Made by a program: the position numbers and the translations under genes. Positions 1 to 64,000 of a DNA stretch of 64,000 bases are shown here, one piece after another (the stretch's first letter is position 1; each line of letters begins with the position of its first letter). This stretch comes from Archangium primigenium. GTDB taxonomy: Bacteria > Myxococcota > Myxococcia > Myxococcales > Myxococcaceae. The stretch spans positions 5,828,001 to 5,892,000 of the forward strand of contig NZ_JADWYI010000001.1 in the NCBI RefSeq assembly GCF_016904885.1, written 5' to 3'. The notes beneath the pieces are model-generated. The model saw only the letters and a program-made list of their open reading frames with translations, was not told where the DNA came from and searched no databases.

Positions 1-1
1 G

Positions 2-685
2 GACGACGAGGCGTATGTCGATCGCCGGGTGAAGGCCGGGTTCCAACGGATGGTTCAGCTGTCGAGCCTGGACGCGGGCGTCAGTGGCTTCGGCTTCTTC
101 TATTGGGCCCGGCTCCCATGGCGCGAGCCCGTGGAGGATGAGGTCAGTCTACTGAGCCTGTCCTGGCCCACGGAGTACCTCGCGGCGCAGGGGTCCGAGC
201 ACCTGCGAACACTGCTGATTCAATTGGCCTCCCTGCTGCCATTTTCCTCGGGGCATGCGGGCCTCGCGTTCTCCTCTCCGAACCTCCAGGGACCTCCGCT
301 GGAACGGGTCCGCGACGAGGCGCTCCGCTACCCAGGCGTCGAGGTCACGCACGGGCAGCGCTTCCTCGGGGCCTGGATCGACGGCATCCATTGGCTCAAC
401 TTCCTGGGTCCCGACGCCTTGAAGGCCCAAGGTGGCATCGAGGCCCTGCGCTCCAAGCTGCGGGCGCCGGAGACGCTCCTCCAGGAGATGCCCGGGGGCG
501 GGGCCCTCGTGACCTTGGGCGCCGAGCCCGAGGCGGGAGACCTGGCCCAGGGGCAACGGCTGCCCGCGTACCGAGAACTGGCGCATGTCCTGGACGCCAC
601 ATTGCTTCCCTGTCCACCCCAGCTCACCTGGCGAGGGTGGTTGCCCGAAGAACCCCGTCGCTGGTGGCGGCGATTCCTCGACTGA
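2..685 (+). CDS. DUF3396-like (type VI immunity family) protein, 5' end missing
   Basis: The reading frame is open from the left edge, so the start lies outside the window; 227 residues are visible. The protein is Trp- and Leu-rich, with no signal peptide or membrane segment in the visible part. The pattern of FSSGHAGLAF, then HGQRFLGAWIDGIHWLNFLG, then a conserved-looking C-terminal half ending RGWLPEEPRRWWRRFLD resembles the DUF3396 family, whose members include TsiV3-like type VI immunity proteins. Such proteins normally follow a cognate toxin gene; any toxin would be left of the window. The next gene starts 56 bp downstream and looks unrelated. The family call is from pattern recognition; the immunity role is inferred from the family. 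Confidence 0.6.
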   Translation, partial: DDEAYVDRRVKAGFQRMVQLSSLDAGVSGFGFFYWARLPWREPVEDEVSLLSLSWPTEYLAAQGSEHLRTLLIQLASLLPFSSGHAGLAFSSPNLQGPPLERVRDEALRYPGVEVTHGQRFLGAWIDGIHWLNFLGPDALKAQGGIEALRSKLRAPETLLQEMPGGGALVTLGAEPEAGDLAQGQRLPAYRELAHVLDATLLPCPPQLTWRGWLPEEPRRWWRRFLD

Positions 686-741
686 GGCCACCCGGAGACT
701 CGTGCGATGGTGCGGCCTCCTATCCCTGGGAGGCTCTCCGC

Positions 742-1992
742 ATGCGCTGTCGTTCCGCCGTTCCGCTGCTCCTGCTGTCGTGGTGGCTGTGCTGGCTTCC
801 CGGTGCCCGCGCCGCCGAGCTCACCGTGTGGCATGGCTACCGGGCCTCCGAGCGCGCCGCGCTGGAGAAGGTCGTCGCCACGTTCAACGCGGCCCAGGGC
901 GACAAGGGCACGCGCGTGAAGCTGCTCGCGATTCCCTCGGACGCCTTCACCGACAAGATCTCCGCCACCCTGCCCCGCGGCACCGGCCCGGACGTGTTCG
1001 TCTTCCCGCAGGATCGGCTCGGCGGCTGGGTGGAGGGCGGCAACCTGCTCGAGCCGCTCGATTTCTTCCTCGAGCCCGCCGTGCGCGGGCGCTACGTGCC
1101 CGGCACCCTGGAGGCCCTCACCTACCGCGGCACCGTCTACGCCCTGCCCCTGGACTTCAAGTCCATCACGATGCTGTACAACAAGAAGCTGCTGCCCACG
1201 CCGCCGCGCTCCACGGGCGAATTGCTCAAGGCGTGCAAGACGCTGGGCGCGAGCCCCGCGGGCCAGGGCGGCGTGTGCCTCGCCTACCCGTACACGGACT
1301 TCTACTACCACGCGGCCTTGATGCAGGCCTTTGGCGGGCGCGTGTTCGACCCCGGCCCCAAGGTGCGCCTGGACGCGCCGGAGAACGTCAAGTCGCTCGA
1401 GTTCCTGCTCAAGTGGACGGCGCAGAAGGGACTGCTCCCGGCCGAGCCCTCCACCGCGCTCGTCACCTCGCTCTTCAACGAGGGCAAGGCCGCCATCGTC
1501 TTCTCCGGGCCGTGGTTCATCGGGGAGATCGCCCCGGGCGTGGACTACGGGCTCGCGCCGCTGCCCACCGTGGACGAGGCGGGCGGCAAGCCCATGCGGC
1601 CCTGGCTCACCGTGGAGGGCGTGGCCATCTCCTCGAGCTCCAAGCACAAGGACGCCGCGTTCGCCTTCCTCGCCTACCTCACCGGGCCCGAGGGCGCGCG
1701 GGTCATGGCCCTGGAGGGTCGGCAGAACCCGGCGCTCGCCCAGGTGTACGAGGATCCGGCGGTGGCGAAGGATCCCGTGCTGTCGGCCATCCGCGAGCAG
1801 GCGCGCACGGCGGTGGCCATGCCCAACCTGCCGGAGATGACCATGGTCTGGGGCCCGGCGACGTCGGCCATGAACGCCGTGTCCCACAAGCTCTCCCCCC
1901 CCAAGGCCGCCCTGGAGGAGGCCCAGCGCACGGTGCAGAAGGAAGTGAAGGCCCTGCGGCGGGGCACCGTGGAGGCCGCGCCCAAGCCCTGA
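742..1992 (+). CDS. MalE-like ABC transporter substrate-binding protein
   Basis: A 416-residue extracytoplasmic binding protein of solute-binding family 1. Residues 1-23 are a signal peptide (Arg2/Arg4, leucine core, cleavage near GARA-AEL). The mature start LTVWHGYRASERAALEKVV and later LPLDFKSITMLYNKKL, YPYTDFYYHAALMQAFGG and GKAAIVFSGPWFIGEI are typical of maltose/oligosaccharide-binding MalE proteins. The ATG at 742 was chosen because it directly begins the signal peptide; the frame is open further upstream but that part looks non-coding. No MalF/MalG permease or MalK ATPase gene is adjacent: a methyltransferase follows on the same strand. The sugar-binding role is inferred from the family, and partner transport genes would have to be elsewhere. 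Confidence 0.88.
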   Translation: MRCRSAVPLLLLSWWLCWLPGARAAELTVWHGYRASERAALEKVVATFNAAQGDKGTRVKLLAIPSDAFTDKISATLPRGTGPDVFVFPQDRLGGWVEGGNLLEPLDFFLEPAVRGRYVPGTLEALTYRGTVYALPLDFKSITMLYNKKLLPTPPRSTGELLKACKTLGASPAGQGGVCLAYPYTDFYYHAALMQAFGGRVFDPGPKVRLDAPENVKSLEFLLKWTAQKGLLPAEPSTALVTSLFNEGKAAIVFSGPWFIGEIAPGVDYGLAPLPTVDEAGGKPMRPWLTVEGVAISSSSKHKDAAFAFLAYLTGPEGARVMALEGRQNPALAQVYEDPAVAKDPVLSAIREQARTAVAMPNLPEMTMVWGPATSAMNAVSHKLSPPKAALEEAQRTVQKEVKALRRGTVEAAPKP

Positions 1993-2017
1993 GGGCCGGG
2001 TGCGACATGCCCCCCTG

Positions 2018-2038
2018 AGACGCGGGGGAGCCCCGTCT
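2018..2038 (+). terminator. Possible hairpin terminator after the MalE-like gene
   Basis: AGACGCGGGG, a short loop and CCCCGTCT form a GC-rich stem with one bulged C, 26 bp after the malE-like stop. No T-run follows, so this may only be a structured GC-rich spacer or a Rho-assisted end. Confidence 0.3.
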
Positions 2039-2124
2039 GGAAAAGGCCCCCGGGCGTCTCTACCCTGCACAGGGGTGGTGGCAACACGGGGGCGGTCGAG
2101 CGGGCGACGGGGGGCGGCGGGCGG

Positions 2125-2949
2125 ATGAACGAGGAACTCGGCAGTGAAGAGGGGTGGGAGCACGCCGCGTGGGGGCTGGACCGGCTGAGCACGCAGACGC
2201 GGCTCTTGGATCCCCTCACGGAGCGCTTCCTGCTCGAGGCGGGGCTGCGGCCCGGCATGCGGGTGCTGGACGTGGGCGCGGGCCCGGGGGACGTGACGTT
2301 CCTGGCCGCGGGCATCGTCGGGCCCCAGGGCCGCGTGGTGTCCCTGGAGGCCTCCGATTCGGCCGTCTGGGCCATCCGCTGCCGCGCCATGGAGCGGGGC
2401 CTCACGCACGTGCACGCGCTGCAGGGCACGCTGGACGAGGCGCGCTTCCACGCCCCGTTCGACGCCGTCATCGGGCGCTTCGCCCTGATGAGCGCCCCCG
2501 AGGTGCCCGACACCCTCTACCGGCTCGCGTCCAACCTGCGCTCCGGGGGCCTCCTCGCCGTGCAGGAGCTCGACTTCGGCGGGGCGCGCGCCATTCCCTC
2601 CTCGCCCACGTTCGAGCGGGTGCTGTCCTGGGTGACGCGCACGCTGGGCAAGGTGGGCGTGCACACCCGGCTCGGGCTGGAGCTGCGCCGGCACTTCCTG
2701 GACGCGGGCCTGCCGGATCCCTCGCTGCGCATCGAGGAGAACATCGGCGGCGGGCCCTCGTTTCCCGGCTACGCGATGCTGGGCGAGGTGCTCCAGGGCC
2801 TCCTGCCCACGATGAGCCGGCTGGGCCTGGTGCGCCCCGAGGAGCTCGACGTGCCCACCGTGGTGCGGCTGCTGCACGAGGAGGTGGGGGCCTACGGCGG
2901 CGTGCTCGTGCTGCCCTCGCTCGTGGGCGCGTGGGCCACCCTGCCCTGA
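2125..2949 (+). CDS. SAM-dependent class I methyltransferase
   Basis: 274 residues. The Rossmann motif I is clear near residues 47-56 (VLDVGAGPGDVTFLAA), followed by the acidic ribose-binding strand VVSLEASDSAV and the motif FDAVIGRFALM. This is the Methyltransf_11/25 type of small-molecule methyltransferase. No signal peptide or membrane segment is seen. The ATG is preceded by GGGGGGCGGCGGGCGG, a purine-rich stretch that can serve as ribosome binding site. It converges with the FAH-family gene: only 3 bp separate the two stops. The substrate cannot be read from the sequence; neighbours give no pathway clue. Confidence 0.85.
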   Translation: MNEELGSEEGWEHAAWGLDRLSTQTRLLDPLTERFLLEAGLRPGMRVLDVGAGPGDVTFLAAGIVGPQGRVVSLEASDSAVWAIRCRAMERGLTHVHALQGTLDEARFHAPFDAVIGRFALMSAPEVPDTLYRLASNLRSGGLLAVQELDFGGARAIPSSPTFERVLSWVTRTLGKVGVHTRLGLELRRHFLDAGLPDPSLRIEENIGGGPSFPGYAMLGEVLQGLLPTMSRLGLVRPEELDVPTVVRLLHEEVGAYGGVLVLPSLVGAWATLP

Positions 2950-2952
2950 GGC

Positions 2953-3648
<696 letters not shown>

Positions 3649-3696
3649 GCCTCCAGGCTTAACGCTTCGCGCCGCCGACGGGAAGAGGGCGCGGCC

Positions 3697-6000
3697 TCAG
3701 CGAGCGGCGGCGTGCTGCTCGCGGGCGTGGGTGTTGGCGTCGGCCACGACCAGGGCCGTCATGTTGACGATGCCGCGCGCGGTGACGCGGGGCACCAGCA
3801 CCTGCAGGGGCTTGGCGATGCCCAGGAGGATGGGGCCCACGAGCAGGGCTTCCGTCGCCGCGGACAGGAGCGTCATGGCGATGTTGGCCGCGTCCAGCGT
3901 GGGCATGACGAGCAGGTTGGCCGAGCCGGTGAGCGGGCTCTGGGACACGAGCCGGTGGCGCAGGGCCTCGCTGAGCGCCGTGTCCGCGTGCATCTCGCCG
4001 TCCACCTCCAGCTCCGGGGAGCGCTGACGGATGAGCTTGAGCGCCTGGCGCATCTTGCGCGCGGACGGGGAGCTGCCCGCGCCGAAGCTCGAGTGCGACA
4101 GGAGCGCGGCCTTGGGCGTCAGGCCGAAGCGGCGCACGGTGTCCGCCGCCAGGAGCGTCATCTCCGCCACCTGCTCGGCCGTGGGGTCGATGTTGACGTG
4201 GGTGTCGCAGAAGAACAGGGCGCCGTTCTGCAGGATGAGGCTGGAGAGCGCGTAGATGCGGCTCACGTCCGGGCGCTTGTCGATGATGGGCAGCACGTGC
4301 GTCATGTGCCGGCTCCAGTCGTCCCGGCTGCCCACCAGCGCCGCGTCCACCTCGCCCGCCTCCAGCATCATCGCCGCGGTGATGGTGGGCCGGCGCAGCA
4401 CCCGGCGCTCGGCGGCCTCCAGGGGCACGCCCTTGCGGTCCACCCGCTTCTGGTAGCGCTGGACCAGCCGCGCCATCAGCTCGTGGTCCTCGTTGGGGTC
4501 CACCACGCGCACGTTGCCGCCCACGGTGAGCCGCAGGCCCAGCTCCTGGACGCGCTGGGTGATGAAGGAGCGCCGCCCGATGAGCACCGGGTGGGCGAGC
4601 TGCTCGTCCACCACGCTCTGCACCGCGCGCAGCACGCGGTCATCCTCGCCCTCGGCGTACACCACGCGCTGGGGGTTGGCGCGCGCCACCGCGAACACCG
4701 GGCGCATGAGCTGGCCCGAGCGGTAGACGAACAGCTCCAGCTCGCGCTGGTAGGCCACGAAGTCCGCGATGGGCCGGCGCGCCACGCCCGAGTCCATGGC
4801 CGCCTTGGCCACCGCCGGGGCGATCTTCAGGATGAGCCGCGGGTCGAACGGCTTGGGGATGATGTACTGGGGCCCGAAGACGGGCGCGGCGCCGCCGTAG
4901 GCCTGGGCCACCACCTCGTTGGCCTCGGCCCGGGCCAGCTCCGCGATGGCCTCGGCCGCCGCGCGCTTCATGGGCTCGTTGATCTCCGTGGCGCCCACGT
5001 CCAGCGCGCCGCGGAACACGAACGGGAAGCACAGGACGTTGTTGACCTGGTTGGGGAAGTCCGAGCGGCCCGTGGCCACGATGGCGTCCGGGCGCGTCTG
5101 GATGGCCACGTCCGGGCGGATCTCCGGCTCGGGGTTGGCCAGCGCCAGGATGATGGGCTTGGGCGCGAGCAGGGAGAGCCACTCGGCCTTGAGCACGCGC
5201 GGCGCGGACAGGCCCAGGAACACGTCCGCCCCGCCGAGCACCTCGGGCAGCGTGCGCGCGGTCGTCTTGTGGGCGAAGCGCGCCATGTTGGGCGCCATCT
5301 CGTCGCCCCGGTCCGCGTGGACCACGCCCTTGATGTCCGTGAGCGTGACGTTCGCCACGGGCAGGCCCATCTCCACGAGCAGGTCCACGCACGCGAGCGC
5401 CGCGGCGCCCGCGCCCGAGGTGACGAGCTTGATCTCCTCGAGCTTCTTGCCCTGGAGCACGAGCCCGTTGCGGATGGCCGCCGCGCACACGATGGCCGTG
5501 CCGTGCTGGTCATCGTGGAAGACGGGGATGTTCATCTTCTGGCGCAGGGCGCGCTCGATGACGAAGCACTCCGGGGCCTTGATGTCCTCCAGGTTGATGC
5601 CCCCGAAGGTGGGCTCGAGCGCGGCCACCACGTCGACGAAGCGCTCGATCTCCGTGGCGGCCACCTCGATGTCGAACACGTCGATGCCCGCGAACTTCTT
5701 GAAGAGCACGGCCTTGCCCTCCATGACGGGCTTGCCCGCGAGCGGCCCGATGTTGCCCAGGCCCAGCACCGCGGTGCCGTTGGTGATGACGGCCACCAGG
5801 TTGCCGCGGGCCGTCAAATCCCGAGCGGACTCGGGGTCCGCCACGATGGCCTCGCACGCGGCGGCCACTCCGGGGGAGTAGGCCAGCGCCAGGTCGCGCT
5901 GGGTCGCCATGCGCTTGGTGGGCTCGATCGCCAGTTTTCCGGGCCGGGGCAGCCGGTGGTAGTCGAGCGCCGCTTTGCGGAAATCCTCGTCCATCGCCAT
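3697..6000 (-). CDS. maeB: NADP-dependent malic enzyme (MaeB type, with phosphotransacetylase-like C-terminal domain)
   Basis: 767 residues, the length of the large bacterial malic enzymes. Residues 1-420 are the malic enzyme: [34 protein letters not shown], the acidic metal site [10 protein letters not shown] and [10 protein letters not shown]. Residues about 430-760 are a phosphate-acetyltransferase-like domain ([31 protein letters not shown]), which in MaeB proteins is regulatory (acetyl-CoA sensing) rather than catalytic. The enzyme decarboxylates malate to pyruvate and makes NADPH. It begins 27 bp after the malate synthase gene on the same strand, so one transcript probably makes both the malate-forming and malate-consuming enzymes. 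The start MAMDEDFRK fits the family. Confidence 0.95.
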
Positions 6001-6027
6001 CGTGTGTCGTCCTCTGATCTGCTGGCC

Positions 6028-8193
6028 CTACCGGGTGGAGGCCTTCGCCTCGCGACGTCGCGCGTGGAGGATCCACTCGGTGTAGCCGTTGGGCTGTTCG
6101 CGGCCCTGGAATACCAGTTCCTGGGCGGCCTGGAATGCGGGCCCGTCGTAGCCGGGCGCCATGGGCCGGTACAAGGGATCTCCCGCGTTCTGGCGATCCA
6201 CCACCCGGGCCATCCTTTTCATCGTTTCCATCACCTGCGCTTGGGTCACCACCCCATGACGCAGCCAGTTAGCCATGTGCTGGCTGGAGATGCGCAGCGT
6301 GGCGCGGTCCTCCATGAGGCCCACGTCGTGGATGTCCGGCACCTTGGAGCACCCCACCCCCTGGTCCACCCACCGCACCACGTAGCCGAGGATGCCCTGG
6401 GCGTTGTTGTCCAATTCTTGTTGGACCTCCTCGGGACTCCAGTCCCGGCCGGGCGCCAGGGGCGGGGTGAGCAGGGGGCCCAGGCCCGTGGGGGCGCGCT
6501 GCTTGAGGGCGTCCTGGCGGGCGAACACGTCCACCTGGTGGTAGTGCAGCGCGTGGAGCGTGGCGGCCGTGGGGGACGGCACCCAGGCGGTGGTGGCGCC
6601 CGCGCGCGGGTGGCCAATCTTCTGCGCGAGCATGTCCGCCATCTTGTCCGGCGCGGCCCACATGCCCTTGCCAATCTGCGCGCGGCCCTGGAGCCCGCAG
6701 GCCAGGCCCACGTCCACGTTGCGATCCTCGTAGGCCTGGATCCACGCCGTGGACTTGATGGCGTGCTTGCGCACCACCGCTCCCGCCTCCATGCAGGTGT
6801 GGATCTCATCCCCCGTGCGGTCGAGGAAGCCCGTGTTGATGAACACCACGCGCTCCTTGGCGGCGTGGATGCAGGCGGCGAGGTTGACGCTCGTGCGGCG
6901 CTCCTCGTCCATGATGCCGATCTTCAGCGTGTGGGCCGGCAGGCGGAGCAGCCGCTCCACGCGCGCGAAGAGCTCGTGGGCGAAGGCGACCTCCTCGGGG
7001 CCGTGCATCTTGGGCCGCACCGTGTAGACCGAGCCCGTGCGGCTGTTGCGCCCGGCGCCCGGGCCGCGCAGGTCATGCACGGCGATGAGCGAGGTGACGA
7101 CGGCATCCAGGATGTTCTCCGGGATCTCCTCGCCCGCGCGGTCCAGCACCGCGCCCGTGTACATGTGCAGGCCCACGTTGCGCACGAGCATGAGGCTGCG
7201 GCCGTGCAGGGTGAGCGTGCCGCCGCCGGGGCGCGAGTAGACGCGGTCCGCGGCCATGCGCCGCTCGTGCGTCTTGCCGCCCTTGTCGAAGCTCGCCGTG
7301 AGCGTGCCCTTCATCAGGCCGAGCCAGTTGCGGTAGAGCAGCACCTTGTCCGCGGCGTCCACCGCGGACACGCTGTCCTCGCCATCCATGATGGTGGTGA
7401 GCGCGGACTCCACCCACACCTCCGCGATGCCCGCCGCGTCCGAGGCGCCGATGGAGTCGTTGCGGTCGATCTCCAGCTCCAGGTGCAGGCCGTTGTGGCG
7501 CAGGAGCACCGCGCCGGGCCGGGTGGGCTCGCCGCGCCAGCCCACGAACGCCTCGGGGGCCGCGAGCGCCGTGCGCTTGCCCGACACGAGCGTCACCCCG
7601 AGCGCGCCGCCCTCCACGGTGTAGGTGGCCGCGTCCGCGTGGGTGCCGTGCGCGAGGGGCACCACCTGATCGAGGAACTCGCGCCCCCGGGCGATGACGC
7701 GTGCGCCGCGCACCGGGTTGTAGGCCCCGCGGCGCATGGCGCCCCCGTCCTCGGACAGGGCATCCGTGCCGTAGAACGCGTCGTAGAGGCTGCCCCAGCG
7801 GGCGTTGGCGGCGTTGAGCGCGTAGCGCGCGTTGGTGGCCGGCACGACGAGCTGGGGGCCCGCGATGCGCGCCATCTCCTCGTCCACGTTCGCGGTGCCC
7901 ACGGTGAAGGGCTCGGGCTCGGGCCGCAGGTAGCCAATCTCCCGGAGGAAGGCCTCGTAGGCGGCGGGGTCCACGGGCGCGGGGTGGGCGGCGTACCAGG
8001 CGTCGATCGCCTTTTGCAGCGCGTCACGCCGCTGGAGCAGGGCGCGGTTGACGGGGGCGAGCGCGGCGAGGAGCTCCTCCAGACCGGACCAGAAGGAGGC
8101 CGCGTCCAGTTCCGTGCCCGGCAGGGCCTCGCGCTCCAGGAACGCATGGAGCCGGGAGTCCACCTGCAAGCCACCCACTTGAATTCGCTGCAT
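6028..8193 (-). CDS. glcB: Malate synthase G
   Basis: 721 residues, matching the monomeric malate synthase G family (about 720). It condenses glyoxylate with acetyl-CoA to malate in the glyoxylate shunt and in glycolate use. Recognisable blocks are the TIM-barrel core with [38 protein letters not shown] (Mg2+-binding acidic residues) and [20 protein letters not shown], which contains the catalytic Asp. The C-terminal helical plug closes the site. It is the first gene of a minus-strand set glcB-maeB-FAH. No isocitrate lyase gene is in the window. Confidence 0.96.
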
Positions 8194-8356
8194 CGACCCA
8201 TCCCCTTTCGATCGCCGCGTTCACGGCGGGGCGCTTCTTCCTTGGCAGATGGTCCCGGGATTGTCGACCCGCCCGGCGACCCGCCCGTCCGGGACACCCC
8301 GGCGGATTGGAGGCGAGTGAACAGGGACGCCACGCGAGTCTTCCCGGCAGGCTCGC

Positions 8357-10723
8357 TCAGGCGCAGCGCGGCAGCCGCACGCGGAAGGTGGTGCCCGCGT
8401 CCGGCCGGGACGTCACCTGCACCTGGCCCCCGTGCGCGCGCACGATGTGCTCCACGATGTACAGGCCCAGGCCCACGCTGCGGTCCTCGTGTCCCGCGCC
8501 CCCTTCCGCCGCGCGCTGCAGGGGCTGGAACAGGCGCGGCAGGTCCTCCGAGGGGATGGGGACGCCGCCGTTGTGGACCTCGAGCAGCACGTCCTCCCCT
8601 TCGCCCACGGTCCGCACCGTCACGGCGCTGTCCGGCGGGCTGTACTTGACGGCGTTGCTCACCAGGTTGCTCACCACCTGCGCCAGCCGGTCCCCGTCCC
8701 ACTCTCCCAGCGTGTCCCCCTGCTGCTCCAGCAGGACCAGGCGCTCGGGGTGCGAGGCGCGCAGCTCGCCCACCACCAGGCGCGACACCTGGTGGATGTC
8801 CACCGGCGCGCGCTCCAGCCGGATGCCTCCGCCCAGCCGCGCCTGGGTGAAGTCGAGCAGATCATGCACCATGCGCACCGAGCGCTCCGTGCTCTGCTGG
8901 ATGAGGTTGAGCGACTGCACGACGCGTGGATCCCTCGGGCCCTGGCGCCGCAGCACGTGCACGGCCATGAGGATGGCGCTCAGGGGGTTGCGCAGGTCGT
9001 GGCTGACGATGCCGATGAGCTGCTGCTCGAAGTCGCGCAGGCCGCGCTCCTCCTCGGCCAGCCGCAGGGCCTCCTGGCGCGCCTGCACCTCGCGGGTCAC
9101 CTCCGTGGCCACGATGAGCACGCCCGCGGGGGCGTCCGGCTCCTCGCGCAGGGGCTCGTAGATGAAGTTGAAGTACACGCCCTCGGGCGCGGTGTCGGTG
9201 CCCCGCATGAGCTGGGCCCGCAGCTCCGTGCCCAGGAAGGGCAGCCCCGTGGACATCACCCGGTGCAGGATGTCGTCGAAGCCCTGCCCCCGCAGCTCGG
9301 GCATGGCCTCGAGCAGGGGCCGGCCGCGCACCTGCTCCTCGGTGCGCCCCCACAGCTGGCACACCAGGGCATTGGCCAGCTCGATGACGAGCCCCGGGCC
9401 GCGCAGGATGGCGATGGCCACGGGGGCGCGCATGTACGTCTCGTACAGGCGGATGCGGCGGCGCTCGGCCAGGGCCTTGAGCTCGATGGCCTCCAGGAGC
9501 AGCCGCTCGCGCTCGAGCCGCTCGCGCTCGCGCGCGGTGGCGTCATGCAGCACGAGCACCGCGCCGGTGAGCGCGTGGGCCTCGTCGCGCAAGGGGGTGG
9601 CGCTGGCGTCGACGGAGACCCGGGCGCCGTTGCGGCAGACGAGCAGCGAGGGCGTGGGGACGCGCCGGTCCTCCCCGCGCAGCACCTGCTCCACGGGGTG
9701 TGCCCGCGGCTCGCGCAGGTCCGGGCCGCGCAGGGGGAAGAACCGCGCGCTGGGCTGGTGCAGCACCTCGCCCAGGCTCCAGCCCGAGAGCTGCTCGGCC
9801 ACGGGGTTGAGGAACACCACCCGGCCCTCCGTGTCCGTGACGACCACGCCGTCCGCGATGCTCACGAGCACCGTGGCGAGCCAGGCCCGCGAGCGGCTCG
9901 ACTCCGCCTGGGCCGCCTCCACCTCGCGCCGCGCCCGCACCGTCTCCGTCACGTCCACGCCGTGCACGAGGATGCCGTCGATGCGGCCGTCCGGGCCGCG
10001 GGTGGGCCGGTAGTCGAAGCTGACGATCCGGGGCGAGGACGCGCCCTCGCGGCGCAGGGGGATGTCCACCTCGGAGGCGGCGAACGGCTCGCCCGTGGTG
10101 TACACCTGGTCGAGCACGCCGACCACGTACGCATCCGCCAGCTCCGGCACCACCTCGCGCACCATGCGGCCCAGCACGGGGCGATGTCCCAGGAGCCGCC
10201 GGCACGAGGCGTTCACCAGGGTGAAGACATGGTCCGGCCCCGACATGTGCGCCACCACGGGCGGCATCTGCTCGAGGAAGGACGAGAGGCGTGCGTACCA
10301 GCCGCGCTCCTCCTCCTGCCGGGCCGTCTGCTTGAGGCGGGCGTGCTCCCCCACCGCCTCGGCCTGGCTCGTGGACACCCCGTCCAAGAGCCGCTGCACC
10401 TCCGCCCACCGCACGGGCACGTCCTGGTGCTCGGCCTCGTCACAGAGCACGGTCCGCAGCACCTCGTACTCGTTGAGCAGCGAGCGCGCCTCCACGCCGA
10501 GCCGGAAGCGGTGGGCGCCATGCGCGCGGCCTCCCCGCGGCTCCCCACAGGGGGCCGGGGTCGGGCGCAGCCGCGTCACCCACTCGCGCAGCACGGCGCG
10601 CACCGGGTGGCGCCACTCCGCCGCCGTCAGTCCCTCCCAATGGGCGGGGGGCCGCACCCGCTCCGCCCATCGCTCCAGGATGACCTCGGTCCGTGCCTCG
10701 AGCACGTCCGCCAGACCCCTCAT
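8357..10723 (-). CDS. Soluble PAS-domain sensor histidine kinase
   Basis: 788 residues, without signal peptide or membrane segments, so a cytosolic kinase. Residues 1-130 look like an RsbRD-type N-terminal helical domain (LEARTEVILERWAERV). Three PAS/PAC domains follow, around 150-270, 275-390 and 415-530 (for example ILVHGVDVTET, VFLNPVAEQLSGW). The HisKA H-box is GIVSHDLRNPLSAILM near residue 570. The HATPase has the N-box VSNLVSNAVKYSP and a G2 box SVGLGLYIVEHIVRAHGG, with the middle G1 box partly replaced by EVHNGGVPIP as in several PAS kinases. No response regulator is adjacent, so the partner is elsewhere. The signal is unknown. Confidence 0.92.
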   Translation of the reverse strand: MRGLADVLEARTEVILERWAERVRPPAHWEGLTAAEWRHPVRAVLREWVTRLRPTPAPCGEPRGGRAHGAHRFRLGVEARSLLNEYEVLRTVLCDEAEHQDVPVRWAEVQRLLDGVSTSQAEAVGEHARLKQTARQEEERGWYARLSSFLEQMPPVVAHMSGPDHVFTLVNASCRRLLGHRPVLGRMVREVVPELADAYVVGVLDQVYTTGEPFAASEVDIPLRREGASSPRIVSFDYRPTRGPDGRIDGILVHGVDVTETVRARREVEAAQAESSRSRAWLATVLVSIADGVVVTDTEGRVVFLNPVAEQLSGWSLGEVLHQPSARFFPLRGPDLREPRAHPVEQVLRGEDRRVPTPSLLVCRNGARVSVDASATPLRDEAHALTGAVLVLHDATARERERLERERLLLEAIELKALAERRRIRLYETYMRAPVAIAILRGPGLVIELANALVCQLWGRTEEQVRGRPLLEAMPELRGQGFDDILHRVMSTGLPFLGTELRAQLMRGTDTAPEGVYFNFIYEPLREEPDAPAGVLIVATEVTREVQARQEALRLAEEERGLRDFEQQLIGIVSHDLRNPLSAILMAVHVLRRQGPRDPRVVQSLNLIQQSTERSVRMVHDLLDFTQARLGGGIRLERAPVDIHQVSRLVVGELRASHPERLVLLEQQGDTLGEWDGDRLAQVVSNLVSNAVKYSPPDSAVTVRTVGEGEDVLLEVHNGGVPIPSEDLPRLFQPLQRAAEGGAGHEDRSVGLGLYIVEHIVRAHGGQVQVTSRPDAGTTFRVRLPRCA

Positions 10724-10815
10724 GACTGAACCCCCCCCGCTCGCTGTGGTGCCCTGCCGCTCTACTTGGCACGACAGCTTACGGGAGGATCAGCCCCCCG
10801 CCCCAATCCCGCGCG

Positions 10816-11337
10816 TCAGGGCCCGCGGGACAGGCGCTCGATGTACTCCGGGGGCAGGTCCGCGCTGCGGGCGCCTCGCACCAGGGCGTCGATGAAGCGC
10901 TGGCTCACCGGGCCATCCATCGAGGCGCGCCGCGGCGAGGTCACGAACGCCACGGCCTGCATCTCGTGGCCCTCCACGCGCACCCGCACCGCCCGCTCCA
11001 CACACATGCTCGTCACCGCCCCCTCCTTGTGCTGGATGATGGGCCAGTCCTTGCCGGGGATGTCGAACACCCGGCCGAACACCCGGGCGCCCGGGGCATC
11101 CGTGAGCCCCGCCACCCGCCCCCCCCACCAGCGCGAGGGGAAGTCGTAGACGAGGTCCACGTCCAGCGCCTCGGCCAGGCGGCTCTGGGGCAGCTCGAAG
11201 AAGTCGTAGCCGTGCTGGGCGCGCCACTCCTCGAAGGCGGCCCGGTCCAGGATGGTGGAGTAGGCGAAGTAGAGCTTGGAGGTGGCGGTGTCGGCCTGGC
11301 TCCGGGCCTTCATCACCTGATCGTAGTGCGAATCCAT
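10816..11337 (-). CDS. Gamma-glutamylcyclotransferase-like (AIG2/GGCT) family protein
   Basis: 173 residues starting at MDSHYDQVMKARSQ; the frame is open further upstream but that part is not protein-like. KLYFAYSTILDRAAFEEW replaces the usual FVYGTL substrate loop of GGCT-fold proteins. Later, YDFPSRWWGGRVAGLTDAPG and VFGRVFDIPGKDW match the barrel strands that normally contain the catalytic Glu region. These proteins cyclise gamma-glutamyl peptides or amines to 5-oxoproline, though many members have other roles. It lies between the PAS kinase and the GbsR-like gene on the same strand, 50 bp after the regulator. The fold call is fairly confident; the activity is not. Confidence 0.65.
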   Translation of the reverse strand: MDSHYDQVMKARSQADTATSKLYFAYSTILDRAAFEEWRAQHGYDFFELPQSRLAEALDVDLVYDFPSRWWGGRVAGLTDAPGARVFGRVFDIPGKDWPIIQHKEGAVTSMCVERAVRVRVEGHEMQAVAFVTSPRRASMDGPVSQRFIDALVRGARSADLPPEYIERLSRGP

Positions 11338-11387
11338 GGGGGTGGGACTCCTCGGCCCCCAGGGGGGGCCGGTGTGGCGGACCCCGG

Positions 11388-11966
11388 TCAGGAGTGGTGG
11401 GAGTCCTCGAGCAGGGTGCCGAGGATGCCGCCCACGTCCAGACGGGCCGTCTTGATGAACAACCGCAGCGCGCGCTCCACGTGCTCGGCGAGCGTGGCCA
11501 TCTTCTCCAGGCGCCGCAGGCGCTCGGCGGGCAGCCCCGGGTGCACGAGCGCCAGCCGCCGCGCCTCGCCCAGGTCCGCGCGGATGCGCGAGATGAAGGC
11601 CGCCTCGCGATCCTCCACCACATGGGACACCATGCGGATGAGATCCGTCTCGGCCGCGTAACGCCACGCGTTATCCAGGGGCGAGCGCACGCGCCGCACC
11701 ACGCCCCAGCGCTCCAGGTCGCGCAGGAGCATGGACACGCCGCCCTTGGACAGCACCAGCTCGCGCTCCAGCTCGGCGGCCGTCAGGGGCTCGCCGCGCA
11801 GGTACAACAGGGCCCAGACGCGGCCCTGGTTGCGCTTGAAGCCCCAGAACTCGATGACATGGCCCACCGCGTCGGTGGCGATGGCCTCCCAGGGAGCGAG
11901 CGGCCCCAGCTCCCCGGCGTCCTGGGGCGGGGCACCCACGCCAGGCGTCCACAGGTAGCCCTTCAC
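11388..11966 (-). CDS. GbsR/MarR-family transcriptional regulator
   Basis: 192 residues. The winged helix-turn-helix spans about residues 45-110: RNQGRVWALLYLRGEPLTA, LSKGGVSMLLRDLERWGVV (recognition helix) and VRSPLDNAWRYAAETDL (wing). This layout is typical of GbsR-type MarR relatives, which usually repress neighbouring osmolyte or membrane genes. The C-terminal half is helical and probably forms the dimer. Its ATG overlaps the stop of the polyprenyl synthetase gene by 4 bp, so the two proteins are likely translationally coupled. The regulator may sense an isoprenoid, membrane or osmotic signal, but this is inference from position only. Confidence 0.83.
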   Translation of the reverse strand: MKGYLWTPGVGAPPQDAGELGPLAPWEAIATDAVGHVIEFWGFKRNQGRVWALLYLRGEPLTAAELERELVLSKGGVSMLLRDLERWGVVRRVRSPLDNAWRYAAETDLIRMVSHVVEDREAAFISRIRADLGEARRLALVHPGLPAERLRRLEKMATLAEHVERALRLFIKTARLDVGGILGTLLEDSHHS

Positions 11967-12961
11967 GCGGCGCGGCTCCGGGCCTGGGCGGCGATGCCCG
12001 CGGACAGTTGGTGGGCCCAGTCCACCAGCTCGCGGCCCATGCCCTGGTGCGCGTAGGGGCCGAGCGCCTCCAGGGCACCCTGGATTTCCTGGTTCATGCG
12101 CTCGATGGCGCGCGGCACCGCGTCCGTGGCCTCGATGGCGTCCCCCAGGGCGCGCGTGCGCTCGGGGTTGACGGTGGTGAAGGCCCAGGCGTCCTTGAGC
12201 TTGGCGCGCAGCGAGCGATCACTGCCCACCGCCAGGAGGATGGGCAAGGAGGGCGTGCCCGAGAGCATGTCCGCGTAGCGCGGCTTGCCGGGATCCGTGC
12301 CGAGCACGTCCCGGATGTCGTCGGCGATCTGGAAGGCCACGCCCAGCCGGCGGCCGAAGAGATCGAAGCGCCCGGCGGCCTCGGGCTGGCCGGCGAGCGT
12401 GGCGGCGGCGCTGCCACACCAGCCGAAGAGCGAGCCCGTCTTGCCCTCGGCGATGTAGCGCAGGCGCTCCAGGGACAGGTCCAGGTTGCCGCGCGCCTCC
12501 ACCTCGGCGATGGCCGCGCGCGTCATCTCCGTCACCACCGCGAGCGCGCTCTGGCCCAGGCGCGCGTCCAGCTCGGCGAGGCGCAGGAGCGCGGTGGACA
12601 GGATGAGGTCGCCGCTCATCACCGCGACGATGTTGCCCCAGCGGGCGTTCACCGTGGGCCGGGCGCGGCGGTACATGCCGGCGTCCACCACGTCGTCGTG
12701 CAGGAGGCTGGAGGCGTGGATCATCTCCGCGGCCACCGCCACGTCCACCAGCCGCTCGGACGGCACCCCCAGGGCGCCCCCGAACAGGCGCACCAGCAGG
12801 GGCCGGGCCCGCTTGCCGCCCGCGCCCAGGCAGAGATGACGCGCCGCTTCCATCAACGTGTCGCCCTGGCAGTCCGGGCCCACGTTCCCGTCCACGAGCA
12901 TCCCGCCCAGCCGCTGCTCCACACTCCCCAGAAAGCTCGACAACTCCAGCGCCAGATCCAT
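11963..12961 (-). CDS. Polyprenyl synthetase family protein (E-isoprenyl diphosphate synthase)
   Basis: 332 residues. It has both aspartate-rich motifs of trans-prenyltransferases: LLHDDVVDAGMYRRARPTVN (first DDxxD) and FQIADDIRDVLG (second). GGKRARPLLVRL binds diphosphate. The enzyme elongates allylic diphosphates with isopentenyl diphosphate; chain length (for example the octaprenyl side chain of menaquinone) cannot be decided, although the small residues before the first motif (MIHASSLLHDD) allow a long product. The ATG at 12961 was chosen because AAGGAG lies 11 bases upstream; longer readings have no start signal. It overlaps the downstream GbsR-like gene by 4 bp. Confidence 0.9.
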   Translation of the reverse strand: MDLALELSSFLGSVEQRLGGMLVDGNVGPDCQGDTLMEAARHLCLGAGGKRARPLLVRLFGGALGVPSERLVDVAVAAEMIHASSLLHDDVVDAGMYRRARPTVNARWGNIVAVMSGDLILSTALLRLAELDARLGQSALAVVTEMTRAAIAEVEARGNLDLSLERLRYIAEGKTGSLFGWCGSAAATLAGQPEAAGRFDLFGRRLGVAFQIADDIRDVLGTDPGKPRYADMLSGTPSLPILLAVGSDRSLRAKLKDAWAFTTVNPERTRALGDAIEATDAVPRAIERMNQEIQGALEALGPYAHQGMGRELVDWAHQLSAGIAAQARSRAA

Positions 12962-13182
12962 CGTGCCCTGCTCCTTCACGGAGCGTTCATATAGTTCAAG
13001 ACCTCGTGAACCGCACTTCCTTCGTAGAAGGGCGACCACCGGGGGCCATGAGGAAGACACTCGGGGGGCCCCGCGGGGCCCACAAGGGCCTGGACGGGGA
13101 GCGGGCGGGCCTGGGAGGTCGGATGGAGTAGGCGCGGGGTGTCGGATAGACAAAGGACCCCCTCCGTCCCCCTGGGAGAAGC

Positions 13183-14703
13183 GTGTCCCTCGCCCGGCTG
13201 CACCGCCACGTCCTGCGCAGTTTCACCCACCTGTCCTCCGCCGTGCCCATCTTCCGCCCGGGCACGGCCACCCCGCTGTTGGGCGCGCCCACGGCGAGCA
13301 CCACGGCGGCGGCGCCCACGGGGCGCGACGAGCGGCGGACCCTGCGCGGCTCCCTGCGGGCCTCGGTGGGCGAGGGCATGGTGGCCGAGGTCTTCACCGC
13401 GTGCGCGGGCTCCACCGCCCTCACCGCCTGGGCGCTGGCGCTCAAGCTGAGCCCCTTCCTGGTGGGGGTGATGACGGCGCTGCCCTTCTTCTCCCAATTC
13501 ATCCAGTTCCCCGCGGCGTGGCTCACGTCCACGCTGGGCCACCGGCGGGTGGCACTCGGCGTGGTGCTCCTGTCACGCCAGGTGATGTGGCCGCTGGTGC
13601 TGCTGCCCTGGCTGCCCCTGTCGCTGGAGGGTCAGCAGCGGGTGCTGGTGGGGGTGGCGGCGGTGTCGGCGGTGCTCGGCGTGGTGGGCAACAACGCGTG
13701 GGTGGCGTGGATGGGCGAGCTGGTGCCGGAGTCCATCCGGGGCCGCTTCTTCGGGCGGCGCACGGCGCTGTGCACGCTGGGCAACATCGTGGCCTCGCTC
13801 ACCACGGGCGTGGTGATGGACCGGCTGCGCTCGCCCGAGGGCTTGAGCCCGGCCTTGCCGCTGCTCGCGGCGGTGGCGTGCGTGGCGGGCGCGGTGTGCA
13901 CGGTGCTCATGGCGCGCCAGCATGATCCCGCGCCGCCGGGGCGCGAGCGGGCGAAGCTGGACTTCCGCGTGGCGCTGCTGCCGCTCAAGGATGACCGGGC
14001 GCGCCGGGTGCTCACCTACCAGATGGTGTGGAACGCGGCGGTGGGCCTGTCCGCGCCCTTCTTCACCTTCTACATGCTGCACAACCTGCGGATGAGCTTC
14101 CTGCTCATGTCCGTGCAGCTCGCGGCGCTGGCCGGGGTGCGCATGCTGACGGCGCCCTTGTGGGGCAAGCTCATCGACCGGGTGGGCGCCCAGCCCGTGG
14201 TGCTGGCGTGCTCGCTGGGCATCGGCTTCCTGCCGCTCGTGTGGCTCTTCCCCTCCCCCACCTTCCTCTGGCCGCTGGTGGCGGACGCGCTGCTGGCCGG
14301 CGTGCTGTGGTCCGGCCACAACCTGGCCATCTTCGCGCTGCCCCTGTCGGTGGCCCCGCGCAAGGGCCGGCCCTTCTACCTGGCGGCCTTCTCCACCGCG
14401 GGCGGCCTCGCCTACGCGCTGGCCTCGTCGCTGGGCGGCGGCCTCGCCAGCCTCCTGCCCACGACGTTCACCGTCGGGGGCCACCTGTGGGACAACTTCC
14501 AGGTGCTCTTCCTGCTGTCGGGCCTGGCGCGCATCGCGGCGGCCTTCCTCGCCGTGCGCATCATCGAGCCCGGTGTGCGCACCGCGCGCTCGCTCGGGGA
14601 GCTGGTGGCGCTGCTCCAGCCACCCCGGAGCGCCCCCGCCCTGGAGCGCGCCCCCGCGCCGAGCCCCCTCGTGGAGCCCCTGCCCGCGCGCGCCGAGGGC
14701 TGA
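13183..14703 (+). CDS. MFS transporter; its 3' end is duplicated downstream
   Basis: 506 residues with about 12 hydrophobic segments from residue 60 on, after a polar N-terminal tail. EMVAEVFTACAGSTALTAWAL-like helix 1, a GRFFGRRTALCTLGNIV loop and WSGHNLAIFALPLSVAPRKGR match the major facilitator fold. The inner-membrane substrate is unknown. Translation probably starts at GTG 13183, preceded by GGGAGAAGC. The gene is divergent from the polyprenyl synthetase, across 221 bp that must hold both promoters. The last 44 codons plus the stop are repeated almost perfectly at 18452-18588, so this gene is the target site of the following island. Confidence 0.87.
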   Translation: MSLARLHRHVLRSFTHLSSAVPIFRPGTATPLLGAPTASTTAAAPTGRDERRTLRGSLRASVGEGMVAEVFTACAGSTALTAWALALKLSPFLVGVMTALPFFSQFIQFPAAWLTSTLGHRRVALGVVLLSRQVMWPLVLLPWLPLSLEGQQRVLVGVAAVSAVLGVVGNNAWVAWMGELVPESIRGRFFGRRTALCTLGNIVASLTTGVVMDRLRSPEGLSPALPLLAAVACVAGAVCTVLMARQHDPAPPGRERAKLDFRVALLPLKDDRARRVLTYQMVWNAAVGLSAPFFTFYMLHNLRMSFLLMSVQLAALAGVRMLTAPLWGKLIDRVGAQPVVLACSLGIGFLPLVWLFPSPTFLWPLVADALLAGVLWSGHNLAIFALPLSVAPRKGRPFYLAAFSTAGGLAYALASSLGGGLASLLPTTFTVGGHLWDNFQVLFLLSGLARIAAAFLAVRIIEPGVRTARSLGELVALLQPPRSAPALERAPAPSPLVEPLPARAEG

Positions 14704-14704
14704 G
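14568..14704 (+). repeat. 137-bp direct repeat, copy 1 (3' end of the MFS gene)
   Basis: This is the coding end of the MFS transporter, including its TGA. The same 137 bases recur at 18452-18588, offset by 3,884 bp, with only two differences (at 14574 T/C and at 14651 C/T). The match breaks off at the base before and the base after these limits. The two copies bracket the island. Confidence 0.95.
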
Positions 14705-14725
14705 GGGTTGTCCGAGAGAAGCCTT

Positions 14726-15337
14726 CTACAGGACGACCCCGGGCGCCCCCGCGAGGGCCGCGCGCAGCGCCTCGACGGTCGTGTCGCTCTTCCTGGCAAC
14801 GGTCGGCGCGTGCCAGACCGACGCGACCGTGCCCTCGGGCGGATCGCTCACCGTCCTGATCACCGAATCGAAGGACCCAGGCCACGCCCGCCGAGCCATC
14901 TCCGCCGCGTGTCGGCGTGCGTCCAGGAAGGTGAAGCAAGGCCAGAGCGGTAGTCGAATGGTGCTCAGGTCGCAGTTGAAAAACCGGCAGCCATTGAGGT
15001 GGGCCTCGGAGAAGTCGCAGTCCTCGACCCCTCCCGCCTTTTCCCTGTCGAACAGGTCCGCGCGGAAACCGAAGTCGTTTCCGCTGAAGCCGCCCTTGAA
15101 ATGGCATCCCTTCAGCTCCATCGGTGCCCACGACACGCCCTTCGCTTGGAGGGTGCAGTCGATGAATTGGCCGGACATGGGGACCAGCGAGCGCCCAGTC
15201 GCGCTGATCACGACGGTGCAGTCACGCAGTGTGAGGTCGGGACCGAGCCAGTAGATCGGCCCCTCCGGGCCCGTGATGTCGACACCACGGCTGTTCCACG
15301 ACAGGCGCGGGAACCACTGCTTCATCTGGAGCTCCAC
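14726..15337 (-). CDS. Pentapeptide-repeat-like hypothetical protein (possible immunity protein)
   Basis: 203 residues, soluble, no signal peptide. Spaced elements such as LTLRDCTVV, GQFIDCTLQ, MELKGCHFKGG, GGVEDCDFSEAHLNGCRFFN and CDLSTIRL give an irregular right-handed beta-helix pattern like pentapeptide repeats, in about residues 35-130, followed by a helical C-terminus. It starts 18 bp after the stop of the small frameshifted gene on the same strand, the usual order of toxin then immunity in polymorphic toxin loci. It is convergent with the MFS gene. No function can be assigned from sequence; the immunity role is suggested only by order, island location and lower GC. Confidence 0.6.
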   Translation of the reverse strand: MELQMKQWFPRLSWNSRGVDITGPEGPIYWLGPDLTLRDCTVVISATGRSLVPMSGQFIDCTLQAKGVSWAPMELKGCHFKGGFSGNDFGFRADLFDREKAGGVEDCDFSEAHLNGCRFFNCDLSTIRLPLWPCFTFLDARRHAAEMARRAWPGSFDSVIRTVSDPPEGTVASVWHAPTVARKSDTTVEALRAALAGAPGVVL

Positions 15338-15355
15338 CCACCGCCCGCGTGCCTG

Positions 15356-15683
15356 TCACTCCAGGAGATTCGCGCGGTGCTTGAGACCGCGACGTCGCAC
15401 GGCGTCGATGGCCCCGCGCTCCTCGTCCCTCAAAAACGCCTCGGACCACTTCGCCGCCACCTCCTTCACGGCCGCCTGCGACTCGTCGCCCAGCCGGTCC
15501 TCGCCAGGAATGTCCTCGTAGCTCTTGCCGCGTGGGAGGTGCCACCGCGCCTCGGTGCCGAGGATGACCTGAGTGTTCCCCCCCGCGGTGCTGGATGGCC
15601 ACGGTGCCCGCGGGCCCTCCAGCGGCGCCCGAGCCGCCGCTTCTCGCCAGCACGTCGAGGGCAAAGGGCGCCTGCGCAGCCAT
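15356..15683 (-). pseudogene. Small gene broken by a frameshift in a seven-base homopolymer (possible toxin fragment)
   Basis: From ATG 15683 the frame reads MAAQAPFALDVLARSGGSG and continues to TVAIQHRGG. At the C7 run (15578-15584; G7 on the coding strand) the protein-like sequence moves to another frame, with NTQVILGTEARWHLPRGKSY through SEAFLRDEERGAIDAVRRRG to the stop at 15356. Joined, it would be about 108 residues, polar and without signal peptide. It is immediately upstream of the pentapeptide-like gene. Either the gene is a decayed toxin or toxin tip, or the run is a slippage switch or sequencing error. The translation of the two halves is clear; the identity is unknown. Confidence 0.55.
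15578..15584 (-). other. Homopolymer tract at the frameshift point
   Basis: Seven consecutive C on the plus strand (G on the coding strand). Adding or removing bases here would join the two protein-like halves of the small gene at 15356-15683. Such runs are prone to slippage and to sequencing error. Confidence 0.7.
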
Positions 15684-15769
15684 GAGTCCGTCGTGGCCAC
15701 GCAGCGCCGTCTTCTGCGCGTTGTTCGTGTCCTTCCGGGTGTGTACGCTCTCAGTAACAAGGGGGAGCC

Positions 15770-17194
15770 ATGCCGAACGCGTTCGAGTGTCAACGCTGTA
15801 AGCGCCAGTTCCAGAATGGGTCGCAGATCTGCCCCTTCGGTCCGGGTCACGTCGTGGTTCGGATCCAGGCGTCCCAGCCACGGGTCCTCTCGGCCCGCAG
15901 TCAGCTTGCGTCGAAGACGCTGGCGCTGAAGACGGAGGGCGCGGGCACTCCGTCCGATGACGCTCCACTGGCTCCGGGAGACTGGACGGAGCGCGATCGA
16001 GAGGAGTGCACCCAGCGCTGGCAAGACGCCTGCCTCTACAACCTGAACGCGAACAACTTCCGCCGCTACACCCGCATCATCGAGCGGCGGGACTTCTACT
16101 ACTGGTTCTACCGATACACGGCCCGCCGCGACTACCAGACGAGATGGGCCCTCGCGGCGGCAATCGTGGCCACGGGCGCCCATGAGGTCGCCATCATGAA
16201 CCCGGGCCTGGAAGACCTGGGTCGTATGGCCCGCACCGTCAGCAACGAACTCCAAGCGATGATGCGCGAGGGCAATCAAGTCATCTTCGACAACGTCTTT
16301 CCCAAGCTGCGCCTTCTCTCAAGACAGCGGCTCCGGGGACAGCCCGCCTTCAACTGGGACATGCAGACGCTCTCCGATGAGCAGACCCTCATCCAGCCGC
16401 TCTATCGGGGGGTGTCGCAGGCCGCGCGCGAGCAGCTCAATCAGATTGCCCGCTTGCAGGGATTGCCCGGGGCCGTCGCGAGAATCTCGCCCAGCGCGGT
16501 CGTGAGGGACGAGCCCCCCTACATCCGGGGAGGCCGTGTTCCCGCCTTCGCGGGGATCTCGCTCACGTCCATTGATGCGCGATGGCATTATGGGATGACA
16601 CTGGGCGATCGCTTCACCCCGGGTGGGACGGGCTACGCTCCCTTGAGGCACAGGCGCCCGCCCACCTCCGCCAGCTACGTGACGGGTGCGGAACTCGCCC
16701 TGGTGCGCACCCGCCCCAACCTTCACCGGCTGGATGCCGCGCTCGATGGTGCCTCCGTGGGCGCGGAGTGGCTCAGGCGAGAAGTGGAGGCGATCTTGAG
16801 GCGGTTGACGCCTGCCGAGCAGGCCGAGATCCTCCGTGACCGCAAGCCCGATGGAGGGCGCTACTCCGTTCATTGCCGCCTCGTTGGCTTTCGCACCATG
16901 TGCTCCGTGCTGGCCACGTGGCGCGTCAGCCTCGAGGCGCAGATGCGTTTCTTGAGTGCGCACATCGGCGGAGAGAACAATGGTCCCTGGATTGACATGT
17001 CTTACAGTGACCTCGCCCCCATCATCCGCCTGTTCTCCCAGGCCGAGAAGAACCGGCTTCACACGCAGGAGTGGCAGCGGGTATTCACCCTCGTCTGCGA
17101 CGACAGCGGCATGCGCGACGCCGTCAGGGACCTGGGCCTGCCGGAGCCCTTGCGGACCCGGTGGCTCATGAACGAGGAACGTTGGTTTCATTGA
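15770..17194 (+). CDS. Unknown protein with an N-terminal zinc-ribbon-like motif
   Basis: 474 residues. The N-terminus FECQRCKRQFQNGSQICPFG has a Cys-x2-Cys pair and a third Cys, like half of a zinc ribbon. After a linker (residues 30-75) comes a Tyr/Arg-rich helical region, NFRRYTRIIERRDFYYWFYR, then ALAAAIVATGAHEVAIMNPG and a long domain with WHYGMTLGDRFTPGG and RYSVHCRLVGFRTMCSVLA. No signal peptide or transmembrane helix is convincing. I do not recognise the family. The DFYYWFY-type helix recalls proteins of contractile-injection loci, but that is a weak impression. GC is lower than in the flanks. The next gene follows after 5 bp, suggesting an operon. Confidence 0.75.
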   Translation: MPNAFECQRCKRQFQNGSQICPFGPGHVVVRIQASQPRVLSARSQLASKTLALKTEGAGTPSDDAPLAPGDWTERDREECTQRWQDACLYNLNANNFRRYTRIIERRDFYYWFYRYTARRDYQTRWALAAAIVATGAHEVAIMNPGLEDLGRMARTVSNELQAMMREGNQVIFDNVFPKLRLLSRQRLRGQPAFNWDMQTLSDEQTLIQPLYRGVSQAAREQLNQIARLQGLPGAVARISPSAVVRDEPPYIRGGRVPAFAGISLTSIDARWHYGMTLGDRFTPGGTGYAPLRHRRPPTSASYVTGAELALVRTRPNLHRLDAALDGASVGAEWLRREVEAILRRLTPAEQAEILRDRKPDGGRYSVHCRLVGFRTMCSVLATWRVSLEAQMRFLSAHIGGENNGPWIDMSYSDLAPIIRLFSQAEKNRLHTQEWQRVFTLVCDDSGMRDAVRDLGLPEPLRTRWLMNEERWFH

Positions 17195-17199
17195 ACGGG

Positions 17200-18450
17200 A
17201 TGAATTCTCGGGACGGCACCCGGCGTGGGCCTGGCTGGCGCGCGGGACTGGTGCTGGGACTGCTCGTGCTCACGGCCTTCCTCGTCTACCTGTATCGGGC
17301 GGAGCTCTTCATCCTCCTCGTGTTGGGGCGGAGTGACATGGACTGGGTCCAGCAGGTCGAGCGGGAGAACAGCACGGGTCATGAGTCGGCCGAGGGCGTC
17401 GTCGCGACGGCGGACGGCTTCTGCGTGTTCGGCCACACCAACTCCCGGCGCCCCGGCGTCGATCAGGCCTGGGTGCTTCGATTCGGGATGGCTCCACCCC
17501 CTCGCTGGGAACGGACCTATGGGGCGGGAGAACGCGTCACGGGGACGTTGTCCCGTGCCATGGCGTCCCTGCCGGGAGGTGGGTTCATCGTCGTTGGAGA
17601 GCAGGAGTCGGTCGGCAGGCTGTTCCTGGGCTGGCTCCTCGCGCTCTCGCCCGAAGGGGAGGTGCTCTGGGAGCGGACCCTGGGGCTCGCCGAGGGGAGT
17701 GCGCTCCAGGCCGTCGCGGTGCTCGAGGATGGTTCCATCGTCGCGGGGGGCTCCCAGTCACGGGAGGGCTGGGTGGTGCGGGTGGATTCGCGGGGGGAGG
17801 TGCTCTGGGACGTGCAACTGCCCCAACTCGAGCGTGTCACCGCCCTGGTGGCCCTCCCGGCGCAGCGTGTGGCCGTCCTGGGCACGGCGGAGACCAGCAG
17901 CGTGGCATTGGGCGTCTCGAGGCTGTTCCTGCTGGAGTCCGACGGCCGGGTCACCGCCGAGAAGCGCTTCCCGGAGGGCGTCCAGGGGGAGCTGGTCTCG
18001 ATGGCCCTCCTCCCCGAGGGAGGACTCATCGCGACGGGTCGCCAGCGCCAGTCGGCTCCGGACGACGATCGGCTCTGGGTGGTTCGCATGGACCCGCGAG
18101 GGGAGCTTCTCTGGGAGTACCTCCCGGAAGGCACGTCTGACGAGGCAGGTCTTGCCATCACCGCCCTCCCCGATGGGGGCGCGGTCGTGCTTGGGTACAA
18201 CTGGAAGGAGATGCTGGTTGATCGGGAGGCCAAGGTGTGGCGCTTCTCCGCGGATGGACGCTTGGTGTGGCAGCAGTCCTACGGGGGGGCCAAGGAAGAT
18301 CTGGGAACTGGCATCGCCCGCCTGGCGGACGAGAGCCTCGTGGTCGTGGGGATGACGACCTCTCAGGGCGCGGGCAAGACGGACCTGTGGACCTTCGGGC
18401 TCTCCCCCGAGGGACAGCTCCTCTGGGAGGAGACATTCGGGGCAAAGTAA
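17200..18450 (+). CDS. Membrane-anchored beta-propeller-like (PQQ/Delta-60-type repeat) protein
   Basis: 416 residues from ATG 17200; a TTG at 17191 overlapping the upstream stop is a possible alternative. Residues about 14-34 (AGLVLGLLVLTAFLVYLYRA) form one transmembrane anchor. From residue 50 on there are repeated units of about 48-50 residues with the pattern G-x-V/A-x-G...W-V-x-R-x-D-x-x-G-E-x-L-W, for example GWVVRVDSRGEVLWDVQL and LWVVRMDPRGELLWEYLP, which predicts a seven- or eight-bladed propeller outside the membrane. It ends immediately before the second copy of the MFS 3' end, 1 bp away. It is probably co-transcribed with the zinc-ribbon-like gene; ligand unknown. Confidence 0.78.
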   Translation: MNSRDGTRRGPGWRAGLVLGLLVLTAFLVYLYRAELFILLVLGRSDMDWVQQVERENSTGHESAEGVVATADGFCVFGHTNSRRPGVDQAWVLRFGMAPPPRWERTYGAGERVTGTLSRAMASLPGGGFIVVGEQESVGRLFLGWLLALSPEGEVLWERTLGLAEGSALQAVAVLEDGSIVAGGSQSREGWVVRVDSRGEVLWDVQLPQLERVTALVALPAQRVAVLGTAETSSVALGVSRLFLLESDGRVTAEKRFPEGVQGELVSMALLPEGGLIATGRQRQSAPDDDRLWVVRMDPRGELLWEYLPEGTSDEAGLAITALPDGGAVVLGYNWKEMLVDREAKVWRFSADGRLVWQQSYGGAKEDLGTGIARLADESLVVVGMTTSQGAGKTDLWTFGLSPEGQLLWEETFGAK

Positions 18451-18451
18451 G

Positions 18452-18588
18452 GCCCGGCGTGCGCACCGCGCGCTCGCTCGGGGAGCTGGTGGCGCTGCTC
18501 CAGCCACCCCGGAGCGCCCCCGCCCTGGAGCGCGTCCCCGCGCCGAGCCCCCTCGTGGAGCCCCTGCCCGCGCGCGCCGAGGGCTGAG
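18452..18588 (+). repeat. 137-bp direct repeat, copy 2
   Basis: Second copy of the MFS transporter 3' end, stop codon included (TGA 18585-18587). It has two differences from 14568-14704 and would translate to the same last 44 residues with one Ala-to-Val change. It has no gene body of its own, so it is an attachment-site-like or recombination scar. It starts one base after the stop of the propeller-like gene. Confidence 0.95.
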
Positions 18589-18648
18589 TTTGCCTTCGTC
18601 GTCGCCAAACGGGTAAATCCCGCCTTCTCTACTTCTCAGGAGGCGGGT

Positions 18649-19941
18649 GTGAACGGACGTGCATGGGCGGCAGGAGGGTTGTTCCTCGCGATGGGGCTCG
18701 TGGGCGTGAGCGGCTGTGGCCCGGGGGAGGCCTCGGGGAGCGAGGGCGCCGGAGCGGCCCACGCCCAATCCCAGGCGCTCACCGAGGGCGCGCCCCTGAC
18801 GAGCCATGACGCCCAATGCCTGCGGCTGGTGGACGCGAACACCTGGACCACCGCCGTGGCGAACCTGGCCCCCGTGGGCCCGGCGCTGGGGCTGTCGGAC
18901 CTCCTGGGCGATCTCAACCGCGCGGGCCCGGTGCTCACCGCGAGCACCCGGCCACCGGCCACGGGCTACAAGGGGGGCTTTCGCTGGAACGACGGTGACA
19001 TGGCCACCACCGAGTGGATTCCCCAGGGCCTGACGGCGGGCATGTCCGGCAGCCGCAACATCGCCCTGGTTTCCTGGCACTACGCGCTGAGCGGCCCGGA
19101 CAAGGGCGTGCGCGTGTCGGTGGCGGACATCTCGGACATGTCGGCCAGCGCGGTGAACTACCGGCACGTGCTGCTCGTGCGGCCCACCGGCGAGGGCCAG
19201 TTCACCACCGTCAACGAGCACGGTGGAGGGCTCGCCTGGTTCGGCGACTACCTCTACATGGCGGACACCTCGGATGGGCTGCGCGTGTTCGACCTCAAGC
19301 AAGTGCGCCAGGTGGACACCGGCACCGCGTGCGAGACCCAGGTGGGCAAGGTGGGCGCGGTGTGGTGCGCCTACGGGTACAAGTACGTGCTGCCCCAGGT
19401 GAGCGCGTACACCGTGCCCGCGAGCATCACCCTGCCCTGCCGTCCCAAGTTCTCCTTCCTCGGCAAGGACACGCGCGGCGGCACGAGCGCGGTGCTCTCC
19501 GGGGAGTACTGCAACAACGGCGACACCCCCTGTCCCCATGACGGCACCACGCCGGGACTCGGCGGGCGGCTCTACCGCTGGCCGGTGAACGCCACCACGC
19601 ACCGGCTCGAGGCCTCGGGAGGCGCGGTGGTGCCCGAGCGCGCGTGGATCACGAACGAGCCCAACCTGCAGGGCGTGGCGCCGGTGATGACGGCGACGGG
19701 CACGAGCACCTACTGGCTGAGCTCCACGCGCTACGGCGGGGCGCTCTTCAAGGTGTCCACGAGCGCCTCGCGCAAGACGTTCCTGTCGGGCTCCTCGCAG
19801 TGGGCGCGGATGCCCGAGGGCATGCACGCCACGGGCAGCGGCACCAACCTGTGGACGGTGACCGAGGGCGTCAGCGGCGTAACGAATCCCGCCACGGGCG
19901 GCCGCGTGGTGTTCTACGTGGATCAGGCCGCGGTGGACTGA
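18649..19941 (+). CDS. Secreted lipoprotein, beta-propeller-like
   Basis: 430 residues from GTG 18649, preceded by AGGAGG. The signal peptide ends in a lipobox (VGVSGC, Cys about residue 24), followed by a Gly/Ser/Glu-rich linker, so the protein is probably lipid-anchored outside the inner membrane. The body resembles secreted actinobacterial proteins: NYRHVLLVRPTGEG, NEHGGGLAWFGDYLYMADTS and DGLRVFDLKQV are propeller-blade strands. Several Cys (for example around the CNNGDTPC segment) may form disulphides. The ligand or enzyme activity is not known. It is convergent with the hypothetical gene 19943-20710, with 1 bp between stops. Confidence 0.82.
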   Translation: MNGRAWAAGGLFLAMGLVGVSGCGPGEASGSEGAGAAHAQSQALTEGAPLTSHDAQCLRLVDANTWTTAVANLAPVGPALGLSDLLGDLNRAGPVLTASTRPPATGYKGGFRWNDGDMATTEWIPQGLTAGMSGSRNIALVSWHYALSGPDKGVRVSVADISDMSASAVNYRHVLLVRPTGEGQFTTVNEHGGGLAWFGDYLYMADTSDGLRVFDLKQVRQVDTGTACETQVGKVGAVWCAYGYKYVLPQVSAYTVPASITLPCRPKFSFLGKDTRGGTSAVLSGEYCNNGDTPCPHDGTTPGLGGRLYRWPVNATTHRLEASGGAVVPERAWITNEPNLQGVAPVMTATGTSTYWLSSTRYGGALFKVSTSASRKTFLSGSSQWARMPEGMHATGSGTNLWTVTEGVSGVTNPATGGRVVFYVDQAAVD

Positions 19942-19942
19942 C

Positions 19943-20710
19943 TCAGCGCGGATCGAAGCGCAGGCGCCACACGCGCCGCGCGTGCTCCTCGGTGGCGCGC
20001 GACAGCCGCTCCACGAGCTCCAGGAAGCGCGTCCGGCGCGCCTCCAGCTCCGGCTCCGGGGGCTCGAGGGGCGCGCCCCGGTCGAACCACAGCAGCGCGC
20101 GCAGGCCACCGAGCAGCCGGTGCAGGGGAAACAGCCCCACCGCCTCCTGGGCCGTCACCCGCCGCGCGCGGAGGGGCGTCAGGGCCGGCGCCACGGTGTC
20201 CGGGGCGCGCTTCTTCCACAGGACCAGGCACTCCACGTAGCCGAGCGCTCCGTCGGGCAGCAGGTACAGGCCGTGCCGCGAGGACACGCCCGAGTCCTCC
20301 GCCGGACTCCGGTGCGCCCCGCCCTCGTCGACCCGCACCGCCAGGGGGTAGCCATGCGTGGCCAGCCAGGGCGTGCGCCGCACCCGCCGGGAGTGTGTCC
20401 CCAGCCGGGCCTCCAGGGCGCGCAGCTCCAGCTCGGACAGTCCGCCCGGCGTCCGGCAGCGCTCGAGCACGGGCATGAGCTGGAAGCGCTGGAGCTCGGG
20501 GCGCGCCAGGGCGAGCAGCTCCTCGAACACCCGCGCGTGGCCGACCTCCAGCGAGCGCAGCGGCTCCAGCAACGCCTGGAAGGCATCCACCGGGGGCGCC
20601 TCGGACGCCGGGGCCGGCTCGCGCGCGAAGGCGGGCAGCTCCTGGGGCGTCGGGCGCCGGTCCGACAGGTGGATGAGGGAGGGCGGTGCGTGAGGGTCCT
20701 TCGTGGACAC
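19943..20710 (-). CDS. Hypothetical protein downstream of the PilT-like gene
   Basis: 255 residues from GTG 20710, 17 bp after the PilT-like stop, so part of the same transcription unit. The N-terminus (STKDPHAPPSLIHLSDRRP) is polar and Pro-rich; the rest is rich in Leu, Arg and Glu and likely helical, with FDRGAPLEPPEPELEARRTR and a helical C-terminus. No motif, signal peptide or membrane segment is seen. I do not recognise the family. Its fixed position suggests a role with the PilT-like ATPase. Confidence 0.72.
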   Translation of the reverse strand: MSTKDPHAPPSLIHLSDRRPTPQELPAFAREPAPASEAPPVDAFQALLEPLRSLEVGHARVFEELLALARPELQRFQLMPVLERCRTPGGLSELELRALEARLGTHSRRVRRTPWLATHGYPLAVRVDEGGAHRSPAEDSGVSSRHGLYLLPDGALGYVECLVLWKKRAPDTVAPALTPLRARRVTAQEAVGLFPLHRLLGGLRALLWFDRGAPLEPPEPELEARRTRFLELVERLSRATEEHARRVWRLRFDPR

Positions 20711-20727
20711 GGCGCCCTCCCCTGGAC

Positions 20728-22398
20728 TCAGCTCGTGGGCAGATCGAGCTTGTAGCCGTTGCGCTCGAGCATCTGCTTGAACTCGCCCTTGGCCACCGCC
20801 TTGATGTAGGCGTCGTTCGGCTCGCACAGCTTGCGCTTGACCAGGTCGAGCAGCGCGTCGTTGAGCGTGGACATGCCGATGCCGCGCGAGGTCTGCATGA
20901 TGGACGGAATCTGGAACGTCTTGCCCTCGCGGATGAGGTTGGCCACGGAGTTGGTGCACAGGAGCACTTCCTGCGCGGGCACGCGGCCACCGCCGATCTT
21001 CTTGATGAGCATCTGCGAGATGACGCCCTTGAGCGACTCGGAGAGCATCATGCGGATCTGCTCCTGACGATCCGAGGGGAACTGGTCGATGATGCGGTCC
21101 ACCGTCGAGGGCGCGGTGTTGGTGTGCAGCGTGCCGAAGACGAGGTGGCCCGTCTCCGCCGTCTCGATGGCGATGGCGATCGTCTCCAGGTCTCGCATTT
21201 CGCCCACCAGCACGATGTCCGGATCCTCTCGGAGCGCGGCGCGCAGGGCGTTCTTGAAGCCATGCGTGTGCACGTGGACCTCGCGCTGGTTCACCAGACA
21301 CTTCTTGTTCGGGTGAACGAACTCGATCGGGTCCTCGATCGTGATGATGTGATCCTCGCGGTTGCGGTTGATGTAGTCGATCATCGCCGCGAGCGTCGTG
21401 GACTTGCCCGAGCCGGTGGGGCCCGTCACCAGCACTAGGCCCTTGCTCAGGAAGCACAGGTCGAGGATGTGCTTGGACAGGCCCATGTCCTCGGCCGTCA
21501 TGATCTTCGTGGGGATCTGCCGCATCACCGAGCCGATGCCCTTGCGATCCTCGAAGACGTTGACGCGAAAGCGCGCCCGGTCCGTCTCGTAGGCGAAGTC
21601 CGTGTCGCGCGTCTCCTCCCACTGCTTCTTGTTCTTCTCCGGCGCGATGCTCCAGAGCATCGCCTTGAGCCGCTCGTGCGTGAGGGGCCGGTAGTCCTCC
21701 TGGGGCACCATGTCGCCGTCCACGCGCAGCATGGGCACCACCTGGCTGGACATGTGAAGGTCGGAGGCCTTCTTGTCGAGCATGCGGTTGAGCAGGCCGA
21801 GCAGCGTCTTGTGCGCGTCGGGGTCCGCGGTGTCCACCGGGAGCACCTGGATGGCGGGCGCGGCGGGCGCGGCCGGCTCGGGGGCCTTGGCGGCGACGGG
21901 CGCGGGCGCGGGCGCGGCGGCGGGCGCGGTGAACGCACCGCCCGAGCCCCGGGCCGCCAGCTCCATCATGTCCGCGGGCGAGGCGAGCTCCAGCTTGTCG
22001 TCCTCGGACGCGGGCGGCAGATCCAACCCCACGGGGGCCGCGGCCGCCACCATGGTGTTCTTCGCCGCGGGGGGCAGCGGCACCGCGGCCGGGGCCGCCT
22101 TGGCGGGCACCAGCGCCACCTTGAGGTGGCCGCCCACGTTCTGCACCTTCACCTGCACCGCGCCGGAGGGCGCGGTGTACGCGAAGGAGGACACGCCCTC
22201 GGGCGGGAAGTTCGCCCGCAGGTCCGCGGGGACGATCTCCGACAGGGCGCCGATGATCTGCTGCGAGTTGAGGCCGGCCTTGACCACGGGCACGTTGCCC
22301 GAGGCGGTGCGCAGGGTGATGCCACTGCCGGTCTCCAGCATGATGGCGACACCGGATTCCTTGTACAGCTTGTCGATGAAGGCGTCGAAACGGGCCAT
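20728..22398 (-). CDS. PilT/PilU-family ATPase with a long N-terminal extension
   Basis: 556 residues, about 190 more than classical PilT. Residues 1-110 are a separate small domain (FDAFIDKLYKESGVAIML start), then an Ala/Pro-rich linker to about 185. The PilT core follows: KKASDLHMSSQVVPMLRVDG, Walker A GPTGSGKSTT near residue 325, Asp box IITIEDPIEFVH, Walker B LREDPDIVLVGEMRD and His box GHLVFGTLHTNTA, all intact. Such ATPases power type IV pilus retraction or related secretion motors on the inner face of the membrane. It lies between two unknown genes on the same strand and no pilus structural genes are in the window, so it is likely a paralogue rather than the main PilT. Confidence 0.92.
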   Translation of the reverse strand: MARFDAFIDKLYKESGVAIMLETGSGITLRTASGNVPVVKAGLNSQQIIGALSEIVPADLRANFPPEGVSSFAYTAPSGAVQVKVQNVGGHLKVALVPAKAAPAAVPLPPAAKNTMVAAAAPVGLDLPPASEDDKLELASPADMMELAARGSGGAFTAPAAAPAPAPVAAKAPEPAAPAAPAIQVLPVDTADPDAHKTLLGLLNRMLDKKASDLHMSSQVVPMLRVDGDMVPQEDYRPLTHERLKAMLWSIAPEKNKKQWEETRDTDFAYETDRARFRVNVFEDRKGIGSVMRQIPTKIMTAEDMGLSKHILDLCFLSKGLVLVTGPTGSGKSTTLAAMIDYINRNREDHIITIEDPIEFVHPNKKCLVNQREVHVHTHGFKNALRAALREDPDIVLVGEMRDLETIAIAIETAETGHLVFGTLHTNTAPSTVDRIIDQFPSDRQEQIRMMLSESLKGVISQMLIKKIGGGRVPAQEVLLCTNSVANLIREGKTFQIPSIMQTSRGIGMSTLNDALLDLVKRKLCEPNDAYIKAVAKGEFKQMLERNGYKLDLPTS

Positions 22399-22404
22399 GG
22401 CGTC

Positions 22405-22887
22405 TCAGCGGCGGAGGGTTTCCACGTACGCGACGTGGTGTTTGTTGAGGAGCACGACGTGCTGCCCGCCCTCTTCCAGCAGCGGGAAGAACGGGGGGGC
22501 GCTGTTGAGATAGTCGGTGAGGCGCGAGTGGGCCTCGGGCAGGACGTAGGCGATGATGCCGTTGAGCACCTGGCCGTCCACGAGCTTCACCTCCACCTCG
22601 TGCTCGGTGGGCAGGTTGAAGGGGTCCACCATGTGCGGCTCGTGCTCGGCCCCCACGCGCGCCAGGGCGAGGTTCTCGCGGTGCACGAACACCATCGCGT
22701 CCGTGTCCGCGTCGTGCGCGGGGATGAAGCGCGGCCCGGCGCCGTTGAGCAGGTCCGACAGCCGCTCGCCACCGTCACGGCCGGGCACCGCCTCGGCGAG
22801 GAACACGGCCACTTTGCGCGACGCGCCACCGGGCAGCACCAGCTCGGCCGCCACGCGTCTCTTGGGTACGGATAAGGATTGCAGCAT
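22405..22887 (-). CDS. Hypothetical protein upstream of the PilT-like gene
   Basis: 160 residues from ATG 22887, start MLQSLSVPKRRVAAELVLPG. The last 60 residues, with VEVKLVDGQVLNGIIAYVLP and HVVLLNKHHVAYVETL, look like a small beta-barrel of the Sm/PilZ size. The first 90 residues also have the pattern VFLAEAVPGRDGGERLSDLL, then MVFVHRENLALARV, so the protein may be two related halves. No signal peptide. It precedes the PilT-like gene by 6 bp, so the two are co-transcribed and a regulatory or adaptor role is plausible. Family not recognised. Confidence 0.78.
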   Translation of the reverse strand: MLQSLSVPKRRVAAELVLPGGASRKVAVFLAEAVPGRDGGERLSDLLNGAGPRFIPAHDADTDAMVFVHRENLALARVGAEHEPHMVDPFNLPTEHEVEVKLVDGQVLNGIIAYVLPEAHSRLTDYLNSAPPFFPLLEEGGQHVVLLNKHHVAYVETLRR

Positions 22888-23033
22888 CAGGAAGCCAGGG
22901 CGAGGAGGAGTGCGTTTTCTATCACACCCGCCCCCGCCCTCTAGAATCCACCCGCCCCGGCCGCCCCCCGCTCCCCCGCTTCCCTGCCCGGGAGACGGAG
23001 ATTCGGGTTGCCCTCCTCCTCCGCCGCCAATAT

Positions 23034-23052
23034 GATAATGAGAATCATTATC
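23034..23052 (+). promoter_or_regulatory. Fur box in the promoter of the siderophore-interacting protein gene
   Basis: GATAATGAGAATCATTATC matches the 19-bp Fur consensus GATAATGATAATCATTATC at 18 of 19 positions. It lies 24 bp before the ATG at 23077 in an AT-rich patch that stands out from the GC-rich surroundings. Iron-bound Fur should repress the gene. Confidence 0.88.
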
Positions 23053-23076
23053 AATTATTTCCGGGAGCAGAAGAAG

Positions 23077-23889
23077 ATGAGTGAGACCGAGCGCGTTGTC
23101 CGGCAGGGCCCCTTTCCCGTGAAGCTGCGGCTGCTCGAGGTGCTCCGGGTGACGCGGCTGACGCCGCACATGGTGCGCGTGACGGTGGGCGGGCCGGAGC
23201 TGGAGGGGTTCGAGAGCCGGGGCGCGGACGATCACGTGAAGCTGTTCTTCGCCGAGCCGGGCCAGCGCATGCCGTCCATGCCGGTGCTCGGGCCCAACGG
23301 CCTGTCCATGCCCGAGGGCAAGCCCAAGCCGGCCTCGCGCGACTACACGCCCCGCCGGTATGACGCGGCCCGGGGGGAGCTGGACATCGACTTCGTGTTG
23401 CACGGCGCGGGGCCGGCCTCGTCGTGGGCGGCGGCGGTCAAGCCCGGGGACTTCCTGGGCGCGGGCGGCCCGCGCAGCACCACCACCGTGGCGGACGACT
23501 TCGACTGGTACCTGCTGGCCGGCGACGCCAGCGCCCTGCCCGCCATCGGCCGTCGGCTGGAGGAGCTGCCCGCCCACGCGCGCGCCCTCGCCTTCATCGA
23601 GGTGGACGACGCCTCCGAGGAGCAGCGCTTCGACACCCGGGCCCAGGTCCAGGTCACCTGGCTGCACCGCAACGGCGCCGAGGCCGGCACGACGAAGCTC
23701 CTGGAGAACGCCCTGCGGGAGGTGCAACTGCCCCCGGGGGACGGCTACACCTGGGTGGCCGGCGAGGCCACCACCCTCAAGTCCATTCGTGAGCACTTGC
23801 ACACCGAGCGCGGGCTGAACAAGGCGTGGACCCGGGTGACGGGCTACTGGAAGCGCGGCGCCTCGGACCATCACGACGCGAAGGGGTAA
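23077..23889 (+). CDS. Siderophore-interacting FAD-dependent ferric reductase (SIP/ViuB family)
   Basis: 270 residues from ATG 23077; the longer frame from 23008 runs through the Fur box and is rejected. RLTPHMVRVTVGGPELEGF and the flavin signature SRDYTPRRYD (Arg-x-Tyr-Thr-x-Arg) define the FAD domain (residues 10-130). LAGDASALPAIGRRLEEL and WVAGEATTLKSIREHL define the NAD(P)H domain. These cytosolic enzymes reduce ferric siderophores to release iron. Expression should rise in iron starvation because of the Fur box. The 3' end lies inside a 14-bp tandem repeat. No siderophore synthesis or receptor gene is adjacent. Confidence 0.94.
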   Translation: MSETERVVRQGPFPVKLRLLEVLRVTRLTPHMVRVTVGGPELEGFESRGADDHVKLFFAEPGQRMPSMPVLGPNGLSMPEGKPKPASRDYTPRRYDAARGELDIDFVLHGAGPASSWAAAVKPGDFLGAGGPRSTTTVADDFDWYLLAGDASALPAIGRRLEELPAHARALAFIEVDDASEEQRFDTRAQVQVTWLHRNGAEAGTTKLLENALREVQLPPGDGYTWVAGEATTLKSIREHLHTERGLNKAWTRVTGYWKRGASDHHDAKG

Positions 23890-23936
23890 GTGCCAAGGGG
23901 TAAGTGCCAAGGGGTAGGTGCCCAGGGGTAAGCGCG
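23881..23936 (+). repeat. Four tandem 14-bp repeats at the end of the SIP gene
   Basis: AAGGGGTAAGTGCC occurs twice exactly, then with one change (AAGGGGTAGGTGCC), then as a degenerate fourth copy. The first copy supplies the last codons and stop of the siderophore-interacting protein. The 14-bp unit puts successive copies in different frames. Copy number could vary by slippage. Confidence 0.85.
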
Positions 23937-24006
23937 CGCGGGTGAACAGACGCGACAACTCACCACAGGGCCCCCCGGGGCCCTGACCCTTAGAGTGCGC
24001 CGCGTC

Positions 24007-24900
24007 ATGTGGACCCTTCGCCTCGCCGCCTCCCTCGCCCTGCCCCTGGTGCTGCTCGCCGGAGAGGCGCGCGCCTGCGCCACCTGCGCCTGTGGTGATC
24101 CCACCCTGACGTCCATGGGCACCGAGCAGCCCTTCGCGGGGCGGCTGAGGCTGGCCACCCAGGTGCGCGCCTGGGGCCTGGACTCGGGCCAGGTGACGGT
24201 GGACGGGCTGGCCCTGCGCGAGCTGCGCATGGACGTGTCGGCCGCCTATGCCCCCCTGCCCTGGCTCTTCCTGTCCGCCACCCTGCCCGTGCAGGCGCGC
24301 ACCGTGCGCGACGTGAGCCTCGCGCGCGAGGCGGGCTGGGGCATCGGGGACATGGAGGTGGCCGCCAAGGTCTTCCTCTTCCGGGACCGGCAGTTCTCCG
24401 CCAACCACCTGTTCGGTCTGCTCGTGGGCACGCGCCTGCCCACCTCCTCGACCCTGCGCGACACCCAGGGCCGGGTGCTGTCACTCGACGCCCAGCTCGG
24501 CACGGGCTCGTGGGATCCCCTGCTCGGCCTGTCGTACACGGCCTTCCTCGGCGACTGGTCCTTCCTGGCGAGCGCCACGGGCTACCTGCCCACCCGGGGC
24601 CGCGAGGGCTTTCGCGCGGGCCCCGCGCTGCGCTCCACCCTGGCCGCGCAGTTCCAGCCCGCCACGCGCTGGGCGCTGCGCATGGCCGTGGACGGGCTCG
24701 TCGAGGGCGAGAGCAACCACGCGGGCGTGCGGGACGAGGTGGGCAGCGGCAGCCTCGTCTACCTCTCGCCGGACGTGCTCTTGAGCCCCGCCCTGGACGT
24801 GGTGGTGCAGCTCGGCGTGCGCCTGCCCGTGCTCAACCGCATGCGCGGCGACGTGCGGCAGATGCCCATCCTCCAAGTCGCCCTCGCCTACGATCTATGA
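24007..24900 (+). CDS. Outer-membrane-barrel-like transporter-type protein with N-terminal CxxCxC motif
   Basis: 297 residues from ATG 24007 (GTG 23995 is possible). A signal peptide ends near EARA, after which the mature protein begins CATCACGDPTLT, a Cys-rich knot that could bind metal or haem-like ligands. The remainder alternates amphipathic strands with aromatic ends (RLRLATQVRAWGL, YLPTRGREGF) and ends on a hydrophobic residue (LQVALAYDL), as expected for an outer-membrane beta-barrel of the phenol-degradation/MetA transporter size. Its stop overlaps the next gene's ATG (ATGA), so the pair is translationally coupled. The position after an iron gene suggests, but does not show, metal transport. 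Confidence 0.72.
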   Translation: MWTLRLAASLALPLVLLAGEARACATCACGDPTLTSMGTEQPFAGRLRLATQVRAWGLDSGQVTVDGLALRELRMDVSAAYAPLPWLFLSATLPVQARTVRDVSLAREAGWGIGDMEVAAKVFLFRDRQFSANHLFGLLVGTRLPTSSTLRDTQGRVLSLDAQLGTGSWDPLLGLSYTAFLGDWSFLASATGYLPTRGREGFRAGPALRSTLAAQFQPATRWALRMAVDGLVEGESNHAGVRDEVGSGSLVYLSPDVLLSPALDVVVQLGVRLPVLNRMRGDVRQMPILQVALAYDL

Positions 24901-25613
24901 AGAAGACCCTGGCCTCCTGGCTCCTGCTGATGGCCCTTGGCGCGTGCGGCGTGCGCGAGGAGGGCATCCGCTTCCACCTGGCGCTCGACTTCCGCCCCGC
25001 GCGCGAGACCCGCGCCGAGGGCACCGCCCGCCAGTTCCTCAATGACCGGGGCGATCGCATCACCCTGACCCGGGCCCGCGTCACCCTGGGCAGCGTGGAG
25101 ATCCACCCCTGCGCGACGAGCAGCGCCTGGCGATGGCTGCGCGCGCTCTCGCCCGTGGGCACGGCCCACGCGCACTCGGAGGGCACGCCGCGGCGCCTGG
25201 GCATTCCGCACATCAACGGCCTGGAGCTCGCGGACGGCGAGCCCGTGGCGCTCGGCACGCTGCGACCCCCGCCGGGCCGCTACTGCCGCGCGCACCTGGT
25301 CTTCGCGCCCGCGGACGCCGACGCGGAGGGCCTGGCCCGACACGGGGACATGGAGGGCCGCACGCTGATGCTGGAGGGCGAGTGGATTCCCGCCGGCGGG
25401 GGCGCGCCCCGGCGCTTCCACGTGGAGAGCGACGGGGTGTTCAACGCCGAGGTGTCACTGGACGGGGTGGACCTGTCCGAGGACACGCGGGAGGCCGGCC
25501 GCACCCTGCACCTGACGTACGACCGGTGGCTGGACGGCGTGGACCTGGCCGCCCCCGACGTCTCCGAGCAGGTGCTGCGCAACGTGGCCCGCGCCGTGAC
25601 GAGCGACCACTGA
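24897..25613 (+). CDS. Lipoprotein coupled to the barrel-like protein
   Basis: 238 residues. The signal peptide KKTLASWLLLMALGACG has a lipobox with Cys near 17. The mature part has LNDRGDRITLTRARVTLGSV, a His-containing segment TAHAHSEGTP, a single Cys pair (HPCATSS and RYCRAHLVF), and RTLMLEGEWIPAGGGAPRRF, a pattern of short beta-strands like periplasmic metal-chaperone or DUF4382/MbnP-type domains. I do not recognise it with confidence. The 4-bp overlap with the upstream barrel gene implies a joint function at the outer membrane. Confidence 0.72.
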   Translation: MKKTLASWLLLMALGACGVREEGIRFHLALDFRPARETRAEGTARQFLNDRGDRITLTRARVTLGSVEIHPCATSSAWRWLRALSPVGTAHAHSEGTPRRLGIPHINGLELADGEPVALGTLRPPPGRYCRAHLVFAPADADAEGLARHGDMEGRTLMLEGEWIPAGGGAPRRFHVESDGVFNAEVSLDGVDLSEDTREAGRTLHLTYDRWLDGVDLAAPDVSEQVLRNVARAVTSDH

Positions 25614-25726
25614 GCGCGGGTCGCACGGGTTAATCACGAATTCATTGACTCCGTCTTCAGGGGTGTCGACAGTGGCGGGACCGGATCATCCGGTGGCCAC
25701 ACCGCACACCCCTGGGGGCAGGAACC

Positions 25727-27106
25727 ATGGATCGCACCGACCGCATCGACCCACGAGGCGTCCGAGGACTCGGCGCCGGGGTGCTGGCGGGTCTCTTCCT
25801 CGTGAGCGCGTCGTCGTGGGCCGCCGTCGGGCCCGCCGCCGACCGGACGGGCCCCATCGTGGGGCTGGCCGGCAAGTGTGTCGACGTCGCGGCCTCGGGC
25901 ACCACGAATGGCACCGCCGTCCAGCTCTACACCTGTGCCGCCGGGGTGGCCCAGACCTGGACGATCAGCGACAACGGCACCCTGCGCAATCCCCACGCGA
26001 ACAAGTGCCTGGACGTCACCGGGCAGGGCACCGTGAACGGCAGCAAGCTTCAGCTCTGGGACTGCAACGGGAGCGGCGCGCAGCAGTGGGTGTACGACGC
26101 CTCGGCGCGAACGCTGCGCAACCCCCAGTCGGGACGCTGTCTGGACGTGACGGGCGAGAGCTCCGCGGATCGCACCCGGCTGCAGATCTGGGATTGCAAC
26201 GGGCAGTCCAACCAGCAGTGGCGGCTGCCCGGTGCCCCGGATGACACCGCCTGCACCCGCTCCGTGCCCGCGGGAGACAGCACCGTCGCGGTCACCTTCA
26301 ACGGGGTGCGCTACAACGTCGCCGTGCATGTCCCGAGCGGGGTCGGAGCCACGACCCGGCTGCCGCTCGTGCTCAACCTCCACGGCACGGGCAGCAGCGG
26401 TCCAGGGCAGCTCGCCTACAGCCACATCCGCTCCGCCGCGCAGGCGAACACGTTCGCGGTCATCGCGCCCTCGGGCGCCATCCCCAGCGACAGTGGCTTC
26501 GCGTGGAACGTGCCCGGGGTCACGTCGGGTCCCCGGGATGACGTGGCCTTCCTCGATCAGGTCCTCACCACGCTGAGCGCCTCGCTCTGTGGACAGCCCG
26601 ACCGGGTCTTCGCCATCGGCTACTCCGGGGGCGCGCGCATGGCGTCCGCGTTCGCCTGCGCCCGCCCGGACCGGCTCGAGGGACTCGCGGCCATCGCGGG
26701 CCTGCGCGCCGGACGCCCGGATCCCGCCAACCCGAGCCAACCGGAGGCGGCCTCCTGTCGGCCGGGCCGCGCGGTGCCGGTGATCGCCTTCCACGGACAG
26801 CAGGATTACACGAACCCGTACGCGGGCGGCGGCAGCGCGGTGTGGCAGTACGCCGTGCCCACGGCACAACAGCGCTGGGCCACGCTCAACGGGTGTGGCG
26901 CCACGCCGAGCACCACCGCCGTGTCCTCGCACGTCAGCCGCATCGCCTACACGGGGTGCCGTGACGGCGCCGACGTCGTGCTCTACCGTGTCTCCGACGG
27001 GGGCCACACCTGGCCGGGGACGCCCCAGTCCTCCTCGGGCAACGGCACCACCACCCAGGAGATCGACGCCAACGCCCTGCTCTGGAGCTTCTTCGCCGCG
27101 CATTGA
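25727..27106 (+). CDS. Secreted PHB-depolymerase-family esterase with N-terminal ricin B lectin domain
   Basis: 459 residues. Residues 1-35 are a signal peptide. Residues about 42-170 form a ricin B-type trefoil with three units (GKCVDVAASGTTNGTAVQLY, NKCLDVTGQGTVNGSKLQLW, GRCLDVTGESSADRTRLQIW), each with the Gln-x-Trp end. The C-terminal 280 residues are an alpha/beta-hydrolase of the polyhydroxybutyrate depolymerase/feruloyl esterase (LpqC) type: LVLNLHGTGSSGPG oxyanion region, nucleophile GYSGGARMA, acid AFHGQQDYTNPY and catalytic His in DGGHTWPG. It probably degrades an ester polymer or plant/prey material outside the cell, with the lectin holding polysaccharide. Confidence 0.92.
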   Translation: MDRTDRIDPRGVRGLGAGVLAGLFLVSASSWAAVGPAADRTGPIVGLAGKCVDVAASGTTNGTAVQLYTCAAGVAQTWTISDNGTLRNPHANKCLDVTGQGTVNGSKLQLWDCNGSGAQQWVYDASARTLRNPQSGRCLDVTGESSADRTRLQIWDCNGQSNQQWRLPGAPDDTACTRSVPAGDSTVAVTFNGVRYNVAVHVPSGVGATTRLPLVLNLHGTGSSGPGQLAYSHIRSAAQANTFAVIAPSGAIPSDSGFAWNVPGVTSGPRDDVAFLDQVLTTLSASLCGQPDRVFAIGYSGGARMASAFACARPDRLEGLAAIAGLRAGRPDPANPSQPEAASCRPGRAVPVIAFHGQQDYTNPYAGGGSAVWQYAVPTAQQRWATLNGCGATPSTTAVSSHVSRIAYTGCRDGADVVLYRVSDGGHTWPGTPQSSSGNGTTTQEIDANALLWSFFAAH

Positions 27107-27114
27107 CGCGCCCG

Positions 27115-27143
27115 GGCGGCGCCCCCGGAGCGAGGGCGCCGCC
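27115..27143. terminator. GC-rich hairpin between convergent genes
   Basis: GGCGGCGCCC and GGGCGCCGCC form a perfect 10-bp stem around a 9-base loop, between the stops of the depolymerase gene (plus) and the lipoprotein gene (minus). No T-run is seen on either strand, so it may act as a bidirectional RNA 3' end or a Rho-assisted stop. Confidence 0.45.
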
Positions 27144-27156
27144 TCACCGCTCGGCC

Positions 27157-27687
27157 TTACTTCAAGACATCGCCGACGTTCACCAGGCTGCCGCCCAGCG
27201 CGTTGAGGTTGCGGTTGCGGTCGGAGCGATCCTGGCTGACCTCGCCCAGGGTCTTCACGGTGATGGCCTTGCCGCGCACCGTGGCGGTGCGCTTCTTGTA
27301 GATGAGGATGTTGAAGGAATCGGTCTCGTGGCTCACCACGTAGATGCCGTCCGTCTTGGGCGTGCCCTTCACCGCGTTGGCCGCCGCCGCGCGCACGAGC
27401 GGATCCGCCACCGCGCCCCCCCGGCCCGTGATGGAGCCGATGAGCGCCCCCACCCCGTCCAGCGCCCCGCCGTCCTCGGCGCCCCAGCAGATGAAGACGG
27501 CCACGCACTGGTAGGTCGCCGCGCCGGAGATCTCCGCCCCCCAGTCGAAGCCCACTTCCTGCGGGCGGTTCCACACGGAGGCGGGCTCCGCGCGATTGGA
27601 CAGACCCGAATCCATGTACGCCCGACCCGTGGTGGCACAGCCCGTGGTGACCGCCAGGAAGACCGCAAGGACACTGAGACGGAACAT
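27157..27687 (-). CDS. Hypothetical lipoprotein
   Basis: 176 residues. The signal peptide MFRLSVLAVFLAVTTGC ends in a lipobox (Cys17). Mature part begins ATTGRAYMDSGLSNR, has a hydrophobic stretch YQCVAVFICWG with two Cys that may bond, a Gly-rich segment GVGALIGSITGRGGAVADP and a C-terminal alpha/beta part with VVSHETDSFNILIYKKRTA. The Gly-rich segment resembles the glycine-zipper regions of outer-membrane lipoproteins. No family is recognised. It is divergent from the MazF-like gene, with 124 bp between them. Confidence 0.78.
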   Translation of the reverse strand: MFRLSVLAVFLAVTTGCATTGRAYMDSGLSNRAEPASVWNRPQEVGFDWGAEISGAATYQCVAVFICWGAEDGGALDGVGALIGSITGRGGAVADPLVRAAAANAVKGTPKTDGIYVVSHETDSFNILIYKKRTATVRGKAITVKTLGEVSQDRSDRNRNLNALGGSLVNVGDVLK

Positions 27688-27811
27688 TCTTCACTCCTCG
27701 TACGAGATGGACAGCGAGCCCGCTCCTAATGCGACTCGGGCCCCGAGGGGAATGGAAAACGCGCCCACGGGTGCCGCCCTGGGCCATGATTTCCCCGATT
27801 CGAGGGCGCGC

Positions 27812-28174
27812 ATGACGACGAACATCCACCGCGGGGACGTGTACTGGATCGGGCCGGACGACTCGCGCGGGCCGGCGCCGGCCTACGCGCATCCCCACGT
27901 GGTGGTGCAGGAGGACGTGTTCAACCACTCGCGCATCACCACCGTGATCGTCTGTGCCCTGACGTCCAACCTGCACCGGGCCACCGAGCCCGGCAACGTC
28001 CTGCTCGACGAGGGCGAGGGCGGCCTGCCCAAACGCAGCGTGGTGGTCGTGTCGCGGATCTCCTCGGTGGACAAGGGCCGGCTGGGCGAGCGCATCGGCG
28101 CGCTGTCCGACGCGCGCGTGGAGCAGGTGCTCGCGGGGCTGCGCTTCCAGCAGGCCTCCTTCTTCCAGAGGTGA
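27812..28174 (+). CDS. MazF/PemK-family protein without a visible antitoxin
   Basis: 120 residues from ATG 27812. The N-terminal strand HRGDVYWIGPDD is the RGDV(Y)W motif of MazF/PemK/Kid ribonucleases. VVVVSRISSVDKGRLGERIG matches the conserved SQI-x-x-VDKxRL block, and LSDARVEQVLAGL the C-terminal helix. Differences: the loop DSRGPAPAYAHPHVVVQED is longer and lacks the usual G-x-E-x-x-x-x-R-P sequence, so activity may be altered. No MazE-like antitoxin gene precedes it; upstream is 124 bp and a divergent lipoprotein gene. Myxobacteria are known for a solitary MazF (MazF-mx of Myxococcus xanthus), so an orphan is plausible. Activity is not shown. Confidence 0.8.
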   Translation: MTTNIHRGDVYWIGPDDSRGPAPAYAHPHVVVQEDVFNHSRITTVIVCALTSNLHRATEPGNVLLDEGEGGLPKRSVVVVSRISSVDKGRLGERIGALSDARVEQVLAGLRFQQASFFQR

Positions 28175-28199
28175 CGCGGCCCGGGCGGACGACGGCGGC

Positions 28200-28817
28200 T
28201 CAGCTCAGGGCTTCCAGACGCTCCAGCAGCCGCGCGAGCTCCACCGCGGACTGGGTCTCCAGCTTCTCCAGGACCCGCCGGCGCTGCAGGCCCACGGTCT
28301 GCGCGGCCGTGCCCAGCTCGGCCGCGATCTGCTTGTCGAGCAGGCCCCGGGCCATCAGCCGGCACACCTGCCACTCCCGGGGCGAGAGCGTGGAGAAGAG
28401 CGCCTGGAGCCGCTCGCGCTCCCGCCGCGCGTCGCGCGCCTCCCGGTCCCGCTCGAGCGCCCGCTCCACCGCCGCCAGCAGCTCCTCGTTGGTGACGGGC
28501 TTGGGCAGGAAGTCCACCGCCCCGGCCTTCATCGCCCGCACCGCGGTGGGCACGTCGCCGTGCCCGCTGATGAAGATGATGGGCTGCGCCCAGCCGGCCC
28601 GCCGCAGGGCCTCCTGCAACTCCAGGCCATTGAGCTCGGGCATGCGCAGATCCATGACCACGCACCCCGGGCCCGTCCAGGGCGGGAGCGCCAGCATCCG
28701 CCGGGGGTGGACGAAGCACTCCACCGCGTAGCCCTCCACCTCGAACATGCGACCCAGGCTGCGCAACACCGAGGGGTCGTCATCCACGACGAAGACCTTG
28801 GGCTCTGCCTGGCTCAT
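28200..28817 (-). CDS. FixJ/NarL-type response regulator
   Basis: 205 residues. The receiver domain (residues 6-120) has FVVDDDPSV, phospho-Asp in CVVMDLRMPELNG, Thr/Ser switch IIFISGHGD and Lys in FLPKPV. The C-terminal domain (about 140-205) is a LuxR-type helix-turn-helix: LSPREWQVCRLMARGLLDKQ and AAELGTAAQTVGLQRRRVLE. A few positions differ from the LuxR consensus: Trp and Gln in the SPRE-WQV segment and QTVGLQRRRV instead of TVKxHRxRI. It starts 24 bp after the histidine kinase gene on the same strand and is its obvious partner, probably a transcription activator. Confidence 0.93.
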   Translation of the reverse strand: MSQAEPKVFVVDDDPSVLRSLGRMFEVEGYAVECFVHPRRMLALPPWTGPGCVVMDLRMPELNGLELQEALRRAGWAQPIIFISGHGDVPTAVRAMKAGAVDFLPKPVTNEELLAAVERALERDREARDARRERERLQALFSTLSPREWQVCRLMARGLLDKQIAAELGTAAQTVGLQRRRVLEKLETQSAVELARLLERLEALS

Positions 28818-28841
28818 GTGCGTGACCCTAACACATGCACC

Positions 28842-31073
28842 TCAGTCCAATTGGAGGGGGAGCGTGCAGTGGAAGAGGCTGCCGCCCCCGGCGCGGCGCT
28901 CGGCGTGGAGGCGACCGTGGTGGGCCTCCAACAGCGAGCGGCTGATGGACAAGCCCATGCCCATGCCCTCGCGTTTGGTGGTGAAGAAGGGCTCGCCCAG
29001 GCGCGCGAGCACCTCGTCGGTCATCCCCTCGCCGGTGTCCTCCACCACCAGCTCCACGCGGTCCCCGTGCCGCTGGGTGCGCACCCACACGCGCCGCGCC
29101 CCGCTCGGGCTGGGGCCCACCGCGTCCAGGGCATTGACGGTGAGGTTGAGCACCACCTGCTGCAACTGCACGCCGTTGCCCAGGATGGGCAGGGCGCCCT
29201 CGCACAGATCGGGGATGAGGTCCGCGCCGCGCAGCAGGGCGTCGTTGCCCACCAGGCGGATGACGTCGCGCACCAGCGCGTTGAAGTCATGGCGGGCGTG
29301 CCCCGCCTCGTCCTTCTTGAGCAGCATGCGCAGGTGGCGGATGACGGCGCTGGCCCGGAGGTCGTCGGCGACGATGTCCTGGAGCACCTCGCGCAGCAGG
29401 GGGGCGTTGATGGACGAGCCGGACAAGAGCCGCTGCGCCGTCTGGGCATTGGTGAGGATGGCGGCCAGGGGCTGGTTGAGCTCGTGGGCGAGGGAGACCC
29501 CCAGCTCGCCCACGGCGGCCACGCGCTCCAGGTGCGCCCGCTCGTCGCGCGCCTGACGCGCCTCCTGCTCCGCGCGCTTGCGCGAGGTGACATCCACGAG
29601 GGACGCCACGGCGCCGCCCTCGGGCAGCTCCAGGTGCCGCACACGCAGCTCCAGCCAGGTGCCCGGACTGTGCCCCCGGAACTCCACCAGGCCCTCGCGC
29701 AGGCGCTCGGCGAGCACCGCCTCGAGCAGGGCCACCGCGTGGGCCACCTCGGGTGGGCCCGTGCGCGCCGCCTCGCGCAGGGACTCCAGGTAGGAGTCCC
29801 CGGAGGTCGGCAGGCGCTCCGGGGCGCCCTCCCCGGGGCCCCCGTCCCGCGCGGGATTGGCCCGCAGCACGCTCCCGTGCCGGTCGAGGATGGCCACCGA
29901 GCCCGGCAGGGAGTCCAGCACCGCGAGGTTCAACCGCTGGGCGCGCTTGCGCCTGGAGCGCTCCAGGAGCAGCACGGCGATGAGCCCCACCTTCAACAGG
30001 CCCGCGCCGAGCAGCGCGCTCACCTGCCAGCGGTAGCGCTCCCAGAGCCCGGGCTCGTGGAAGTGCACCTCGGCCTCCGGGGGCAGGCGGCTCGCGGGGA
30101 TGTGCCAGCGCTCGAGCTCCCGCGCATCGAAGGCGAGCACGTTGGCCTCCATGGAGCCGGTCGGCAGGCTCGAGGCGGGCTCCCCCTGGAGCAGCCGCAG
30201 GACGCGCCGCGCCGTCTTCTGGCCCAGGAGCGGATAGTCCGCCAGCACGCCCCCCACGATGCCGCTGCCCAGCATGGTCTTGTGCACGCTGAAGATGGGC
30301 GGGGCGCCATCGGCGTGCAGCATCCGCATCACGTCGTAGGAGATGAGGCTGCGCCCGGTGGCGTCCTGCATGAAGCCCACCATCATGACCACGGTGTCCG
30401 GCGGCAGGGTCCGCACCCGCCGCCGCAGCTCCTCCAGCGTCAGCCCGGCGAGATCGATGAACACCCGGTCCGGCGCGCCCCGGCGCACCTCCTGGGTCAC
30501 CAGGGCCCGGGCGATCTTCTCCCGCGGGCTGGAGCCGAGCACGAGCGCCACGTGCCGGGTGTCCGGCAGGAGCCGCAGCGCCGCCCGCACCGACTCCGTG
30601 ATGGCGAAGTCCGCCCAGTTGCCCCGCAGGTAGGGCCCTTGGGGAAAGGCCTCCACCTGGAAGTCATCCGCGACGATGGCCAGCATCGGCACCCGGGGCC
30701 ACAGCTCGCGCTGGATCTGCAACAGCAGCGGCGTGGCGTCCTCGTAGACGACGAGGGCGTCGGGTTGCTGCTCGCGGTATTTGACGCGGTAGAAGTCGCT
30801 CAGCGCGCGCTCGTACTCGCCGCCGCCGAACCACGCCATGCCCAGGTACTCCACGTGCACGGTGACGGGCCCGGGGCTCTCGGTCATCAGCGTGCGCCGC
30901 ACGCCTCGGGTGAAGTCCGCGATGGCCGGCACCGTGGCGTACTCGGGCACGAAGACCAGCACGCGCTTCTCGCGCTCGGTCGCCTCCGCGCGCATCGCCA
31001 GCAGCGCGAGGAGCCACAGCCAGAACACCGCGCGGCGAGGGTTTTGGACTGGTCGGTGGTTGCCCGGTTCCAT
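28842..31073 (-). CDS. Sensor histidine kinase with periplasmic ABC-substrate-binding-like sensor domain
   Basis: 743 residues. An N-terminal membrane segment/signal (AVFWLWLLALLAMRAEA) precedes a periplasmic domain (about 35-350) of the ABC_sub_bind type: RVLVFVPEYATVPAIADFTR, DALVVYEDATPLLLQIQREL and VVMMVGFMQDATGRSLIS. A second transmembrane helix ALLGAGLLKVGLIAVLLLE lies near residue 365. A PAS-like domain follows (about 385-500), then HisKA with LGVSLAHELNQPLAAILTNA (phospho-His) and HATPase with NLTVNALDAVGP, EDTGEGMTDE and MGMGLSISRSLLEAHHGRL, as in FixL/DctB-like kinases. It phosphorylates the adjacent FixJ-type regulator; the ligand is an unknown periplasmic small molecule. Confidence 0.92.
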   Translation of the reverse strand: MEPGNHRPVQNPRRAVFWLWLLALLAMRAEATEREKRVLVFVPEYATVPAIADFTRGVRRTLMTESPGPVTVHVEYLGMAWFGGGEYERALSDFYRVKYREQQPDALVVYEDATPLLLQIQRELWPRVPMLAIVADDFQVEAFPQGPYLRGNWADFAITESVRAALRLLPDTRHVALVLGSSPREKIARALVTQEVRRGAPDRVFIDLAGLTLEELRRRVRTLPPDTVVMMVGFMQDATGRSLISYDVMRMLHADGAPPIFSVHKTMLGSGIVGGVLADYPLLGQKTARRVLRLLQGEPASSLPTGSMEANVLAFDARELERWHIPASRLPPEAEVHFHEPGLWERYRWQVSALLGAGLLKVGLIAVLLLERSRRKRAQRLNLAVLDSLPGSVAILDRHGSVLRANPARDGGPGEGAPERLPTSGDSYLESLREAARTGPPEVAHAVALLEAVLAERLREGLVEFRGHSPGTWLELRVRHLELPEGGAVASLVDVTSRKRAEQEARQARDERAHLERVAAVGELGVSLAHELNQPLAAILTNAQTAQRLLSGSSINAPLLREVLQDIVADDLRASAVIRHLRMLLKKDEAGHARHDFNALVRDVIRLVGNDALLRGADLIPDLCEGALPILGNGVQLQQVVLNLTVNALDAVGPSPSGARRVWVRTQRHGDRVELVVEDTGEGMTDEVLARLGEPFFTTKREGMGMGLSISRSLLEAHHGRLHAERRAGGGSLFHCTLPLQLD

Positions 31074-31223
31074 CGGGGACTGGAGATTGCCACCGTGGCC
31101 CCGCGCGTCTACCCCGCGCGATGGGATTTCCCCGCATGCCCGCGCCGCGCCCGGACCCTTGAGGACTCGAAAGTTGCGCCCCTCATCCAGACGACACCGC
31201 GGCCCCCGGCGTCGCGCCCGCCT

Positions 31224-31727
31224 TCACGGCGCGGAGGGCCGGGCCGGGTGCGCATAGGGACTGGGCGCGCGCCACCCCGCGCCGGGCCCGGTCCGCGAGA
31301 GCAACCGGAGCGCGGACGCCTCGCTCCAGGCGCCGAGCTCCGCGGACTCCACCACGGCGGCCCGCCGTGCGAGCACCTTGCGCCCCCGCACGTCGACGAG
31401 CCGCAGGTCCACGGCGAGCCGGCCCGGGGCGAGCACACGCAGGTGCAGGTGCAGCAGCCGCGAGGCCCCCGGGAGCCCCGGCGCGGTCAGCAGGCAGCGC
31501 GGCTCCCGGGCACACCCGGCCGGGCGGGACTTGAGCCAGGCGGTCCAGTCCAGGGCGGGCGCCGCCAGCTCCACGCCGAGCGTCCGGGCCACCTCCTGGG
31601 CCGTGCGCTGGGCCTCGGGCGAGGCGGTGACGCCCACCACCAGGGGCACGGGTGAAGGGCCCGGAGTCTCGGGCGGGGGGGGCGGGGGCGTCACCGCGAA
31701 CAGGGACAGCATGAGCCAGGTGAGCAT
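31224..31727 (-). CDS. Hypothetical secreted protein
   Basis: 167 residues. The signal peptide MLTWLMLSLFAVT is followed by a Pro-rich stretch (PPPPPPETPGPSPVP). Mature part: LVVGVTASPEAQRTAQEVAR, one Cys pair (AGCAREPRCLLTAP) and RLLHLHLRVLAPGRLAVDLR, the small beta-fold often found in myxobacterial TolB-like or DUF-type periplasmic proteins that report on a protein-synthesis 'level' score. The Pro-rich C-terminus ends PYAHPARPSAP. Third gene of a minus-strand set with the two barrel-like genes upstream (16 bp gap). Function unknown. Confidence 0.7.
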   Translation of the reverse strand: MLTWLMLSLFAVTPPPPPPETPGPSPVPLVVGVTASPEAQRTAQEVARTLGVELAAPALDWTAWLKSRPAGCAREPRCLLTAPGLPGASRLLHLHLRVLAPGRLAVDLRLVDVRGRKVLARRAAVVESAELGAWSEASALRLLSRTGPGAGWRAPSPYAHPARPSAP

Positions 31728-31743
31728 GGGGGGTTCTCCTTCC

Positions 31744-32850
31744 CTACCAGGAGTAGCTGGTGAGCAGGCCCAGGGTGGGCCCCCCGCCGATCGAGGTCCG
31801 CGCCTGGTAGCCGGCCTGGGCGCCCACGAGCACGGCGTCCGAGACCTGGTAGCCCACGCGGTAGAGCAGCCGCAGACCCACGGGGCCCGTGGGCACGTTC
31901 GTCACCTGCACGGCGGCGCTCATGGGGAAGCGCGGCACGGTGTCCCAGGCGAGCCGCAGCGTGCCCAGGCCTCCGAGGCCCTGGACGAACTCGCCCTCCA
32001 GCTCCGCGCGCGCGCCATGGGGACGGCCGATGCGCAGCTTGCCGCCGAAGCCCGCCGCGAAGCCGCTCAGGTTGCCGCCGAGCACCAGCTTCGCGCCCAG
32101 GCCGAACAGCGGATGCAGGCTCACGTCCACCTCGGAGAAGCCGTAGTCGAGGCCCGGGGTGCGCGAGTCCTCGGGCTCCGAGGCCCCGAAGGGCGGCGTC
32201 TGGGCGCGCAGGTGGCCCACGCCGATGCGGATGGAGTCCAGGCGCAGCTCCCCCACCGGGGTGAACAGGCGGTAGAGGTAGTCGGCCTCCACGCGGTAGT
32301 AGCGGTCCACGGAGCGTCGGCCGGCGATCCGGGTCGCGCCATAGTCCACGTGCTCGGCGAAGGCGCCCACCCGCGAGCGCCGCTGCCCGTACACCTCCAG
32401 CAGGGCCTCGCGCTCCAGCAGGGAGCGCGGCACGTCGATGAGCACCGGGTAGGGGCGCTCGGCGCTGGCGAAGCGCACCGTCTCCTCGCCCGCGGTGTCC
32501 CGGGCGGTGACGTAATACTCCACGGGCACGCGCTGCGTGGCGGGCACGGGCAGGGAGGCGGCATGGGTGCCGTCGGCGCTCAGCTCGAAGGCGGTGGTCT
32601 GGAAGACCGTCTCCCCGGCGGCGCGGTGGTGGGCCACGAGCGCCGCGAGCCGCCAGGCGGGGGCGACCTCCGCGCGCAGCACGAGCGACGTGCCCGCGGG
32701 CACCTGGGCGACGGGCACGTGCCACACCCGCAGGGGCTCGGCGGGCTCGGTGGGGGGGGACTCGGCGGCGGGAGCGGGCGGCGGCGGCGTCGCGGGCATC
32801 TGGGCGAGCAGCAGCAGCAGGCAGGTGGCGGCGGTGGACAAGGTCATCAT
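31744..32850 (-). CDS. Secreted/outer-membrane protein related to its upstream neighbour
   Basis: 368 residues. Signal peptide about 1-20, then a Pro/Glu-rich linker (residues 20-40). Residues 40-130 are an Ig-like or fibronectin-like beta domain (VPVEYYVTARDTAGEETVRF). The C-terminal half (about 160-368) has alternating strands: YYRVEADYLYRLFTPVGELR, LDYGFSEVDVSLHPLFGLGA, RLAWDTVPRFPMSAAVQVTN and a final Trp. The same order of blocks occurs in the gene just upstream (32872-34404), for example FLYRVYTVVHAVRVGFGNYR and SLALSWDAVRDWPMSAEVVV, so the two are paralogues. Probably a small outer-membrane barrel with a periplasmic domain. Function unknown. Confidence 0.75.
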   Translation of the reverse strand: MMTLSTAATCLLLLLAQMPATPPPPAPAAESPPTEPAEPLRVWHVPVAQVPAGTSLVLRAEVAPAWRLAALVAHHRAAGETVFQTTAFELSADGTHAASLPVPATQRVPVEYYVTARDTAGEETVRFASAERPYPVLIDVPRSLLEREALLEVYGQRRSRVGAFAEHVDYGATRIAGRRSVDRYYRVEADYLYRLFTPVGELRLDSIRIGVGHLRAQTPPFGASEPEDSRTPGLDYGFSEVDVSLHPLFGLGAKLVLGGNLSGFAAGFGGKLRIGRPHGARAELEGEFVQGLGGLGTLRLAWDTVPRFPMSAAVQVTNVPTGPVGLRLLYRVGYQVSDAVLVGAQAGYQARTSIGGGPTLGLLTSYSW

Positions 32851-32871
32851 GGGCGGGTCTCCGAGAAGCCG

Positions 32872-34404
32872 CTACCAGTGGAAGGTGGTGCCCAGCCCCA
32901 GGCCGAAGCCGGAGTGGTTGATGTCGCGCAGCTGGTAGCTCACGCGTCCGTTGAGATCGAGCCAGGGGGTGACGGTGCGGCCCACGGTGTAGATGAGCCG
33001 CACGCCGAGGTCCTCGCCGATGGGCTCGTTGGTGACGACGACCTCGGCGCTCATGGGCCAGTCGCGCACGGCGTCCCAGGACAGCGCGAGGCTGGCGCGC
33101 TGGCCGATGTCCGCCACCTTGGCGCCGCGGATGAGCAGCGAGGTGCCCGTCTCCCCGCCGATGCGCAGGCCCACGTCCGCGCCGCCCCGGAGCCCCTCGC
33201 GGGTGACGCCGGCGCTGCCCTTGAGCAGCACCGAGAGCGCGGGGTGCAGGCGCAGCTCCAGCTCGCCGAAGCCATAGGTGTAGCCCACGGGCCGACCGGG
33301 CTGGCCCGAGTCGAGCCGCGAGCGGGGCGTGCCCAGGCCGCGGTAGTTGCCGAAGCCCACGCGCACCGCGTGCACCACGGTGTAGACGCGGTAGAGGAAG
33401 TCCGCCTCGAAGAGGTTGTAGACGTCGTTGCCCTTGAAGCGGTTGAAGTCCACGTACTCGTCGGTGAGCCGCACCCGGCTGCGGTCGCGCAGCTCGATCC
33501 GCTCGTCCTGGGGCGGCCGGAGGACCGCGATGGCGCCGGGCCGCTGGGCCGAGCCGAACGCGGCGAGCGTGGCGCCCGAGGGCAGCACGGCCTCGACGAA
33601 GTACTCCACGCCCGCGAGGGGCGCGGGCGTCACGGGCAGCACGGCGCGGAAGTGGCCATGGGGCTCGGCGTCCAGGTGGACGGTGCGGAAGGTGGGCGAG
33701 CCCTTCTCGCGCCAGTGGACCATGACGGCCCGGGGCGTGGGTCCGGCGAGGCTCGCCAGGGACACGACGAGGGGCTCGTGGGTGAAGACGCGGCCGGGCG
33801 CGCGCACGGAGAGCACCGGGGCCACGGGCTCGGCGGTGGGGCGGCCGGACGCGGCGGTCTCCTTGAGCAGGGCGATCTCCGCGCGCAGGGGGCCGGCCAG
33901 GTCCGTCTGGGGCCACGCCCCGAGGAAGTCCTCCCAGACCCTGGCGCGCTCGGCGGGCGCCGACTTGACGGCGGCGTTCCAGGCGGCGCGCAGGGCGGTG
34001 CGCTCGGCGTCGGAGGGCCCCTGGGCCGCGGAGGCCGAGGCCGCCGGGGCGGGCACGGCCGACGCGGGCTTCTCCCGGGGCGCGGCGGGCGCCACGGGCT
34101 CCACCTCGTCCCCGACCTCCAGGTGCGCGAGGACCTCGTCCGGCGCGGCGATGCGCGAGAGCACCTCACCCGCCTCCAGCACCTCGGCCTCGCCCAACAG
34201 GAAGCGGTCGCGCAGCACCTTGCCCGTCACCGGGTGGCGCGCCTCGATGACCCGGTAGACGCGCAGCCGTGCTCCGGGTGGGGCGGCCTCGGCGCGTCCG
34301 AGATCGACGAAGGCGTCCGGGCCCTCGATGCGCAGCACCGACGCCGGACGCGCCGCCTGGGCGGACACGGACCACAGCAACAACAGGAGCAATACGGGCC
34401 TCAT
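32872..34404 (-). CDS. Secreted barrel-like protein, longer paralogue
   Basis: 510 residues from ATG 34404 (MRPVLLLLLLWSVSAQA, signal peptide). The mature N-terminus VLRIEGPDAFVDLGRAEAAP through DRFLLGEAEVLEAGEVLSRI is an SH3-like/FlgT-like small domain. A low-complexity Ala/Pro linker (about 105-135) and a helical part with WNAAVKSAPAERARVWEDFL follow, then the Ig-like domain and a C-terminal strand-rich domain ending GLGLGTTFHW. The last 300 residues parallel the 368-residue neighbour downstream. First gene of the three-gene set; 21 bp to the next. Upstream, 211 bp separate it from the divergent ABC transporter genes. Confidence 0.75.
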   Translation of the reverse strand: MRPVLLLLLLWSVSAQAARPASVLRIEGPDAFVDLGRAEAAPPGARLRVYRVIEARHPVTGKVLRDRFLLGEAEVLEAGEVLSRIAAPDEVLAHLEVGDEVEPVAPAAPREKPASAVPAPAASASAAQGPSDAERTALRAAWNAAVKSAPAERARVWEDFLGAWPQTDLAGPLRAEIALLKETAASGRPTAEPVAPVLSVRAPGRVFTHEPLVVSLASLAGPTPRAVMVHWREKGSPTFRTVHLDAEPHGHFRAVLPVTPAPLAGVEYFVEAVLPSGATLAAFGSAQRPGAIAVLRPPQDERIELRDRSRVRLTDEYVDFNRFKGNDVYNLFEADFLYRVYTVVHAVRVGFGNYRGLGTPRSRLDSGQPGRPVGYTYGFGELELRLHPALSVLLKGSAGVTREGLRGGADVGLRIGGETGTSLLIRGAKVADIGQRASLALSWDAVRDWPMSAEVVVTNEPIGEDLGVRLIYTVGRTVTPWLDLNGRVSYQLRDINHSGFGLGLGTTFHW

Positions 34405-34615
34405 CGTCACCTCGCGGCACGGACTCCTCGGAGCCACAACGGGCGTCCCGATGCCTGGATGGAAGTCGTGACCCGGGCATTGCGGACTTCGTGCCAGGGC
34501 GGCCCTCCGAGGGGGACGCCCTGCGGACTGTGAAGCGCGCTGTACGGGCTGTGCACGGGGACGCACGCAGAAGGGTGGCCCCCGGCACGTCCGGCGGGTA
34601 GAACCTCCTCCCGTC

Positions 34616-35434
34616 ATGACCGCCCACCGTCCGGCCTCCTCCACCCCCCTGGCACCCGATGAGGGCCGGGGCGGCGTGCACGTGCGGCTCGAGGGGCTGC
34701 GGCGCGGGTTCGCCAACGGGGCGCGGGTCCTGGAGGACCTGAGCCTGGACATCGCCGCGGGGAGCTTCGTGGCGCTGGTGGGCCCCTCGGGGTGTGGCAA
34801 GTCCACGCTGCTGCGGCTGGTGGCGGGCCTGGACGCGCCGGACGCGGGCACCCTCTCCTTCTCGCCGCCCCTGGCGCGGAGCCCGGGCGCGCGCGGCCCC
34901 ATCGCCTACGTCTTCCAGGACGCGCACCTGCTGCCCTGGCGCACGGTGCTCGACAACGTGGCCCTGCCCCTGGAGCTCGTGGGCGTGGCCGCGCCCGCGC
35001 GTCACGAGGCGGCGCGCGCCGTGCTCGGAGAGGTGGGCCTCGGCGAGGCCCTGACGCGCTTTCCGGCGCAGCTGTCCGGCGGCATGCGCATGCGCGTGTC
35101 CCTGGCCCGGGCGCTCGTCACCCGCCCCCGGCTGCTGCTGCTCGACGAGCCCTTCGCCGCGCTGGACGAGCTCACGCGCAACCGGTTGGACGATCAGCTG
35201 CGCGCGCTGTGGAAGGAGCTGGGCATGACGGTCCTCTTCGTCACCCACTCGCTCGCCGAGGCCGCCTACCTGGCCGAGCGCGTGGTGGTGCTGTCACGAG
35301 GCCCCGCGCGGGTGATGTTGGACCACACGCTCGAGCTGCCCGCCGAGCGCGGCCCGGCCCTGCGCGCCGAGCCCGGCTTCGCCCACGAGCTGGGGCGGCT
35401 CCAGCGCGCGCTGGAGCGGGGAGACACCGAATGA
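34616..35434 (+). CDS. ABC transporter ATP-binding protein (NitT/TauT type)
   Basis: 272 residues. All motifs are intact: Walker A GPSGCGKST near residues 59-67, Q-loop YVFQDAHLLPW, signature LSGGMRMRVSLARAL, Walker B LLLLDEPFAALDE and H-loop FVTHSLAEAAYLAERVVV. The H-loop context is typical of the nitrate/taurine/sulfonate/thiamine-precursor importers. Upstream 211 bp contain no recognisable riboswitch. The stop overlaps the permease start by 4 bp (ATGA). The three genes form one importer. Confidence 0.94.
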   Translation: MTAHRPASSTPLAPDEGRGGVHVRLEGLRRGFANGARVLEDLSLDIAAGSFVALVGPSGCGKSTLLRLVAGLDAPDAGTLSFSPPLARSPGARGPIAYVFQDAHLLPWRTVLDNVALPLELVGVAAPARHEAARAVLGEVGLGEALTRFPAQLSGGMRMRVSLARALVTRPRLLLLDEPFAALDELTRNRLDDQLRALWKELGMTVLFVTHSLAEAAYLAERVVVLSRGPARVMLDHTLELPAERGPALRAEPGFAHELGRLQRALERGDTE

Positions 35435-36213
35435 AGACCTCGTGGGCTGGCCGGGTGGTGCCGCCCGTGGCCGCGCTCGTGCTCGTGCTGGGGCTCTGGG
35501 AGGGGCTCACGCGGGGGCTCGGCATCGAGCCGTGGCTCTTGCCGCCGCCCTCCGCCATCGCCGCCGTGGGCCTGCGGGAGCTGCCCACGCTCTGGAGCGC
35601 CACGCTCGTCACCGGCACGGCCGCGCTCTTGGGCTTCCTGCTGAGCGCCGTCGTCGGCGTGCTCATCGCCATCCTCCTGGGCTCCTCGCGGCTCTTGGAG
35701 CGGGCGCTCTACCCCTACACGCTCGTGCTGCAGACGGTGCCCATCGTGGCCATCGCGCCCCTGCTGGTGCTGTGGTTCGGACCGGGCCTGCGCGCCGTGG
35801 CGGTGTCCTCCTTCATCGTCTCGCTCTTTCCCGTCATCACCAACACGCTCACCGGCCTGCGCTCGGTGGAGCCGGCGCTGCGCGACCTGTTCCGCCTCTA
35901 TGGCGCGCGGCGGCTGGCCACGCTGTGGAAGCTGGAGCTGCCGGCCGCGCTGCCCCAGCTCTTCACCGGGCTCAAGGTGGCCTCGGGGCTGGCGGTCATC
36001 GGCGCCATCGTGGGCGAGTTCGTCGCGGGCTTCTCCGAGGACGCCGCGGGCCTGGGCATCCTCGTCTTGACGGCCTACCGGCACCTGCGCACGGATCTGC
36101 TGTTCGCCGCCGTGCTGGCCGCCTCGGTGCTGGGGCTGGGCCTGTTCGGCGCGGTGTCCCTGAGCGGCTGGCGGCTGCTGCGGCGCTGGCACCCCTCGGC
36201 CTCGGGCGGGTGA
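35431..36213 (+). CDS. ABC transporter permease (NitT/TauT type)
   Basis: 260 residues with six predicted transmembrane helices (first: VVPPVAALVLVLGLWEGL). The EAA cytoplasmic loop is clear: LYGARRLATLWKLELPAALP, where the Gly and LP contacts the ATPase. The segment PIVAIAPLLVLWFGPGLRAV is characteristic of BPD_transp_1 proteins importing nitrate, sulfonates or pyrimidine thiamine precursors. Start at ATG 35431, overlapping the ATPase stop. The substrate-binding lipoprotein follows 41 bp later. Confidence 0.94.
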   Translation: MKTSWAGRVVPPVAALVLVLGLWEGLTRGLGIEPWLLPPPSAIAAVGLRELPTLWSATLVTGTAALLGFLLSAVVGVLIAILLGSSRLLERALYPYTLVLQTVPIVAIAPLLVLWFGPGLRAVAVSSFIVSLFPVITNTLTGLRSVEPALRDLFRLYGARRLATLWKLELPAALPQLFTGLKVASGLAVIGAIVGEFVAGFSEDAAGLGILVLTAYRHLRTDLLFAAVLAASVLGLGLFGAVSLSGWRLLRRWHPSASGG

Positions 36214-36254
36214 CGCGCCCCCTTCTTCTCGAAGTCCTCTTGGAGGCGTTCCAC

Positions 36255-37274
36255 ATGCGGAGACGACGTTTCGTTGGAGTCCTGGGCGGGCTGGCCCTGC
36301 TGGCGTTGGGGAGCGCGTGCTCCCGGTCCAAGGACAGCGCGCCCAAGGAGGGCACGCCCAAGACGGAGGCCCCGGCGGACGCCGCGGCCGCGGTGAAGCT
36401 CGTGCCCGTCAAGCTCGCGCTCAACTGGGTGCCCGAGCCCGAGTTCGGTGGCTTCTACGCCGCGAGGGAGCAGGGCTTCTTCAAGCGCGCGGGCCTGGAC
36501 GTGACCATCCAGGGCGGCGGCTCGGGCGTGCCGGTGATGCAGATGGTGGCCACGGGCCAGGTGGACTTCGGCATCGCCGGCGCGGACGAGATGCTCACCG
36601 CCCGGGCGCGGGGCCTGGACGTGGTCGCGCTGTTCAGCGTGTACCAGACCTCGCCGCAGGGCCTGATGGCGCACGCCTCGCGGGGCGCCAAGAACATCCA
36701 GGAGCTGCTGTCCTCGGGCACGGTGGCGCTCGAGCCCGGCATCCCCTACGCCGCCTTCCTCAAGAAGAAGTACGGCTTCGACAAGGTGAAGGTGGTGCCC
36801 TACGACGGCGGCGTGGCGCGCTTCGTGGCGGACAAGAACTTCGCCCAGCAGTGCTTCATCACCGCCGAGCCCCTGGCCGCGCGGCGCCAGGGCGCGGACC
36901 CCGCCGTGTTCCTCGTGGCCGACGAGGGCTTCAACCCCTACACCGCCGTGGTCATCACCCGGGGCGCGCTGCTCAAGGAGCAGCCCGGGCGGGTGAAGGA
37001 CTTCGTGGCGGCGGTGCGCGAGGGCTGGCGCGTGTACCTGGAGGATCCGGCGGCCACCAACGCGGTGATGGGCAAGCTCAACACCAGCATGGACGCGGAG
37101 ACCTTCGCCGGCGCCTCCGAGGCCCAGAAGCCTCTCATCGAGACCGAGGAGACGCGCGCCAAGGGCCTGGGCACCATGAGCCGTGAGCGGTGGGCGACCC
37201 TGGGCCAGCAACTCGTGGACCTGGGCCTCATCGACAAGGTGCCCCCGGTGGACGACTTCGTCCGGCCGCAATGA
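36255..37274 (+). CDS. NMT1/THI5-like ABC substrate-binding lipoprotein
   Basis: 339 residues. Signal peptide MRRRRFVGVLGGLALLALGS with lipobox Cys near 21 (GSAC), then a Lys/Ala-rich linker. Mature: LALNWVPEPEFGGFYAAREQ and GFFKRAGLDVTIQGGGSGVP, with VDFGIAGADEMLTARARGLD, match the NMT1/THI5 group, which binds N-formyl-aminomethyl-pyrimidines, nitrate or sulfonates. Without a TPP riboswitch or thi genes nearby the ligand stays open. The binding protein acts with the permease and ATPase immediately upstream. A 14-bp palindrome overlaps the last base of its stop codon. Confidence 0.91.
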   Translation: MRRRRFVGVLGGLALLALGSACSRSKDSAPKEGTPKTEAPADAAAAVKLVPVKLALNWVPEPEFGGFYAAREQGFFKRAGLDVTIQGGGSGVPVMQMVATGQVDFGIAGADEMLTARARGLDVVALFSVYQTSPQGLMAHASRGAKNIQELLSSGTVALEPGIPYAAFLKKKYGFDKVKVVPYDGGVARFVADKNFAQQCFITAEPLAARRQGADPAVFLVADEGFNPYTAVVITRGALLKEQPGRVKDFVAAVREGWRVYLEDPAATNAVMGKLNTSMDAETFAGASEAQKPLIETEETRAKGLGTMSRERWATLGQQLVDLGLIDKVPPVDDFVRPQ

Positions 37275-37318
37275 CAGACATGTCTGTGATTGAGGCATCC
37301 ATGCCCATTCACAGACAT
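37274..37318. repeat. Palindrome and second inverted half-site after the ABC operon
   Basis: ACAGACATGTCTGT (37274-37287) is a perfect palindrome. The stretch ATGTCTGTGA (37280-37289) is repeated inverted as TCACAGACAT at 37309-37318, 19 bases further. Three copies of the AGACAT-type half-site could be a regulator operator or form a hairpin that ends the ABC transcript; there is no T-run. Confidence 0.55.
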
Positions 37319-37410
37319 CCAAACCCAAACATCATCCGACATCGAGCGTCTATGTATGCGCGACTCCGATGCAATGACATATTTGGAGTCGTCCAGCCAG
37401 GATAAGGCTC

Positions 37411-37538
37411 TTCCCTAGACGGTCTAGGGAAAGGGCGCGGGTTTGTTGACGCGGCCTCCTCCTCTTCCCTAGACGCACCAGGGAAAAACACGGGGCTCCG
37501 ACGAGGCCCTATGTCCTTCCCCCTAGACGCGCGAGGGG
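37411..37538. repeat. Three palindromic CCCTAGACG elements spaced exactly 54 bp apart
   Basis: CCCTAGACG starts at 37413, 37467 and 37521. The first element, TTCCCTAGACGGTCTAGGGAA, is cut here after 20 bases as TTCCCTAGACGGTCTAGGGA plus A, a perfect 10-bp inverted repeat around one base; the second (TTCCCT...AGGGAA) and third (CCCC...GGGG) are degenerate. The intervening 33 bases are only weakly alike. The array sits just before a decayed gene. I see no gene in 37275-37561. Confidence 0.7.
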
Positions 37539-37561
37539 ACTCGGAGGCACGGCTCGTGAGC

Positions 37562-38110
37562 ATGTCCGTTCGGAAGGGTGTCGTGCTTTGGGTATGGGCC
37601 CTGGCCGCCTGCGCGCAGGGCAACGGAGCGTCACCGTCGCCTGATGCCGGGACGACCCCCGAGGGCCGCTTCCGACCGCCGTCTGCATCCGCCAATGAGT
37701 CCGAGTGGGGCGTGCAGTTCGGGACGGCGAAGAGCGAGGAGTTCCTGGACGTTGCCCTCGACGCGCGAGGCCAGCTCTACCTGGCGGGGTACGAGAACGG
37801 CGACGTCGGAGTGGAGAACGTCGATCCCTCGGGAGACGTGCGAGGCGTGTTGTGGCGCGTCGACCCCGCGAACGCCCATGGGGTCTCCTTCCAGTACCAG
37901 GCCAGGACGCTAGACCTCGTTCCATCCCGTGACGGGCGAGCTCTACTTCATGGGCCGCACCACGGGCCCTGCCCGGGCACGGGCGACATCTACGTCACGG
38001 GCAACAACAGTGGGGCTCTTCGCGAGGCGCGTTCGTGCGCGGGCTCGACAACGCCACGGGGACGCTCCGCGCGTGACGCCTTCCTCATCGCCCTCCCCCC
38101 GCGGCCGTGA
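37562..38110 (+). pseudogene. Decayed lipoprotein gene with propeller-type (SBBP/Delta-60) repeats
   Basis: It begins MSVRKGVVLWVWALAAC, a lipoprotein signal peptide, and continues WGVQFGTAKSEEFLDVALDA and LYLAGYENGDVGVEN, a repeat unit of bacterial propeller proteins. Protein-like text then switches frame at least three times: VTGELYFMGRTTG, then GTGDIYVTGNNSG, then RGAFVRGLDNATGTLR, then DAFLIALPPRP and stop. Each piece continues the same repeat type. The gene is therefore broken by several small indels and probably shortened. It is convergent with tesB. Confidence 0.75.
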
Positions 38111-38123
38111 GTGGGACGGGTCC

Positions 38124-38999
38124 TCAGGTCACGGGCGGCGGCGTGCGCAGCCGCACGAGCCCTTCCTGGGCCACGGAGGCCACCAGGCGGCCCTCGCGCG
38201 TGAAGACGTGCCCATAGGACAGGGCGCGCGCGTTGCCCGCCCAGGGGCTCACCATGGAGTACAGGAGCCAGTCATTCACGCGCAGGTCGCCGTGGAACCA
38301 CAGCGAGTGGTCCAGGCTCGCCATCTGCATGTGCGGCTGCAGGTAGCTGGCACCGTGCGGCTGCAGCGCGGTGGTGATGAGGTTGAAGTCCGAGGCGTAG
38401 GCCAGCATGTACTTGTGGACCTGCGGATCCTCGGGCAGCGGCCCCGCGGCCCGGAACCACACGTGGCGGATGGGCTCGCCCGGCTGGGGGTTGAAAGGGT
38501 CCACGTGCGTGACGGGCCGCAGCTCGAGGGGCTTCTCGCACAGGAACTTGTCGCGGATGCGCTCGGGGATCAGGTCCGCGTTGCGGCGCAGCAGCTCCAC
38601 GTCCGTGGGCAGCCCCTCCGGCCCGGGCACCTGTGGCATCTTCGCTTGGTGCTCGAAGCCCGGCTCCTCGCCCTGGAAGGACGCCATCAGGGTGAAGATG
38701 GGCTCTCCCTTCTGGATGGCGAGCACCCGCCGGGTGGTGAAGCTGCCTCCGTCCCGCACCCGGTCCACGGTGTAGACGACGGGCAGGCCCGCATCGCCGG
38801 GACGCAGGAAGTACCCGTGGATGGAGTGCACGTGACGCCGGGGGTCCACGGTCTGGCTCGCCGCCGACAGCGACTGGCCCAGCACCTGCCCGCCAAAGAG
38901 CTGCCGGAACCCGAGATCCTGGCTCCGTCCCCGGAACAGGTTCTCCTCGATGGGCTCCAGCTTCAAGAGCGCCAGCAGATCCTCCAGAACACGACTCAT
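38124..38999 (-). CDS. tesB: Acyl-CoA thioesterase II (TesB)
   Basis: 291 residues from ATG 38999 (MSRVLEDLLALLKLEPIEEN). It has the double hot-dog fold of TesB: FGGQVLGQSLSAASQTVDP, VHSIHGYFLRPGDAGLPVVY and GGSFTTRRVLAIQKGEPIFT in the first half, and the second-half blocks MLAYASDFNLITTALQPHG (catalytic Asp) and MASLDHSLWFHGDLRVNDW. The enzyme hydrolyses medium and long acyl-CoAs in the cytosol. A longer start 27 bp upstream lacks support. It is the only fatty-acid gene here and appears monocistronic. Confidence 0.95.
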   Translation of the reverse strand: MSRVLEDLLALLKLEPIEENLFRGRSQDLGFRQLFGGQVLGQSLSAASQTVDPRRHVHSIHGYFLRPGDAGLPVVYTVDRVRDGGSFTTRRVLAIQKGEPIFTLMASFQGEEPGFEHQAKMPQVPGPEGLPTDVELLRRNADLIPERIRDKFLCEKPLELRPVTHVDPFNPQPGEPIRHVWFRAAGPLPEDPQVHKYMLAYASDFNLITTALQPHGASYLQPHMQMASLDHSLWFHGDLRVNDWLLYSMVSPWAGNARALSYGHVFTREGRLVASVAQEGLVRLRTPPPVT

Positions 39000-39105
39000 G
39001 ACGACCTCTCCCAGATGATGACGCACCGCTCCATACCCGAGCGAGGGGGGATCCGCATCCTGGAAGAGCGGGCCGGCGGAATCCCTCCCCCGCCGGCCCG
39101 GGGGC

Positions 39106-39735
39106 TCAGCGCTGCTTGAAGAGCACCGTGTCCACGGCCGGGCACTGCACGGTCATGGGCTGGAACTTGTCCATGGGCCGGCCCACCTGCGACAGGTCCG
39201 GCGCCACGTCGATCAACTCCCCGCGGAAGGCGATGCGGTACGTGCCGGGCTTGCTCAAGTCATAGGCCTTGCTCAGGTCCACCGTGGCGTCCACCGAGCC
39301 GCCCGGCGAGAGCATGACGTAGTTCTCCGCCGTGGGGGCGGCGCGCTTCACCATGGGCCCCTGGTAGGGCACCTCGGCGCCGTCCCGGGTGATCTCGAAG
39401 TCCCTGCCCTTCATGCCCTCGAGCGGCGTGCGCCAGTTGAGCACGAACGCCGGGCCCTTCATGGGGTTGGACAGCGTGAAGCGCAGCTCCACCGGCCCCC
39501 CCAGGGGCAGGTTCGGCGCCACGCTGATGGCGCACTCCAGGGTCGTCTTCACCACGGCGGGCTCCTCCGGGGGCGTCGGCGCGGCGGGCGCCGGCGCGGC
39601 CTGTTCCACGGGCTGTTGCGTGGCCTTCGGCTCGGTCGCCCGCACCTCGGGCTCCTGGCGCTTGCAGCCCCCCGTGGCCGACACCAGCAGCCCCAGGGCG
39701 ATCCAACCAGCACATCCACGAGTCATCGGGCGCAT
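39106..39735 (-). CDS. Lipoprotein resembling the N-terminal domain of the adjacent M35 protease
   Basis: 209 residues from ATG 39735 (AGAGGG lies just before). Signal peptide with lipobox SATGGC (Cys near 24), Pro/Ala/Glu-rich linker to about 55. The body, VELRFTLSNPMKGPAFVLNW, FEITRDGAEVPYQGPMVKRA, and AYDLSKPGTYRIAFRGELID, matches block by block residues about 60-160 of the protease encoded upstream (LLKWYVPGSGSVPAGLFEVT, GPHVKRVAPRPEDFITLAAG). It lacks any HExxH motif, so it is the immunoglobulin-like pro-domain alone. It could be an inhibitor, chaperone or decoy for the protease; that is inference. Confidence 0.82.
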   Translation of the reverse strand: MRPMTRGCAGWIALGLLVSATGGCKRQEPEVRATEPKATQQPVEQAAPAPAAPTPPEEPAVVKTTLECAISVAPNLPLGGPVELRFTLSNPMKGPAFVLNWRTPLEGMKGRDFEITRDGAEVPYQGPMVKRAAPTAENYVMLSPGGSVDATVDLSKAYDLSKPGTYRIAFRGELIDVAPDLSQVGRPMDKFQPMTVQCPAVDTVLFKQR

Positions 39736-39748
39736 GTTCCCTCTTGGG

Positions 39749-39780
39749 AAAAAGAAAAACGGGAGCGTCGCCGCTCCCGT
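39749..39780 (-). terminator. Strong Rho-independent terminator after the M35 protease
   Basis: On the minus strand ACGGGAGCG, a 4-base loop and CGCTCCCGT make a perfect 9-bp stem followed by TTTTTCTTTTT. It lies 37 bp after the protease stop and only 14 bp before the start codon of the pro-domain lipoprotein, so most protease transcripts should end before that gene. Confidence 0.88.
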
Positions 39781-39816
39781 TCGTCCCAGCAACTACTTTG
39801 GCGCGAGCGCCCCGGA

Positions 39817-40917
39817 TCACAGCTTGGGGTTGTTCTCCGCGATGTACTCGTGGTTGTCCGCGTTATCCAGCGCCTTGGTGGGGCTGCTCTTGGCCAGGCT
39901 CTTGGCCGAGGTCTGGCCGTAGGCGTGGTCGTCCGTGGCCGCCACGATGTTGAAGTGGCTCATCTCGTGCACCAGCGTGCCCGCGCGCGAGTCCGTGCCC
40001 GTGTTGCCCGCGCTCCAGAAGGCGCCGCACACGTAGATCTTGTAGGGCGAGGCCGGGTACACGTAGGCGTAGGTGCCCGAGTCCGTGCAGCTGCAGTCCA
40101 CGCGCACCGCCGCCGAGGCGAAGGCGTTCTTGATGGCCGTGAAGTGGTTGCGCGCGGTGGTCAGGTTGGTGCTCGAGTACGCGCCGAACCAGGTGGTGTA
40201 GCGCGTGGCGCCCGAGGAGATGCCGTTGAGGAAGCTCGAGGTCTCGTTCGCGTACGTCTGGGCCGAGGCGAACGCCGTGGAGATCTGCGAGGCGCGGGTG
40301 CTCGAGCAGTTGCTCTCCGACGTGAGCCCCTGGGCGGACACGCCCTGGGCCTGGAGCTCGGGCTGACGGCCGGCGCGGCCCTCGATGAACAGGCTCACCA
40401 CGTTGGAGTCCAGCGCCGCGGTGCGCGTGAGCACCACGTTGTGCTGGTTGATCGTCTGCGCGGCGAAGCGGATGGCGTACGTGCCGCTCTGGCGCAGGTC
40501 ATACATGTCCGACAGGGACGTGGTGCGCGACAGGCTCTCGCCCGCGGCCAGGGTGATGAAGTCCTCGGGGCGCGGCGCCACGCGCTTGACGTGGGGGCCC
40601 ACGAAGTCGACCTCCTCGCCATCGCGCGTCACCTCGAAGAGGCCCGCCGGCACGCTGCCGCTGCCCGGCACGTACCACTTGAGCAGCTGCACGGGCTGCG
40701 AGGACAGGTTGGTGTAGGTCACCGTGACGACGGCGTCCTGGGTCGCGCTCAGCGAGCCGCTCGCCACGGACAGGCTCACGGCGATGTCACCCACGGCCTG
40801 TTCGGTGAGCTGCTGCGAGGCGTCTTCCCCCTCCATGGGCGCGCCGCACGCACCCAACAGGGACACTCCAACGATTCCCCCGACCAGCCACTTGAAACCG
40901 CGAACGTTCTGGCTCAC
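39817..40917 (-). CDS. Secreted M35-family (deuterolysin/peptidyl-Lys type) metalloprotease
   Basis: 366 residues from GTG 40917. Signal peptide with lipobox LLGAC (Cys near 24). Residues 40-165 are a beta-sandwich pro-domain shared with the downstream lipoprotein gene. The catalytic domain (about 200-366) has the zinc motif HEMSH (317-321) and the aspzincin signature ATDDHAYG (Asp330 as third ligand), which defines M35. Paired Cys (SNCSST, DCSCTDS, IYVCGAF) suggest disulphides. It probably digests prey proteins outside the cell. A stable hairpin lies in its leader (40939-40967). Confidence 0.93.
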   Translation of the reverse strand: MSQNVRGFKWLVGGIVGVSLLGACGAPMEGEDASQQLTEQAVGDIAVSLSVASGSLSATQDAVVTVTYTNLSSQPVQLLKWYVPGSGSVPAGLFEVTRDGEEVDFVGPHVKRVAPRPEDFITLAAGESLSRTTSLSDMYDLRQSGTYAIRFAAQTINQHNVVLTRTAALDSNVVSLFIEGRAGRQPELQAQGVSAQGLTSESNCSSTRASQISTAFASAQTYANETSSFLNGISSGATRYTTWFGAYSSTNLTTARNHFTAIKNAFASAAVRVDCSCTDSGTYAYVYPASPYKIYVCGAFWSAGNTGTDSRAGTLVHEMSHFNIVAATDDHAYGQTSAKSLAKSSPTKALDNADNHEYIAENNPKL

Positions 40918-40938
40918 GCGAGTGACGACCTTTCTGGA

Positions 40939-40999
40939 TTCACCGGTAGCTTGGCTACCCCGGTGAACACAGTCTTACACGACAGGAGGGCAACCCTCC
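40939..40999 (-). promoter_or_regulatory. Two leader hairpins before the M35 protease
   Basis: Nearest the start codon (22 bp away), TTCACC-GG-GGTAGC, loop CAA, GCTACC-GGTGAA forms a 12-bp stem with a two-base bulge (40939-40967). Further up, GGAGGG-TTG-CCCTCC forms a perfect 6-bp stem (40985-40999). The upstream sequence then becomes AT-rich (poly-T on this strand), a likely promoter region. The second hairpin could hide or expose a GGAGGG sequence. Function is inferred. Confidence 0.5.
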
Positions 41000-41147
41000 A
41001 GGCTCGGTTTCTCAAAAAAACATTTTGTAACGAAGGTACTTGTTTGAATTGAAACCAATTGGACCGGGTGTCCTCTTTCCTCACCACCGCCCCGTCCTCG
41101 TGGGATGCTCGTGAACTCTTGTGACCTTGAAGGAGTTCACCCTGCGC

Positions 41148-42533
41148 GTGCGTGCCTTCACCCTCCTCTTGCTGCCCCTCCTCGCCCTCACCGCCGAGGC
41201 CCGGCCCAAGCCCAAGGCGTCCGCGCCGGCGGCGGACACCCCCGTCGTGCTGCGCGGCGCGCGGCTCATCGACGGCGCGGGAGGCGAGCCCCTCGCGGAC
41301 GCGGTCGTCGTCATCCGGGACGGCGTGATCGTCGCGGTGGGGCCGGCCGCGTCCACGCCCGTGCCGGACAACGCGCGCACCGTCGACTACACCGGCAAGA
41401 CGCTCATCCCCGGGCTCATCTCCAATCACTCGCATGTGGGCCGGGTCAACGGCGTCAAGGTGGAGCCCGGCAATTACAACCGCGCCAACATCCAGCGGCA
41501 GCTGCGCCAGTACGAGGCCTATGGCGTGACCACGGTGATGTCCCTGGGCATGAACCGGCCCCTGTTGCAGCAGCTGCGCGAGCAGCAGCATGGCGAGCGC
41601 GCCACGGGCGCCGACCTGTTCGGCGCGGATCAAGGCATCGGCGTGCCCCAGGGCGCGCCCCCCACGGACGGCATGCCCGCGGGCGAGGATCAGCTCTACC
41701 GCCCCGACACGCCCGACAAGGCGCGCCAGGCCGTGCGCGAGATGGCTTCCCACAAGGCGGACCTGGTGAAGCTGTGGCTGGATGACTTCGAGGGCTCGCT
41801 GGCCGTGAAGATGAAGCCAGACATCTACGAGGCGGTGATCGACGAGGCGCACAAGAAGGGCCTGCGCGTGGCCGCGCACATCCATGATCTCGAGGACGCC
41901 AAGGCGGTGGTGCGCGCGGGCGTGGACATCGTGGCCCACGGCGTGCGGGATCAACTGGTCGACGCCGACTTCCTCCAGCTCATGAAGGAGCGCCGGGTCT
42001 GGTACGTGCCCACCGTGGCGCTGGACGAGGCCACCTTCATCTACGCCGACGCCCCGGCGTGGATGGGCGAGCCCTTCTTCCAGAACGCGCTCCAGCCCGC
42101 GCTCAAGGCGCAGTTCGCCGACGCGGCGTGGGTGAGCAAGACCCTGGCCTCGCCCAAGGCGGAGAGCGCGCGCAAGGCGGTGGAGCTCAACCAGAACAAC
42201 CTCAAGACGCTCTACGACGTGGGGGCGCGCCTGGGCTTCGGCACCGACTCGGGCGCCACTCCCCTGCGCATTCCCGGCGTCGCGGAGCACCGCGAGCTCT
42301 TGCTGATGACGGGCGCGGGGCTGACCCCGCTGCAGGCGCTCACGGTGGCCACCCGGGACGCCGCCGCCCTGCTCGGGCTGGAGGACCGGGGCGTGCTCGC
42401 GCCCGGCAAGCGCGCCGACCTGGTGGTGCTGGACGCGGACCCCACCTCCGACATCTCGGCGACCCAGCAACTGCACGCCGTGTGGCGCCGCGGCAAGCAG
42501 GTCTCCGGCCCCATCACCGCCTTCAAGCCCTGA
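41148..42533 (+). CDS. Secreted amidohydrolase-family protein
   Basis: 461 residues from GTG 41148, which has AAGGAG 12 bases upstream and directly begins a signal peptide (RAFTLLLLPLLALTAEARP). GTG 41121 is an alternative without such a site. The metal-dependent amidohydrolase blocks are present: GKTLIPGLISNHSHVG (here His-x-His as NHSH), AAHIHDLEDAKAVVRAG, DIVAHGVRD and GFGTDSGATPLRIPG, then the end LEDRGVLAPGKRADLVVLDA. The first pair reads NHSH instead of D-x-H-x-H. The family includes imidazolonepropionase- and prolidase-like enzymes; substrate unknown. The ADH gene follows 17 bp later. Confidence 0.88.
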   Translation: MRAFTLLLLPLLALTAEARPKPKASAPAADTPVVLRGARLIDGAGGEPLADAVVVIRDGVIVAVGPAASTPVPDNARTVDYTGKTLIPGLISNHSHVGRVNGVKVEPGNYNRANIQRQLRQYEAYGVTTVMSLGMNRPLLQQLREQQHGERATGADLFGADQGIGVPQGAPPTDGMPAGEDQLYRPDTPDKARQAVREMASHKADLVKLWLDDFEGSLAVKMKPDIYEAVIDEAHKKGLRVAAHIHDLEDAKAVVRAGVDIVAHGVRDQLVDADFLQLMKERRVWYVPTVALDEATFIYADAPAWMGEPFFQNALQPALKAQFADAAWVSKTLASPKAESARKAVELNQNNLKTLYDVGARLGFGTDSGATPLRIPGVAEHRELLLMTGAGLTPLQALTVATRDAAALLGLEDRGVLAPGKRADLVVLDADPTSDISATQQLHAVWRRGKQVSGPITAFKP

Positions 42534-42550
42534 GCCGAGGAGCGCCCACC

Positions 42551-43564
42551 ATGTTCGCCGCGCGCTTCATCCCCGGACAGAAGACGCTGTCCTCGCAGGA
42601 CGTTCCCCGGCCCCAGGCGGGCCCCCGAGACGTGGTGCTGCGCATCCGCGCCGCGGGGGTGTGCCACTCGGACCTGCACGTGCTGGAGAGCGACATCCCC
42701 ATCTCCTCCCACCCCTTCACCATGGGGCACGAGGCGTGTGGCGAGCTGGTGGAGGTGGGCCCGGAGGTGACGGGCGACTTCACGCTCGGGGCGCTCTACG
42801 TCGTCCACGGGCCCAACCCCTGTGGCCAGTGCGAGCTGTGCACCCAGGGGCAGGACAACCTGTGCGGGGCCCCCGGGCGCGACCTGGTGGGCCTGGGCGC
42901 CGACGGAGCCTACGCCGAGTACCTGAAGGTCCCGGCCCGCAGCGTCATCGCGGTGCCCGCGGGCATCGCCCCCGAGGTCGCCGCCATCGCGACCGACGCG
43001 GTCCTCACGCCCTACCACGCCCTGAAGACGCTGGGCGGGGTGAAGCCGGGCACGTCGGTGCTGGTGCTGGGCCTGGGCGGACTGGGCTTGAACGGCGTGC
43101 AGGTCGCGCGCGCGTTGGGGGCCCGCATCGTCGCCAGCGATCTCCGGGCCGAGAACCTCGCCACCGCCGAGCGGCTCGGCGCCCACGAGACGGTCCTGGC
43201 CCCGGAGCTGGAGCAGCGGCTGGCGGGCCGCGCGTTCGACGTCGTGGTGGACTTCGTGGGCGCGGAGGGCACCTTCGCCCCGGCGCAGCGCCTGGTGCGG
43301 CGCGGCGGCACCGTGGTCCTGGTCGGGCTGCACACCTTGCAGCTCGGCCTCTCGTCGGTGGCGCTCATCAACCAGCAGACGCGCGTCCAGGGCGCCTTCT
43401 GGGGCACGCACCAGGAGTTGAAGGAGGTGCTCCAGCTCATCGCGGAGGGCCACCTCCAGCCCCAGGTGGAGACCGGCCGGCTGCGCGACGTGGGCCACTG
43501 GCTGGAGAAGCTCAAGACCGGGCAGGTCCGCTCCCGCGTGGCGCTGCTGCCCGACGCCGACTGA
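42551..43564 (+). CDS. Zinc-dependent alcohol dehydrogenase (MDR superfamily)
   Basis: 337 residues from ATG 42551. Catalytic zinc site: VCHSDLHV and GHEACGELVEVGPEV; structural zinc site CGQCELCTQGQDNLC with four Cys. Rossmann motif VLVLGLGGLGLNGVQVARAL near residue 175, with SDLRAENL, an Asp that favours NAD+. It oxidises alcohols or reduces aldehydes in the cytosol. Same strand as the amidohydrolase 17 bp upstream and probably co-transcribed. Substrate not readable. Confidence 0.93.
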   Translation: MFAARFIPGQKTLSSQDVPRPQAGPRDVVLRIRAAGVCHSDLHVLESDIPISSHPFTMGHEACGELVEVGPEVTGDFTLGALYVVHGPNPCGQCELCTQGQDNLCGAPGRDLVGLGADGAYAEYLKVPARSVIAVPAGIAPEVAAIATDAVLTPYHALKTLGGVKPGTSVLVLGLGGLGLNGVQVARALGARIVASDLRAENLATAERLGAHETVLAPELEQRLAGRAFDVVVDFVGAEGTFAPAQRLVRRGGTVVLVGLHTLQLGLSSVALINQQTRVQGAFWGTHQELKEVLQLIAEGHLQPQVETGRLRDVGHWLEKLKTGQVRSRVALLPDAD

Positions 43565-43710
43565 GCCCCGCCCCGGCGGTCCAACGGGGGTGGCACCCAA
43601 GCGGGTCACGAAGGCCGAGACAAGAGCTGGAAAAACGGTTTAGTCTCTGAAAACCTGTCACCGTGATCCGCTCATGAGCCCTCCACTCCATGCGTCCGGT
43701 CGGGTCCCGC

Positions 43711-43944
43711 TCACGGCATGGCGGGACGATTCGGCGGCCGCCGGTGCCGGGAGAGCCGTGCCGCGACGATGGCGAAGGCCACGACGGCCACCGCCAGGAT
43801 CGCCACCCAGGCCCAGAGCAGGGGGCTGTGGACCACCTCCTGGTTCATCGACTCGCCCGCGGCTGGCATCCCCTGCGCGAAAGCCACCAGGGGAGCGAGC
43901 AGCAACAGCATCCAGGCCGGAACCCACCGTGTGTGTGTCATCAT
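43711..43944 (-). CDS. Small membrane protein
   Basis: 77 residues from ATG 43944 (second Met follows directly). Signal peptide WMLLLLAPLVAFAQG, a short polar part GMPAAGESMNQEVVHSP, one transmembrane helix LLWAWVAILAVAVVAFAIVA, then a basic tail RLSRHRRPPNRPAMP. It is divergent from the giant kinase gene (121 bp between starts). Conserved function is unknown; the topology (short periplasmic part, one helix, basic tail) would suit a sensor accessory. Confidence 0.6.
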   Translation of the reverse strand: MMTHTRWVPAWMLLLLAPLVAFAQGMPAAGESMNQEVVHSPLLWAWVAILAVAVVAFAIVAARLSRHRRPPNRPAMP

Positions 43945-44065
43945 GCGGGGACACTGGGCATGTCCCGTGGTGCCCACAAGAAGGGTGAGGCCGAGCCCCC
44001 GCTCCGGCCTCCCTCCTGGCTGGCTGCCCGCTTCCTTCCCCCTTGGACCCCCGTTCCCCCACGGC

Positions 44066-47000
44066 ATGTTGAACATTCCCGGATACACCCTGCGAGGAGC
44101 CATCAAGGCCACGGGCTCCAACCTGCTCTTCCACGCGGTGAGTGACGCGCACGGCACGCCCCTCATCCTCAAGACGCCCGTCAGCTCGGCGCTGGGCCCC
44201 CTGGCCATCGAGCGCTACCGCCGGGAGTTCCGCATCCTGGAGCGTCTTCAGGACGTGCGGGGTGTCACGCGGGTGCACGCGTGCGAGCTGCGCCAGGAGC
44301 GGCCCCTGCTGCTCCTGGAGGCGGTGGAGGGGCAGCCCCTGTCCGAGCTGGTGGGCCGTCCCTTCGAGGTGGCGCGTGCCCTGGAGCTGGCGTTGTCGGT
44401 GACCGGCACCCTGGCGGAGCTGCACCGCCGGGGGGTCATCCACAAGGACATCAAGCCCTCCAACATCATCGTCACCCCGTCCGGGGAGACGCGGCTCATC
44501 GACTTCGGCACCGCCACGCTCCAGCGCGTCGAGCACGTGGAGGCCGCCCCACCCTCGTTGATCGAGGGCACGCTGGCCTACCTCTCCCCGGAGCAGACCG
44601 GCCGGATGAACCGCGCGGTGGACTACCGCACGGACCTCTACTCCCTGGGCGTCACCCTCTACGAGCTGCTCACGGGCAGCCGGCCCTTCCAGGGGGCCGA
44701 CGCGCTCGAGTGGTTCCACGCTCACATGGCCCAGGCGCCCCAGCCGCCCCACGAGCGGGTGCCGGGCCTGCCCACCGCCCTGTGCGGCATCGTCCTCAAG
44801 CTGCTGGCCAAGGTCGCCGAGGAGCGCTACCAGAGCGCCGAGGGGCTCAAGGCGGACCTGGAGCGCTGCCGGGACAACCTGCCGCGCGGCCTCGACGAGG
44901 ACTTCCCCCTCGGGGTGCACGACTTCCCCTCGCGCTTCCAGCTGCCCCAGCGGCTCTATGGCCGGGACGCCGAGGCCCAGGCGCTGCTCGAGGGCCTGGA
45001 GCGCGTGTCGCGCGAGGCCCGGCCGGAGCTGTTCGTCATCCAGGGCTACTCGGGCATTGGCAAGTCCGCCCTGGTGCACGAGCTGCACAAGCCCGTCGTG
45101 CGTCAGCGGGGCTTCTTCCTGCATGGCAAGTTCGACCAGTTCCGGCGCGACATCCCCTACGCCACCATCGCCCAGGCCATCCGGGGACTGACCCAGCAGT
45201 TGCTGGCGAGCACCGACGAGGAGCTGGCGCGCTGGAGCCAGCACCTGCGCGACGTCTGGCAAGGCCATGGCCAGGTGCTCGTGGACGTGGTGCCGCAGTT
45301 GGAGCTCGTCGTCGGCGCGCAGCCCTTCGTTCCGGAGCTGCCCCCGGCCGAGGCCCGGCACCGCTTCAACCGCGTCTTCCGCCAGTTCCTCGGCGTGTTC
45401 TCCACGTCCGAGCACCCCCTCGTCCTCTTCCTGGATGACTTGCAGTGGGCGGACCTGTCCAGCCTCCAGCTCATCCATCACCTGCTCACCCACCCGGAGA
45501 CGCCGCCCGTGTTGCTCATCGGCGCCTACCGCGACAACGAGGTGGGGCCCGCCCACGCGCTCTTTCAGACGCTGGCGGGGCTGAGCCACGCGGGGGCGCG
45601 CCTGAACGAGCTGCGGCTCGAGCCGTTGAGCCTGGAGGACGTGGGCCAGCTCGTCACGGACGCCCTGCCCGGCGCGGGCCCCGCGGTCGTCGCGCCCCTG
45701 GCCACCCTGGCGCGCGAGAAGACGGACGGCAACCCCTTCTTCCTGCTGCAGTTCATGCTGACGCTCCACCAGGACGGGCTCCTGGTGCGCACCCCCGAGG
45801 GCCGCTGGCGCTGGGACGCCGAGGCCATCCGCGCCCGGGGCTACTCCGACAACGTCGTGGACTTCATGGCGGGCAAGCTGCGCCAGCTGCCGCGCGACAC
45901 GCTGCACCTGCTGCGGCTCGCCGCCTGCGTGGGCACGGCCGTCGCCCCGTCCATGCTCGCGCTGCTCTCCGGGCGCTCGGACGCGGAGGTGGACGTGGGC
46001 CTGGAGCCCGCGCTGCGCGAGGGCCTGCTCACGCGCGCCCGGCCCGAGGAGCGCTACCGCTTCCTGCACGACCGCATCCAGCAGGCGGCCCATGCCCTCA
46101 TCCCGGACGAGGAGCGCCAGGCGGTGCACCTGCGCATCGGCCGGTTGATGCTCGAGCGGCTCCCACCCGAGGACGTGGAGGCGCGGCTCTTCGACATCGC
46201 GAGCCAGTTCAACGCCGGCGTGGACTTGCTCGACGACGGCGCCGAGCGGCTGCGCGTGGCGCGCCTGAACGCCGAGGCCGGACGCAAGGCCAAGGCCTCC
46301 ACCGCCTTCGACTCGGCCCTCACCTACCTCGCCATGGCCGCGCGGCTCCTGCCCGACGCGCCGTGGGAGCACGAGCCGGCCCTCACGTTCCAGATCCAAC
46401 TGGACCGGGCCCAGTGCGAGCTCATGAGCGGCCACGGCGCCGAGGCCCGGGCGCTGGTGGAGGAGCTGCTGCCCCGGGCCCGGACCCGGCCGGAGACCGC
46501 GGCCGTCTACCGCCTCAAGAGCAGCATCCACGTGGCCAGCAGCCAGGTCCCCGCGGCCATCGCCTGCCTGGTGGAGTGCCTCACGCAGATGGGCGTGCCC
46601 ATGTCGCCCCAGCCCACCTGGGACGAGGTGCGCGAGGCCAACGAGGAGGTGTGGGCCCTGCTCGGCGCGCGCTCCATCGAGAGCCTGGTGGAGCTGCCGC
46701 GCATGGGCGATCCGGACATGGAGGCGGTGATGAGCGTGCTCGGCGCCCTGTTCGCCCCCGCGTACTTCACCGACACGCGGCTGCTCATCGTCAGCCTGTG
46801 CCGCATGGTGGCGCTGAGCATCCGCCACGGCAACAACGGCTTCTCCGCCCAGGGCTACGCCTGGTACGGCGTGGTGCTCGGCCCCACCTTCAAGCGCTAC
46901 CCGGAGGCCCACCGCTTCGGCCAGCTCGCCTGGGCCGTCATCGAGCGCCACGACATCGCGCACATGCGCGGCAAGGTGCTCTACATCCTCGAGGTCCTCA

Positions 47001-49342
47001 ACAACTGGACCCAGCCCCTCGGCGACTCCCTGGAGCTGTTGCACCAGGGCTTCCACCACGCGCTCCAGGCGAGTGATCTCCAGATCGCCAGCTTCTGCAG
47101 CAGCCACCTCGTCACGCTGCGGCTCATGCTGGGCCATGATCTGGCGGAGGTGGACCAGGAGTCCGTCACCCGGCTGGCCTTCCTGCGCAAGGCGAGCTTC
47201 CCGGACATGCAGCTCTTGGTGCTCCACATCCAGCGCTACGTGCGGCAGCTGCGCGGCGTATCGCCCTTCGGCACGCTGAGCGGCGAGGACTTCGACGAGG
47301 CGTCCTTCGAGGCCGGCCTGACCCCCGCGCGCATGAGCACCATGCGCTGCTGGTACTGGCTGCTCAAGATGCAGACGCGCTACCTGGCCGGCGCGTATGC
47401 CGAGGCCCTGGAGGCGGGGGACCGGGCCGCGCAGCTCGCGTGGGCCTCGCTCGGGCAGATTCAAATCCTCGACCTGCACCTGTTCCGCGCGCTCACCCTG
47501 GCGGCGTGCTACCCGACGCTGCCGCCCGAGCGGCGCGCCGACGCCCTGCGCCAGCTGCACGAGCACCACGCGCAGCTGGCCGAGTGGGCCACCCACCAGC
47601 CCGACAACTTCCGCGCCCCCGAGCGCATGGCCGCCGCGGAGCTGGCGCGGGTGCTGGGCCGGGACCAGGAGGCCGTGCGCGCCTACGAGGACGCCCAGCG
47701 CGCCGCCCGCGCCCAGGACTTCACCCAGCACGTGGCCCTGTCCTGCGAGCTCGCCGCCCGCTTCTGGCTGGAGCGGGAGCTCGCCACCGTGGCGGACGCC
47801 TACGCCCAGAAGGCCCGGGACGCGTGGGCCCGCTGGGGCGCCCTGGGCAAGGTCAAGCACCTGGACGCGCTCTGGCCCCACCTGGCCAGCTCGCCCACGA
47901 GCGAGGAGACCGTCACGGACACGGAGTCCACGCGCATCGACGCGCTCACCCTGGTCAAGGCCCAGCAGGCCATCTCCGGGGAGATCGTCCTCGAGCGGCT
48001 CGCCGCCACGCTGCTGCGCGCCGCCCTGGAGAACGCCGGCGCCCAGCGCGCGGCCCTGCTGCTGCCCCGGGGCGACAAGCTCGTCGCGGTGGCCGTCGTC
48101 GGGCCCTCGGCCGAGGACGCCACCCCCACGCCCGACGAGCGCCGCCTGCCCTGGACGCTCATCACCTATACGCGCCGCACCCGCGAGCACGTGCTCATCG
48201 GCGACGCGTCCCTGCCCCACGCCTTCTCCCGCGACCCCTGGCTCGAGCGCGGCCGGCCCCGCTCCGTGCTCTGTCTGCCCTTGCTGCGCCAGGAGGAGCT
48301 GCGCGGCGTGCTGTACCTGGAGAACGGCCTGGTCAGCAACGCCTTCACCCCCGCGCGCCTCGGGCTGCTCGGCCAGCTCGCGGCCCAGGCCTCCATCTCC
48401 ATCGAGAACGCCCGCCTCTACGCCGAGGTCCAGCGCGCCGAGGCGGCGCTGCGCGGGGCCAACGACGCCCTGGAGAAGCGCGTGGAGGAGCGCACGCTCG
48501 AGCTCAAGCGCGCCCAGGCGCGGCTGGTGGGCGCCGCCCGCGCGGCCGGCATGGCCGAGGTGGCCTCCAACGTGCTGCACAACGTGGGCAACGTGCTCAC
48601 CAGCGCCGTCGTCAACCTGCAGACCATGACCGAGACGGTGAGCGCCTCGCGCATGGGCCGCCTCAAGCAGGTCTCCTCCCTCCTGGAGTCGCACGCCGGC
48701 GACCTGCCCGACTTCCTCACCCGGGATCCCCGGGGCGCCCAGCTGCCCGCCTACCTGGGCGCGCTCGGCGATGAGCTGCTGCGCGAGAAGGCGCTGCTGC
48801 AAGAGAGCATGTCCGCGATGGGCAAACACATGGATCACATCCGCGCCATCGTCCAGGTGCAGCAGAACCACACCCGCGGCGCCCTGCTCACCGAGGAGTG
48901 TGATCTGTCCCAGCTCGTCGACGATGCCTTGAGCCTCCAGCTCCCCTCGCTCGTGCGCCATGGCATCGCTGTCTCGCAGGAGCTCACGCCCCTGCCGCCG
49001 GTGCGCCTGGACAAACACAAGGCCCTGCAAATCCTCGTCAACCTCATCAGCAACGCCAAGAACGCCATGCACGCGCTACCCGAGGAGCGCCGGCGGCTGC
49101 ACGTGCGGCTCTCGGCGGAAGGCAGCCTGGCGCGCATCCAGGTGGTGGACAGCGGCATGGGCATCGCCCCGGAGATCCGCGACCGGCTCTTCACCCAGGG
49201 CTTCACCACCCGCGAAGGGGGCCATGGCCTGGGGCTGCACTCCAGCGCGCTCGCGGCGAAGCGGCTGGGCGGCCGGCTCACCCTGGACAGCGAGGGCCCG
49301 GGCCAGGGCGCCACGGCCACGCTCGAGCTGCCGCTCGTGTGA
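44066..49342 (+). CDS. Trifunctional Ser/Thr kinase - ATPase - GAF - sensor histidine kinase
   Basis: 1758 residues from ATG 44066. Residues 8-275: eukaryotic-like kinase, with HRRGVIHKDIKPSNIIV (HKD in place of HRD), LIDFGTATLQR (DFG) and YLSPEQTGR. Residues about 290-700: STAND/AAA ATPase, Walker A GYSGIGKSA near 326 and Walker B LVLFLDDLQWADLSS near 451. Residues 700-1290: helical repeat region. GAF about 1295-1450 (LCLPLLRQEELRGVLYLENG). A coiled-coil linker leads to the phospho-His helix LHNVGNVLTSAVVNLQ near 1504, and HATPase to the end (NLISNAKNAMHA, VDSGMGIAPEI, HGLGLHSSALAAKRLGG). The set matches the multi-domain Hstk-type kinases of cyanobacteria and myxobacteria. Cytosolic; signals and partner unknown. 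Confidence 0.95.
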   Translation: MLNIPGYTLRGAIKATGSNLLFHAVSDAHGTPLILKTPVSSALGPLAIERYRREFRILERLQDVRGVTRVHACELRQERPLLLLEAVEGQPLSELVGRPFEVARALELALSVTGTLAELHRRGVIHKDIKPSNIIVTPSGETRLIDFGTATLQRVEHVEAAPPSLIEGTLAYLSPEQTGRMNRAVDYRTDLYSLGVTLYELLTGSRPFQGADALEWFHAHMAQAPQPPHERVPGLPTALCGIVLKLLAKVAEERYQSAEGLKADLERCRDNLPRGLDEDFPLGVHDFPSRFQLPQRLYGRDAEAQALLEGLERVSREARPELFVIQGYSGIGKSALVHELHKPVVRQRGFFLHGKFDQFRRDIPYATIAQAIRGLTQQLLASTDEELARWSQHLRDVWQGHGQVLVDVVPQLELVVGAQPFVPELPPAEARHRFNRVFRQFLGVFSTSEHPLVLFLDDLQWADLSSLQLIHHLLTHPETPPVLLIGAYRDNEVGPAHALFQTLAGLSHAGARLNELRLEPLSLEDVGQLVTDALPGAGPAVVAPLATLAREKTDGNPFFLLQFMLTLHQDGLLVRTPEGRWRWDAEAIRARGYSDNVVDFMAGKLRQLPRDTLHLLRLAACVGTAVAPSMLALLSGRSDAEVDVGLEPALREGLLTRARPEERYRFLHDRIQQAAHALIPDEERQAVHLRIGRLMLERLPPEDVEARLFDIASQFNAGVDLLDDGAERLRVARLNAEAGRKAKASTAFDSALTYLAMAARLLPDAPWEHEPALTFQIQLDRAQCELMSGHGAEARALVEELLPRARTRPETAAVYRLKSSIHVASSQVPAAIACLVECLTQMGVPMSPQPTWDEVREANEEVWALLGARSIESLVELPRMGDPDMEAVMSVLGALFAPAYFTDTRLLIVSLCRMVALSIRHGNNGFSAQGYAWYGVVLGPTFKRYPEAHRFGQLAWAVIERHDIAHMRGKVLYILEVLNNWTQPLGDSLELLHQGFHHALQASDLQIASFCSSHLVTLRLMLGHDLAEVDQESVTRLAFLRKASFPDMQLLVLHIQRYVRQLRGVSPFGTLSGEDFDEASFEAGLTPARMSTMRCWYWLLKMQTRYLAGAYAEALEAGDRAAQLAWASLGQIQILDLHLFRALTLAACYPTLPPERRADALRQLHEHHAQLAEWATHQPDNFRAPERMAAAELARVLGRDQEAVRAYEDAQRAARAQDFTQHVALSCELAARFWLERELATVADAYAQKARDAWARWGALGKVKHLDALWPHLASSPTSEETVTDTESTRIDALTLVKAQQAISGEIVLERLAATLLRAALENAGAQRAALLLPRGDKLVAVAVVGPSAEDATPTPDERRLPWTLITYTRRTREHVLIGDASLPHAFSRDPWLERGRPRSVLCLPLLRQEELRGVLYLENGLVSNAFTPARLGLLGQLAAQASISIENARLYAEVQRAEAALRGANDALEKRVEERTLELKRAQARLVGAARAAGMAEVASNVLHNVGNVLTSAVVNLQTMTETVSASRMGRLKQVSSLLESHAGDLPDFLTRDPRGAQLPAYLGALGDELLREKALLQESMSAMGKHMDHIRAIVQVQQNHTRGALLTEECDLSQLVDDALSLQLPSLVRHGIAVSQELTPLPPVRLDKHKALQILVNLISNAKNAMHALPEERRRLHVRLSAEGSLARIQVVDSGMGIAPEIRDRLFTQGFTTREGGHGLGLHSSALAAKRLGGRLTLDSEGPGQGATATLELPLV

Positions 49343-49380
49343 GGCGCGGGCGGGGGCCGCCTCCGGCTACGCTGCCGGGC

Positions 49381-50514
49381 ATGACCCCACCCCCGCATCC
49401 CCTGCTCGCCGCCGCCCGGCGTCTGGCGCCCGAGCTGGCCCGGCGCTCCGAGGAGATCGAAGCCGCCCGCCGGCTGCCCGCGGACCTCTCCCAACAGCTC
49501 GCCGAGGCCGGCTTCTTCCGCCTGGTGGTTCCCGAGGCGTACGGCGGCCACGAGCTGCACCCCGCGCACGTCATCGACGTCCTGGAGGCGCTGGCGTGGG
49601 CGGATGGGTCCACGGGCTGGTGCGTGATGATCGGCGCGCTCACCGCCATGTGCGCCGCGTGGCTGCCCGAGCCCGTGGCCCGCGCCATCTACGGCGTGCC
49701 GGACATGGTCACCGGCGGCGTGGCGGCGCCGCTGGGCCGGGCCGAGCGGGTCGAGGGGGGCTACCGCGTCACCGGACGGTGGGCCTGGGCCAGCGGCGCG
49801 CCCAACTGCCGCTGGCTGACGGGCGGCGCGTGGGTGACCCAGGACGGCCAGCCGGTGATGAATGGCGAGCGCCCGGTGAGCCGCATCTTCTTCTTCCCCG
49901 CCGAGGACGTCACCCTGCACGACACCTGGCACGCCGCGGGCCTGTGCGGCACGGGCAGCGTGGACCTGGAGGCGCGGGACGTCTTCGTGCCCGCCGAGCG
50001 CGGTCTGTCCCTGAGCACCGAGCGCCCCCGAATCGATCGACCCCTGTACCGCCTTCCCGCCTATGGCCTCTTGGCGGTGGGCATCCCCGCCGTGGCGCTG
50101 GGCATCGCCCGCCGGGCGCTCGACGAGCTGAGGGCGCTCGCGCGCCCCGCCCTGGCCCACCGGCCCGCGGTGCACACGGCCGTGGCCGAGGCCGAGGCCA
50201 CCCTGCGCGCCGCGCGGGCGCTGCTGCACGAGGCCGTCCACACGGCGTTCGAGGCCACGCGCCACCAGGACGCCACGCCCCGCCAGCGCGCCGAGCTGCG
50301 CCTGGCCTACGTGCACGCCACGCGGGAGGCCGCGCGGGTGGTGGACCGGATGTACGACGTGGCGGGCGGCGCGGCCGTGCACCGCGCGAGCCCCCTGCAG
50401 CGCTGCCTGCGCGACGTCCACGCCGCCACCCAGCACGCCATGGTGGGCCAGCCCCTGCGCGAACTCATCGGCGCGGTGCTGCTCGGCCAGGAAGCGAACC
50501 TCGCCACGCTGTGA
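49381..50514 (+). CDS. Acyl-CoA-dehydrogenase-fold flavoprotein (monooxygenase-like)
   Basis: 377 residues from ATG 49381. LPADLSQQLAEAGFFRLVVP and EAYGGHELHP begin the ACAD/HpaB fold. WADGSTGWCVMIGALTA, the flavin site VTGRWAWASGAP, and the C-terminal helical bundle (AYVHATREAARVVDRMYDVA) resemble group D flavin monooxygenases and desulfurisation-type enzymes rather than true acyl-CoA dehydrogenases: a catalytic Glu is not evident. It probably hydroxylates a small molecule with FMNH2 or FADH2 from a separate reductase. Starts 38 bp after the giant kinase stop, on the same strand. Confidence 0.83.
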   Translation: MTPPPHPLLAAARRLAPELARRSEEIEAARRLPADLSQQLAEAGFFRLVVPEAYGGHELHPAHVIDVLEALAWADGSTGWCVMIGALTAMCAAWLPEPVARAIYGVPDMVTGGVAAPLGRAERVEGGYRVTGRWAWASGAPNCRWLTGGAWVTQDGQPVMNGERPVSRIFFFPAEDVTLHDTWHAAGLCGTGSVDLEARDVFVPAERGLSLSTERPRIDRPLYRLPAYGLLAVGIPAVALGIARRALDELRALARPALAHRPAVHTAVAEAEATLRAARALLHEAVHTAFEATRHQDATPRQRAELRLAYVHATREAARVVDRMYDVAGGAAVHRASPLQRCLRDVHAATQHAMVGQPLRELIGAVLLGQEANLATL

Positions 50515-50586
50515 GTGCGGATCCCGCCTTCTCACCGCATGAGAAACGGGTAAACTGGAATTCCCATTCTTGAAGGGATTTCCCCC

Positions 50587-52020
50587 ATGCGTTCGAAGTC
50601 GCGGTCCGTTCTCATGACGATGATGTTGGGCGTGGCGCTCGCCTCCCCGGAGTCCCCCGCCGCCCCGCGCGAGGGCCTGGAGGTGCCCGTGGCCCTGGAC
50701 TGGACGGAGGCGCTGGAGCGCGGCGAGGGCACGGGCGAGCTCGTGCACACCCGCGAGGGCCTGCGCTACGAGCCCTATGCCGTCATGCGCCGGGCGGAGG
50801 GCCTGCGCCAGCTCACGGGCCTCTACACCTTCCCCGCGCGCACGCTGGCGCGCACGGTGGACACGCTCCAGCCCCGGCTCCAGGCGCAAGTCGGGCCCGG
50901 CATGGGCGTGGAGGTGGACGTCCGGGTGCGCACGGCCAGCGGCGCCTGGACCGAGTGGCGCACCTCCGAGGCGGGCGAGGCGGTGCGCCTGCCCCAGGCG
51001 GGCACGGAGGTCCAGGTCCGGCTCGCGCTCCTGGCGGACGAGCACGGCCGGGGCCCCCAGGTCCAGGAGGTCCGGCTGGAGGGCCTGCTCGAGGGCGCCC
51101 CGGAGCACGACGAGCCCCGGCCCCTGGCGGCCCTGGCCTACCGCGTCTTCGCCACGCGCGAGGGCCTGGTGGGCGGCACGACGGCCAACGGCCACGTCAT
51201 CAAGTCCAATGATCGCTTCGTGGCGCTGCCCTCGCGCCGGGGCCTCGCGTCCAACGGCGGCTCCGAGTACCAGGTCCGGGTCTGCTACCCCAAGACGGGC
51301 AAGTGCACGACCACGTCGGTCTGGGACGTGGGCCCCTGGAACACGAAGGATGACTACTGGAACGTCTCGAGCGTGCGCGAGATGTGGAAGACCCTGCCCC
51401 AGGGCAAGCCCGAGGCGCAGGCGGCCTACCAGGAGGGCTTCAACGGCGGCCTGGATCAATTCGGGCGTCGGCCGGCCAACCCCGCCGGCATCGACATCGC
51501 CGATGGCACGTTCTGGACCGACCTGGGCCTGAGCAACAACGACTGGGTGGACGTGACGTACCTGTGGACGTCCGGCGGCGGGACCACCCCGGCCCCGGGC
51601 CTGGTCATCGACAACAACAACGCCAGCAACGATCAGACCAAGGGCTACATCGAGCTGACCGGCGGCTGCTGGAGCGCCTCCACCAACGTCGCGGGCTACT
51701 ACGGCTCCAACTACCTGGCCTGCGCCACGGCGTCCGTGTCCGAGCCGGCCACGTTCTGGTTCTACCTGCCCGCGGCGGCCACCAAGACGATCGACGCCTG
51801 GTGGACCTCGGCGAGCGACCGCGCCACCGCCGCGCCCTTCGTCGTCTGGAACGCGAGCGGCACGCAGCTGGCCAACGTGAAGGTCAACCAGCAGCTCAAC
51901 GGCGGCCGGTGGAACACGCTCGGCACGTGGTCCTTCACCGCGGGCTGGAACAAGGTGCAGCTCAGCCGCTGGACCACCGCGGGCGCCTACGTCGTCGCGG
52001 ACGCCATCCAGGTGCGCTGA
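50587..52020 (+). CDS. Secreted protein with DPBB-like and golvesin-type C-terminal domains
   Basis: 477 residues. Signal peptide [20 protein letters not shown]. Residues about 40-180 are beta-rich ([20 protein letters not shown]). Residues 190-270, [20 protein letters not shown] and [25 protein letters not shown], match a double-psi beta-barrel like secreted actinobacterial RlpA/expansin-type domains. Residues about 335-477 ([40 protein letters not shown]) are a golvesin/Xly-type carbohydrate-binding jelly roll. Likely an extracellular cell-wall or polysaccharide-binding protein. A strong terminator follows. Confidence 0.85.
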
Positions 52021-52030
52021 GCCGCGCGGG

Positions 52031-52071
52031 GGTGACCGGGGCCGCCCCGGTCACCTCCCCCCCCTTTCTTT
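52031..52071 (+). terminator. Terminator after the DPBB/golvesin-type gene
   Basis: GGTGACCGGGG and CCCCGGTCACC form a perfect 11-bp stem with a 3-base loop (52031-52055), followed by a C-rich then T-rich tail (CCTTTCTTTC). Confidence 0.72.
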
Positions 52072-52151
52072 CAAAACCCAACAAAACGGAAATCCCCGGT
52101 GGTATCCTCCCGCTCCGAAGCCCCCTCGCTCCCGCCCCCCGGAGGACAGCC

Positions 52152-53123
52152 ATGACCCCCGAGAATTCGCACCGGTCCCACGCGCCGACGAAGTCGGCCT
52201 ACCCCACGCAGTCCGTCCTCCTCAAATGTTTCGGGCGGGACTGGTCGGTGCGGCCCAATTTCATGGCGCACGAGCACCAGGACGAGACCGGGGGCGTCTT
52301 CTCCATCTACACGCCCTACAAGCAGATCCTGCTGCGGCTCGCCAAGGAGAAGCACAAGCAGGCCCAGCAGGAGCAGTACAAGGCCTATCTGCAAAGCCTC
52401 ACCGAGCACGCGCAAGAACATGGAGCGAGCGAGACCTACAAGCTGGTCCAATCCACGCTGGAGGCGAACTACCAGTACGTGGCGGATCAGTCCTGGATGG
52501 GCAAGAAGATCGCCGGACATTCGCTGTCGATGATGGACACCTTCAGCAAGGGAGGCGTCTCGCTGCCCGGGTTCTCCGTGGCCCTGTCGCAGAGCGCCAA
52601 GAATCGCGCGCCGCCGCCCCTGCCCGAGGGCGCGTCCTTCCTCCAGCGCTGGTACCACCACTTTCAGTTCGTCAAGGGCTACACCGTGGCGCACAACGAC
52701 GCCTACAAGGACATGGGCATCGATCGTCACTTCACGCCCTGGTGGCTCACGGGCGTCGTGCTCATGGGCAAGGGCGTGATGGACCTGGCGCCGGGCTTCA
52801 CCTACGCGCCCATCAGCAAGCTGTACGGCCAGTTCACCGGCAACATGGCCCTGCTCTTCAATCCCGCCAAGGATTACGACACCTCGGACTTCCTCACGCG
52901 CACGATGCTGTACGCGGGCATGAGCGGCGCGGTCTACAAACAAACGATTCCCCGCCTCTTCATGGCCACGGCCAAATCGGGAGACCTGCGGGTGCGGATC
53001 CTCACCGTCTCCGCCTCGTTGCTCACGGGCGGCGCATACGAGTTCTACTGCGGCTTCAAGGCGGGCACGGGCTACATGCAGCGCGTGATGGACTACTTCA
53101 CGGTCGTCGAGAAGGACGAGTAG
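52152..53123 (+). CDS. Unknown protein with several hydrophobic segments
   Basis: 323 residues from ATG 52152, with GGAGG 8 bases upstream. The N-terminal third is charged and helical (ILLRLAKEKHKQAQQEQYKA). There are long hydrophobic or amphipathic stretches (WLTGVVLMGKGVMDLAPGFT, RILTVSASLLTGGAYEFYCG) but no clear signal peptide; a DRHF and FYCGFKAGTGYMQRVMDYF ending are notable. No motif is recognised. It may be a membrane-associated helical protein. The GST gene follows 38 bp later and may share the transcript. GC is slightly lower than in flanking genes. Confidence 0.72.
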   Translation: MTPENSHRSHAPTKSAYPTQSVLLKCFGRDWSVRPNFMAHEHQDETGGVFSIYTPYKQILLRLAKEKHKQAQQEQYKAYLQSLTEHAQEHGASETYKLVQSTLEANYQYVADQSWMGKKIAGHSLSMMDTFSKGGVSLPGFSVALSQSAKNRAPPPLPEGASFLQRWYHHFQFVKGYTVAHNDAYKDMGIDRHFTPWWLTGVVLMGKGVMDLAPGFTYAPISKLYGQFTGNMALLFNPAKDYDTSDFLTRTMLYAGMSGAVYKQTIPRLFMATAKSGDLRVRILTVSASLLTGGAYEFYCGFKAGTGYMQRVMDYFTVVEKDE

Positions 53124-53161
53124 GACGCTCCGCGCGAGGACGCGTAGACTGCGTCCTCGCC

Positions 53162-53782
53162 ATGATCAAGCTCTACCAGTTCCATCCCTCTGGGAATTGC
53201 TACAAGGTCCGGCTGCTGCTGCATCAGCTCTCGATTCCCTTCGAGACGCGGGAGGTGGACCTGGCCGCGGGCGAGGCGCGCACCGCGGAGTTCAAGGCGA
53301 TGAATCCCATCGCCAAGACGCCCACGGTGGAGCTGTCGCCCGGCGTGTTCCTCGCCGAGTCCAACGCCATCCTCTGCTACTTCGGCGAGGGCACGCCCTA
53401 TGTCCCCACGGACCGGCTGGAGCGGGCGCGGATGTTCCAGTGGATGTTCTTCGAGCAGTACAGCCACGAGCCCTACGTGGCGGTGGCGCGGGCCTGGCTG
53501 TCGTTCTTCGGCATTCCCCCCGGCAAGGAGCGCGAGCTGGAGGAGCGCATCCAGAAGGGCTACGCCGCGCTCGACATCATGGAGGGCGAGCTGTCCAAGC
53601 GGCCCTTCTTCGCGGGTGGGCACTACAGCCTCGCGGACATCGCGCTGTATGCCTATACCCACGTGGCGCACGAAGGCCGCTTCGACCTGGGGCGCTATCC
53701 GGCCATCCTCGACTGGTGCGAGCGCGTGCGCGCCCAGCCCGGACACGTGCGCATCACCGACGCCGTGCCCTCGCCGCGCTAG
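53162..53782 (+). CDS. Glutathione S-transferase family protein
   Basis: 206 residues from ATG 53162. The thioredoxin-like domain (1-80) has LYQFHPSGNCYKVRLLLHQL, where a Ser/Cys region replaces the usual catalytic Ser/Tyr pattern, MNPIAKTPTVEL (cis-Pro) and LAESNAILCYFGEGTPYVP (glutathione Glu-Ser pair). The helical domain contains FFAGGHYSLADIALYAYTHV, the N-capping box. Cytosolic detoxifying or reducing enzyme; specific substrate unknown. Confidence 0.93.
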   Translation: MIKLYQFHPSGNCYKVRLLLHQLSIPFETREVDLAAGEARTAEFKAMNPIAKTPTVELSPGVFLAESNAILCYFGEGTPYVPTDRLERARMFQWMFFEQYSHEPYVAVARAWLSFFGIPPGKERELEERIQKGYAALDIMEGELSKRPFFAGGHYSLADIALYAYTHVAHEGRFDLGRYPAILDWCERVRAQPGHVRITDAVPSPR

Positions 53783-53803
53783 CGCGGGCGCTCGGCTCCC
53801 ACG

Positions 53804-54271
53804 TCACTGCAGCGCGGACAGCAGCGCGCGCACGACCAGCACGGTGAGCACCACGCCCAGGACGAACACGCCCACGAGCAAGGCGCCGATGCCCACGAGC
53901 CACGCGAGGCTGGCGCGTCGGGTGGCGCCGGGCGCGGCCAGATGGGCCTCCAGCAGCCGCGCGTTGCGCGCGTTGGCCTTGAACGCCGCGTCGAACACGT
54001 CCCCGAACAAGGGAACGGCGCCCACCACGGTCTCCAGCGCCACGTTGCCCACCATGCGCGCGAGGACCGAGCGGGAGGCGCCCAGGCGCACCGCCTGCAG
54101 GACGATATAGGCGGAGAGCAGCGCGCCCGCCCCATCACCCAGACCGGGAATGAGGCCCAGCACGGCGTCCCACCCGATGCGATAGCCGCCCGGGAGCGGA
54201 ATGGAGTTGTCCAGGGCCCGTGCCAGCCGGCGCACCTGTGCGAGGGCTTCCTGTTCAGCAGCGGGCGTCAT
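53804..54271 (-). CDS. DUF4112-family membrane protein
   Basis: 155 residues from ATG 54271 (MTPAAEQEALAQVRRLARAL). GYRIGWDAVLGLIPGLGDGA, LSAYIVLQAVRLGASRSVLA and VVGAVPLFGDVFDAAFKANA are the typical DUF4112 blocks with GLGD and PLFGD, and the C-terminus is one long hydrophobic segment (WLVGIGALLVGVFVLGVVLT). Function unknown in the family. Its start is near the left end of the toxin-like cassette (79 bp to copy A of the repeat). Confidence 0.9.
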   Translation of the reverse strand: MTPAAEQEALAQVRRLARALDNSIPLPGGYRIGWDAVLGLIPGLGDGAGALLSAYIVLQAVRLGASRSVLARMVGNVALETVVGAVPLFGDVFDAAFKANARNARLLEAHLAAPGATRRASLAWLVGIGALLVGVFVLGVVLTVLVVRALLSALQ

Positions 54272-54349
54272 GGCCCAGCAGATGCGCACGGGACGCGGAA
54301 TCCACAAGGGCGAGGCCGTGGCGCGCCCTCGCGCGGAAGAAGGGACTGT

Positions 54350-54377
54350 TCACCTCAGGAGCCCGAGGCGGTACCCG
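54350..54377 (-). repeat. 28-bp direct repeat, copy A (matches the 3' end of the secreted-protein gene)
   Basis: TCACCTCAGGAGCCCGAGGC then GGTACCCG matches 55795-55822 at 25 of 28 positions. The shared segment includes the stop and last codons (Ser-Gly-Ser-Ala-Thr, antisense) of the gene at 55800-57095. Only this fragment of that gene is present here. Confidence 0.8.
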
Positions 54378-54409
54378 GCGGACGGGCTCAAGGTTCGTGG
54401 CTTCCAGCC

Positions 54410-55144
54410 TCAAGCTTCGTTCTCTCCGCTGTGAGGTGGGCCTCCGCCCATCTCCGGGAAGCGGGCGTAGGCACGTAGCAGGACCGCGAGGTGGGCTGGG
54501 TTGTCGAGGTCGAGCGGGTCGGTCGTCATCTGGAGCACCCATCCACCCGTCGCGGTCCTCCGTGCGAGTGCCAGCCACTCCGCATCACGCGCGGGATCGG
54601 GAAATCCAAGTGCCTTCGCGGTAGCGGCCGACCAGTAGTTCAGCCACCCCAAGGGGTGTGGAACCCCCCGAAGAGGAGCAGCATCTTCGCGTGCTCGATG
54701 ACGAAGCAATTCCGCCATCTTCCCCCCGACTCCATCTGGGAGGACCCGTCCCCAGGAGGCACGCGAACCTTCCGCGACAGCTTCCAGAACATTCGCCACG
54801 ACAGGGATGCTGCTTGAGTCGAGGGGTGCTTCCACATGGATTTCGAGTCGTGACTGCCCTGCTGGAGAGAGGCCCACGGGCTTCTCGAATCCAAAAACCG
54901 TGATGGGGTAACGCTCATCTCCATTACACAGCAGAGGCAACTTGCGGCGAGACGCCGCAGCGGCGAGCCATGCTTCGCGATGCGATAAAGGAATGGGACG
55001 CCCCTCTTTGGAGACCTCCCAGTCCAATCTCAATCCAGGAAATGTATGTTCCAGTCCCCGTACAATGGCCAGCGGTCTCTCATCCTCGTCCGCGAGCGCG
55101 GGGGCAGAGGTGATCAGGATGAAAGTCCGCTGCTCGGCAGCCAT
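54410..55144 (-). CDS. DUF5953-like protein, probable immunity partner of the upstream gene
   Basis: 244 residues, soluble, no signal peptide. FILITSAPALADEDERPLAI, GLEHTFPGLRLDWEVSKEGR and LLCNGDERYPITVFGFEKPV, with a second half GKMAELLRHRAREDAAPLRG and GLGWLNYW-like text (HPLGWLNYWSAATAKALGFP), resemble the myxobacterial DUF5953 family as I know it from annotation. It starts 1 bp after the stop of the lipoprotein gene, as an immunity gene follows its toxin. Lower GC. The protective role is inferred from order and pairing. Confidence 0.72.
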   Translation of the reverse strand: MAAEQRTFILITSAPALADEDERPLAIVRGLEHTFPGLRLDWEVSKEGRPIPLSHREAWLAAAASRRKLPLLCNGDERYPITVFGFEKPVGLSPAGQSRLEIHVEAPLDSSSIPVVANVLEAVAEGSRASWGRVLPDGVGGKMAELLRHRAREDAAPLRGVPHPLGWLNYWSAATAKALGFPDPARDAEWLALARRTATGGWVLQMTTDPLDLDNPAHLAVLLRAYARFPEMGGGPPHSGENEA

Positions 55145-55145
55145 G

Positions 55146-55769
55146 TCAGCACCAATCCATGATGATGATGCTCAGGTCGAAGTCCGCGTCCTTCAGCGCC
55201 TTCTCATGCGCGGTACTCCTCACCCCGACGCGGAAGTCGAATCCACAGAGTCGTGCGAGTTCCCGCTCATGTGACAGCTCGAACACCTGTTCCTCGATCA
55301 CCTTCCTGCGAAGGAAGGGGGAATATGTCTCGAAATTGTCGGTCTTGACCTCCCACAGCACTCGGGAGCGGAGCTGGAGCGCGTCGAAGTGCTTGCCGTT
55401 GACGAACGCATCGAAGCCGGAGAATGCGTTATGGGGCACTCTGTCCGCGCACAGATTGTGGAACTCATCTCCACCTCGATGCGGTCTTTTGACAGGGATG
55501 CATTCAGGCCTGGGCGGCGACGTCAACGGAACGGGAGGGCGTCGCTCTGAACCAGCATCCTCCGCGCTGGGCGCTGGGGCGGGTTCCTGCTGTTGAGGCG
55601 GCTGGGGGTCTACCATGACGGGCACGGGCGGCGTCATTCCCATGGGGATGGGAAGTGCAATGGGCTTGGGCCCGACGAGGGGTGACACCCAAGGCGCCAC
55701 GACCTGGTCACGGGGCATCGGCGCGCTCGTCATGCAGCCAGACAGCATCAGAAGAAACACGGTTCGCAT
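55146..55769 (-). CDS. Lipoprotein with PD-(D/E)XK nuclease-like C-terminal domain (DUF6310-like; candidate toxin)
   Basis: 207 residues. MRTVFLLMLSGC is a lipoprotein signal with lipobox LSGC (Cys12). Residues 13-90 are Pro/Gln-rich disordered linker. Residues about 90-207 form a small domain: HNLCADRVPHNAFSGFDAFV, KHFDALQLRSRVLWEVKTDN and EEQVFELSHERELARLCGFD. Asp129 and Glu140-Val-Lys142 give the D-x(n)-E-x-K pattern of PD-(D/E)XK nucleases. The layout - lipid anchor, linker, C-terminal nuclease, immunity-like gene 1 bp behind - is that of SitA-type toxins passed between myxobacteria by outer membrane exchange. Nuclease fold is moderately likely; toxin role is inference. Confidence 0.72.
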   Translation of the reverse strand: MRTVFLLMLSGCMTSAPMPRDQVVAPWVSPLVGPKPIALPIPMGMTPPVPVMVDPQPPQQQEPAPAPSAEDAGSERRPPVPLTSPPRPECIPVKRPHRGGDEFHNLCADRVPHNAFSGFDAFVNGKHFDALQLRSRVLWEVKTDNFETYSPFLRRKVIEEQVFELSHERELARLCGFDFRVGVRSTAHEKALKDADFDLSIIIMDWC

Positions 55770-55794
55770 TCAAGTCCCCAGGCTTCGAGTCGCA

Positions 55795-55822
55795 TCACCT
55801 CACGAGCCCGAGGCGGTTCCAG
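55795..55822 (-). repeat. 28-bp direct repeat, copy B
   Basis: The original 3' end of the secreted-protein gene (stop at 55800-55802) and five bases beyond. It matches 54350-54377 at 25 of 28 positions, with identical 14-bp (GAGCCCGAGGCGGT) and 8-bp (TCACCTCA) runs, offset 1,445 bp. Confidence 0.8.
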
Positions 55823-57095
55823 CGGGGAACACGGCGACGTCCGGCCCCCGGATCCGCGCGGGCGTGGGGACGACCTCCAGCGCGCCACCCCGCGCCTCGC
55901 ATGTGCCCTCCGTGGCGGGCACCTCGCGCACGATGTTGAGCGTCTCCGGACGCGAGAACTTCAACGGGCTGGTGGCCAGCAGCCGCGCGTGTTCCTGGCC
56001 CGGGTCCGTGTCGCTGTAGGCGAGGCCCATGCCCGCGAAGCTCCCGGCCGGCAGCGTCACCTTGAGCCGGTACCCCTCGAGCGCCTGGCCCGCCCCGCGC
56101 AGCTCCACGCGCTCCACCTCGGGCTTCTCCAGGGACTTGCCATACGCGAGGAACACCGAGCCAGTGGTGACGCCCAGGGCCCACTGCACCAGCCGTTCCC
56201 CGGCCTCGGGCTTGCCACAGCCCGTCAGGGCCTCCGGGGACTGGGGGCCCAGCCAGAGCTGCACATGATCCTCCTCGCGCCAGCGCGTGCCGCCCTCGCC
56301 CACCCAGTGGTCGTCCCGCACCTCGAGGATCAGCACGTCGGGCGCCACCAGCAGGGCCTTGAGCGAGGCATCGCGCGCCGCGTGGGACTTGCCCCCCACG
56401 GCGTGCTTCGCGGGCAGCGCGCAGGCCCCCAGCTCCACCCGCTTCCAGCCCTCGTCCAGGTAGGCCGCGTCCATCGCCACGCGGGGCAGATAGGGCAGCG
56501 TGCGTTTGTTGGGGGCGGAGGGGCCGTCCTTGCACAAGGAGGGCCCGAGCGACCGGCTTCCCTGGAGCGTGGTGAAGTCCCAGAGCGCGCTGTCCTCCAC
56601 GTCGTCCCGTCCCGCGGCGAAGTTCACGTGCCCCTCGCGCACCCAGGACCAGGGGGACAGGCGCAGCACGCGGGTGTGGCGCCAGAGCTGGCCGCCGCCG
56701 CCCGTCCGGGAATGGGAGACCAGGCCGTCCTTCACCTTCACCACGTCCTCGCCCTTCTCCGCGCTCCCGTAGCCGTCGTTGCACACCGCGAGCAGCAACT
56801 GGGAGGACTCCGGGGACACCGCCCACCACTCGGCGGCCGCGCAGTCGTTCTCCACGAGTCGGCCCTGCTCCTTGCGGCCCGGGCCGAGCTTGCGGTCCAG
56901 GCGCTCGGGGACGTCATCGAAGGCGAACCACCCCAGGTCCAGGTGCACCACGCTCAGGGGCTGGCCCCGGGCATCCATCCCCGCCGCGAGGGTCTCGACG
57001 ACCCGGCAGGGCGCGCGGCCGGCACACAGCGCGTCGGTGGAGGCGGGAGCGGCGCCCAGGAGGCTCCACAGCAAGGAAGGAAGCAGGAGCGGCAT
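55800..57095 (-). CDS. Hypothetical secreted protein with C-terminal carbohydrate-binding-like domain
   Basis: 431 residues. Signal peptide MPLLLPSLLWSLLGAAPAS. The first part has Cys-rich text LCAGRAPCRVVETLAAGMDA and WFAFDDVPERLDRKLGPGRK. About residues 240-390 (LIL-EVRDDHWVGEGG, EEDHVQLWLGP and YRLKVTLPAGSFAGMGLAYS) look like a family 9 carbohydrate-binding (CBM9/DOMON-like) sandwich. Ends IRGPDVAVFPAGTASGS. Probably periplasmic. The toxin-like cassette lies immediately downstream (30 bp) on the same strand, and the gene's last bases are duplicated beyond it. Family uncertain. Confidence 0.78.
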   Translation of the reverse strand: MPLLLPSLLWSLLGAAPASTDALCAGRAPCRVVETLAAGMDARGQPLSVVHLDLGWFAFDDVPERLDRKLGPGRKEQGRLVENDCAAAEWWAVSPESSQLLLAVCNDGYGSAEKGEDVVKVKDGLVSHSRTGGGGQLWRHTRVLRLSPWSWVREGHVNFAAGRDDVEDSALWDFTTLQGSRSLGPSLCKDGPSAPNKRTLPYLPRVAMDAAYLDEGWKRVELGACALPAKHAVGGKSHAARDASLKALLVAPDVLILEVRDDHWVGEGGTRWREEDHVQLWLGPQSPEALTGCGKPEAGERLVQWALGVTTGSVFLAYGKSLEKPEVERVELRGAGQALEGYRLKVTLPAGSFAGMGLAYSDTDPGQEHARLLATSPLKFSRPETLNIVREVPATEGTCEARGGALEVVPTPARIRGPDVAVFPAGTASGS

Positions 57096-57296
57096 GGTGG
57101 AATCCCATCGGGTTCACCGGCGGCAGCGGGCGCCGGCGCGCCGGGAGGCGTGGACCCCCGTACAGTCGGGCCAAGCGCCTCCCGGAGCAACACCCGCGCT
57201 CCCAGCGGAGGGGTCGCGCCACGGTCCGGGTGGATTTGTGCGGCGGCATCGGAGAAGGCCCGTCCCCCGGGGCCGTCCGCGCGGCAGACTGGGCCC

Positions 57297-58037
57297 ATGT
57301 TCGTTCGCGACCTCGGCCCGCGCGAAGCGCCGCCCGTCCTGTTCCTCCACGGCGGTGGCGTCGCCGGATGGATGTGGGAACCGCTCCGGGCGCACCTCGG
57401 GGACCGGTGCCGCGCGATCGTGCCCGATCTGCCCGGACACGATCGCAGCGCGGACGAGACGTACACGTCCCACGCGGCGACCGTGGCGGCGCTGCGCGGT
57501 GTGCTCGCGGCGCGGGGCGTCGTCGAGGGGCTCACGGTCGTGGGCTTCTCGCTCGGCGCGCAGTTGAGCGTCCTGCTCGCGGCGGAGGCCCCCCGGTGCG
57601 TCGCGCGGGTGGTCGTCGTGAGCGCGCAGGCCAAACCCCTGCCCTTCACCGGCCCGACGGTGCGGCTGCTCGGCGCCCTGAGTGGCCTCGCGCGCCACGA
57701 GGGCTTCGCCCGGGCACAGGCGCGGGCCCTCTTCATTCCGGACACGCTGAGGGAGGACTACCTGCGCACGTCGGCGGCGATGACGCGGGCGTCGCTCGTG
57801 AACGCCGTCGACGCCAACCTCCGCTTCACGCCGCCCGACGGCTGGGCGCGCTACCCCGGCGCGGCGCACGTCCTCGTCGGAGCGCGGGAGCGGGGCCTCA
57901 TGCGCGCCTCCGCGCGGGTGCTCACCGCGTCACGGCCGGGAAGCGAGCCGCTCGTCGTCGAGGGGTGTGGACACGGCATCCCCTTACAGAAGCCCGAGTG
58001 GCTCGCCTCACGACTGGTGGACTGGCTCCGGGGATAG
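57297..58037 (+). CDS. Alpha/beta-fold hydrolase
   Basis: 246 residues from ATG 57297. PPVLFLHGGGVAGWMWEPLR (oxyanion HG), AIVPDLPGHDRS, the nucleophile elbow VVGFSLGAQLSVLLA (Ser in G-F-S-L-G), and the C-terminal His in VEGCGHGIPLQKPEWLASRL define the fold; the acid is probably in the HVLVGARERG region. Cytosolic serine hydrolase, substrate unknown. It has a divergent promoter region with the secreted-protein gene (about 200 bp). The DUF4386 gene follows 98 bp later. Confidence 0.9.
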   Translation: MFVRDLGPREAPPVLFLHGGGVAGWMWEPLRAHLGDRCRAIVPDLPGHDRSADETYTSHAATVAALRGVLAARGVVEGLTVVGFSLGAQLSVLLAAEAPRCVARVVVVSAQAKPLPFTGPTVRLLGALSGLARHEGFARAQARALFIPDTLREDYLRTSAAMTRASLVNAVDANLRFTPPDGWARYPGAAHVLVGARERGLMRASARVLTASRPGSEPLVVEGCGHGIPLQKPEWLASRLVDWLRG

Positions 58038-58135
58038 GCCTGGCTCGCGTTTCTTGACCTTCGTCAATGCGCGCCCAGGGCGCCCCTCGCTACCTTCCAG
58101 GCCACACCGTCGTTGAACGTCCTGGAGCCCCCGAG

Positions 58136-58801
58136 ATGAACATCCCCCGCCTTCACTCCCGCGCCCTGGGGATCCTCTTTCTCCTTCCCTTCTTCGCCTA
58201 TGGCCTCGGCACCGCGCTCGTCACCTCCGTCCTGAAGGATCCGGCGCACCTGGCGGGGGTGGCCTCCCAGCGGACCCCGTTCATCGGGGGCGTGCTGTTG
58301 CTCCTGGTGAACTCCATCGCCGTCGTCGGGATCGGCACGCTGTTCTTTCCGATCCTCCGCGAGCGCGGCCCGAACATCGCCATCGCGTACCTCTGTGCGC
58401 GGGTGATGGAGGCGCTGCTCCTGCTCGTCGGGGCGATCTTCCTGCTGTCCCTCCTGCGGCTCGGAGAGCTCACGCGGGGACAGCCCACGCCAGAAGGGGT
58501 GCTCCTGTTCGAGCTGCTCTCCAAGGGGAACTTCTGGGCGTACCAGCTCGCGATGCTGCTCCTGGGAATCGTCAGCGTGGCGTTCTGCCTGGCGCTGTAC
58601 CACTCCCGGCTGCTGCCCTCGGCCCTCCCGCTGGTGGGCGCGGTGGGCTACGGGCTGCTGGCGCTCGGGTGCGTGCTCGAACTCTTCGGGCTGCCGTGGG
58701 GCCTCTTCCTGTCCGGGCCTGGGGGCCTGTTCGAGCTGTTCCTCGGTGGCTGGCTCATCGCCAAGGGGTTCCGGACGGTCACGCCTTCCGTCGCGGGGTA
58801 G
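58136..58801 (+). CDS. DUF4386-family membrane protein
   Basis: 221 residues from ATG 58136, with about six transmembrane helices (ALGILFLLPFFAYGLGTALV first). RTPFIGGVLLLLVNSIAVVG and ARVMEALLLLVGAIFLLSLL are the family's usual helices. DUF4386 genes are commonly next to a Crp/Fnr regulator, as here. Its 3' end overlaps the convergent regulator gene by 23 bp. Function in the family is unknown. Confidence 0.9.
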   Translation: MNIPRLHSRALGILFLLPFFAYGLGTALVTSVLKDPAHLAGVASQRTPFIGGVLLLLVNSIAVVGIGTLFFPILRERGPNIAIAYLCARVMEALLLLVGAIFLLSLLRLGELTRGQPTPEGVLLFELLSKGNFWAYQLAMLLLGIVSVAFCLALYHSRLLPSALPLVGAVGYGLLALGCVLELFGLPWGLFLSGPGGLFELFLGGWLIAKGFRTVTPSVAG

Positions 58802-59384
58802 CCGGCTTGTCGCGCGTGGCGAGGCGCTTGCGGATCCGGCTCAGCGACTCGGGCGTCACGCCGATGTAGCTGGCCAGCTGGTACTGGGGAATGCGCTGGA
58901 AGATGTCCGGCCGCGTCCTCGAGAGCGTGAGGTAGCGCTGCTCGGGGCTGTCGGTGAGATAGGCGGCGAACCGCTCCTGCTGTTGCGCCAGGACCTTCTG
59001 CATCGCCATCCGGGAGATGCTCTCGAAGCGCGGGAAGCGTCGGTAGAGCTCCTGCTCGCGGGGCTCGGTGCCGACCACCACCGTGGTGTCCTCCGCACAG
59101 ACCAGGAAGTGCTCAGCCGGGGTCCGGTTCATCATGCTCTGGATCGAGAGGACCCAATCGTCCTCGGTGAAGAACCCGTCGCTGCGCTCCTCCCCGTCGA
59201 CGACGCGGTATTGGCGGATGCAGCCCTGGAGGACGAAGTAGGCCTCGGTGCAGACCTGGCCCGCCATGAGCAGGTGGGTGCCCTTGGGACAGCGCTTCAC
59301 CACCATGCTGTCCAGGATGGCCTGGGCTTCTTCGTCCGACAGCGGCGCGAGCCGGCGGAAGTAGTCGACGAGCTTGTGTTTCAT
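58779..59384 (-). CDS. Crp/Fnr-family transcriptional regulator
   Basis: 201 residues from ATG 59384 (MKHKLVDYFRRLAPLSDEEA). Cyclic-nucleotide-type domain about 1-120 (VCTEAYFVLQGCIRQYRVVD; no FNR Cys cluster). The C-terminal HTH is RIPQYQLASYIGVTPESLSR with recognition helix TPESLSRIRKRLA. Such regulators control adjacent DUF4386 genes; the two genes are convergent and overlap by 23 bp. The effector pocket lacks a clear cAMP-binding Arg-Ser pair, so the ligand is open. It starts 16 bp after the hybrid kinase gene on the same strand, so the two may be co-transcribed. Confidence 0.9.
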   Translation of the reverse strand: MKHKLVDYFRRLAPLSDEEAQAILDSMVVKRCPKGTHLLMAGQVCTEAYFVLQGCIRQYRVVDGEERSDGFFTEDDWVLSIQSMMNRTPAEHFLVCAEDTTVVVGTEPREQELYRRFPRFESISRMAMQKVLAQQQERFAAYLTDSPEQRYLTLSRTRPDIFQRIPQYQLASYIGVTPESLSRIRKRLATRDKPATPRRKA

Positions 59385-59400
59385 GGGCGTCGTGGGTCCG

Positions 59401-62400
59401 TTACCGCCGCCTCGTGCCCTTGAGGGCCGAGGCGGTGCTGATGCGGTCGAGGGTGGCGAGCAGGTCATTCAACTCGATCGGCTTGGCGAGGTGTTCGGCG
59501 AAGCCCGCCCGCTTCGCACACAAGCGGTCCTCCTTGGCGCCGTAGCCTGTCAACGCGACCAGCTTGCCCTTGGAGAAGCCCTTCTGCTTGCGCAGTCGCC
59601 TGGCCAGCTCGTACCCGCTCATGTCGGGAAGCCCGATGTCCAGGATGGCGATCGTGGGCTGGAAGCGCGTGGCCACCTCGAGCGCCGTCAACCCGTCGTA
59701 CGCCGTGTCGACGGTGTGGCCTGACTTGGTCAGCAGCAGCGTCAGGGCGTCGGCGATGGCGCGGTTGTCGTCGACGACGAGGAGCCGATGCTCCGGCGCG
59801 GGCGCGGCCTTCTTTCCCGCCTTGGGCCTGGCCCGTGGGGCCGGGGCCCGCGGTGCGCGGGCCTTGGGCAGCCGCACCGCGAACTCGCTCCCCTTGCCAA
59901 GCCCCTCGCTCTCCGCCGTCACGGTTCCTCCGTGCAGCTGCACCAGGCTGTGCACGATGGCGAGCCCCAGGCCGAGCCCTCCCTGGGGCCGATCCTGGGT
60001 CCGCAGGCCCTGCTGAAAACGCTCGAACACGCGGGGGAGGATCTCCTCCGAAATGCCCACGCCGTCATCCCGGACGCGCAGCACCACGGACCGGCCGTCG
60101 CGCTGGCCGGTGACCCGCACGTGGCCGCCCGGCGGGGTGTAATGCGCGGCGTTGGTCAGCAGGTTGGAGATGACCTGCACCATTCGCGTCTCGTCGGCGG
60201 ACACCCAGAGCCCCGGAGCGACGTCGACACTCAACAGGTGTCGCCGCTGCTCGATGAGCGGTCCCGCCGCCTCGACCGCCCGGTCGACCAGCTCGTCGAG
60301 CGCGACGGTCCTCCGCGCGAGCTCGACCTTTCCCCGCGCCAGTCGGGAAACGTCCATCAGGTCGTCGAGCAGGGCCGCGAGGTGGCGCGCTTGTCGGACC
60401 ATCATCTCGCGCTCCTTGGAGAACTTCCGTCCCCCCTCCATGCGCATCAGCTCGAGCGTGGAGACGATGGGCGCCAGGGGGTTGCGCAGCTCGTGACCCA
60501 GCATCGCGAGGAACTCGTCCTTGGCGTGGTTCGCCTCGCGCAGGTCGGTCACGTCGGTGTTGGTGCCGAACCAGCGCACGATGTCGCCCCGCTCGTCGCG
60601 GATCGGGACCGCGCGGGAGAGAAACCAGCGGTAGCGCCCGTTCTTGCCGCGCAGCGGAAACGTGTCCGCCCAGGGCTCGCCGGTCGCGGCGGAATGCTTG
60701 ACGCCCGCGAGCACGCGCTTGAGGTGGTCGGCGTGCACGACCTTCGACCAGTTCCGGCCCTTCATGTCCTCGAACGGAAGACCGGTGTAGTCGAGCCAGC
60801 GCTGGTTGTACCAGGTGACGTTGCCGAGCGTGTCGCACGTCCAGGACAGCTGCGCGATGTTGTCGGCGACCATGCGGAAGCGCCCTTCGCTCTCGCGCAG
60901 GGCCGCCTCGACCTCCTTGGCCCGCGTGATGTCGATGATGAACTCGACGCACTCGGACTCCTGGCCGCTGCCCTTCAGGCGCGTGGGCGCGAACAGTCCC
61001 CACATCCGCGAGCCATCCTTGCGAATCCATTGCTTCTCGTACGGAGCGCTTCCTCCCCGCTCGGCCAGCTCGCGCTCGGCACGCGCGTTCACCCCCATGA
61101 ACTCGGGGGGCGTGAGGACCGACCAGTCCTCCAGGCCCCGCAGCTCCTCCGGCGTGTAGCCGATCATCTGTTCGAGCGCGGCATTCGCGTCGACCAGGGT
61201 GCCATCCAGCCGGAAGAACAGGACGCCGACGGTGGGGATGGAGAGCGCACGGCTCAGGCGCTCCTCGTTGTCCCGCACCGCTTGCTCGGCGCGCTTGCGC
61301 GCGGTGATTTCCTGGAAGACGACGGCGACACGGCGGGGCCCGTCTCCGGTGCCGTCGGGCGCCCCGGCGGCCGTGCGGGAGATGTGGAAGTCGTACCAGC
61401 GCCCGTGCGGCTCCTCCAGGCAGCGCTCCCTGCGCACGGCCACGCCCGTGCGGGCGACACGGTCGTAGAGCTCCAGCCAGTACGGCTCCACCCCGGGGAT
61501 CACATCGCGCAACCGACGTCCGAGGAAGTCGGGAATGCCCGTCAGCCGTGACGCGGCGGGATTGCCCTCGAGGTAGAGCACGTCCTCCGCTCGGCCCTCC
61601 GCGTCGTAGAGCACGTCGGCGATGACGAACCCCTCGTCCATCGACTGGAACAGCGTCCGGTACCGGGCCTCCGAGGCGCGCAGGGCCGCCTCGATCCGCG
61701 CGCGCCCGACGGCCGCCCAGGTCCGCTCGGCCGTCTCCTCGATCAGCGCCAGCTCGTGTTCGCTCCAGTCGTGCGGGGTGGTGGTATGGACGACCAGGAT
61801 GGCGACCAGTTCCCCCTCCTTGACGAGCGGCACGGCCGCGGCGCCGAGGATCTGGTAGGCATCGTGGGCCGCCCGCTGCGCTGGGGTGAAGCGAGCGTCG
61901 GTCTCCAGGTCGCGGATGACGAGGCGCTCGCCGGCCCGGAGCGTGTCGACGATCCACTGGCCGAACCGCGCCAGCGGATGCCGACCTCGCGCCTGGGGCT
62001 CGATCTCGTGCTCGTACGCGTCCTCGACCCGCCAGTCGTCCCCATCGACCTCGGCGTAGAACGCGCGGTTGACGCCGAGGTGTTCGCCCAGGACCCGCGC
62101 CGCAGCCTGGGTGATCTCGGTCGCGCTCGAGAGCGGGCGCAGCGCGTCGCCGAGCTTGAACACGAAGGCCTGCCGCTCCGCGCTCGCGCGCCGCTCCGCC
62201 TCGGCCTGTTTGCGCTCGGTCACGTCGCGGAAGATCAGGCCGAAGCGGTTCTCGGAGTGCTTGAACGCGACGGTATCGAACCACTTGCCAAAGCCCTTCG
62301 CGTAGCGCTCGTAGGCGACGGGGCGGCCGGTCTGGACCACGCGCCCGTAGGTCTCGAGCCAGTCGGGCTCGATCTCCGGGTTGACCTCGCGGGCCGTCTT

Positions 62401-63402
62401 CCCGAGGGTCTGACTCACCGGGACGCCGGTCTGGGCCCAGGCGTCGTTCACCTCCAGGTAGCGCCAGTCGGCGGGACGGCCGTCCGCGTCCCAGATCATC
62501 TCGGCGAGCGCGAACCCCTCCCCCATGTTCTCGAAGAGCAGCCGGAAGCGGCGTTCGCTCTCGCGCACCGTGTCCTCCGTGCGCCGCCGCTCGGTGATGT
62601 CCGTGAAGCGCACCGCGACCCGGCGGCTGCCCTCGCCGCCGAGGCGGAAGATGTTGAGGTCGAAGAGGCGACCGAGCGTGAACTCGGCCTCCTCCAACCG
62701 GATCGACTCGCCCGTCTCCGCGGCCCGCCCGTAGAGTTCGGCCCACCGCGGGTTCGGGGTGCCCAACAGCTGGGTCGCCGTGCGCCCGACGGGGTACGGC
62801 ATCCCGGTGTGCCGCATGAACGCGGGATTCACCTCGAGGAAGAGAAAGTCCGTCCAGCGCCCGCTCGCGTCGGCCATGACCTCGACCACCGCGTACGCCT
62901 CGTCCATCTCGTTGAAGAGCGCGCGGTACTTCTCCTCGCTCGCGCGCAGCGCCGTCCGGGCCGCCACGGCCTCGTCGTGGACCCGCGCCGTGACGTCCGT
63001 GAGCTGGTGCAGCACGTGGCGAACGGCGCCGTCGGGCCCGGGCACGGGGACGTTCACGACATCCCAAGTGCGGACCTCCCACGTGCCGTCGGGGCGCGGC
63101 AGGCCGTGGCGCCGCGGGTCCATCCGCTGCGTCACGCCCGTCCGCACGGCTGCCTCGACCGACGCCAGCAGGCCCTGCAGGCGGCCCTCGCGAGGCGCCT
63201 CTGGGCCCGCGTTCGGGAACACCTCCGCCAGGGGCTGGCCGACCACGGCCTCGCGCGGGCGTTGGGCGAGGGACAGGAACGAGTCGCTCGCCGCCAGGAC
63301 CGTGAAGCACGGCGGGTCGGCCGAGAGCACGGCCGTGGCATCGGGAAGCGCGGCGATCACGGCCGCCAGATCGAGTCCGCCCGGCGATGTCTGTGCATCC
63401 AT
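59401..63402 (-). CDS. Multi-PAS hybrid sensor histidine kinase/response regulator
   Basis: 1333 residues, no signal peptide or membrane helices. Six PAS domains and one GAF: PAS about 10-140, 150-275 and 280-405 (ending FGLIFRDVTERKQ), GAF about 420-570 (HLGVNRAFYAEVDGD), then PAS about 575-705, 710-830 and 835-945 (NVTWYNQRWLDYTGLPFEDM). HisKA with AMLGHELRNPLAPIVS, HATPase with ISNLLTNAAHYTPPGG, DDGVGISEE and GLGLGLAIVHSLVQLHGG (about 1060-1175), then a C-terminal receiver with LLVVDDNRAIADAL, phospho-Asp AILDIGLPDMSG and HLAKPIEL. It likely senses several small ligands or light and passes phosphate on. Shares strand and 16-bp spacing with the Crp-type gene. Confidence 0.94.
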   Translation of the reverse strand: MDAQTSPGGLDLAAVIAALPDATAVLSADPPCFTVLAASDSFLSLAQRPREAVVGQPLAEVFPNAGPEAPREGRLQGLLASVEAAVRTGVTQRMDPRRHGLPRPDGTWEVRTWDVVNVPVPGPDGAVRHVLHQLTDVTARVHDEAVAARTALRASEEKYRALFNEMDEAYAVVEVMADASGRWTDFLFLEVNPAFMRHTGMPYPVGRTATQLLGTPNPRWAELYGRAAETGESIRLEEAEFTLGRLFDLNIFRLGGEGSRRVAVRFTDITERRRTEDTVRESERRFRLLFENMGEGFALAEMIWDADGRPADWRYLEVNDAWAQTGVPVSQTLGKTAREVNPEIEPDWLETYGRVVQTGRPVAYERYAKGFGKWFDTVAFKHSENRFGLIFRDVTERKQAEAERRASAERQAFVFKLGDALRPLSSATEITQAAARVLGEHLGVNRAFYAEVDGDDWRVEDAYEHEIEPQARGRHPLARFGQWIVDTLRAGERLVIRDLETDARFTPAQRAAHDAYQILGAAAVPLVKEGELVAILVVHTTTPHDWSEHELALIEETAERTWAAVGRARIEAALRASEARYRTLFQSMDEGFVIADVLYDAEGRAEDVLYLEGNPAASRLTGIPDFLGRRLRDVIPGVEPYWLELYDRVARTGVAVRRERCLEEPHGRWYDFHISRTAAGAPDGTGDGPRRVAVVFQEITARKRAEQAVRDNEERLSRALSIPTVGVLFFRLDGTLVDANAALEQMIGYTPEELRGLEDWSVLTPPEFMGVNARAERELAERGGSAPYEKQWIRKDGSRMWGLFAPTRLKGSGQESECVEFIIDITRAKEVEAALRESEGRFRMVADNIAQLSWTCDTLGNVTWYNQRWLDYTGLPFEDMKGRNWSKVVHADHLKRVLAGVKHSAATGEPWADTFPLRGKNGRYRWFLSRAVPIRDERGDIVRWFGTNTDVTDLREANHAKDEFLAMLGHELRNPLAPIVSTLELMRMEGGRKFSKEREMMVRQARHLAALLDDLMDVSRLARGKVELARRTVALDELVDRAVEAAGPLIEQRRHLLSVDVAPGLWVSADETRMVQVISNLLTNAAHYTPPGGHVRVTGQRDGRSVVLRVRDDGVGISEEILPRVFERFQQGLRTQDRPQGGLGLGLAIVHSLVQLHGGTVTAESEGLGKGSEFAVRLPKARAPRAPAPRARPKAGKKAAPAPEHRLLVVDDNRAIADALTLLLTKSGHTVDTAYDGLTALEVATRFQPTIAILDIGLPDMSGYELARRLRKQKGFSKGKLVALTGYGAKEDRLCAKRAGFAEHLAKPIELNDLLATLDRISTASALKGTRRR

Positions 63403-63589
63403 GCGCCGATAACTTAGAGGTCAGGCGGGACCAAGGCACGTGCCAAGGGACGCTCGCGGGCGGTGTTTGCGACCAGTACCGGACGAACGAGCGGCCCGTT
63501 CCCTTTCGCCACCGTCGGACCGTCAGCGCTTCGGGGCGTGTCCCAGGGGGACGATTGAAACGGCCCGGGGGAGTCGGTAGGGAGCCCCG

Positions 63590-64000
63590 GTGGCAACTCG
63601 CAGAAAGACACGTACTCCCACGGCCGCTCCGTCCACCGAGCCGCCTCGATGGCGCGCACTCGCGCACGCGCTGGCCAGTGATCTCCTGGCGCTGACGCTG
63701 CTGCTCGATCTGGCGGGTATGGCCACGAAGGAAGAGGAGCGCACCCGCCACCTCGAGGCCGCCAGGCGGGCCCTCACCGAGGGCGAACACAGGCTGGACG
63801 CGCTCCACCAGGCCGTGCGGCTGGAGGATGGCGAGCTCGCCAGGCAGACCCTCACCGAGCGCGAGGGCCGGCTTCAGACCCTGCGCCAGGCGTTTCGGCG
63901 TTTGGACGAGCGCGCCCCAGCACGCAAGCAGTCCGCGGGTCCCACGCCGCGCACACCCAAGAAGACGGAGAAGAACGTCCGGAAGGTCCGCCGTACGGGA
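63590..64000 (+). CDS. Helical hypothetical protein, 3' end beyond the window
   Basis: 137 residues visible from GTG 63590, preceded by AGGGAG. It has a basic N-terminus (MATRRKTRTPTAAPSTEPP), a helical part with LASDLLALTLLLDLAGMATK, and a heptad-like coiled-coil region (EEERTRHLEAARRALTEGEH; DGELARQTLTEREGRLQTLR), then a Lys/Arg-rich low-complexity tail. Probably a DNA- or membrane-associated coiled-coil protein. Divergent from the hybrid kinase gene (187 bp apart). No family recognised. Confidence 0.7.
   Translation, partial: MATRRKTRTPTAAPSTEPPRWRALAHALASDLLALTLLLDLAGMATKEEERTRHLEAARRALTEGEHRLDALHQAVRLEDGELARQTLTEREGRLQTLRQAFRRLDERAPARKQSAGPTPRTPKKTEKNVRKVRRTG

What the first reader, a model, noticed from the sequence alone, without database searches (positions are those of the whole stretch)
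39106..40917. Free-standing copy of a protease pro-domain beside its M35 protease
The lipoprotein at 39106-39735 matches the N-terminal domain of the M35 protease across about 100 residues (FEITRDGAEVPYQGPMVKRA versus the LFEVTRDGEEVDFVGPHVKR block) but has no catalytic motif. A membrane-tethered, non-cleaved pro-domain beside the enzyme is well placed to protect the producer from its own protease.
Basis: partly seen in the sequence, partly recalled or inferred. Interest (0 to 1): 0.66.

Follow-up and report, generated by a model that had tools for sequence, protein, structure and literature searches.

The report
Stand-alone copy of protease's own restraint
Beside a secreted protein-cutting enzyme this soil bacterium keeps a second gene for a separate copy of the enzyme's own safety catch, and relatives of that gene sit next to the same kind of enzyme in many other bacteria, including where the enzyme is built into an injection weapon and the neighbour gene is expected to be the antidote.

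Summary
In detail: the 209-residue predicted lipoprotein (39106-39735, minus) matches the N-terminal domain of the adjacent M35 zymogen (38/91 identical, E 4e-19) and has no catalytic motif. Its AlphaFold2 model resembles the AsaP1 prodomain. In 145 Myxococcales genomes, every free-standing copy whose neighbourhood could be read in an M35-bearing genome (48 of 48) lies directly downstream of an M35 zymogen. The pair also occurs in Burkholderiales, Neisseriales, Aeromonas and Pseudoalteromonas, sometimes convergent. Most telling, homologues follow VgrG-M35 or PAAR-like-M35 genes that lack a prodomain, where a type VI immunity gene belongs; for that effector family others have shown such neighbours to bind or neutralise the peptidase. 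Best reading: a dedicated inhibitor (immunity protein) of M35 peptidases, homologous to their prodomain. Against a strict pair: 9 genomes keep it without M35, Lysobacterales have M35 without it, related domains occur away from M35, the membrane anchor is not general, and 10 of 17 further M35 loci showed no partner or none detectable. Unexpected: a terminator-like hairpin lies between the genes in 48 of 48 pairs. Binding and inhibition are inferred; homology to PA0261, the best studied immunity protein, was not testable.

The parts
39106..39735 (-). Free-standing M35-prodomain homologue, 209 aa, predicted lipoprotein; candidate M35 inhibitor/immunity protein
39664..39735 (-). Signal peptide with lipobox Cys24 (next residue Lys)
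   Evidence: Prosite-type lipobox pattern; 46 of 48 copies beside M35 and 10 of 10 copies without M35 in Myxococcales match it, six copies at contig ends left out; Cys24 invariant in 29 of 29 aligned
39118..39543 (-). Ig-like beta domain (residues 65-206) homologous to the M35 prodomain
39343..39366 (-). YQGPMVKR loop (residues 124-131); Gly126, Lys130, Arg131 invariant in 20 of 20 aligned copies from Myxococcota and Pseudomonadota; Lys in 54 of 54 Myxococcales copies of M35-bearing genomes and 9 of 10 copies of M35-less genomes
39532..39534 (-). Cys68, invariant in the aligned main free-standing group, not seen in the 52 adjacent prodomains; predicted to pair with Cys198
   Evidence: the disulfide itself is inferred
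39142..39144 (-). Cys198, presumed partner of Cys68
   Evidence: the disulfide itself is inferred
39747..39782 (-). Terminator-like GC hairpin with T tract between protease and lipoprotein genes
   Evidence: 48 of 48 myxobacterial pairs against 6-10 of 48 in each of 10 dinucleotide shuffles
39817..40917 (-). M35 (aspzincin) metallopeptidase zymogen, 366 aa, itself a predicted lipoprotein
40846..40917 (-). Signal peptide and lipobox (LLGAC) of the zymogen
   Evidence: 52 of 52 zymogens in the loci that also hold the lipoprotein gene, 15 of 18 in loci without it
40372..40788 (-). Prodomain of the zymogen (about residues 44-182)
40582..40605 (-). FVGPHVKR loop of the prodomain (residues 105-112); Gly107 and Lys111 invariant in 22 of 22 aligned zymogens; Lys in 52 of 52 adjacent and about 15 of 18 lone Myxococcales zymogens
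39820..40314 (-). Aspzincin catalytic domain
39955..39969 (-). Zinc-binding HEMSH motif
   Evidence: sequence; H, E, S, H invariant in the alignments

Best explanation
The lipoprotein is a dedicated inhibitor, in effect an immunity protein, of M35 (aspzincin) peptidases. It is an Ig-like beta domain homologous to the N-terminal prodomain that keeps M35 zymogens inactive, but it stands alone, carries a conserved cysteine pair and lacks the linker that leads into the peptidase. In this bacterium it is predicted to be held in the cell envelope by a lipid anchor. It would bind mature M35 peptidase that is released too early or returns from outside, covering the active site as the prodomain does, probably by presenting the conserved YxGxxxKR loop to the lysine-specific S1' pocket. 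A hairpin terminator between the genes would let only part of the transcripts reach the inhibitor gene. Shown here: homology, predicted fold, conserved adjacency in several gene orders, position behind type VI M35 genes without a prodomain, conserved loop and cysteines, conserved hairpin. Inferred: binding, inhibition, place in the envelope, role of the loop, role of the hairpin.
For: Homology to the neighbour's prodomain and to the N-terminal part of AsaP1 by sequence and predicted fold (Foldseek E 3.1e-9; Z 14.1). The best fold match outside AsaP1 is the B. subtilis intracellular proteinase inhibitor 3isy (Z 8.9, rmsd 3.3, 113 aligned of 117). It lies beside an AsaP1-like zymogen in Aeromonas caviae (E 2.7e-34) and beside M35 in Pseudoalteromonas (E 9.1e-27). 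Immunity slot: ORFs behind VgrG-M35 in L289 (E 5.6e-23), E. coli L297 (1.3e-13), Cronobacter L296 (8.3e-9) and behind PAAR-like-M35 in L291 (2e-11) match profile A3, which was built from Myxococcota alone; 2000 shuffles of these four proteins reached at most 10.6 bits against 29.5-75.4 observed. Literature passages: PA0261 protects, binds the VgrG2b metallopeptidase, needs its signal peptide, and its family has partly conserved cysteines and lipoprotein members (PMC6899460); SARI_02726 partly neutralises SARI_02727 (PMC12992299); an E. coli M35 toxin is neutralised by its neighbour (PMC10673891).
Against: No binding or inhibition data for this pair. No interface could be read: no coordinates are returned, and the zymogen model matches AsaP1 with rmsd 17 over 280 residues, so it does not reproduce the arrangement of the two domains. 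9 of 63 genomes with the free-standing gene have no M35, with no sign of relaxed selection (median dN/dS 0.35). M35 without a partner is common: 28 of 57 named non-myxobacterial loci, 10 of 10 such genomes searched whole, and 10 of the 17 M35 loci; the own genome has a second M35 (5976668) with no copy beside it. The conserved loop also occurs in related domains of genomes without M35, so its conservation is not specific to M35. The E. coli L297 neighbour has no visible export signal and its M35 domain scores 28.5 bits, just under Pfam's cut-off. PA0261 and DUF7480 could not be compared (one search found no member). Matches in two further E. coli type VI loci are weak (5.1e-6 and 0.004).
Confidence: 0.72

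Rival explanations
1. The lipoprotein is a folding helper (a chaperone acting in trans, like a membrane-anchored foldase) for the M35 peptidase rather than a guard.
For: Prodomains of many secreted proteases act as folding helpers (established knowledge). In Myxococcales the gene lies downstream of M35 in one direction, and the zymogens beside it are predicted lipoproteins too.
Against: The adjacent myxobacterial zymogens examined already have their own prodomain (52 of 52 aligned). Type VI M35 toxins are loaded from the cytoplasm, whereas the neighbour proteins of L289, L291 and L296 carry export signals by inspection (not visible in L297), as PA0261 does (PMC6899460), so a folding role there would be in the wrong compartment. 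M35 genomes without the gene exist.
Confidence: 0.12
2. The lipoprotein is a generic extracytoplasmic Ig-like protein with its own task; it and the M35 prodomain share an ancestor, and the pairing reflects history or regulation rather than mutual binding.
For: Related domains with the same or a similar loop occur as stand-alone proteins or C-terminal domains, several in genomes without a detected M35. 9 genomes keep the gene without M35 under purifying selection.
Against: Adjacency persists in three gene arrangements and several orders. Homologues sit behind M35 toxins without a prodomain. In all nine M35-less genomes the locus is otherwise the same, peroxiredoxin on one side and the same 306-residue gene on the other, so M35 was lost from a pair.
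Confidence: 0.13
3. It is mainly a defence against M35 peptidases of other cells (kin or prey), retained even after the cell's own enzyme is lost, as orphan immunity genes are. This is compatible with the best explanation and differs in whose enzyme is met.
For: 9 genomes with the gene but no M35, one with a tandem pair; their dN/dS (0.35) is not raised; two weakly related ORFs behind an E. coli type VI M35 gene (L304).
Against: In most genomes the own M35 is adjacent, so self-protection is the simpler primary role. No competition data.
Confidence: 0.25

Closest known systems
VgrG2b-PA0261 and Tpe1-Tpi1 (type VI metallopeptidase effector-immunity pairs)
   Same: M35-type peptidase next to a small gene for an extracytoplasmic protein, some of them lipoproteins, with partly conserved cysteines; the partner binds and neutralises (PMC6899460, passages). 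Homologues of the window's lipoprotein occupy this slot in E. coli L297, Cronobacter L296, L289 and L291.
   Different: The window's peptidase has a signal peptide and its own prodomain and no type VI parts. PA0261 and DUF7480 themselves were not compared. The two papers searched for the word have 0 hits for propeptide (PMC6899460, PMC12992299).
AsaP1 zymogen of Aeromonas (PDB 2x3a, 2x3b, 2x3c)
   Same: Same zymogen architecture (E 1.4e-78); its N-terminal domain is the nearest solved relative of the lipoprotein.
   Different: In AsaP1 the domain is fused. An Aeromonas caviae AsaP1-like gene has a stand-alone copy directly behind it; I recall no report of it, and the AsaP1 papers are not held.
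Spi, the prodomain-like inhibitor encoded beside SpeB of streptococci; also I9- and I29-type propeptide-like inhibitors
   Same: A free-standing protein resembling a protease prodomain, encoded beside the protease for Spi (recalled). Propeptide-like inhibitors of other families appear in titles and abstract starts (PMC4089206, PMC6993865; listing only).
   Different: Other protease families and folds; here the same domain also sits in type VI immunity slots.
BsuPI intracellular proteinase inhibitor (PDB 3isy)
   Same: Similar beta-sandwich over nearly its whole length (Z 8.9, 113 aligned of 117); an inhibitor.
   Different: No sequence match in Pfam; Z barely above the level of common beta-sandwich matches.

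Membership tests
M35 aspzincin peptidase (protease at 39817-40917) | PF14521 above cut-off; HExxH and third zinc-ligand Asp | tested here: met
   152 bits against cut-off 30; H317, E318, H321, D330 invariant in 22 aligned zymogens; the role of the Asp is from knowledge of the family
M35 aspzincin peptidase (protease at 39817-40917) | Cleavage before lysine (Lys-N type) | not testable with these tools
   A myxobacterial Lys-N peptidase (Myxobacter AL-1 protease II) is described in PMC11985622 (passages), not this protein
AsaP1-type prodomain | Sequence and fold match to the AsaP1 N-terminal domain | tested here: met
Free-standing prodomain-like inhibitor | Prodomain-like domain without catalytic domain, encoded beside the cognate protease | tested here: met
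Free-standing prodomain-like inhibitor | Binds and inhibits the cognate protease | not testable with these tools
   needs purified proteins
[quoted passage not shown]
   The window zymogen has its own signal peptide and prodomain; its neighbours are an acyl-CoA thioesterase and an amidohydrolase
[quoted passage not shown]
   L289, L291, L296, L297 with profile A3; HHalign probabilities 96.1 and 89.7 for L297 and L296 with A3, and 97.1 for L291 with A5. 10 of the 17 loci gave no such hit
[quoted passage not shown]
   PF24295 found in 0 of 369 genomes and 0 of 14 controls, so no sequence was available; the neighbour proteins of L296, L297, L304 and L305 gave no PF24295 match
BsuPI proteinase inhibitor family | Family-level sequence match | tested here: inconclusive
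   No Pfam match; fold Z 8.9 only

The most novel reading that the evidence does not exclude
One prodomain family underlies both secreted zymogens and toxin-immunity pairs. The Ig-like M35 prodomain exists fused (zymogen), alone beside a zymogen (second lock), alone behind type VI M35 toxins that have no prodomain (immunity protein), and alone in genomes that lost M35 (orphan immunity). Type VI M35 immunity proteins would then be M35 prodomains acting in trans, and M35 toxin-antidote pairs would have arisen by splitting, or borrowing from, a zymogen. The lock uses the enzyme's own lysine pocket: where the toxin has lost the pocket Asp (L296, L297, L305), its neighbour has lost the loop Lys.
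Probability: 0.4. Interest if true: 0.8.

Novelty: new variant of a known kind. Interest (0 to 1): 0.66.

Why it matters
If right, it gives a function to a family that Pfam, NCBIfam and PADLOC do not recognise in the members scanned, links secreted virulence-type zymogens such as AsaP1 to type VI immunity proteins, and offers a concrete route by which an antidote can arise: a prodomain moved into a gene of its own. It also predicts genetically encoded inhibitors for Lys-N type peptidases used in proteomics, and orphan immunity in Myxococcus-type bacteria.

Tried and rejected
Recent duplication of the neighbour's prodomain: rejected for most. On a quick tree of 161 domains, 45 of the 50 main free-standing rows lie together, apart from the prodomains; the branch that joins them has no support (SH-aLRT 0; 82 for 42 of them) and there are few columns. 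Five free-standing rows fall elsewhere, and L257's free-standing copy and its zymogen hang from the same unresolved fork, so for that pair a recent copy is not excluded. Faster evolution of the lipoprotein as a signature of an arms race: only slight (median dN/dS 0.62 against 0.55 for prodomain and catalytic domain over 149 genome pairs; a first run over 1128 more distant pairs gave 0.68 but is saturated); not used as evidence. Extracellular-matrix targeting by Lys after the lipid cysteine: my recollection was wrong; in M. xanthus that lysine goes with inner-membrane lipoproteins, 8 of 12 (PMC3222651, passages), and only the window's copy among the 46 copies beside M35 with a scored lipobox has it. 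A first, stricter lipobox pattern missed many copies (25 of 58 found) and was replaced by the Prosite-type pattern. A description of M35 immunity in the 2012 polymorphic toxin survey: 0 hits for M35 or aspzincin in the held 300,000 of 357,715 characters of PMC3482391. Literature on a link between M35 prodomain and immunity: none visible in the listings of searches (titles, abstract starts, counts); subscription papers are not held, the one AsaP1 paper that I asked for among them, so absence from print is not shown. A search for Spi with SpeB found nothing; that precedent is recalled. An interface from the zymogen model: not usable (rmsd 17 to AsaP1 over 280 residues, and no coordinates).

Rows dropped or limits: the free-standing set is matches with E below 1e-30; six copies at contig ends were counted neither as adjacent nor as separate. 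One row below the cut-off was left out. In one search, sets C and D contain overlapping loci of the same genome (L262/L272, L270/L274, L282/L294); the free ORF of L262/L272 contains masked bases and lies next to a 159-residue catalytic ORF, so it may be part of a broken zymogen (without these, 7 of 15 becomes lower by one); 3 and 2 loci of the two sets had no catalytic domain called and were not counted. One search keeps the best 80 of 274 M35 relatives, so its counts are not a random sample. In one search L260 was removed as misclassified, and the set was thinned to 161 of 220 distinct domains. dN/dS for the M35-less genomes uses 8 of 10 copies and 27 of 28 pairs. In one search the hairpin criterion is my own script. 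Profile A4 contains L289 and L291, so its scores for them are circular; only A3 and A5 scores are cited for them.
Full report
What is there. On the minus strand an M35 (aspzincin) metallopeptidase zymogen of 366 residues (39817-40917) is followed after 81 bases by a predicted lipoprotein of 209 residues (39106-39735). The two share 38 of 91 residues over the zymogen's N-terminal domain (E 4e-19). The zymogen is PF14521 at 152 bits and aligns over 311 residues with the AsaP1 chain of known structure (E 1.4e-78). The lipoprotein matches only the N-terminal part of AsaP1 (E 1.1e-10), which I recall to be its prodomain. No Pfam, NCBIfam or PADLOC family covers the lipoprotein.

Fold. An AlphaFold2 model from 20 homologues has a well-predicted beta domain from about residue 70 on. 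Its best solved match is the AsaP1 N-terminal domain (Foldseek E 3.1e-9; Z 14.1 over 123 residues). The next entry is a B. subtilis intracellular proteinase inhibitor (3isy, Z 8.9), only slightly above unrelated beta sandwiches, so I treat it as a hint. The zymogen model matches AsaP1 (Z 29.9), the Grifola peptidase (28.2) and deuterolysin (21.8), but against AsaP1 the rmsd over 280 residues is 17, so the two domains are not placed as in the crystal and no interface was taken from it.

Conservation in Myxococcales. Of 145 genomes, 56 have M35 and 63 have the free-standing protein (64 copies with E below 1e-30). In the 54 genomes with both, all 48 copies whose neighbourhood is readable lie on the same strand directly downstream of an M35 zymogen; the other 6 lie at contig ends with M35 on another contig. 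Of the two M35 genomes without the protein, one (G062) has its contig end 194 bases behind M35, and one (G092) lacks it. Nine genomes have the protein (10 copies) but no M35. In all nine the flanks are those of M35-bearing relatives: peroxiredoxin on one side (found in 7 of 7 M35-bearing relatives compared) and a 306-residue gene on the other (6 of 7), so the protease was lost and the partner stayed. Their copies show median dN/dS 0.35 over 27 of 28 pairs of 8 copies. In three loci of other genera (L080-L082) these flanks are absent, so the pair has stayed together in different surroundings. Further M35 genes without a partner are common, including one in the window's own genome.

Family hallmarks. 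In 29 aligned copies the lipid Cys24, Cys68, Cys198, Gly126, Lys130, Arg131 and others are invariant; in 20 from Myxococcota and Pseudomonadota Cys68, Cys198, Gly126, Lys130, Arg131 remain invariant. In the full Myxococcales set Lys130 is present in all 54 copies of M35-bearing genomes and 9 of 10 copies of M35-less genomes (one has Asp). The cysteine pair is not seen in the 52 adjacent prodomains, while the loop Y-x-G-x-x-x-K is shared: the Lys is in 52 of 52 adjacent and about 15 of 18 lone zymogens and 22 of 22 of a wider set. The linker that leads into the peptidase is missing in the free-standing copies. In Myxococcales 46 of 48 copies beside M35 and 10 of 10 without M35 match a lipobox pattern, as do 52 of 52 zymogens in these loci and 15 of 18 lone ones. 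Among proteobacterial copies the export signal varies: by inspection Sec-like in L177, L188 and L222, lipobox-like in L269, L270, L271 and L286.

Beyond myxobacteria. Among the best 80 of 274 M35 relatives in named genomes, 57 loci lie outside Myxococcota: 27 have a free-standing homologue adjacent (11 same strand; 16 convergent, all in Oxalobacteraceae), 28 have none and 2 have too little flank; Lysobacterales have none in 15 readable loci. Whole-genome searches of 10 genomes without a neighbour copy found only matches in zymogen-sized frames, one each and two in one genome. In evenly drawn samples M35 was found in 15 of 369 genomes of the class of a Dokdonella genome and 19 of 349 of the order of a Massilia genome; among loci with a fused prodomain 7 of 15 and 12 of 15 have an adjacent copy, upstream in 6 of the former, one of which is doubtful. 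An Aeromonas caviae record holds an AsaP1-like zymogen with a copy at its 3' end (E 2.7e-34), and Pseudoalteromonas has a copy annotated as hypothetical protein (E 9.1e-27).

The immunity slot. In L289 the M35 domain is the C-terminus of a VgrG (Phage_GPD, Phage_base_V, Gp5_trimer_C, PF14521) with no prodomain found, and the gene directly behind it encodes a free-standing homologue with an export signal. In L291 a weak PAAR match (17.9 bits, under the cut-off of 27) precedes a prodomain-less M35, again followed directly by a homologue. In Cronobacter L296 (PF14521 45.1 bits) and E. coli L297 (28.5 bits, just under the cut-off of 30) the gene behind VgrG-M35 matches profile A3 at 8.3e-9 and 1.3e-13. 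The L297 neighbour shows no export signal in its annotated frame. The same stretch occurs in 3 of 5426 complete E. coli genomes and lies in a type VI cluster with tssM and a TagF-domain gene, where the vgr gene is annotated as incomplete. A3 was built from Myxococcota only, so these are independent hits; 2000 shuffles of the four proteins gave at most 10.6 bits against 29.5-75.4, and the window's other 316 ORFs gave no A3 hit better than E 3. Two further E. coli loci give weak hits (5.1e-6, 0.004). Of the 17 loci, 10 gave no partner hit (L266-L268, L290, L292, L293, L295, L300-L302), so the partner is not universal or diverges beyond recognition.

What is known about that slot. From passages of PMC6899460: PA0261 protects P. 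aeruginosa and E. coli from the VgrG2b metallopeptidase, binds it, needs its signal peptide, and has homologues that are outer-membrane lipoproteins or membrane-anchored, with partly conserved cysteines. PMC10673891 (passages) calls this toxin domain M35 and shows neutralisation for an E. coli pair. PMC12992299 (passages) shows partial neutralisation by the lipoprotein SARI_02726 (DUF7480), and a confident predicted complex. None of these passages mentions prodomains. I could not obtain a DUF7480 or PA0261 sequence, so the identity of that family with this one is a prediction.

Mechanism. M35 enzymes of the Lys-N type cut before lysine (PMC11985622, passages). The loop Lys is nearly invariant in zymogen prodomains and in the main free-standing group. 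In L296, L297 and L305, whose neighbour proteins have no Lys at this place, the peptidase has Tyr in place of the Asp of the NAD motif, whereas L289 and L291 keep both. The Asp and a following Glu line the S1' pocket in the Grifola enzyme (recalled). This small set fits a lock in which the loop Lys sits in the S1' pocket; it is an inference.

An unexpected element. A GC-rich hairpin with a T tract lies within 110 bases behind the M35 stop in 48 of 48 pairs, against 6-10 of 48 in each of ten dinucleotide shuffles, 3 of 48 on the opposite strand, 6 of 18 behind lone M35 genes and 0 of 64 behind the lipoprotein gene. In the nine M35-less loci none is found upstream of the gene. It may set the ratio of enzyme to inhibitor, or simply end the M35 transcript while the partner has its own promoter; no sigma-70-like promoter was found, which says little for myxobacteria.

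Limits. Related domains with the same or a similar loop occur as short stand-alone proteins (L161, L163) or as C-terminal domains of longer ones (L164-L168, L170, L171); those of the order (G053, G054, G129, G131-G133, G138, and the weak G001) lack M35, while G150, G152, G162 and G163 were not searched for M35. So the domain is older or broader than the M35 pairing, and loop conservation alone does not prove M35 binding. No experiment or interface model supports binding in this pair.

Verdict.

Noticed in passing
window 39747-39782 and the M35-lipoprotein gap of 47 other Myxococcales loci: Conserved terminator-like hairpin between the protease and lipoprotein genes, 48 of 48 against 6-10 of 48 in shuffles; not found where M35 is missing.
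   Followed up: partly
   Followed up: partly
L298:1952-3467 (Aeromonas caviae): An AsaP1-like zymogen gene has a free-standing prodomain homologue at its 3' end; the record's table lists no gene in this stretch.
   Followed up: partly
L161, L163, L164-L168, L170, L171: Wider family of the same domain, stand-alone or C-terminal, in myxobacterial genomes; function unknown.
   Followed up: partly
own genome G000:C1 5976068-5977048: Second M35 zymogen with no free-standing partner found in the genome beside it.
   Followed up: partly
L136, L225, L231, L240: Tandem M35 zymogen genes without a free-standing partner in the stretch held.
   Followed up: no
L304:2446-4457 (E. coli plasmid record): Two weakly related ORFs in a row behind a type VI M35 gene, as if two antidote genes.
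   Followed up: no
window 43718-49342: 1874-residue frame with Ser/Thr kinase, AAA ATPase, GAF and histidine-kinase ATPase domains.
   Followed up: no
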